Assembly (NCBI GenBank): GCA_025774615.1
Contig: JALGVQ010000017.1
Span: forward strand, 1 to 30,520
DNA length: 30,520 nt
Source: a bacterium
GTDB lineage: Bacteria > Blakebacterota > Blakebacteria > Blakebacterales > Blakebacteraceae
Reading direction: 5' to 3'
Shown here: positions 1-30,520 of the stretch, in pieces
Layout: each line of letters starts with the position of its first letter
Numbering within the stretch: the stretch's first letter is position 1
Notes under the pieces: generated by a model
The model's input: the letters and a program-made list of their open reading frames with translations, nothing else
Databases searched by the model: none
What the model was told of the DNA's origin: nothing
Program-made: the position numbers and the translations under genes

Positions 1-833
1 GGGTTGAGCGGTCAAGGAGTCTGAGCGATCTGGAGTCGGCCAAGACGGAACTGGAGCGCCGCCGGTATGTCTTCAACCGAACCATGGGACTGCCTATCGA
101 GACGGTGGTCTGGGTGCAATCGGCGCTCGAGTACGAACCGATCGCAGTCGATCAGGCCCTGGCACTCGAACGAGCCCGACAAAATCGCTCCGATGTGCGT
201 CAGGCGGAGATACAGCTTGAGCGGGACGAACTTCAGTTGAAGGAGACCAGGAGTCAGGGCAAACCCGACCTGGCGCTCTCTGCTTCATACGCGCTTACCG
301 GGAATTCCAATCTCGGTGCGCTCGGGTATGACGATTCCTGGGGGGACCATCTGAGCGCTTCACTCAATGCCGACAACAGAAGTCCCTTCACGAACATCCA
401 GATGACCCTCTCGTTGCCCATCTTCGACTGGGGACTCAATGCCTCGAGGGTCGAGAGACAGGTCGCAGTGATACAGGAACAGGAGCGACGTATCGCCGAG
501 GTCGAGGCTGATCTTGCCGTCACCGTGATCAATTCCATCAGAGCGGTCGAGGGCGCCATGCGGCAGATGGAGATCCTGGAGGAACAGCTGCAGATTGCCC
601 AGACGAGCTACCAGATCAGCCAGCAGCAGTATGGGCGAGGCAATATAACCCTGACCGAACTGCTCCGGGCGCAGGATGACTGGAACACTACCCAGGACCG
701 GCATCTACAGGCGATGATCGATTACGAACTGGCCAAGGCCGATCTGAAAGAGATCACCATGTGGGACTTGGAGACGAACCAGCCGGTAACCCAGCAGACC
801 ACACCGCCCGTTCCGTTCGGAAAGAACGGTTGA
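1..833 (+). CDS. TolC-like outer membrane efflux protein, 3' part only
   Basis: This is the C-terminal part of an outer membrane efflux protein (OEP/TolC family), the exit duct of a tripartite pump. The reading frame is open from base 3 with no stop, so the gene begins before the window and the first internal ATG (84) is not its start. About 276 residues are visible. They show the family pattern: long heptad-rich helices (residues such as ALALERARQNRSDVRQAEIQ), a beta-strand block ending in LSLPIFDWG (the typical P-[IL]-[FY]-[DN]-x-G hairpin of OEP repeats), then a second pair of helices with the YxxGxxxLxELLxAQ signature (YGRGNITLTELLRAQ). The gene is followed after 65 nt by a membrane-fusion protein and two RND permeases, which fixes its role as the outer membrane partner of that pump. 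The substrate cannot be read from the sequence. Confidence 0.9.
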   Translation, partial: VERSRSLSDLESAKTELERRRYVFNRTMGLPIETVVWVQSALEYEPIAVDQALALERARQNRSDVRQAEIQLERDELQLKETRSQGKPDLALSASYALTGNSNLGALGYDDSWGDHLSASLNADNRSPFTNIQMTLSLPIFDWGLNASRVERQVAVIQEQERRIAEVEADLAVTVINSIRAVEGAMRQMEILEEQLQIAQTSYQISQQQYGRGNITLTELLRAQDDWNTTQDRHLQAMIDYELAKADLKEITMWDLETNQPVTQQTTPPVPFGKNG

Positions 834-898
834 GTCGGACATGAGGACCACGGACTTTGCGACATCTATTGTGAGATCGAACCAGGAAAGGAATACCG

Positions 899-2251
899 AT
901 GGCACTGCGTGCTAAATCGCTTCTGAAGTTCCTCTTCATCATTGTGATCCTCGGTGGAGTTGGAACCGCGGTATATCTGCGTATACAGAAGGAGAAGGCG
1001 GAGGAGACCGATGGGAGCTCCACAGATGCGGCCCAGGTCACTGCGGGCGACAGGGACGCGGCCGTCGAGGGGCTCTTCCGCGGCATCGATCCGCTTCCGG
1101 TCAGGGCCACTCCGACTGTTCACGGGATCCTGGTGCAGACCGTCCACGCTGAGGGACGGGCACAGCCGTTGCGTCGGGTCGATGTGGTGAGCCAGGTCAG
1201 CGGAATCCTGAACAGACTCCGGGTCAAAGAGGGCGACTATATACGGGCCGGTCAGATCCTGATGGATCTGGACCAGGTAGAGTATCAACTGGCCCTGGAA
1301 AACGCGCGCGCTGACTATCTGCGGTCACAGGCCGACTATGCCGCAAATTACGAGGAGCGGGATACGGTGGAGCGTGAGGGGCTCCAGGTGCCTCAACCAA
1401 CCATGGACCCACAGGCCTACGCCGAAGTGGAGCGACGATTCCAGCAGGCAGAACGCCAGCTCCAGAACAACCAGATGAGCAAAGAGGAATTTGACAGCAT
1501 CGAACTCGAATACATGACGGCACGCATTCTGGCCGGCTATGAACGGGGCAACATCCAGCAGGCTGAACTCACCCGTTCGCGCATCACTCTGCAGAGGGCA
1601 CAACGAGATCTCGATCTGACAATGGTGAAGGCTCCCTTTTCCGGCTGGGTTGCAGACATGCAGGTTGCCGAAGGGCAGTACATCGGCGGCAGTACACCGC
1701 TGCTGACTCTGCTCGACCTGAGCCGCATTCGGGTCGTTGTCGATGTACTCGAGAGCGAGATCGCGCCATTGAGGTCGGGGCGGAGGGCGGAAGTGACATT
1801 CACCGCTCTGAAGGGTGAGACGTTCGAGGGGATAGTGATCTCAGTCAATCCCATCATCAACTCTCAAACCAGGACCGGCAAGGTTCGGCTGGAACTGGAT
1901 AATCCCGAAGGGCGCATTACCGCGGGAATGTTCGCGCGAGCACGGATCTTTTCGCGCGACATCGAGGACGTCCTGATGGTTCCCCACGAATCGATCGTGG
2001 AGAGAGATGACCGGACTCTCGTCTTTGCGGTCGTGGAATCGGAGGACGAAGATTCCCCCGATATCGTCAAGTGGCGGTACGTGATTCTGGGCGAATCGAA
2101 CGACACCCACGTCATCGTGCTTCCCACCGATGATCCACACGCAGGTGTGAGCGATGGGATGCTGGTGTGCATCGAAGGACATGTGAGCCTTCAGCATGAT
2201 TCACCGGTGGTGCTGACTGAAGTCGTACCCCCGGACATTATCACCCCGTAG
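899..2251 (+). CDS. RND efflux periplasmic adaptor (membrane fusion protein, HlyD/AcrA family)
   Basis: The 450-residue adaptor links the inner-membrane RND permeases to the TolC-like duct. The start is ATG 899, preceded by AGGAAAGGA. Residues about 8-27 form a single N-terminal membrane anchor; there is no lipobox, so it is anchored by this helix rather than by a lipid. A polar linker of about 40 residues follows. The first half of the lipoyl (biotinyl-like) domain is visible as VVSQVSGILNRLRVKEGDYI with GQILMDLD after it. A long coiled-coil hairpin (about residues 125-240, rich in E, Q and R) follows, then the second lipoyl half (VKAPFSGWVADMQVAEGQYI), and beta-barrel and membrane-proximal domains ending near TAGMFARARIF. 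The hairpin is longer than in many adaptors, with an extra region around QVPQPTMDPQAYAEVERRFQ. It stands in an operon between the TolC-like gene and the first permease. Confidence 0.93.
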   Translation: MALRAKSLLKFLFIIVILGGVGTAVYLRIQKEKAEETDGSSTDAAQVTAGDRDAAVEGLFRGIDPLPVRATPTVHGILVQTVHAEGRAQPLRRVDVVSQVSGILNRLRVKEGDYIRAGQILMDLDQVEYQLALENARADYLRSQADYAANYEERDTVEREGLQVPQPTMDPQAYAEVERRFQQAERQLQNNQMSKEEFDSIELEYMTARILAGYERGNIQQAELTRSRITLQRAQRDLDLTMVKAPFSGWVADMQVAEGQYIGGSTPLLTLLDLSRIRVVVDVLESEIAPLRSGRRAEVTFTALKGETFEGIVISVNPIINSQTRTGKVRLELDNPEGRITAGMFARARIFSRDIEDVLMVPHESIVERDDRTLVFAVVESEDEDSPDIVKWRYVILGESNDTHVIVLPTDDPHAGVSDGMLVCIEGHVSLQHDSPVVLTEVVPPDIITP

Positions 2252-2268
2252 CCGATCGCGGAGGCATC

Positions 2269-5200
2269 GTGCACGTATCCGAACTGTCGATAAAGCGCCC
2301 GGTCGCCACCACGATGTTCTACCTGGCGGTGGTGCTGATCGGAATAATCAGCTTCAGCCGGCTCGCGGTAGATCTCTTCCCCAGCCTTCAGTTCCCCCGG
2401 CTGGTTATCTGGACCACGTATACAAACGTTTCGCCCGAGGAAGTCGAGCAGTTCATCTCTGAACCGATCGAATCGCAGGTGATGCAGGTTGCAGGGATCC
2501 GTGAGGTGCACAGTGTCTCGCGGGAGGGCGTGAGCCTGGTGACGCTCGAATTCAACTGGGATGCGGACATGGAGTACGCGATGCTCAATGTCCGGGAGAA
2601 GCTGGATATCCTCAGGAACTCGTTGCCCGACCTTGCCGGTCGCCCCACGATCCTGAAGGCCGATCCGAATGCCGAACCGATCATGAGCCTGGCAGTGTCG
2701 GGGCGGGGAGGTCTGGCTGAGATAAAGGGGCTGGCCGAGAATGTGGTGAAGCGTCGCCTCGAACAGATAGACGGTGTAGCGCTTGCAGCGGTGACTGGCG
2801 GCAGCGACCGGCAGATCAGAGTGGAAGTCGACAGGGAGGTCGTCGAGTCACTCGGTATCACCCTGCAACAGATCCAATCGGCATTGGCCCAGGCTAATGC
2901 CGTTTCGACCGGGGGGAACATAAACCGGGGCCGGTTCCAGTGGTATCTGCGACCGGTGGGAGATTTCCAATCGGTCGATGACATTGAACGAGTAGTCGTG
3001 GCCCGCCGTGGAGAACGGCTGGTGACTGTGGCCGACGTGGGTGTGGTAGTTGACGGATTTCGGGATAGGGACAACCTCACCCGATTCAACGGCGCCGAAT
3101 CGATAGGTATCCTGCTGCAGAAGGAAGCAGGGAGCAACACGAGCCAGGTCTCATCCCGCGTCCATGAAGTGCTCGCCGAACTGGAGGAGGAGTACTCCGG
3201 GCTCACGGTTGCGGTGGCATTCGATCAGGCTGACTTCGTCAACAGCAGCATCTCGAACGTCATCTGGGCGATCGGGCTCGGCGGTCTCTTCGCCTTTCTG
3301 ATCCTCTTCTTCTTCCTGCATGATATCCGGAATCCACTGAATATCGGTCTGTCGATTCCCATCTCGGTCATCGCCACCTTTGCGCTCCTCTACTTCTCCG
3401 GCATCACACTGAACATGATGAGCCTTGGCGGACTCGCCCTCGGTGTCGGATTGCTGGTGGATAACTCGATCGTCGTGCTCGAGAACATATTCCGCCATCG
3501 CGAAATGGGAGAGGACCGGTTCGAGGCGGCCAGCAATGGGGCACGTGAAGTCGCGATGGCCGTGACGGCATCGACGTTCACTACTATCAGCGTCTTCCTG
3601 CCGATCCTCTTCATCGAAGGAGTGGCCGGTCAGCTATTCCGGGACCAGGCCCTGACCGTTACCTTCAGCCTGCTCTGCTCGCTGGTAGTATCGCTCACCA
3701 TCCTGCCGATGCTCGCGAGCCGCTTCCTTCATATGGACTCCTTTATCAAGGAGAAGGAAGAAGCAGAACGTGCTCTGGCTGAAGCAGCGGGAACGGGGGG
3801 TGATGAAGGCGATTCGTCCTCACCATTCACAGAGCCGTACAGACCGCCAGGGGCACTGAAGAAGATCCTGCTTGTTGTGATATGGCCGTTCCGGAAACTC
3901 TTCACTCTGCTCTGGTGGCTCCTGCGAATGATCGTCAAAGGCGCGGGTGCCCTCTTCAGAGCGATCAAGCGGGTATCGGTGAAACTCCTGCGCGGGATAT
4001 CGAATGCCACCAGGACGGTTACCAGACCGCTCTTTGTGTTGTTCGACGCATCCTTCGATCGCTTTTCCCGATTCTATCACAAGGTTCTGGAACTCTCGCT
4101 GGACAACCGGGGCACGGTTGTGGCGATTGCGGTCGTCCTGGTTGCTGCCGCCATATGGATCGGAGTGGGCCTCGACAAGCGGCTCATCCCTGAGGTCGAT
4201 CAGGGGGAGTTCAGCATAGACATGGTGCTTCCTCCCGGTACGAATCTCGAGACGACAGCCGCTGTTGCCGGACAGATGGAAGAGTGGCTTCTCGAAATGC
4301 CCGAGGTGGAACACGTTTTCATGAATGCCGGTCTGGTAAAGAGTGAGAGTGCGCTCGGCAGTCAGGACTCAGACATAAATACCGCCTCGATCAGGGTGCG
4401 CCTCCACCGTCGGATCCACCGATCGACATTCGACGTCATTGCCGAGCTGAGACAGCGGGGCAGGGAGCTGTATGGAGCGGAACTTACCTTCAACGCGGGT
4501 GAGACGACATTCAGCGAGATACTCGGAACCAGTCAGGCTGATCTGGCGGTGAAGGTGCGGGGACTGCGCCTCGACACCCTACAGGTGATTGTCAACAGGG
4601 TAGAGGAACGCATGCGGGGTGTTGAGGGTCTGCGGGACATCCATATCGACTTTGCTATCGGCAAGCCGGAGATAAGACTATCGGTTGATCACCGGGCGAT
4701 CGAGCAGTTCGGTCTGTCGGTAACTGACGTGGTCAATCTGGTAAAATCGACTATCCAGGGAGAGGTGGCGACCGATTTTCAGGACTTCGACCGAAAGGTT
4801 GAGATCCTTGTTCGGGAGGGGGACAGCCGGGAGAAGACACTGCAGGAGATACTGAACCTGGGAATCCCGGTCGGAGGACAGGGGGGGAGCGAATTCAGGG
4901 TACCGTTACGAGAGGTTGTGGAGTGGAGTTACACCACCGGGGCGAATGAAGTCAGACGCGAATCACAGAACCGTCAGATAACGGCCTTTGCCAGTGTTGA
5001 GGGACGCCGTCTGGATGACGCCATCGCTGAGGTTGAACTGCTCATGTATGATTTGCCGCTCCCCGACGGATATGAGGTGGTTGTCGGGGGGGTCAATGAG
5101 GAGATGAGAAGGTCGTTCCGCAGCCTCGCCTTTGCTCTATTGATGGCCGTTCTGCTCGTATACATGATCCTTGCCGCGCAGTTCGAGAGTCCGCTCCACC

Positions 5201-5679
5201 CATTCACGATCATGGCCACGGTCCCCCTGGCGGCAATCGGGGTTGTCTTCGGACTCAAGTTCTTCGGGGCCGGCATCAACATCATGAGCCTGGTGGGCAT
5301 GGTCGTGCTCACTGGAATCGTGGTGAATGACGGCATCATCAAGGTCGACTTCATCAATCAGCTCCGTGCCAAGGGACGACCCCTGCGTGTGGCGATCGTG
5401 GAGGCCGGGCACTACCGGCTCCGTCCGGTGCTCATGACGACGGTTACGACGATACTCGGTCTCACTCCCATGGCCATGGGGATCGGTGCCGGGGCTGAAT
5501 TGAGGAGTCCGCTGGCCATTGCCGTGATCGGCGGGGAATTCTCGGCGACGGCCCTTACCCTTATCGTGATCCCGGTCGTCTACTCCCTGATCGAGAGCCT
5601 GCGGGGAAACAAACTTGGCAGCAGGGCGGAGTCGTTCAATCCTGAGGTTGGTGGGACGCAACCTGAGGTGGCGCTGTGA
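2269..5679 (+). CDS. RND efflux permease 1 (AcrB/MdtB-like, HAE-1 type) with a long central insert
   Basis: This is an inner-membrane proton-driven exporter of 1136 residues. The start is GTG 2269, preceded by GGAGG at a good distance; the product begins MHVSELSIKRPVATTM, the standard cytoplasmic start before TM1. The two repeats of the family are clear: TM1, periplasmic porter loop, TM2-6, then TM7, second porter loop, TM8-12. The TM4 proton-relay motif is VDNSIVVLEN (D398, N399), as in many MdtB-like and environmental HAE-1 pumps rather than the AcrB Asp-Asp pair. TM10 carries VVNDGIIKVDFINQLR. The protein is about 90 residues longer than AcrB (around 1050). The extra length lies between TM6 and TM7 (about residues 490-600): an acidic low-complexity stretch followed by a very hydrophobic and basic segment containing KKILLVVIWPFRKLFTLLWW. 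The last codons overlap permease 2 by 4 nt. Confidence 0.95.
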   Translation: MHVSELSIKRPVATTMFYLAVVLIGIISFSRLAVDLFPSLQFPRLVIWTTYTNVSPEEVEQFISEPIESQVMQVAGIREVHSVSREGVSLVTLEFNWDADMEYAMLNVREKLDILRNSLPDLAGRPTILKADPNAEPIMSLAVSGRGGLAEIKGLAENVVKRRLEQIDGVALAAVTGGSDRQIRVEVDREVVESLGITLQQIQSALAQANAVSTGGNINRGRFQWYLRPVGDFQSVDDIERVVVARRGERLVTVADVGVVVDGFRDRDNLTRFNGAESIGILLQKEAGSNTSQVSSRVHEVLAELEEEYSGLTVAVAFDQADFVNSSISNVIWAIGLGGLFAFLILFFFLHDIRNPLNIGLSIPISVIATFALLYFSGITLNMMSLGGLALGVGLLVDNSIVVLENIFRHREMGEDRFEAASNGAREVAMAVTASTFTTISVFLPILFIEGVAGQLFRDQALTVTFSLLCSLVVSLTILPMLASRFLHMDSFIKEKEEAERALAEAAGTGGDEGDSSSPFTEPYRPPGALKKILLVVIWPFRKLFTLLWWLLRMIVKGAGALFRAIKRVSVKLLRGISNATRTVTRPLFVLFDASFDRFSRFYHKVLELSLDNRGTVVAIAVVLVAAAIWIGVGLDKRLIPEVDQGEFSIDMVLPPGTNLETTAAVAGQMEEWLLEMPEVEHVFMNAGLVKSESALGSQDSDINTASIRVRLHRRIHRSTFDVIAELRQRGRELYGAELTFNAGETTFSEILGTSQADLAVKVRGLRLDTLQVIVNRVEERMRGVEGLRDIHIDFAIGKPEIRLSVDHRAIEQFGLSVTDVVNLVKSTIQGEVATDFQDFDRKVEILVREGDSREKTLQEILNLGIPVGGQGGSEFRVPLREVVEWSYTTGANEVRRESQNRQITAFASVEGRRLDDAIAEVELLMYDLPLPDGYEVVVGGVNEEMRRSFRSLAFALLMAVLLVYMILAAQFESPLHPFTIMATVPLAAIGVVFGLKFFGAGINIMSLVGMVVLTGIVVNDGIIKVDFINQLRAKGRPLRVAIVEAGHYRLRPVLMTTVTTILGLTPMAMGIGAGAELRSPLAIAVIGGEFSATALTLIVIPVVYSLIESLRGNKLGSRAESFNPEVGGTQPEVAL

Positions 5680-8600
5680 AACAGTCCCCCCTCACAGATA
5701 TGTGCCTGAAGAGGCCTGTTACCACCACGATGATCTTCATGGCGCTGATCGTTCTGGGGGTGGCTTCGCTGCTGTCGATCCCACTCGAGACCTACCCTAC
5801 GCTGAACATTCCGCGGATGAACATTACCGCAAGCTGGTCCGAAACAAGCCCTGAGGCGATCGAGGCATTTGTTACCGCACCGCTTGAGGCTGAGGCGAGT
5901 ACCCTTCGTGGTATCGAGAAGGTCGAGAGTATTTCGACAAGGGGCAGTTGCAGGATATCGCTCGAATTTGCACCTGATACCGACATGGATTTCACCCGGC
6001 TGGAGCTGAATGAGAAGATCTCCAGGTTGCGTGAAAACCTGCCCCGGCAGGTCTATATCAACGTTTCCCAGTACGTGCCGGCGGCGGTTCAGCGGCAAAC
6101 CGATTTTCTCCTCCGATACACGCTCAGCGGTTTCTACAACGTCAACGAACTTCAGAGATTTGGTGAGGATCTTATAGAGCGGCCGCTCATGACGGTGGCG
6201 GGTGTCGCGGATGTCATGGTCGCAGGTGGAGAGATGCGTCAGCTCCGGGTGGTGCTGGACGAGAACAAGGTTGAGTCGCTCTACATCAATCCAGACCAGG
6301 TGGCCCGGCAGCTGAGCCAGATCCAGAACATCGTGACGACCGTCGGTACCGTGTATGAGGGAACCGACCAGTTCAATCTGGTTGTCCGGGATGATTTCGA
6401 CGAAGTCGAGACTCTGCGTGATGTCATTGTTGCTCAGAGGGGGGAACGGTTCATCCGGCTTGGCGAGATCGCAATGATTGTGGATGGGTACGCCACGCCG
6501 CGAGGATATCAGCGCCTGAACGGCAACGCCCGTGTATCGGTTACGGTCAACGCAGTCTCTGGCAGCAACATCATAGATGTCGCAGAGCGGGCGAAGGCCA
6601 GGATAGAGGAGATTCGCGAGACGCTGCCCCCCGGTATCCAGTTGATCGAAGAGATGGACCAGAGTGAGACGATCCGCAACGAACTTGAAGGGCTCGAGTT
6701 CCGGAGCATCATCATCATCTTCCTTATTTTCGCGGTGCTCCTGGTCTTCCTGCGGGGTATAGCCAATCCCATTATCATCCTCTCCAGCATTGCCACGAGT
6801 GTACTTCTGACTATCAGCATCTTCTATTTCACGGGAGCCTCCCTCAATATGATGACACTGGCCGGGCTCGCGATGGGGCTCGGCATGATGGTCGACAACT
6901 CGATCGTGGTGCTCGACAATATCCACCGCCACCGGGAACGGGGAAGCGGGAGGCTCATGGCCTCAAGCCTTGGTACCGCCCAGATGATGCTGCCGGTCCT
7001 GGCTGGAACCGCCACTACTATCATCGTTTTCCTGCCCTTTCTCTATCTGCAGGGTGAACTCAGGGTTCTCTACGTTCCATTTGCGATGGCGGTTGTCGTA
7101 AGCCTCGCCTGTTCACTTCTGGTCTCATTTACCCTGATCCCGAGTCTGGCGGCGCGTGCCCTTGGCACGATCAACGGAAACGGGAAGGATGGTGGTTCCG
7201 GACAGGCCTCAGAAGATCCGTGGACCGAGGGCGAACTTGAAAAGGAAGAGGCTGCGGCAAAGGCCGGGGGTGCCGAACATACCCTGAAACTGGGCGACAA
7301 CATCTATCAGCGGTTATTACGGAGCATGCTCAAACACAGGGTATTGGTGTTGATTACCGTGGTACTCGCTTTTGCCGGCTCGGTTTACGTCTTCGACCGG
7401 TACGTCACGAAGGGTCGTATATGGAGCTTCGGAGGCAATCAGACTGAGTATCTCTCGATATACATCTCCGCGCCGACCGGATCGGACCTCGAGGTGATGG
7501 AGACCCTGGTCGACCAGTTCGAGTCGAAACTGGTTCCCCTTTATAAAGCAGGACAGGTGGAGGATTTCGTCACCAGTATCTCTGCGCAGAGCTCGAACAT
7601 CAGGATCAGCTTTCCCGAGGAAGTTGAACGGCAGGGGTTCCCCTATCTGGTAAAAGACCAGCTGTCGGTCTTTGCCAGTCTGATGGGTGGGGTTCGTATC
7701 ACCATCAGTGGCTTCGGTGACTACTTCGCGACCGGTGGATTCGGTGGGACCAGCTACAGCTCACGTATCTCGCTGCTTGGTTATAATTATCTCAAGGTCA
7801 AGGAGATCGCTGAGGACCTCGGCGATCGACTGATGCGAAATCCCCGGATACGGGATATCGATACCAACTATGGCGGTTTTGGAGGAGGGGGGCGTGAAAA
7901 ACAGATCATCATCCGGTTCGATCGGGATGCCCTGGCCGAATACGGTCTCACGTCTCAGCAGATGGTCGGATTTGTTACCCGGTACGTCAGAAGTTCCTCA
8001 GGAGGCACGGTCACCTACGGTGGAGAAGACATATCCTTCAGCGTCAAGGTTCACGGATTCGATCAACGGGACATCATTGAACTTGAGAATGCGATGGTCA
8101 CCACCCCTTCATTCAACCGGGTACGGATGCGCGATGTCAGCGAGATCTCGGTCGAAAAGGTGATGGACAGAATCGAGCGGAAGGACCAGCAGTACACCCG
8201 TACCGTAGCGTATGAGTTCCGCGGTCCCTACCGGATGGGTGAGCGGGTACGTGAAGAGATCATGGACACCATGATCCTGCCCAACGGCTATGAATTCGAT
8301 GAGAGTGAGCGCATATGGCAGAGTGAGGAGGATCGCAAACAACTCGAGCTGGTGCTGGCGTTCGCTGTGCTGCTCGTCTACATCCTGACCTCATCACTCT
8401 ATGAGTCTTTCTTCCACCCCTTCACGATTATCCTGACTGTCCCCCTGGCCATGATGGGCGTCTTCCTCGGCTACTGGTTCTTTGACAAAGGATTCGATCA
8501 GTCAGCATATGTCGGGGTGGTGCTGATGGGGGGGATCGTAGTGAACAACTCGATCATCCTGGTCGACCATATAAACCACCTGCGCAGCTTCCTGCCGAGA

Positions 8601-8906
8601 CGTGAAGCAGTCGTGCGCGCGGCGCGTGAACGGGCCCGTCCGATCATCATGACCACCTTTACCACGGTAATCGGTCTTATGCCCCTGCTCATAGGTGCTC
8701 AGGAAGGGCAGGACATGTGGTACACGCTGGCATTCACGATCTGTATCGCTCTGCCGGTGGCAACGTTCTTTACACTGACAATCATCCCGATCGTCTATGA
8801 ATTGATTGACAGTCTTCAGAACCGCTTCAGGCGGGGAATGGGCGCTCTGGCAATCTCGATGCGGGAAGAGGTGCCGACATCAGCAGGCGAACCACACCAA
8901 CAGTAG
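5676..8906 (+). CDS. RND efflux permease 2, partner of permease 1
   Basis: This second RND permease has 1076 residues. It starts at GTG 5676 inside the end of permease 1 (GTGA overlap), with GAGGTGG just upstream, so translation is probably coupled. The product begins MKQSPLTDMCLKRPVTTTM and has the 12-TM duplicated architecture. The TM4 motif is VDNSIVVLDNIHRHRE (D407) and TM10 has GGIVVNNSIILVDHINHL. The TM6-TM7 linker is shorter than in permease 1 and acidic. The second porter loop is rich in glycine (ATGGFGG, GGFGGGGR). The sequences of the two permeases differ throughout, so this is not a recent duplication. Two unlike permeases behind a single adaptor resemble MdtABC of E. coli, whose MdtB and MdtC form a mixed trimer; a heteromeric pump is therefore the likely state, by inference. 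Confidence 0.95.
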   Translation: MKQSPLTDMCLKRPVTTTMIFMALIVLGVASLLSIPLETYPTLNIPRMNITASWSETSPEAIEAFVTAPLEAEASTLRGIEKVESISTRGSCRISLEFAPDTDMDFTRLELNEKISRLRENLPRQVYINVSQYVPAAVQRQTDFLLRYTLSGFYNVNELQRFGEDLIERPLMTVAGVADVMVAGGEMRQLRVVLDENKVESLYINPDQVARQLSQIQNIVTTVGTVYEGTDQFNLVVRDDFDEVETLRDVIVAQRGERFIRLGEIAMIVDGYATPRGYQRLNGNARVSVTVNAVSGSNIIDVAERAKARIEEIRETLPPGIQLIEEMDQSETIRNELEGLEFRSIIIIFLIFAVLLVFLRGIANPIIILSSIATSVLLTISIFYFTGASLNMMTLAGLAMGLGMMVDNSIVVLDNIHRHRERGSGRLMASSLGTAQMMLPVLAGTATTIIVFLPFLYLQGELRVLYVPFAMAVVVSLACSLLVSFTLIPSLAARALGTINGNGKDGGSGQASEDPWTEGELEKEEAAAKAGGAEHTLKLGDNIYQRLLRSMLKHRVLVLITVVLAFAGSVYVFDRYVTKGRIWSFGGNQTEYLSIYISAPTGSDLEVMETLVDQFESKLVPLYKAGQVEDFVTSISAQSSNIRISFPEEVERQGFPYLVKDQLSVFASLMGGVRITISGFGDYFATGGFGGTSYSSRISLLGYNYLKVKEIAEDLGDRLMRNPRIRDIDTNYGGFGGGGREKQIIIRFDRDALAEYGLTSQQMVGFVTRYVRSSSGGTVTYGGEDISFSVKVHGFDQRDIIELENAMVTTPSFNRVRMRDVSEISVEKVMDRIERKDQQYTRTVAYEFRGPYRMGERVREEIMDTMILPNGYEFDESERIWQSEEDRKQLELVLAFAVLLVYILTSSLYESFFHPFTIILTVPLAMMGVFLGYWFFDKGFDQSAYVGVVLMGGIVVNNSIILVDHINHLRSFLPRREAVVRAARERARPIIMTTFTTVIGLMPLLIGAQEGQDMWYTLAFTICIALPVATFFTLTIIPIVYELIDSLQNRFRRGMGALAISMREEVPTSAGEPHQQ

Positions 8907-8928
8907 ACCATCACAGCTGAATTCCAGC

Positions 8929-9498
8929 TTACCCTCTGAACACCCCCCTGGTTCGCCTTTGGCTGGCCTCCAGTTGCTGCAGTGCAGGTGATTCATTCGT
9001 CTCTGGCTGTGGTTCGTCAGGTTTTTCCAGAAAGATATCTTCCAGAGACTCCAGGGTATGGAATTCGTCTGCTTCCTGTTTCAACACAAAGCCTATCCGG
9101 TCCTGATAGGCCATCACTTCAACCCGCTTGCCCCTGCTCTGAATAGCTCGGACCAGTCGAGCGAAGTCAGGATCTCCAGTTACCAGGAATACAACGTCCA
9201 GCTGAGATGATTGCGTCAATATATCGATGGCCAATTCCATATCCAGACTGGAACTCAGGAAGCCATTTGCATTTCGTGACCATTCTTTCCCGATGACTTT
9301 GAACCCGATATCCCTCAACGCAGACATGAATCCTTTGACTGGCTTGGAATTCTCCGGATCTATAGCCACATAGACATTGCATCTGAGGAGTTCATATTTC
9401 TCTGTGACTGCCAGCCTCAATGCTCGATAGTTCAGAGATGGTCCATCTCTACGATAGAGATTCGATGCATCAACGAATAAACCGGCTTTCAAAGCCAT
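8929..9498 (-). CDS. NYN-domain (LabA/DUF88, PIN-like) ribonuclease
   Basis: The 189-residue protein starts at the ATG at 9498, preceded by GGGAGGG about 8 nt upstream. It has the NYN/LabA fold signatures: GLFVDASNLYRR at the start (first acidic metal ligand, D10), a central region with KEWSRNANGF and DMELAIDIL (second acidic residues), and VVFLVTGDPDFARLVRAIQS (third acidic cluster, the classic S/T-G-D-x-D-F motif). NYN proteins are PIN-like metal-dependent nucleases thought to cut RNA. The last 40 or so residues (PDEPQPETNESPALQQLE) are a polar tail of low complexity. The gene stands alone, convergent with the efflux operon and divergent from the TonB receptor. Its substrate is unknown. Confidence 0.9.
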   Translation of the reverse strand: MALKAGLFVDASNLYRRDGPSLNYRALRLAVTEKYELLRCNVYVAIDPENSKPVKGFMSALRDIGFKVIGKEWSRNANGFLSSSLDMELAIDILTQSSQLDVVFLVTGDPDFARLVRAIQSRGKRVEVMAYQDRIGFVLKQEADEFHTLESLEDIFLEKPDEPQPETNESPALQQLEASQRRTRGVFRG

Positions 9499-9818
9499 AG
9501 CACATACCCTCCCGGTGTTCGATTACTTGTATGTGGTAGTTATCTGCGGGTTATTACGGAACAGAACTGATACCCCCCATGCATTACACTATACGCATTA
9601 TACACGAAAAGGGTTTGATGTGCCCTCAAATAGTGTTCTTCAGGAGCGTTTACTATAAACCAGTCTGTCGCTCAATGCGTCTTCCACCGTCAGAGGAAAC
9701 ATCCCAAATCGATTCAAGCGCTTACGGTTCGAGGCGATAAGACTCGGAGACCGTACAGGATTCAATGATGTCCTGGATAATCGGTCCTGCCGTGTGATAT
9801 CTTTGTTAAGAGGGGCAG
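9499..9818. other. 320-nt divergent intergenic region with possible promoters
   Basis: This gap separates the NYN gene (-) from the TonB receptor (+). It is visibly richer in A and T than its surroundings around 9590-9660. A perfect -10 hexamer TATAAT lies on the minus strand at 9602-9597, about 100 nt upstream of the NYN start, but no good -35 stands at 16-18 nt from it. On the plus strand TTTACTATAAACC (near 9648) could hold a -10 for the receptor gene, again without a clear -35. The sequences CATTACACTATACG and CATTATACACG stand next to each other as an imperfect direct repeat (about 9582-9606). I see no credible small gene or RNA gene here. Confidence 0.35.
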
Positions 9819-12635
9819 ATGCAGATCGATAACTGCGCTCGTAATAGGTCCAACACCACCCTTATGTATAGCGCCGCAATCCTGATCCTTGTCCTGCTTG
9901 TTCCAACAACTGTTCAAACAGAGTCGATTAACCCTCCGGTCTGGAACAGTGCGGCCCTGCACAACACTCTCATCAGGGTCATGATAATAATCAGTTCAAT
10001 CGACAGAGTCCCGGACCAGGAGAGATCAACACCTCCTGTGAGACCGGCTCGCCAGGTGTGGGCAATGGACGCCGAGATACCGGCGAACACGATCATGGAG
10101 ATCCTGCGTCTGCAGTCACATGCCGTGGTTCTGTCAGATGATCGCGAGTCTCTGCTCTCGGCGAACCGGAAGCGGGGCATCGAACAGGTCCATATCAGGG
10201 GTGGAAGAGCGGCCGAGACCGCCTTCATGATAGATGGCATGCAGGTGACGAACCTGACCTTTGGAGGGATGGCGGCAGAGATCGATCCGTACAGTGTCTC
10301 CCAGATGGTCATCATGGAAGGGGGAATGAGCGCGGAGTTCGGCAATGCCTTGAGCGGGGTCGTCAATCTCATCACCACACAGGGCGGGCGACAGCTTGAA
10401 GGAAATGTGGAACTCGCATCCTCCGAACTGACCGGACGTACGCAGGATGACCATCGCGATCTCACGCGGGCTCGGGGATTTCTGGGTGGACCGATCATCG
10501 GACCGAATCGCCTCACCTTCTTTCTCTCGGGATCGGCCGCCACCCGGCGTGACTATCTGGTGAAGAAGGATGATATCGTTTTTGATACCACACCAGAATC
10601 ATCCCCGGACGCACCCGGTGTTACCTACTCCGCGACAGATCCCTACAGACAGACCGGACCGGACGGACGACCCATTTGGGGAGGCGACCTCCTCGCCGGC
10701 TGGATCGGCTATGGATTCCACAATGACTGGACCGGTATGCTGAACACCACCTTGAAGGTCTCGCCGAGCGCGAAGCTCACTCTCTCGGCCCAGAGGAGTG
10801 GCTCCCGGAGAGCACCGTTCGATCCCCAGTACCGATATTCCCAGCAGTGGGGCATCCCGAAGAAGTACCAGGATGCCTGGACGTTCGGTGTGCCTGTGGA
10901 AGGTGGAGATATCATCAATGACAGCGATCTCATCTATGGGACCGGATTCGTCGACTTCAGGAACGAGACGAACATCGTGGAGGTGGATAACCGGCGATTT
11001 TCGATCGTCTGGACGCATCAGTTGAGTCAAAGGGCGTTCTATTCTATCCGGGCTGCATATCATGACTACCGGCGGACGATGAGGGTTGAGCGGTGGGTCA
11101 ACGAGGCCGGATACCATGCTACCAGATGGTTCTATCACGAAAGGCTGGCAGCAGGACAGGGGGTATTGTGGCAGCCGGATGATGAGATGACGCAGGTCAC
11201 ACTTCAGCCGATGCCCTGGATATGGGGTCTTGAAGAGAACCGCCGGAACGGCTACGCGCCCTTCCAGCAGTACGATATGATCAATAAGGGATCGGACCGC
11301 TACTACGAGAACCAGTTCGATATATCACGCACGGTAAAGGGAGCCATCACCAGCCAGCTCACCACCCATCATCAGGTAAAGGCGGGTTTCGAATACAACC
11401 GGCTTTCGCTGGAGCTGCTCGACCATCAACTCCCTTACAAAGATGAAATGCGGTATCACTTCCGGAAGAGCCCGTGGGAACTGGGTGTGTTCCTGCAGGA
11501 CAAGCTGGAGTTTGATCAGCTGATCGTGAACGTGGGCGCCCGCTACGATGCCTGGTTCATCCCCGATACGCCATACGGGTGGTATTGTGGGTATTATGTG
11601 CCTGGACCATGTGATGATGATTGGGGAGGGGTGACAAATCTTGATCCATTCGATCCCGAGGTCAATCCGGTCAGAAGCCAGGACATTCGGATGGTATTCT
11701 CACCACGATTGAGTGTCTCACACCCGCTGAGCGAGCGGGGAGTGGTCTACGGGAACTATGGACTCTTCCATCAGCAGTTGAGCTACCGTGCCTTCTGGAT
11801 AGGGTATGATGGGTATCAGGTCGATGAAGAAGGGGTTGCGGGGAATCCGTTCCTGGAGCCCGGTAAATCGAGTCAGTATGAGTTCGGGCTGAAGCAGATG
11901 CTCAACGAGTTCATCGCGGTCGAGATCGCTTTCTGGGGGAAACGCTCCAGTATGCTGGCCGGCACGGTTCAGGTACCGGGGTTCTACCGGGGAACCAGAA
12001 ACCCATGGGACTATTCAGTTGCAGTCAATAACGGTTATGCGAACTCAAGTGGCTTCGACTGCACCGTCTCGAAACGCTACAGCAACTACTTCAGCGCGCG
12101 GGTGCACTATTCGTTCACCAGAACAGAGACCAACTGGGATTACCTGCTGGAAGGCTATCATGATCAGTACATGGTCGGTTCGATCATCCATCGGCGGGTA
12201 TCCCGGTGGGACCGGCCGCATCGCCTCCGTGCCACAGTGAACCTTATGGTTCCGGCAGGTATCGGCCCGGATATCCTGGGGATCAAACCTCTCGAACGCC
12301 TGAGCGTCGGTCTCACCTGGAGGGCATCGAGCGGCTGGCCGTACACTCCGGTTCATGATGGGCAAGCGTCTGAGCCATTCTCCGACCGGATGCCGTGGAC
12401 GAGCCAGTGTGATCTGAAGATCTACCGGGATTTTGTGTCACTGGGAAAGATCTGGAGTCTGTTTGCGGACATTCGGAATCTCCTGGATAGAAGAAGTGTC
12501 TACTCGGTGTTTTCAGCGACCGGTCAGGCGGACGATCCGGGGCAGGGCGCTACGATCTGGAGTGACCATTACGACCGCTCCTGGTACTACGGTTCTCCCC
12601 GGACGATCAATCTTGGCATGCGGGTATTCTTCTAG
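9819..12635 (+). CDS. TonB-dependent outer membrane receptor lacking the N-terminal carboxypeptidase-like domain
   Basis: This 938-residue receptor would import or bind a ligand at the outer membrane using energy from TonB-ExbB-ExbD. The start is ATG 9819, preceded by AAGAGGGG. A signal-peptide-like stretch (YSAAILILVLLV, residues about 17-28) follows a basic N-terminus. The plug domain is clear at residues about 120-190: VHIRGGRAAETAFMIDGMQV, then SVSQMVIMEGGMSAEFGNALSGVVNLIT. The rest is a beta-barrel with many aromatic strand ends, and the chain ends in RVFF, the usual C-terminal phenylalanine signal. Relatives of this type usually carry a CarboxypepD_reg-like domain of 80-90 residues between signal peptide and plug. 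Here that space holds only about 50 residues with no such fold visible, and no TonB box is obvious. The ligand is unknown; no heme or siderophore-specific motif was seen. exbB and exbD at 29451-30479 are plausible partners. Confidence 0.93.
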   Translation: MQIDNCARNRSNTTLMYSAAILILVLLVPTTVQTESINPPVWNSAALHNTLIRVMIIISSIDRVPDQERSTPPVRPARQVWAMDAEIPANTIMEILRLQSHAVVLSDDRESLLSANRKRGIEQVHIRGGRAAETAFMIDGMQVTNLTFGGMAAEIDPYSVSQMVIMEGGMSAEFGNALSGVVNLITTQGGRQLEGNVELASSELTGRTQDDHRDLTRARGFLGGPIIGPNRLTFFLSGSAATRRDYLVKKDDIVFDTTPESSPDAPGVTYSATDPYRQTGPDGRPIWGGDLLAGWIGYGFHNDWTGMLNTTLKVSPSAKLTLSAQRSGSRRAPFDPQYRYSQQWGIPKKYQDAWTFGVPVEGGDIINDSDLIYGTGFVDFRNETNIVEVDNRRFSIVWTHQLSQRAFYSIRAAYHDYRRTMRVERWVNEAGYHATRWFYHERLAAGQGVLWQPDDEMTQVTLQPMPWIWGLEENRRNGYAPFQQYDMINKGSDRYYENQFDISRTVKGAITSQLTTHHQVKAGFEYNRLSLELLDHQLPYKDEMRYHFRKSPWELGVFLQDKLEFDQLIVNVGARYDAWFIPDTPYGWYCGYYVPGPCDDDWGGVTNLDPFDPEVNPVRSQDIRMVFSPRLSVSHPLSERGVVYGNYGLFHQQLSYRAFWIGYDGYQVDEEGVAGNPFLEPGKSSQYEFGLKQMLNEFIAVEIAFWGKRSSMLAGTVQVPGFYRGTRNPWDYSVAVNNGYANSSGFDCTVSKRYSNYFSARVHYSFTRTETNWDYLLEGYHDQYMVGSIIHRRVSRWDRPHRLRATVNLMVPAGIGPDILGIKPLERLSVGLTWRASSGWPYTPVHDGQASEPFSDRMPWTSQCDLKIYRDFVSLGKIWSLFADIRNLLDRRSVYSVFSATGQADDPGQGATIWSDHYDRSWYYGSPRTINLGMRVFF

Positions 12636-12683
12636 AAAAACCAGGAAGCGGTGGTAGGCCAGGGGGACCAGGTTGTCTGGCTA

Positions 12684-15161
12684 CTATTTCCGGCCGGTGT
12701 TGCGCAGGTTCTTCCTGTATTTCGGCCAGATTCCGGCAGCGAGTTCCTGAGAGGTTACTTCGAGAGCATAGAGTTCATGCTCGGTTGAGACCGCATAGAG
12801 TATGCCGTTGCTCAATGACGATGACACAGAGGATTGTTTATTCAAACTCCAGAGCAGTACTCCGTCCGAGCTGACTGCATCGAATCCGGAGTAGATTATG
12901 CCATCAGATGCGATCAGTGGGATAGCCGATGACACGATCCCTGTATTACAACTCCAGGATCCATGGGCAATGACATATTCACCAAATCTGAGATAGATTG
13001 TGCCGTCGGGACCGATTGAAGGGCCTGAACTGGAGTTAACATATTCAGTTGAGTATCCACTACCATCGGCAGCAATATGGATGAGTGAACCTGCATTATG
13101 TGAAACGATGTAGCCGGCTGCATCCAGTGCCAGGTACATCGGCATTCCCCCGGTAGTGAGAACCCACTTCTCAGTACTATCCGGGTTTACAGCGTGCACA
13201 GTTCCTCCGAGTGTCCCGATATAGATTGTGCCGTCTGCGGCAATAATTGGATCTGGAGAAGTGGGCATACTTGCATCGTAAGTCCATTTGAGTGAACCAT
13301 TTGGATTCATTGCATAGAGTATTCTGTCATCACAACCAGCATAGATGGTGCCATCATCTGCGATAGCAGGAGTGGTGCGGAACCAACTGCCACCGGTATG
13401 GTCCCACAAGAAAGAACCATCCGCTGCGTAGGCATATATCTTGCCGTCATCAGAACCGAAATACACCGTACCGTCATCGCCTATTGAAGGGGCATTGAGA
13501 ATCTTGCCGCTCGCCGGGAGGTGCCGGATTATCGAACCAGTACTGTCGATACCGACAACTTCTCCAGTGGAGAGACCCAGATAAATCGTGCCATCAGGTG
13601 CTATTGCCGGGGCTGTACCCCTGCCACTGAGGGGAATGCGCCAGAGAATACGAGGAGTAACGTTCAACTTGATGCTGTGAATCTCACTGAGCCCGGCCGT
13701 ATCGCGTACCTCGACGGCAGGTTCATATAAACCTGGATCGGCGTACACGTGATTGACGGTCTTCGTAGTACTCCAGGAAGTGTCCCATGTCCCATCACCA
13801 GTCAGGTCCCACCGAACTTCGAGCGAACCGGCATCGTCCTCCGGATCGGTGCATCCCGAAGCATCGAACTCAAAGGTAGTTGTGATGTCGCCTTCACCAG
13901 GTGTCACCGAGAAGGCAGCGATCGGGGAGGAGTTTGAGATCACAAAGTCACTGGTTGTTTGAGCTGTGAGACCTAACGGATCGCGGATTTCAAAATCGAC
14001 AGTGTAGCTGCCTGCTGACCCGAAAATATGAGTGGCTGTTTTCTCATCAGTCCAGTCAACATCCCAGATTCCGTCATCTTCCCAGTCCCATCTCACCGTG
14101 AGTGTTGCAGGCTCGGAGTCGGGATCAGTGCACGCTGACGCATCGAAGGTGAACTCAGTGTAACCGTCTCCGGTGAGTGGGCTGGAGGTAAACGTTGCCA
14201 CCGGCGGTGAGTTGGTTACCTCTACCTGTCTGGAGGCGGATCCGATGAATCCCTCCGAATCACGAACCTGCAGGGTGACGATATGAGTGTCCGGTTGGGA
14301 GAAGTAATAGGTTGTGATACCTGTCGTTAACCAGACGGTGTCCAGTGTCCCGTCACTATCCCAGTCCCAACTGAACTGCAGGGTCGCATCATCATCCTGT
14401 TGATCGGTGGAAGCAGAGGCATCGAATGTGAACAGCTGAGAGTAGGATCCATTTGCGGGAGTAATGGTGAACGATGCTTCCGGAGCGCTGTTGGGCTGGT
14501 TGATTATGATGATGGCGGTGGCTGTGTCTGTGACGGCATCCTGGTTCTGTATCTCAAGAAGAACTGTATACGAACCCACTTCATCATAAGAATGCTGTTG
14601 GACCTGCTCTGTCGACCAGTCTATGTCCCAGACTTCATCGGATTCCCAATCCCAGCGGAATTGCAGACCGGTGGTTCCAGAATCGAAATTCGTCGATTCC
14701 GAGGCATTGAAGGTGAAAATGGTATCAACAGTCCCACTCGCAGGCGAGAGAGTAATTCGAGCCATACAGGTTCTTCCGACCGGAACTGCATTGGCTGTGG
14801 TCGCAGTCTTTCCCCAGGAATCACGCACTTCCATAGTGACTGAATGATTGCCGTGCAGTGAGAACTGATATGTCCGTGCCTTTTTTGTTCCCCAGAGAGT
14901 GTCCCAGATTCCATCTCCATTCCAGTCCCAACGCACCTGCAGGTATCTCAATTCGTCATCAGGGTCTGTAGAGGTACTCCCATTGAATTCGAACAGGGTC
15001 TCGGTCGTACCACTGGGAGGAATGATGGTAAAGCTGGCAACGGGAGGTTTGTTGTCAGGTTCAGTTGCGCAACCGGCCAGCAGACCCAGAAGTACTATCA
15101 GAGCCCGGGAAAGAGGGCAGCAACAGATCCTGCGGGTTCGAATCAGAGGGAGCATAGTCAT
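12684..15161 (-). CDS. Lipoprotein with five PKD domains and a PQQ-type beta-propeller
   Basis: I place the start at the ATG at 15161 (825 residues), not at the longer ATG at 15188, because AAAGGAGGGAGG lies just before it and its ATGA overlaps the stop of the upstream gene. The product begins MTMLPLIRTRR and has a lipobox LLAGC, so it is a predicted surface or periplasmic lipoprotein. Five PKD domains follow in tandem (about 90 residues each), each with a F-x-F-[DN]-[AG]-S segment and a WDW or WDL followed by GxWD or equivalent. The second half is a beta-propeller of the PQQ/WD40-like type with repeated DGTIYxG blades (for example PDGTIYLG, DDGTVYFG, ADGTIYIG). The C-terminus WPKYRKNLRNTGR is the end motif common in such proteins. 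PKD domains usually mediate binding to proteins or polysaccharides. No catalytic residue pattern is seen. Base composition is less GC-rich than the efflux and topA regions. Confidence 0.9.
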   Translation of the reverse strand: MTMLPLIRTRRICCCPLSRALIVLLGLLAGCATEPDNKPPVASFTIIPPSGTTETLFEFNGSTSTDPDDELRYLQVRWDWNGDGIWDTLWGTKKARTYQFSLHGNHSVTMEVRDSWGKTATTANAVPVGRTCMARITLSPASGTVDTIFTFNASESTNFDSGTTGLQFRWDWESDEVWDIDWSTEQVQQHSYDEVGSYTVLLEIQNQDAVTDTATAIIIINQPNSAPEASFTITPANGSYSQLFTFDASASTDQQDDDATLQFSWDWDSDGTLDTVWLTTGITTYYFSQPDTHIVTLQVRDSEGFIGSASRQVEVTNSPPVATFTSSPLTGDGYTEFTFDASACTDPDSEPATLTVRWDWEDDGIWDVDWTDEKTATHIFGSAGSYTVDFEIRDPLGLTAQTTSDFVISNSSPIAAFSVTPGEGDITTTFEFDASGCTDPEDDAGSLEVRWDLTGDGTWDTSWSTTKTVNHVYADPGLYEPAVEVRDTAGLSEIHSIKLNVTPRILWRIPLSGRGTAPAIAPDGTIYLGLSTGEVVGIDSTGSIIRHLPASGKILNAPSIGDDGTVYFGSDDGKIYAYAADGSFLWDHTGGSWFRTTPAIADDGTIYAGCDDRILYAMNPNGSLKWTYDASMPTSPDPIIAADGTIYIGTLGGTVHAVNPDSTEKWVLTTGGMPMYLALDAAGYIVSHNAGSLIHIAADGSGYSTEYVNSSSGPSIGPDGTIYLRFGEYVIAHGSWSCNTGIVSSAIPLIASDGIIYSGFDAVSSDGVLLWSLNKQSSVSSSLSNGILYAVSTEHELYALEVTSQELAAGIWPKYRKNLRNTGRK

Positions 15162-15637
15162 GGCCCTCCCTCCTTTGTAACCTCCCATGGAATGATTACC
15201 ACTCCATCCAGGAATACTGCCCGAAGTTCACCACTGCCCGTTCCTGTGGCACCCTCCAGACTGCCGGTTACTGAACCTGCTCCGGCCAGGCCCTCATAGC
15301 CCTGCATGAACACAACAAAGAACCAGCGACCCTCACCAAGGAGGGAACCGTCGGGAGTTACCTCAACTTCCATGAGCAGAGTTTCAGCGACAGGTACGCC
15401 GTTGATCGTCTGCCAGGTATATCCTGTACCTGTGGCCAGTCCCCCTGTCTGTACAGTGAGAGTGAAGCTGCCGCTCACTGTACGACCATCGATCGGGGAG
15501 ACGAACTGGCCTGTCCATTTCCCGACGAGAGGATCAATTTCAGGACCGAGCGGGGACTCCTCATCGCACGATGCCGACACCAGGAGAATCAGCAGGAGCA
15601 TCAACCGGATCGTAATTCTTCCGGGGAGAGGGATCAT
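15158..15637 (-). CDS. Small lipoprotein, paralogue of the next upstream gene
   Basis: The 159-residue predicted lipoprotein has a basic start, a hydrophobic core (LMLLLILLV) and the lipobox SASC, followed by an acidic/polar mature start. The mature domain looks like an all-beta fold of about 130 residues: GKWTGQFVSP near the start, then repeated strands with VTPDGSLLGEGRWFF, GSVTGSLEGATGTGSGEL and a final VVIIPWEV. The same signposts, in the same order, occur in the neighbouring gene at 15634-16098 (WTGFW, PDGSLSGTGVWSF, TDTGSGALHV, FHFPWRV), so the two are tandem duplicates that have diverged widely. The start overlaps the upstream stop as ATGA (15637-15634) and the stop overlaps the PKD gene start the same way. 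I do not recognise a named family and give no function. Confidence 0.82.
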   Translation of the reverse strand: MIPLPGRITIRLMLLLILLVSASCDEESPLGPEIDPLVGKWTGQFVSPIDGRTVSGSFTLTVQTGGLATGTGYTWQTINGVPVAETLLMEVEVTPDGSLLGEGRWFFVVFMQGYEGLAGAGSVTGSLEGATGTGSGELRAVFLDGVVIIPWEVTKEGGP

Positions 15638-16098
15638 TTCTCTCGCTCCACTCGCCAGGGAAAGTGGAAGATAACCCCTTCTATCTCGACATGCAGGGCT
15701 CCTGATCCAGTATCAGTTTCTTTATCGAGTTGTCCGATGACTTCACCTTCACCGCCCCTCCCCAATCCGGGAAAGGTGAAACTCCACACACCGGTCCCGC
15801 TCAATGATCCATCAGGGAAAACGGTGAAAGTCATTGATATCCGGGAGTTGAGAGTCCCATTGAGATACGTTTCAGTAAACTGACCGGACGCGAATGCGAT
15901 TCCATCGTCACCAATATTCATGGATAGCGCACTGCCGGCAGGCACCCCGGTGTTCGATGAAAGATAATCTTTCCAGAATCCGGTCCAGATTCCTGTATAA
16001 GGGAAGGTTGGAGCCGTGGGAGATTCACTGCATGACACAGATGTCGCCATGACGGCAATGAAGACGATGAGCAAAGCTCTGGAACTTCGGTACCTCAT
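15634..16098 (-). CDS. Small lipoprotein, first gene of a three-gene overlapping operon
   Basis: I choose the ATG at 16098 (154 residues, MRYRSSRALLIVFIAV) over the longer ATG at 16167, because a normal lipoprotein signal peptide begins there and GGAAAGGG stands a few bases upstream; the extra 23 residues of the longer form would place a polar stretch before the signal. The lipobox is TSVSC. The mature chain carries YTGIWTGFWKDYL, VFPDGSLSGTGVWSFTF, KETDTGSGAL and FHFPWRVE, matching its downstream paralogue. It could be a calycin-like or other small beta-barrel lipoprotein, but that is a guess from strand pattern only. It leads an operon of three minus-strand lipoprotein genes joined by two 4-nt ATGA overlaps, which implies coupled translation and joint function. 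Confidence 0.8.
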   Translation of the reverse strand: MRYRSSRALLIVFIAVMATSVSCSESPTAPTFPYTGIWTGFWKDYLSSNTGVPAGSALSMNIGDDGIAFASGQFTETYLNGTLNSRISMTFTVFPDGSLSGTGVWSFTFPGLGRGGEGEVIGQLDKETDTGSGALHVEIEGVIFHFPWRVEREK

Positions 16099-16263
16099 GG
16101 AAGCCCTTTCCGCAACATACTGATACGCGGAATGAAAAGAGTTGTAGCGATTGTATCCATACATCATCCGGTGATGGAAACAGTAAATGAAACATCACCA
16201 TATGTAGACTGAGAACACCCGGAATATCGACCACGTCAGGCCGGGAATTCACAGCCTTCATTA

Positions 16264-16292
16264 TTTACAGCTTTCGAATATTGAGATATATA
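16264..16292 (+). promoter_or_regulatory. Candidate sigma-70 promoter of the selenocysteine peroxiredoxin gene
   Basis: TTTACA (16264-16269) and TATATA (16287-16292) are separated by 17 nt, in an AT-rich island unlike the surrounding GC-rich DNA. The leader to the start codon at 16357 would be about 55-60 nt. I saw no clear OxyR or PerR box, so regulation by peroxide cannot be claimed from sequence. The pairing is plausible but unverified. Confidence 0.5.
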
Positions 16293-16356
16293 AGTAATAA
16301 TAATGAAAATGGCGTATGTGTGCCATCGAACCAAATTGAGCTGGAGGAGAGTATTC

Positions 16357-16971
16357 ATGAGTGAATCCCCGATCGGGCTGAATCTCGGAGCGCCCGTTCC
16401 CGATTTCGAGATCACCACCTATGAGCCGACAGAGAAGGGCTTCGGGACCTTCTCACTGGCCGACCAGAAGGAGAAGGGACGCTGGACGGTCCTGTTTTTC
16501 TATCGGGCAGATTTCACCTTCGTCTGAGCGACCGAGTTCGCTGCTCTGGCAGAGCAGCATTCGCGGTTCGAGAAAATGGGATGTGATATCGTCACGATCA
16601 GCCCTGACACAGAATTCGTGCATCTGGCCTGGCAGGCGAGTGAACGCGAACTGGCCGATGTGAAGTACTCCATGGGGGCAGATCCGACCGGTTTTCTTCA
16701 CCGTATGTTCGGCGTCTATCTTGAAGATTCCGGCCTTGGCGCCAGGGGAACATTCATCATCAACCCCGATGGCGTGTTGATGAACACCGAAGTCAACCAC
16801 CACAATATCGGTCGGAACATCGATGAGCTGATGAGGAAGTTCAAGGCGAACATCTACCTCTCGAAGAAGACGAGCGAGGCATGTCCCTCGAAATGGAAGG
16901 ATGAGGGGGATGTGACTCTGCAGCCGGGAGCCGAGATGGTCGGGAAGGTATACGAGGCCCTCAACCAGTAG
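16357..16971 (+). CDS. Selenocysteine-containing peroxiredoxin (AhpC/Prx1 type), UGA at 16525-16527 read as Sec57
   Basis: This is a thiol/selenol peroxidase that would reduce peroxides. The gene is one frame interrupted by a single UGA: 56 codons from ATG 16357 (GGAGGAG 7 nt upstream), then UGA, then 147 codons to a TAG stop, 204 residues in all. Around the UGA the protein reads ADFTFV-U-ATEFAALAEQ, which matches the AhpC active site DFTFVCPTEL, so Sec57 sits exactly at the peroxidatic Cys; the usual Pro after it is Ala. Thr54 (T-x-x-C position) and Arg130 (GARGTFIINPDG) complete the catalytic set. The C-terminal resolving Cys is present as ACPSKW (Cys176), so a selenenylsulfide Sec57-Cys176 is expected. 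Downstream of UGA the sequence is fully conserved in character, which argues against a decayed gene. A SECIS-like hairpin follows at 16540-16558 and a terminator at 17003-17034, so the gene is monocistronic. Genes for SelA, SelB, SelD and tRNA-Sec are not in this window and should be elsewhere. Length and motifs place it with typical 2-Cys enzymes; the reducing partner is unknown. Confidence 0.9.
16531..16567 (+). promoter_or_regulatory. Bacterial SECIS element for Sec57
   Basis: A perfect hairpin GCTGCTCTGGCAGAGCAGC lies at 16540-16558: eight base pairs closing a GGC loop, or seven closing TGGCA. It begins 12 nt after the UGA, and the loop begins 20 nt after it. Known bacterial SECIS elements stand in this position just 3' of UGA, with a G near the start of the apical loop; in E. 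coli fdhF the upper stem begins about 11 nt after UGA. A lower helix ACCG (16531-16534) with CGGT (16564-16567) extends the structure across an internal loop. The element lies inside codons for FAALAEQ, so it is constrained both as RNA and as protein. Unlike fdhF, no bulged U is seen. Confidence 0.85.
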
Positions 16972-17002
16972 TCGTTACCAGATTTCATCTGATCAGTTTT
17001 CG

Positions 17003-17034
17003 CCCCCGACGGCTTGCGCTGTCGGGGGTTTTTT
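17003..17034 (+). terminator. Rho-independent terminator after the peroxiredoxin gene
   Basis: CCCCCGACGGC (17003-17013) pairs with GCTGTCGGGGG (17018-17028) across a TTGC loop, with one G-T pair, and six T follow at 17029-17034. It stands about 30 nt after the TAG stop at 16971 and isolates the peroxiredoxin gene from the SGNH lipoprotein gene. Confidence 0.92.
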
Positions 17035-17152
17035 GTTGCAGATGACCCAAAATGCAGTGCCAGCACGGAATTAACGGCGACGGGTAGTAAACAGCGGCAG
17101 GCAGATCGAGTCTTACCGTCAGAATGGACCACCACCCGACTGGTCAGAACTG

Positions 17153-17986
17153 ATGAAGAGAACAATCACTGCAGCAAGTGGCATCATCCTCGCCATTGCG
17201 GTCGTTTCCACCATCTCAGCCTGCGAGTCACGGCCCACGGGACCGGGACCCGATGCCATCAAAGTCCTTTTCATCGGCAGCAGCTATTTCGCCGGAAACG
17301 ACCTCATCGGCATGTTCCAGTTCCTGGCAGATGAAGGGGGCAAGGATGTCTGGATCGGTGAGGAAGTCATCTCTGGCAAGTTCCTCGATTACCATGCTCT
17401 CAGCACGCATACCGAGAATCGGATCAAGAACCAGAAATGGGATTTCGTCCTCATGCAGGGTGGGGGTACACCCGTTGCCTATCCTCAGACTGCTCACCTG
17501 GTAATACCTCCCTATGTGTATCACAATGCCTATACAGCACTCGATCTCCTGAAGCGGAAGATATGGGCCAATCACCCGGAATCCCGGCCGGTCTTCATGA
17601 TGCCGTGGGCCTTTGAGGATGGCCTGCTCTGGGTAGAGGGGCAGTCCGATACCTATGCCGACATGCAGGAACTGATCTTTGAGAACTCGGTGGCCTGGGG
17701 GGATTCACTCGATCTCACCATCGCCCCAGTCGGTTGGGCGTTCAATACAGTCATCGCTGAAAGACCATATGAACACTACCTCCATATTTCAGACTGGAAC
17801 CATGCCTCGCTGAGAGGTTCCTATCTGGCCGCCTGTGTGCTCTACGTGACTCTCTTTCAGGAGAGTGTGGAAGGATTCTCGTTCTCAGCAGGTCTCTCCC
17901 CGCAGGATGCCCTCTACTTCCAGCAGGTTGCCACCGCGACCGTACTTGAAAATACCGCTCTCTGGAACCTCGGTGATATCCCCTGA
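17153..17986 (+). CDS. SGNH/GDSL-hydrolase-like lipoprotein (DUF4886-like)
   Basis: The 277-residue protein starts at ATG 17153 and has a lipoprotein signal peptide: basic MKRT, a hydrophobic core, and the lipobox ISAC with Cys24. The mature part resembles SGNH hydrolases of the DUF4886 kind. Block I is VLFIGSSYFAGND, with Ser44 at the nucleophile position. WDFVLMQGGG follows at the usual third strand, and SDWNHASLRGSYLAACVLYV gives Asp214 and His217, the catalytic D-x-x-H. These proteins are predicted esterases or deacetylases acting on glycans or lipids; the substrate here is unknown. It follows a strong terminator, so it needs its own promoter, for which I saw no clear boxes. The 3' end is tandemly duplicated just past the stop (see the repeat at 17971-18002). 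Confidence 0.78.
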   Translation: MKRTITAASGIILAIAVVSTISACESRPTGPGPDAIKVLFIGSSYFAGNDLIGMFQFLADEGGKDVWIGEEVISGKFLDYHALSTHTENRIKNQKWDFVLMQGGGTPVAYPQTAHLVIPPYVYHNAYTALDLLKRKIWANHPESRPVFMMPWAFEDGLLWVEGQSDTYADMQELIFENSVAWGDSLDLTIAPVGWAFNTVIAERPYEHYLHISDWNHASLRGSYLAACVLYVTLFQESVEGFSFSAGLSPQDALYFQQVATATVLENTALWNLGDIP

Positions 17987-18002
17987 ACGGTGATATCCTG
18001 AA
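17971..18002 (+). repeat. Tandem duplication spanning the stop codon of the SGNH gene
   Basis: CGGTGATATCCCCTGAA (17971-17987), which contains the last codons and the TGA stop, is followed at once by CGGTGATATCCTGAA (17988-18002). The second copy differs only by the loss of two C. It places a second TGA downstream but in another frame. Confidence 0.8.
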
Positions 18003-18088
18003 AGTGCTGGCGGTGTGCTGTCTGCCGTCACACATTCCCCCCCCATCGAGCAGATAGTATTTTCACCCGATTCAGGAGAGGATTCCCC

Positions 18089-18742
18089 GTGTCGAGTACC
18101 CCACATTCGCCGTGGAAGATGTATACCATCACGGCTTTTATAGCGCTGGTTGCCGGAGGATTCGCTGGACGCCACGCGCCGACAGTGCAGACCGCATACG
18201 CTTCAGACGTTCTCTGGGCAGCTCCCGGTGTCACCGCGGAAGCGCTTCAGGAACAGGAGGCAGATATCGAGCAGGGGGTAAAACCTCTGAAGGTGGGTTT
18301 CCTCAGGTCAGACCTGATCATGCAGCTCCACCCTCGGCTTCCCGAGATACGGACCGCCCTCGAGGCCCAGTTGCGAGAATGGACGCGCCAACAGCAGGAA
18401 CTGGAAGGGCAGGTGGCCACCCTGCAGACCGAGCTGCGAACCGGTCAGCTCACACCGAACGCCCGCAGAGCCAGGGAAACAGAGCTCGCCCAGGCGATGG
18501 AAGGTCTCACAACTTTCCAGAACGAGATCTGGGTGACCGGAGGAGTGGCCGAGCAGAAGGAAGCCGAACTGATGCAGCCGATCCTCACAGCGGTTGATGC
18601 GGCCATCACCGCGATTGCAGAGGGGGAGCAGTTCGATCTGATCTTTGACAGTTCAGGCGGGGGGCTCCTCTTCGGACATCGCTCGCTCGATCTGACGCGA
18701 CAGGTGCTCGAAGCGTTGGGGATAAATCCACCACCGGAATAA
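18089..18742 (+). CDS. OmpH/Skp-family periplasmic protein
   Basis: The protein has 217 residues from GTG 18089, preceded by CAGGAGAGG. A hydrophobic segment (residues about 12-24, TITAFIALVAGGF) can serve as signal peptide or anchor. After a linker the Skp/OmpH pattern begins: KVGFLRSDLIMQLHPRLPEI, where family members have the strand VxxVDxxxIxxxxP, followed by a long alpha-helical hairpin rich in Q, E and R (residues about 90-160). It ends with a strand pair around FDLIFDSSGGGLLFG, matching the YDLVFD-type end of the family. Skp-like proteins are periplasmic chaperones for outer-membrane proteins. The protein is a little longer than E. coli Skp (161 residues). It heads the eight-gene plus-strand run ending with argF. 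The 3' end is tandemly duplicated past the stop. Confidence 0.85.
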   Translation: MSSTPHSPWKMYTITAFIALVAGGFAGRHAPTVQTAYASDVLWAAPGVTAEALQEQEADIEQGVKPLKVGFLRSDLIMQLHPRLPEIRTALEAQLREWTRQQQELEGQVATLQTELRTGQLTPNARRARETELAQAMEGLTTFQNEIWVTGGVAEQKEAELMQPILTAVDAAITAIAEGEQFDLIFDSSGGGLLFGHRSLDLTRQVLEALGINPPPE

Positions 18743-18756
18743 CACCACCGGAATAT
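18729..18756 (+). repeat. Tandem duplication spanning the stop codon of the OmpH-like gene
   Basis: CACCACCGGAATAA (18729-18742), which ends in the TAA stop, is followed directly by CACCACCGGAATAT (18743-18756), 13 of 14 bases identical. The second copy lies in the short gap before the beta-CASP gene. Confidence 0.85.
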
Positions 18757-18773
18757 GAAAAAGGACTGGTTCC

Positions 18774-20192
18774 ATGAAGATAGGCTTCCATGGCGGAGTA
18801 CGGACGGTCACCGGGTCGAAGCATCTGCTCGAAGTCAATGGACGAAAGATCCTACTGGAGTGCGGTCTGTTCCAGGGGAGGCGTGAGGAAGCGCGAAAGC
18901 GGAACAGTGAGTTCCCCTTCGACGGAGCCTCGATAGATGCGGTCATCCTCTCACACGCTCACATCGATCACTCGGGAGCCCTTCCGGCCCTGGTGAAGTC
19001 GGGCTTCGACGGGCCGGTGTTCTGCACCGAGGCGACAGCAGATCTTCTCAGTGTACTGCTCAGGGATTCAGCCCAGATCGCAGAGCGGGACGTCTACTAT
19101 CTGAACAAGAGATTGCCGCAGGGCGCCACGCCGATCGAGCCATTCTATACGCGCAGGGATGTTGAAGATACCCTTCCCATGCTGGAGGCGAGGTCGTACA
19201 ACCAGACCTTTCAAGTGACAACTGAAGTGTCAGCTATCTTAAGAGAAGCAGGCCATATACTGGGATCAGCTCAGGTTGTGCTTGATATAGAGGGATCAGA
19301 CGCGGACGCGCCTCCCTTCCGGCTTGGATTCACTGGAGATCTGGGTCGTGACCATCTGCCGATCCTGCGCGACCCCTATCAGATGGATGGTGTTGACGCG
19401 CTCATCATGGAGAGTACCTACGGGGATCGCCTGCATGAGCGGGGAGAGGATCTGAAAACAAGGCTCGCAGGCGTGGTATCGAGGACAGTGGAACGCGGAG
19501 GGCGCCTTATCATCCCGGCATTTTCTGTCGGGCGCACGCAGCGGGTGGTCTACCTCCTGCATGAGCTGTTCAACGAAGGACGTCTGCCGGCGATTCCGAT
19601 CTATGTAGACAGTCCCATGGCCAGTGAAGCAACAGAGGTGTACCGCCGTCATCCGGAATGTTTCGATACTGAAGCATCAGAGTGGCTCGAAAAAGAGGAC
19701 ATTCTCGGTTTCCGACGGCTGAATTATGTCGGCAGTGTAGAGGAGTCGAAAAGACTGAACGAGTTGCGTATTCCCTGTGTGATCATCTCAGCCTCAGGGA
19801 TGGCTGAGGGCGGCCGCATCCTCCACCACCTGATACACGCGATACGGGACGCACGCAATACGGTACTGATCGTGGGATATTGTGCTCCTCACACTCTCGG
19901 GCGACGCCTGATGGAACAACAGCCTGTCGTCCGGATATTCGGCGATGAATACCGTCTGCGAGCGGAGGTAGAGCATATCGGCGGTCTCTCCACCCACGCC
20001 GACCGTCACGATCTGCTCGACCATATCCGCGGAATGTCGTCACCTCCCGCTACTGTCTATGTCGTTCACGGGGATGAGTCACAGAGCCTCGCGTTCGCAG
20101 GCCACCTTCGCACTGAAGGGATCACGAACGTGCAGGTTCCACGAGAGGGACAGCAGTTCGATCTGCTGACGGGGAGATCCCTGGACGACTGA
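18774..20192 (+). CDS. Metallo-beta-lactamase / beta-CASP ribonuclease (CPSF73/COG1236-like)
   Basis: The 472-residue cytoplasmic RNase starts at ATG 18774 after AAAAAGGA. It has the metallo-beta-lactamase core: HAHIDH at residues 61-66 for two-metal binding, GHILGSAQV and FTGDLGRD for the next ligands. The beta-CASP cap is present with MESTYGDR (motif A type), PAFSVGRTQRVVYLLHEL, SAGMAEGGR (motif B) and the late HIGGLSTHADRHDLLDHI with VVHGDE. These are typical of the bacterial and archaeal relatives of CPSF73 and of predicted exo/endonucleases that process RNA. No KH domain is present. It is followed after 20 nt by a YhaM-like exoribonuclease gene, so the pair may act together on RNA, by inference. 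Confidence 0.94.
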   Translation: MKIGFHGGVRTVTGSKHLLEVNGRKILLECGLFQGRREEARKRNSEFPFDGASIDAVILSHAHIDHSGALPALVKSGFDGPVFCTEATADLLSVLLRDSAQIAERDVYYLNKRLPQGATPIEPFYTRRDVEDTLPMLEARSYNQTFQVTTEVSAILREAGHILGSAQVVLDIEGSDADAPPFRLGFTGDLGRDHLPILRDPYQMDGVDALIMESTYGDRLHERGEDLKTRLAGVVSRTVERGGRLIIPAFSVGRTQRVVYLLHELFNEGRLPAIPIYVDSPMASEATEVYRRHPECFDTEASEWLEKEDILGFRRLNYVGSVEESKRLNELRIPCVIISASGMAEGGRILHHLIHAIRDARNTVLIVGYCAPHTLGRRLMEQQPVVRIFGDEYRLRAEVEHIGGLSTHADRHDLLDHIRGMSSPPATVYVVHGDESQSLAFAGHLRTEGITNVQVPREGQQFDLLTGRSLDD

Positions 20193-20212
20193 TATCGGCA
20201 CGAGGTGAGCAT

Positions 20213-21226
20213 ATGAGTGGAGCACAGACCGACCTACTGAATAATGGCACCTCAGGGAAAGGCGATTGGGTAGCCGACCTGCGCACCGGATTGGGCGCCG
20301 AGGGGCTCTACGCTCTTGCCCAGGTGATAGTGCAGAAGAAAAAGGATGGCTCTCCCTATCTGCGTCTCATTCTTCAGGACCGGACCGGGACCATCAACGC
20401 CATCTTCTGGGAGGGTGAGGCTCTGGCAGGCCGTCTCAGCGAGGGCGCGATCGTCAGGGTGAGCGGGGATGTAGGTGAGTACCGGGGCAGTGCGCAGCTC
20501 ACGGTGCGGAAGATGGAGATCGTCGAGGAGACAGTTCCGCGCAGCTTCTTCATGAAGACGGGGCCTGAGGATCGCGATGAGCTGTACGCGCGGCTCGAGA
20601 AGGTACTGGCTGGTATCTCAACACCGTATCTGAAGACTCTGATCAATCGATTATTCGATGGTCAGGGCCTCCTCGAACCGTATCTGGAGGCCCCGGCGGC
20701 GAAGCTCAGGCATCAGGGGTATATCGGTGGTCTGGCCGAGCACAGCGTGAATATGGCTGAGCATGCAAGGTACTGTTCAGAGTTCTATCCCGAGGTGGAT
20801 GGAGACCTTGTGGTGGTTGCTGCGCTTCTTCACGATATCGGCAAGATTTTCGAATATCGGGTTGACACCGTGATAGAATATTCGGATGAAGGAAGGTTGG
20901 AGGGTCATGTTGTGATGGGTGAGAGGCTCGTCCGGCGGCAGGCCGATTCGATATCGGAGTTCCCTGAGCCGGTAAAATCGCATCTCAGTCATCTGATCCT
21001 GAGCCATCAGGGAAGGCTGGAACATGGGTCCCCGGTGGTTCCAATGACGCTCGAGGCCGTGATACTCCACGCGATCGATCACCTCGATTCACGTGTGGCG
21101 ACGTTTCGGGACATCAGAGACCGGTATCGGGGCGAGGAAAGGGACTGGAGCGAATATGATCGACTCGGTGAACAGTTCTGGTACCTTGCGGCGGGACGGG
21201 AATCTGCGGATACCGAACGCGACTGA
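20213..21226 (+). CDS. OB-fold plus HD-domain 3'-5' exoribonuclease, YhaM-like
   Basis: The 337-residue protein begins at ATG 20213 after GAGGTGAG. Residues about 20-105 form an OB-fold nucleic-acid-binding domain (LYALAQVIVQKKKDGSPYL, LQDRTGTINAIFWE, GAIVRVSGDVGEYRGSAQL). An HD phosphohydrolase domain follows, with metal ligands GLAEHS (His177), LLHDIGK (His207, Asp208), LSHLILSHQG and HAIDHLD (Asp289). This order matches YhaM of Bacillus subtilis, a 3'-5' exoribonuclease of about 314 residues. The protein is slightly longer, with a polar C-terminus. Other HD/OB proteins exist, so the exact substrate is not certain. It lies between the beta-CASP RNase gene and topA. Confidence 0.88.
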   Translation: MSGAQTDLLNNGTSGKGDWVADLRTGLGAEGLYALAQVIVQKKKDGSPYLRLILQDRTGTINAIFWEGEALAGRLSEGAIVRVSGDVGEYRGSAQLTVRKMEIVEETVPRSFFMKTGPEDRDELYARLEKVLAGISTPYLKTLINRLFDGQGLLEPYLEAPAAKLRHQGYIGGLAEHSVNMAEHARYCSEFYPEVDGDLVVVAALLHDIGKIFEYRVDTVIEYSDEGRLEGHVVMGERLVRRQADSISEFPEPVKSHLSHLILSHQGRLEHGSPVVPMTLEAVILHAIDHLDSRVATFRDIRDRYRGEERDWSEYDRLGEQFWYLAAGRESADTERD

Positions 21227-21274
21227 TCACCTCCCTTCGGGCATTGACACCTGACACATTCAGAGGATAACGGC

Positions 21275-23590
<2,316 letters not shown>

Positions 23591-23609
23591 CACAGGCGGA
23601 TAACTTGTC

Positions 23610-24560
23610 ATGGGCCTGTCGCTGAGGGAACACGTCGCAGCATTCTCGGAATACCTGGTCCAGATACGCGCCCTTTCTCCTCATACCGTAACCGCTTACT
23701 CGAAAGACATCCGTCAGTTCGCTGCCTGGATGCAGTCAACTGAGGGAAGAGAATTCCTTCCTGAGGAGATCGATCACACACTGCTGCGTTCCTTCCTGGG
23801 GATGCTGCGTCGACGCGGCTACTCGTCGGGAACCGTTGCGCGTAAACTTGCCAGCCTGAGGGCGTTCTTCCGGTACCTGGAGCAGACCGGCGTGATCGAC
23901 GTGGATCCCTCAGCGCTGTTGCGTTCACCGAAAACCCCTCAGAGACTGCCCATCTTCTTCAGCCGTGAAGAGATGATCTCCGCCCTGGTTGCGCCTCAGG
24001 GGGATTCATTTCAGGCCGTCAGGGATCGAGCCATGCTCGAATTCTTCTACAGTACGGGGGTACGACTCTCCGAACTCACCGGACTCGACCTGCCTGACAT
24101 CGATCTCAGGGATTGTTCGGCCCGGGTGAGGGGAAAGGGGCGTAAGGAACGGATCGTGCTGCTGGGCAGACCTGCTCTGGATGCTTTGAAAGATTATCTG
24201 AAAACCCGGGCAGAATTGATCCGTAAGAAGGAGAGGACCGATGAGCAGGCTCTCTGGCTCAACCGCTCCGGTACAAGACTGAGTGGCCGGAGTATCCAGA
24301 AGATGGTCCGCCGGTATCTCAGGCTGGTGAGCGACCGGGAGAAGGTGAGTCCGCACGTGATCCGGCATACATTCGCCACGCACCTGCTTGATGCCGGAGC
24401 CGATCTGCGGGCAGTTCAGGAACTACTTGGTCACGAGAGCCTCTCGACAACCCAAGTGTATACTCACCTGACGACAGACCGACTGAAACAGGTGTATCGA
24501 CAGGCCCACCCACGGGCCGAAGAAGAGTATCGACCGAAGGAAGCCAGTGATGAAGAGTGA
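23610..24560 (+). CDS. xerC: Tyrosine recombinase XerC/XerD
   Basis: This 316-residue recombinase resolves chromosome dimers at dif with a Xer partner. The N-terminal SAM-like core-binding domain ([20 protein letters not shown]) is followed by the catalytic domain. The residues are all present: Arg152 (STGVRLSEL), Lys176 (GKGRKERIV), His249 and Arg252 ([16 protein letters not shown]), His275 ([13 protein letters not shown]) and Tyr284 as nucleophile. The length and absence of extra domains fit a chromosomal Xer, not an integron or phage integrase. I call it xerC from its position between topA and hslV; the choice between XerC and XerD cannot be settled from one copy. Its end overlaps hslV by 11 nt. 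Confidence 0.93.
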
Positions 24561-25116
24561 GACAAGAAAAGTGCGATCGACGACCATTATCGGGATCGTG
24601 AAGGAAGGCCGCGCAGCCCTCGGAGGCGACGGCCAGGTCACGTTCGATAACACGATCATGAAGCACGGCAGTACCAAGATCCGGAGTCTGTTCGACGGTT
24701 CAGTGATCGCTGGATTCGCCGGTGCGGCTGCCGATGCGCTCACGCTCTTCGAGCGGTTCGAGGAGAAGCTTGAGATGCAGAAAGGCAATCTTCAGAGGGC
24801 TGTTGTGGAGCTGGCCAAGGAGTGGCGAACCGACCGTTACCTCCGGCGCCTGGAGGCCCTTCTTGTCTGCCTCAATACTGAGAACGCGTTCATCATCTCA
24901 GGTAACGGGGACATCATCGAGCCTGATGACGGGATCGTGGCGATCGGGTCGGGGAGCAGCTATGCACTTGCGGCTGCCAGAGCCTTCATCAAGGCAGATG
25001 CGCAGAAAGATCTGCGGATGATTGTCGAGGACTCGATGCAGATAGCATCACAGATCTGTCCCTATACAAACGATCACATCTCATTGATGGTGCTCCCGGA
25101 AGAAGGGGATGAATGA
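24550..25116 (+). CDS. hslV: ATP-dependent protease peptidase subunit HslV
   Basis: HslV is the threonine peptidase of the HslUV (ClpYQ) protease. I choose ATG 24550 (188 residues), because GAAGGA lies 7-8 nt before it; GTG 24547 is only 3 nt upstream and fits the ribosome site less well, and GTG 24571 is also possible. The mature enzyme should begin at Thr11 in STTIIGI, so a propeptide of about 10 residues is removed. The sequence [59 protein letters not shown] and [15 protein letters not shown] is typical of the family. It overlaps xerC upstream and hslU downstream (ATGA), so the two subunits should be made in step. Confidence 0.97.
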
Positions 25117-26549
25117 GCGTGCGGAAAAGCGGAGCGAGCGAACTGACACCGAAGCAGATCGTGGAACAGCTCAACCGGTTCGTCATCGGGCAGGATGACG
25201 CGAAACGGGCGGTGGCGATCGCGTTGCGCAACCGGTGGCGACGTCTCCAGGTGCCGGAAGATCTGAGAGAGGAGATCGTTCCGAACAACATCATCCTGAT
25301 AGGTCCGACCGGAGTGGGCAAGACGGAGATATCCAGAAGGCTCGCTCTGCTCGCGAAAGCCCCCTTCCTGAAGATAGAGGCAAGCAAGTTCACCGAGGTA
25401 GGGTATGTAGGACGTGACGTGGAGTCGATCATCCGCGACCTGACCGACCTGGCGGTGGACATGGTCAAATCAGAGTTCCTTGCGGATGTTCAGGAATCTG
25501 CCGCCCGTCATGCCGAAGAGCGGTTGCTGGATCTGCTTCTGCCCAGGAGACCATCGGTCGCCGCCCAATCTCCGTTCTCTGTCGAACCGGTCGCTGTGAC
25601 AGGAGAGGATGTAGTCGCTGTTGATCAGCAGCAGAAGGAGCAACAGCAGGAGGATTCATGGGAGCGAACACGGGATAAACTGCGCAGTCAGCTTGTCGCA
25701 GGCACGCTCGATGATCGGGAGGTCGAGATCGACATGCCGGCCGATCAGCATCCGATGGTCTCGGTGCTGGGGCCGGTCGGCCTCGAGGAGATGGGAGTGA
25801 ACCTCTCAGACCTTTTCTCAAACATCATGCCGCAGAAGAGCAAACGGCGTCGCGTGCAGGTCAGTGAAGCGCTCAAGCTTCTCCAGCAGGAGGAGGCCTC
25901 GAAACTGATCGATATGGACAAAGTCATCACTGAGGCCCTCACGCGGGTCCAGCAGAACGGGATCGTCTTTCTCGATGAGCTCGACAAGGTGGCAGCTGCC
26001 GATCGCGGCTCAGAATACGGCGGACCCGATGTGAGCAGGGAAGGGGTCCAGCGCGATCTCCTGCCGATTGTGGAAGGGAGTACGGTTACCACCAAGTACG
26101 GGATGGTGAAAACCGACCACATTCTCTTTATCGCAGCGGGTGCATTCCACGTTGCCAAACCGAGCGACCTGATTCCCGAACTCCAGGGGCGGTTCCCGAT
26201 CCGGGTGGAATTGAAAAGCCTGACGACCGAAGACTTCGTACGCATCCTGACAGAACCAGAGAATGCCCTCATCAAACAGTACACGGCACTGCTGGCCACC
26301 GAGGGTGTAACGCTCACATTCAAAAAGAACGCGATCAATGAGATAGCCGGAGCAGCGAGTCTCGCCAACGAACAGGCCGAGGACATTGGAGCGCGGCGAC
26401 TGCACACCATCCTTACCCTCCTGCTTGAGAGCATCCTCTTCGAGGTACCCGAAAGCAGGCAGAAGGAATACGTGATCGATCAGCAGAACGTCCGCGAGCG
26501 ACTCGATGATATCATCGCGGATGAGGACCTGAGCAGGTATATCCTCTGA
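25113..26549 (+). CDS. hslU: ATPase subunit HslU of the HslUV protease
   Basis: HslU is the hexameric AAA+ unfoldase that feeds proteins to HslV. The 478-residue protein begins at ATG 25113 inside the hslV end. Walker A is GPTGVGKT (residues 64-71); Walker B is [10 protein letters not shown] (Asp288, Glu289). The [16 protein letters not shown] pore and sensor region is present, as is the C-terminal DEDLSRYIL, the conserved tail that inserts into HslV. The I-domain between the Walkers is longer than in E. coli HslU (443 residues): an extra glutamine-rich stretch ([10 protein letters not shown]) is near residue 175. The last codons are duplicated immediately after the stop (see 26520-26575). 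Confidence 0.98.
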
Positions 26550-26575
26550 TGAGGACCTGAGCAGGTACATTTTCA
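26520..26575 (+). repeat. 28-bp tandem duplication of the hslU 3' end across its stop codon
   Basis: The 28 nt at 26520-26547 encode the last residues DEDLSRYIL of HslU and include the T of the TGA stop. The next 28 nt (26548-26575) repeat them with 24 of 28 matches, and the first 20 are identical. The TGA itself (26547-26549) is formed across the junction of the copies. The extra copy is non-coding and lies in the 43-nt gap before argF. Confidence 0.88.
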
Positions 26576-26592
26576 AGAGAAAGAACGGGCAG

Positions 26593-27510
26593 ATGGCGGA
26601 CTACAAGGATTTTCTCGACATTCGCGACCGGACACGTGAAGAGCTGCTGGCGACACTGGAATTCGCCAGGAACATGAAGACCGATCTGAAAGCGGGGAAG
26701 GGGAGCACTGCGCTTGCCGGCAAGACCCTGGCGATGGTCTTCCAGAAACCCTCGACCAGAACGAGAATCTCCTTCGAGGTCGGCATGTGGCAGCTGGGCG
26801 GTTACGCGCTCTACCTGGCTCCGGCCGATATCGGTCTCGGGAAACGGGAATCGGTCGCTGATATCGCCCGTGTACTGGCCCGGTACAACGACGGCATCAT
26901 GGCAAGGGTCTTCGAGCATGAGCACGTGCTCGAACTCGGTCGCTGGTCAGATGTCCCGGTGATCAATGGCCTTACCGATTATAACCACCCCTGCCAGGTG
27001 CTGGCCGATCTGCTGACCATCCTCGAACACAAGGGCACCGTCGAAGACATCAAGGTCGCCTTCGTGGGTGACGGGAATAATCTGAGTCACTCATGGCTGA
27101 ATGCTGCCGGCAGGCTTGAGTTCGATCTCTCACTGGCGATCCCCGAAGGGTACGACCCCGACGCGACAACGTATTCTGAAGCGGCCGCTGCCAATCCCGG
27201 TGTTACCCTGACACGCGATCCGCGCGAAGCGGTAGAAGACGCCGATGTCATATACACCGATACCTGGACCAGCATGGGACAGGAAGAGGAGGCCGAAAGA
27301 AGGCGGGAAGCGTTTGCCGGATTCACCGTCAATGCTGAATTGACAGGGCTGGCAAGGGATGATGTCATCGTGATGCATTGCCTGCCCGCCCATCGGGGCG
27401 AGGAGATCACCGATGAGATAATGGATGGTCCGCACTCGGTGGTCTTCGATGAAGCGGAGAATCGTATGCACGCCCAGAAGGCTGTGCTGGTAGAACTGAT
27501 GGGCAGGTAG
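26593..27510 (+). CDS. argF: Ornithine carbamoyltransferase
   Basis: The enzyme makes citrulline from ornithine and carbamoyl phosphate in arginine synthesis. The 305-residue protein starts at ATG 26593; the ribosome site before it is weak (AAGAGAAAG about 10 nt upstream). The carbamoyl-phosphate loop is STRTR (residues 54-58), HPCQ (132-135) follows at the expected place, and the ornithine-binding motifs are TDTWTSMGQE and HCLPAHRG (262-269), which separate it from aspartate carbamoyltransferase. It is the last gene of the plus-strand run; the next gene is convergent after 31 nt with no good terminator visible. Confidence 0.96.
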   Translation: MADYKDFLDIRDRTREELLATLEFARNMKTDLKAGKGSTALAGKTLAMVFQKPSTRTRISFEVGMWQLGGYALYLAPADIGLGKRESVADIARVLARYNDGIMARVFEHEHVLELGRWSDVPVINGLTDYNHPCQVLADLLTILEHKGTVEDIKVAFVGDGNNLSHSWLNAAGRLEFDLSLAIPEGYDPDATTYSEAAAANPGVTLTRDPREAVEDADVIYTDTWTSMGQEEEAERRREAFAGFTVNAELTGLARDDVIVMHCLPAHRGEEITDEIMDGPHSVVFDEAENRMHAQKAVLVELMGR

Positions 27511-27541
27511 TGCCCTGATTCAGGACACCGGGGAAGTCGGA

Positions 27542-28336
27542 TCAGAAGAGGTCTATCAACAGACCAACAACTATGTCGACACCCGACCAGTCGAGGGTGA
27601 TCGGTTTCCCCTCGATGGGATCGGTAAGGACACTCCCGGAGGCATCCTTCGGATCTCCAGCACGTCCGAATCGCATGCGGATCGTTCCCTGCAGAGTCAG
27701 CGGGCCGGAGAGCGCCATCTCGCCACCCCATGTCAGGGCCATCCCCAGTCCAGAGACCGTACCCTCCCGATCGAGTTCCGCCAGGTTTCCGATCTGCCCG
27801 GCTATATGGAGCCGGGAAGCCGGAAAGATGACCGCCGACAGACCAATACCGTAAGCATACCGATCTGAGAACCTGAAGGAGTAACGGACACCGGCGTGGA
27901 CCGGCCAGCCGTCCGCCTCATACTCGAGATAGCTGTCCGCGGGACCACTTCCCGAATCGTATTCGAAGTCGATCCGGGTCTTGTCCCGCAGGCGCTCGAA
28001 TCCGGCGACCACCTCCCAGGGCCCCTTCAGACGATATCGCACTTCGGCTCCGAAGGTGAGTCCGTCGGTGATCTGATTGAGACCCTCGTCGAGCCCGGCC
28101 CCGCCATCTGAGACCGGACTTGTCAGGAGCATGTTGTCGAGCCGGATGAGTTCGTTGACCCGTGTCTGTGCGAAGGAGGCCCAGCCGCCGAAGAGGGCCA
28201 CGCTCATACGGGCAGAGGACTGGTTCACCTCTGAAGGCGGCTTGGCGATACCGGTCTGCGCCCCCGCTCCGAGAGGAAGGAGCAGCGCGGCGACCGAACA
28301 GGCCACGAGATGGCGCAGTCCCGGGGATGACATCAT
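27542..28336 (-). CDS. Predicted outer-membrane beta-barrel protein
   Basis: The 264-residue protein begins with two ATG in a row at 28336, with GGAG upstream. A signal peptide is clear (VACSVAALLLPLGAGAQT, cut after AGA or similar). The rest alternates polar and hydrophobic residues as in a beta-barrel: GLTFGAEVRYRL, WEVVAGFERL, VHAGVRYSFRF, YAYGIGLSAVIF, GMALTWGGEM, TIRMRFGR. It ends in IDLF, the C-terminal Phe recognised by the BAM machinery. I do not recognise a named family; a small OmpA-like or porin-like 8-12 strand barrel is likely. It lies 39 nt after the TPR gene on the same strand and is probably cotranscribed. Confidence 0.75.
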   Translation of the reverse strand: MMSSPGLRHLVACSVAALLLPLGAGAQTGIAKPPSEVNQSSARMSVALFGGWASFAQTRVNELIRLDNMLLTSPVSDGGAGLDEGLNQITDGLTFGAEVRYRLKGPWEVVAGFERLRDKTRIDFEYDSGSGPADSYLEYEADGWPVHAGVRYSFRFSDRYAYGIGLSAVIFPASRLHIAGQIGNLAELDREGTVSGLGMALTWGGEMALSGPLTLQGTIRMRFGRAGDPKDASGSVLTDPIEGKPITLDWSGVDIVVGLLIDLF

Positions 28337-28375
28337 TGAACACTCCAGTCAGATCGATTCGAGAGAGATTACATT

Positions 28376-29170
28376 CTATCTACGGATCTTGCTGAGGAGT
28401 TGTTCAGCTTCAGCTTTCCATTCCTCATCATCAGGATCGGAGTTCGGCAGTCGCAGGACCGTCTCGAATGATTCTGCGGCTTGATCCTTCTCTCTCATCT
28501 CGAGATACGTCTTGCCCAGCTCGAGGTGATGCGCGCAGTCCTGTGGTTCGATCTCGATGGCACGCAGGAAGAGCGTGACCGCCTGTTCGTTCGAAGCAGG
28601 CGGGAGTCCGCCGAACACGATCTTCGCGGCCGCTTTCAGGATAAAGGACAGGTTCGCCACCTCACGGTTCCAGCGGGCCAGACCATGGATCGCGCTCGCG
28701 TGAAGGGAGTCATGGGAGATCGCCGTTTCGAAGGCTTCCTTGATCTCCTTCGACATGTTCACTTTCTCTTTTCCGCCACGGAAGAGCGCCAGGCGTCCGA
28801 GTGCCTTGCCGAGCTGGTACCATCCCTCGGCGTCATCCGAATCGACCTCGAGAGCCCTGCGGGAGATTTCGACCGCTTCCATGTAACTGGCCTCGGATTC
28901 CTCTTTCGACGCGGTTACCGATTCGATGCGGGCCTTCTCGGTGATGTTGTCCGCAAGCAGACAGAGGAGATCATAACTGTTCGGGGATTGCTGAAGCGCC
29001 GGGCGGAGCAGCTCGATCGCACCAGTGTAGTCGCCTGTACCGTTGAGTGCCTCGGCCTGCGAGATCACTGAAGCAATGTCCTGCTGAGCTGCGATTGGCG
29101 AGGTGAACAGGGATATCACGAAGGCCGCTGTCAGAAGGAGTGCACTTTTAGACAAACGTTTGCGAGTCAA
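28376..29170 (-). CDS. Secreted TPR-repeat protein
   Basis: The 264-residue protein starts at TTG 29170, supported by GGAGAAG about 8 nt upstream; no ATG fits the signal peptide. The signal is MTRKRLSKSALLLTAAF... ending near SPIAAQQ. The mature protein is almost all helical and carries tetratricopeptide repeats at about residues 33-65 (ALNGTGDYTGAIELLRPALQ), 95-130 (SYMEAVEISRRALEVDSDDA, then EGWYQLGKALGRLA), 145-165 and 205-250 (HLELGKTYLEMREKDQAAES). Such proteins act as scaffolds in the periplasm. It precedes the beta-barrel gene in a two-gene operon, divergent from exbBD; a link to envelope transport is inference. Confidence 0.82.
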   Translation of the reverse strand: MTRKRLSKSALLLTAAFVISLFTSPIAAQQDIASVISQAEALNGTGDYTGAIELLRPALQQSPNSYDLLCLLADNITEKARIESVTASKEESEASYMEAVEISRRALEVDSDDAEGWYQLGKALGRLALFRGGKEKVNMSKEIKEAFETAISHDSLHASAIHGLARWNREVANLSFILKAAAKIVFGGLPPASNEQAVTLFLRAIEIEPQDCAHHLELGKTYLEMREKDQAAESFETVLRLPNSDPDDEEWKAEAEQLLSKIRR

Positions 29171-29309
29171 GGACGTCTTCTCCGATGAAAAGGTGAATGT
29201 TGAAGGTCACACGGATGGTAGAGGTGACAGCCCGATCTGGCAAGGCTCTGCTGAGTCCTTTCCAGATAGGGAGAGTGGATGACGCATGATTTGGAGCGAG
29301 GGTGATAAT

Positions 29310-29323
29310 GGTGTCTTGACACC
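29310..29323. repeat. Perfect palindrome over the exbB -35 region, possible operator
   Basis: GGTGTC-TT-GACACC (29310-29323) is a perfect 14-bp palindrome, and a further inverted pair GAGGGTG (29298-29304) with CACCCTC (29320-29326) surrounds and overlaps it. The -35 TTGACA of the candidate exbB promoter lies inside it. A dimeric repressor binding here would block RNA polymerase. No regulator gene is adjacent. Confidence 0.45.
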
Positions 29324-29344
29324 CTCGGAAGCCCTGCATACCAT
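29316..29344 (+). promoter_or_regulatory. Candidate sigma-70 promoter of the exbB-exbD operon
   Basis: TTGACA (29316-29321, full match to consensus) and TACCAT (29339-29344, four of six) are spaced by 17 nt. The leader to ATG 29451 would be about 100 nt. It lies in the 280-nt divergent gap between the TPR gene and exbB; the rest of that gap shows no gene. Confidence 0.5.
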
Positions 29345-29450
29345 GCGACTGCTTTTCAGCAGGACCACCCGAAAAGACCTTCGGCACGCTGATGGAACAC
29401 AGTTCCGAAGGGAACGCCCAGGACGAGGCAATCTTTAGGAGGAGTGAGGA

Positions 29451-30071
29451 ATGCTCGATCTTTTTTATGATGGTGGATGGGCCATGTACCCGTTGCTTGC
29501 CACGCTGATATTCGGGCTGGCGGTCATCTTTGAGCGGTTCTGGGCACTTGCGCGGGCCAGTATCAACACCCGCAAGTTTCTCCAGCACATCAAAGTCGCT
29601 CTGAGGGACGAGGGGATCACCGCCGCTCAGGAGATCTGCGCGAGTACACGCGGTCCCGTTGCTTCGATCTTTCACGCCGGTCTGGTTCGCGTCGACCGTG
29701 GTCTGGAACAGGTTGAAAAGGCCATTGAGAACGCGGGTACGATCGAGATGTCCTTCCTTGAGAAGGGGCTCGTCTGGCTCGCCACCGTTGCCAACATCGC
29801 TCCCATGCTCGGATTCCTCGGAACCGTGTCCGGGATGATCGGTGCGTTCGCGTCCATCGCCGAGGCCGGTGATGTCAACGCGACGATCGTGGCCAGTGGT
29901 ATTTCCGAAGCGCTGATCACAACCGCAACCGGTCTGGCAATCGCCATCCCGATTCAGGCTGCGCACAACTACTTCGTGTCCAGGGTCGACAGACTGATCA
30001 TCGACATGGAAGAGAGTGCCAATGACCTGATCGATTATCTGATCGAGATGGAGATGGAGAAGACCGCTTAG
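29451..30071 (+). CDS. exbB: MotA/TolQ/ExbB-family proton channel protein
   Basis: ExbB with ExbD uses the proton gradient to power TonB (or TolA). The 206-residue protein starts at ATG 29451 after AGGAGGAGTGAGG, a strong site. TM1 is at residues about 10-30 (WAMYPLLATLIFGLAVIFER). A cytoplasmic domain follows (to about 105), then TM2 (LATVANIAPMLGFLGTVSGM), which has the family signature AP-LGFLGTVxGM, and TM3 (SGISEALITTATGLAIAIPI). The conserved Thr in TM3 (TTATGLAIA) is present. Short size and context with exbD favour ExbB or TolQ over MotA. Confidence 0.93.
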   Translation: MLDLFYDGGWAMYPLLATLIFGLAVIFERFWALARASINTRKFLQHIKVALRDEGITAAQEICASTRGPVASIFHAGLVRVDRGLEQVEKAIENAGTIEMSFLEKGLVWLATVANIAPMLGFLGTVSGMIGAFASIAEAGDVNATIVASGISEALITTATGLAIAIPIQAAHNYFVSRVDRLIIDMEESANDLIDYLIEMEMEKTA

Positions 30072-30080
30072 GGGGGTCCG

Positions 30081-30479
30081 ATGGCTGGAAATAAAAGAGC
30101 ACAGCCTGAGATACCAACCGCCTCCATGGCGGATATCGCGTTCCTGCTGATAATCTTCTTCCTGGTAACCACATCCTTCAACCAGGAGATGGGTATCGGC
30201 CTGACGCTCCCTCCCGTGACTGAGGGGTCGGAGCTGCAGGTGCGGAAGAAGAATATCCTGAATATCTGGGCCAATGCCGCCGGGGAGATCCTCCTCGGTG
30301 AGGAGATCGTGTCAATGCAGCAGATTGAGCGGGAGGTGAGGCGCCGGGTTGCTGAGAACCCGCTGCTCATCGTTTCTCTGAAAGCCGACCGGGGGACCGA
30401 TTACGACATCTTCGTCCAGATTCTCGATCAATTACAGAAGGCGGAAACACCAAAAATCTCATTGGCTGAACCTGATTGA
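30081..30479 (+). CDS. exbD: ExbD/TolR-family biopolymer transport protein
   Basis: The 132-residue protein starts at ATG 30081, 9 nt after exbB. It has the family build: a short cytoplasmic tail, one TM helix (ADIAFLLIIFFLVTTSF) with the conserved Asp18 that carries the proton, then a periplasmic domain beginning MGIGLTLPP and with ILNIWANAAGEILLGEEIVS and NPLLIVSLKADRGTDYDIFV. The length is normal. It follows exbB and precedes another gene, likely a second exbD. Confidence 0.93.
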   Translation: MAGNKRAQPEIPTASMADIAFLLIIFFLVTTSFNQEMGIGLTLPPVTEGSELQVRKKNILNIWANAAGEILLGEEIVSMQQIEREVRRRVAENPLLIVSLKADRGTDYDIFVQILDQLQKAETPKISLAEPD

Positions 30480-30485
30480 GGAACA

Positions 30486-30520
30486 ATGCCGAAGATCCAA
30501 AAGAAACAGAAGGCTGACGT
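30486..30520 (+). CDS. Start of a further gene, probably a second exbD (cut by window end)
   Basis: ATG 30486 with GAGG just upstream starts 6 nt after the exbD stop. Only MPKIQKKQKAD and part of a codon are visible. A basic start of this kind is usual in a second ExbD of exbB-exbD-exbD operons, but too little is present to prove the identity. Confidence 0.5.
   Translation, partial: MPKIQKKQKAD

Follow-up and report, generated by a model that had tools for sequence, protein, structure and literature searches.

Peroxiredoxins that carry selenocysteine (Sec) in place of the peroxidatic Cys are already known, as the preliminary description of this DNA acknowledged. The reference family is PrxU, captured by the NCBIfam equivalog model NF040737 and named after the Eubacterium acidaminophilum enzyme. 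The Cys-containing counterpart is AhpC, captured by the equivalog TIGR03137 and exemplified by Salmonella AhpC (structures 1n8j and 4ma9). Sec peroxiredoxins with a TxxU active site are a known and abundant group that has appeared in surveys since 2005, with 43 sequences reported from the Sargasso Sea (PMC1088965), 253 from the GOS (PMC2398784) and 91 from 5,200 genomes (PMC5029168). The TxxU selenoproteins from marine metagenomes (PMC1088965, PMC2398784) share the PF00578 domain and the TxxU site with the protein described here, and some of them may belong to the same clade.

The window, which is the whole 30,520-nucleotide stretch of DNA that was analysed, contains a gene that encodes a 204-residue protein when TGA is read as Sec, with a single internal TGA at codon 57 (Table 1). 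The Pfam AhpC-TSA (PF00578) match spans the TGA join (9e-32), and phmmer places residue 57 of the joined product opposite the peroxidatic Cys of Salmonella AhpC; translation, Pfam and phmmer thus agree with the preliminary description, which had placed a single TGA at the peroxidatic position of an AhpC/Prx1-type product. As had also been described, topA, xerC, hslV and hslU end in TGA as a normal stop, and so do several further genes in the window; the peroxiredoxin gene itself ends in TAG. UGA is therefore not globally reassigned. Automated annotation had been expected to split or truncate the gene, and a gene caller run without recoding does return only a 131-aa ORF, from the ATG at 16576 to 16971. 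Taken together, there is very little doubt that the gene encodes a 2-Cys-type peroxiredoxin (Sec plus Cys) in which UGA57 would be read as Sec by means of a SECIS element, and that it represents an AhpC/Prx1-type Sec lineage, most likely separate from PrxU.

Table 1. Features of the peroxiredoxin gene and its immediate surroundings (positions in the window).
Feature	Position	Strand	Remarks
Shine-Dalgarno-like GGAGGAG before ATG 16357	16343..16349	+	read directly; GAGGAGA conserved in G001
Sec-containing AhpC/Prx1-type peroxiredoxin gene	16357..16971	+	204 aa, stop TAG; translation with TGA as U
Arg50 (CGG), replacing the motif Pro of PxxxTxxC/U	16504..16506	+	Arg also in G001 (CGT); Pro in the remaining orthologues with sequence there
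Thr54, catalytic triad	16516..16518	+	invariant in alignment A1
In-frame TGA, predicted Sec57, peroxidatic residue	16525..16527	+	TGA in all 27 close Sec orthologues, TGC in the 7 Cys ones; aligns with the peroxidatic Cys in solved AhpC structures
Ala58 after Sec (Pro in most AhpC)	16528..16530	+	Ala in all 27 Sec and all 7 Cys orthologues
Bacterial SECIS hairpin, GCUGCUCU-GGC-AGAGCAGC	16540..16558	+	perfect 8 bp; starts 12 nt after TGA; apical loop 20 nt after UGA
Arg130, catalytic triad	16744..16746	+	invariant in alignment A1
Cys176, C-terminal resolving Cys (CPSKW)	16882..16884	+	conserved in all 27 Sec and all 7 Cys orthologues
Intrinsic terminator closely following the gene (12-bp hairpin with T run)	17002..17036	+	-25.5 kcal/mol, z -5.6

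The window protein resembles PrxU in its AhpC/Prx1-type fold, its TxxU site, its peroxidatic Sec and the position of its SECIS element just after the UGA. It differs in scoring well below the PrxU cut-off (173.7 bits against 270), in falling into a separate clade, in the GGC loop of its SECIS element and in keeping the resolving Cys. It also stays under the cut-off of the AhpC equivalog (181.1 bits against 272). A second Sec peroxiredoxin is encoded elsewhere in the window genome (G000:C72:5759-6337, L049), with the active-site sequence PGDFTFV-U-ATEVSAV; this paralogue belongs to the PrxU family (395.5 bits for NF040737) and has Thr at the resolving-Cys position (ATPSGW). Retention of that Cys had been put forward as a novelty of the window protein, a suggestion that does not hold, as the PrxU-type Sec relatives L025, L028, L031 and L033 also retain a C-terminal Cys-Pro.

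Given that both proteins are AhpC/Prx1-type with TxxU, and that NF040737 does match the window protein at 173.7 bits, the protein could be regarded as just another PrxU, descended with it from one ancestral Sec peroxiredoxin and separated from it by Cys forms that are reversions. This is unlikely, with the score far under the cut-off that the paralogue from the same genome clears easily. The case for a separate origin depends on a tree with 61 sequences, in which Cys forms separate the clade of the window protein from that of PrxU; placement of all Sec sequences in one clade was rejected on this tree (p = 2.9e-14), and a Sec-only clade among the kin of the window protein was not (p = 0.22). 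The SECIS loops also differ, being GGC in the window clade and GGUC in the PrxU group. The simplest and most likely history suggested by these sequences is that the window Sec clade arose separately from PrxU, by a Cys-to-Sec change of its own. Ancestral Sec followed by repeated Sec-to-Cys losses, though not impossible, would be less parsimonious.

With Salmonella AhpC and the TIGR03137 family, the window protein shares the fold, the catalytic triad and the C-terminal resolving Cys, and differs from them in having Sec for the peroxidatic Cys, Ala for the Pro that follows and Arg50 for the motif Pro, and in being accompanied by no AhpF scoring over the cut-off. An AF2 model built from the alignment (pLDDT 93.2) has Salmonella AhpC among its best solved-structure matches (TM 0.85 by query and 0.93 by target, rmsd 1.4), so that both an AhpC-TSA domain and an AhpC fold are present. 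The active-site helix of the model begins at residue 57 (DSSP helix 57-73), as expected of a peroxidatic residue. Cys176, followed by Pro177, occupies the position of the C-terminal resolving Cys of typical 2-Cys (AhpC/Prx1) enzymes. The residues F48, Y49, D52 and T54 before the TGA, and T59 and E60 after it, are invariant, and alignment with the orthologues confirmed the preliminary observation that Thr54, Arg130 and Cys176 are intact.

For decoding, SelB with Sec-tRNA(Sec) would bind to the GGC-loop hairpin behind the UGA and bring about insertion of Sec. By homology, a catalytic cycle can be proposed in which the selenolate of Sec57, with Thr54 and Arg130 activating it, would reduce peroxide to water, and in which Cys176 from the partner subunit would resolve the resulting selenenic acid through a Se-S bond. 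The enzyme would then be re-reduced by thioredoxin and thioredoxin reductase. Thioredoxin is the likely reductant because the AhpF profile gave nothing over its cut-off in the window genome, which does encode a CATC thioredoxin reductase of the ordinary kind (C48). The C48 match includes one TGA and was also considered as a possible Sec thioredoxin reductase; this candidate was rejected, the protein being the ordinary CATC enzyme and the TGA its terminator.

The preliminary description missed Arg50. Where the other orthologues keep PxxxTxxU, the Sec version of the PxxxTxxC motif, the window protein has RxxxTxxU; the motif Pro is otherwise retained throughout the alignment. The substitution is shared with G001, a genome of the same genus, and is encoded there by CGT rather than CGG; as the same residue is specified by different codons, Arg50 is probably kept by selection. 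Since a near-invariant motif residue is broken, the activity of the window enzyme could be altered. In one alternative UGA does specify Sec, and the Arg50 enzyme has shifted from peroxide reduction to another role, as a redox sensor, a chaperone or an enzyme acting on another substrate. The probable selection on Arg50 in both genomes of the genus speaks in favour of such a shift, which is nonetheless quite improbable with Thr54, Sec57, Arg130, Cys176 and the fold all intact. A broader proposal can be advanced only tentatively, namely that the protein belongs to a second, independently arisen Sec subfamily of AhpC with a near-frozen SECIS element, in which Sec relaxed the PxxxTxxC rule and so permitted a Pro-to-Arg change in this genus that altered its behaviour towards peroxide or oxidation. 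The residue on the other side of the active site, Ala58, was considered as a Sec-specific trait and rejected, as it is common to all seven Cys orthologues and is thus a trait of the clade; its occurrence in several PrxU members as well removes the novelty that had been claimed for it.

The window genome contains the complete set of genes expected of a host of bacterial selenoproteins. The tRNA-Sec scores over its cut-off (66 bits) and is called SeC with anticodon tca by ARAGORN, selB (about 640 aa) is likewise over its cut-off, and selA and selD are matched at 509 and 351 bits. The absence of selB and tRNA-Sec, which the preliminary description had named as evidence that would count against Sec, is therefore not what was found. 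The selD gene of this genome (L056 1483-1560, G000:C273) is itself that of a selenoprotein, with a single in-frame TGA in the customary CGU site (VTCAGUASKLG).

Orthologues were collected from 84,980 species genomes searched with a peptide pattern, from 392 genomes of the Planctomycetota (the phylum of one match) and from 386 genomes spread around that of the window. The close set comprises 27 non-redundant Sec orthologues, the window included and each from a different genome, alongside seven Cys orthologues. Codon 57 is TGA in all 27 of the former, each of which also has Thr54, Ala58, Arg130 and Cys176, and TGC in all of the latter, so that the alignment of the read-through product that had been suggested as a check shows an in-frame UGA aligned with the redox Cys of homologues, as expected of a bacterial selenoprotein. 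The more distant orthologues L112-L114 (60-66% identity) also have TGA, and in G001, where the gene is divided between two contigs, each piece includes the TGA. As the window genome is a fragmented MAG (3.3 Mb in 324 contigs, 82% complete), one might suspect the TGA of having come from an error in sequencing or assembly, or from a recent nonsense mutation (TGC or TGT to TGA) in the gene of an ordinary Cys peroxiredoxin. There is next to no chance of this, with TGA in every close orthologue, the downstream frame intact and a SECIS element with compensatory changes following the codon; moreover, the genome of L112 is a single contig with a completeness rating of 100%, and assembly error is therefore no general explanation.

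Most genomes with a Cys orthologue have kept tRNA-Sec, and most of the Cys states are therefore not explained by loss of the Sec machinery; in G212 the tRNA-Sec match is weak and selA is missing, and in G161 both are missing. Two Cys orthologues, L093 (G263) and L097 (G224), fall inside the Sec clade with weak support, in genomes that keep tRNA-Sec, and are candidate Sec-to-Cys reversions. The Sec clade looks to be centred on the Planctomycetota. Horizontal transfer of the gene is possible because the nearest relatives of the window protein fall outside its phylum, which is represented by four genomes in the set searched; tree support near the window protein is weak.

Bacterial SECIS elements have been described as having a 3-9 nt loop with G in one of the first two positions, a 4-16 bp stem, a distance of 16-37 nt from the UGA and an MFE of at most -7.5 (PMC13188914). 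The hairpin behind codon 57 lies within these limits in its GGC loop, its stem and its distance from the UGA, and its folding energy is -11.7 kcal/mol alone and -20.6 kcal/mol in context. Folded alone, the region is only moderately better than shuffled sequences (z -1.8 to -2.3), and it is comparison that is decisive in indicating that the element is under selection. The stem codons GCT GCT CTG GCA GAG CAG are fixed across the 27 Sec orthologues with the exception of one GCG; of the Ala codons elsewhere in these genes, 3.1% are GCT and 5.5% GCA, and the commonest codon averages 73% at well-conserved columns. The seven Cys orthologues use different codons and the hairpin is missing from them. 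In L113 and L114 two stem pairs have changed in a compensatory manner (U-A to C-G and C-G to A-U) with the GGC loop unaltered, and over 14 sequences 100% of cells are paired, against at most 62% in slid controls. On this comparative evidence the insertion of Sec at codon 57 is very strongly supported, and sequencing error, a pseudogene and a plain stop were all rejected in view of the conserved TGA, the SECIS covariation and the Sec machinery. An ATG-started ORF does exist downstream, yet termination at the UGA to give a short N-terminal peptide, with re-initiation at ATG 16576, has a negligible probability, since neither the N-terminal strands nor the catalytic residue would be part of the 131-aa product, conservation extends to both sides of the TGA, and the genome encodes the Sec machinery.

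The reading of the gene as that of a Sec peroxiredoxin, as first proposed, is thus borne out by the machinery, the conserved UGA, the SECIS element and the resolving Cys; the novelty suggested for it was overstated, the TxxU group being known. The apparent novelty lies in a second Sec clade within AhpC, which Cys forms set apart from PrxU and which scores under the cut-offs of both curated models. In the open-access literature on AhpC selenoproteins and Planctomycetes Sec peroxiredoxins, which is the scope of this statement, no description of the clade, of its SECIS element or of the Arg50 variant was found. The clade adds a coherent Sec lineage to the main bacterial family of peroxide-removing enzymes, and because both curated models that were tested score it under their cut-offs, annotation will probably treat its genes as fragments or pseudogenes. 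Its close Sec and Cys members, in genomes that mostly still have Sec genes, lend themselves to a clean comparison of what a peroxiredoxin gains from Sec, and a SECIS element fixed by rare codons and showing compensatory changes is well suited to tests of how SelB recognises the GGC triloop.

With regard to genomic context, the peroxiredoxin gene looks like a stand-alone gene, because the neighbourhoods in the window and in four relatives (L006-L009) share no conserved redox partner; an amidohydrolase gene adjoins it in L008 and L009 only. Comparison with G001 for an upstream regulatory site yielded none, the upstream DNA being alignable only near the ribosome-binding site, and Rfam gave nothing over cut-off in the window, the weak matches near the terminator (E 0.46-3.9) being taken as chance. 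Elsewhere in the window, positions 84-8906 hold genes for an outer-membrane factor, a HlyD-type adaptor and two tandem RND pumps, forming a tripartite efflux cluster that has a pair of pump subunits. At 23610-26549, downstream of topA, the genes xerC, hslV and hslU follow one another with overlapping ends at both the xerC/hslV and hslV/hslU junctions.
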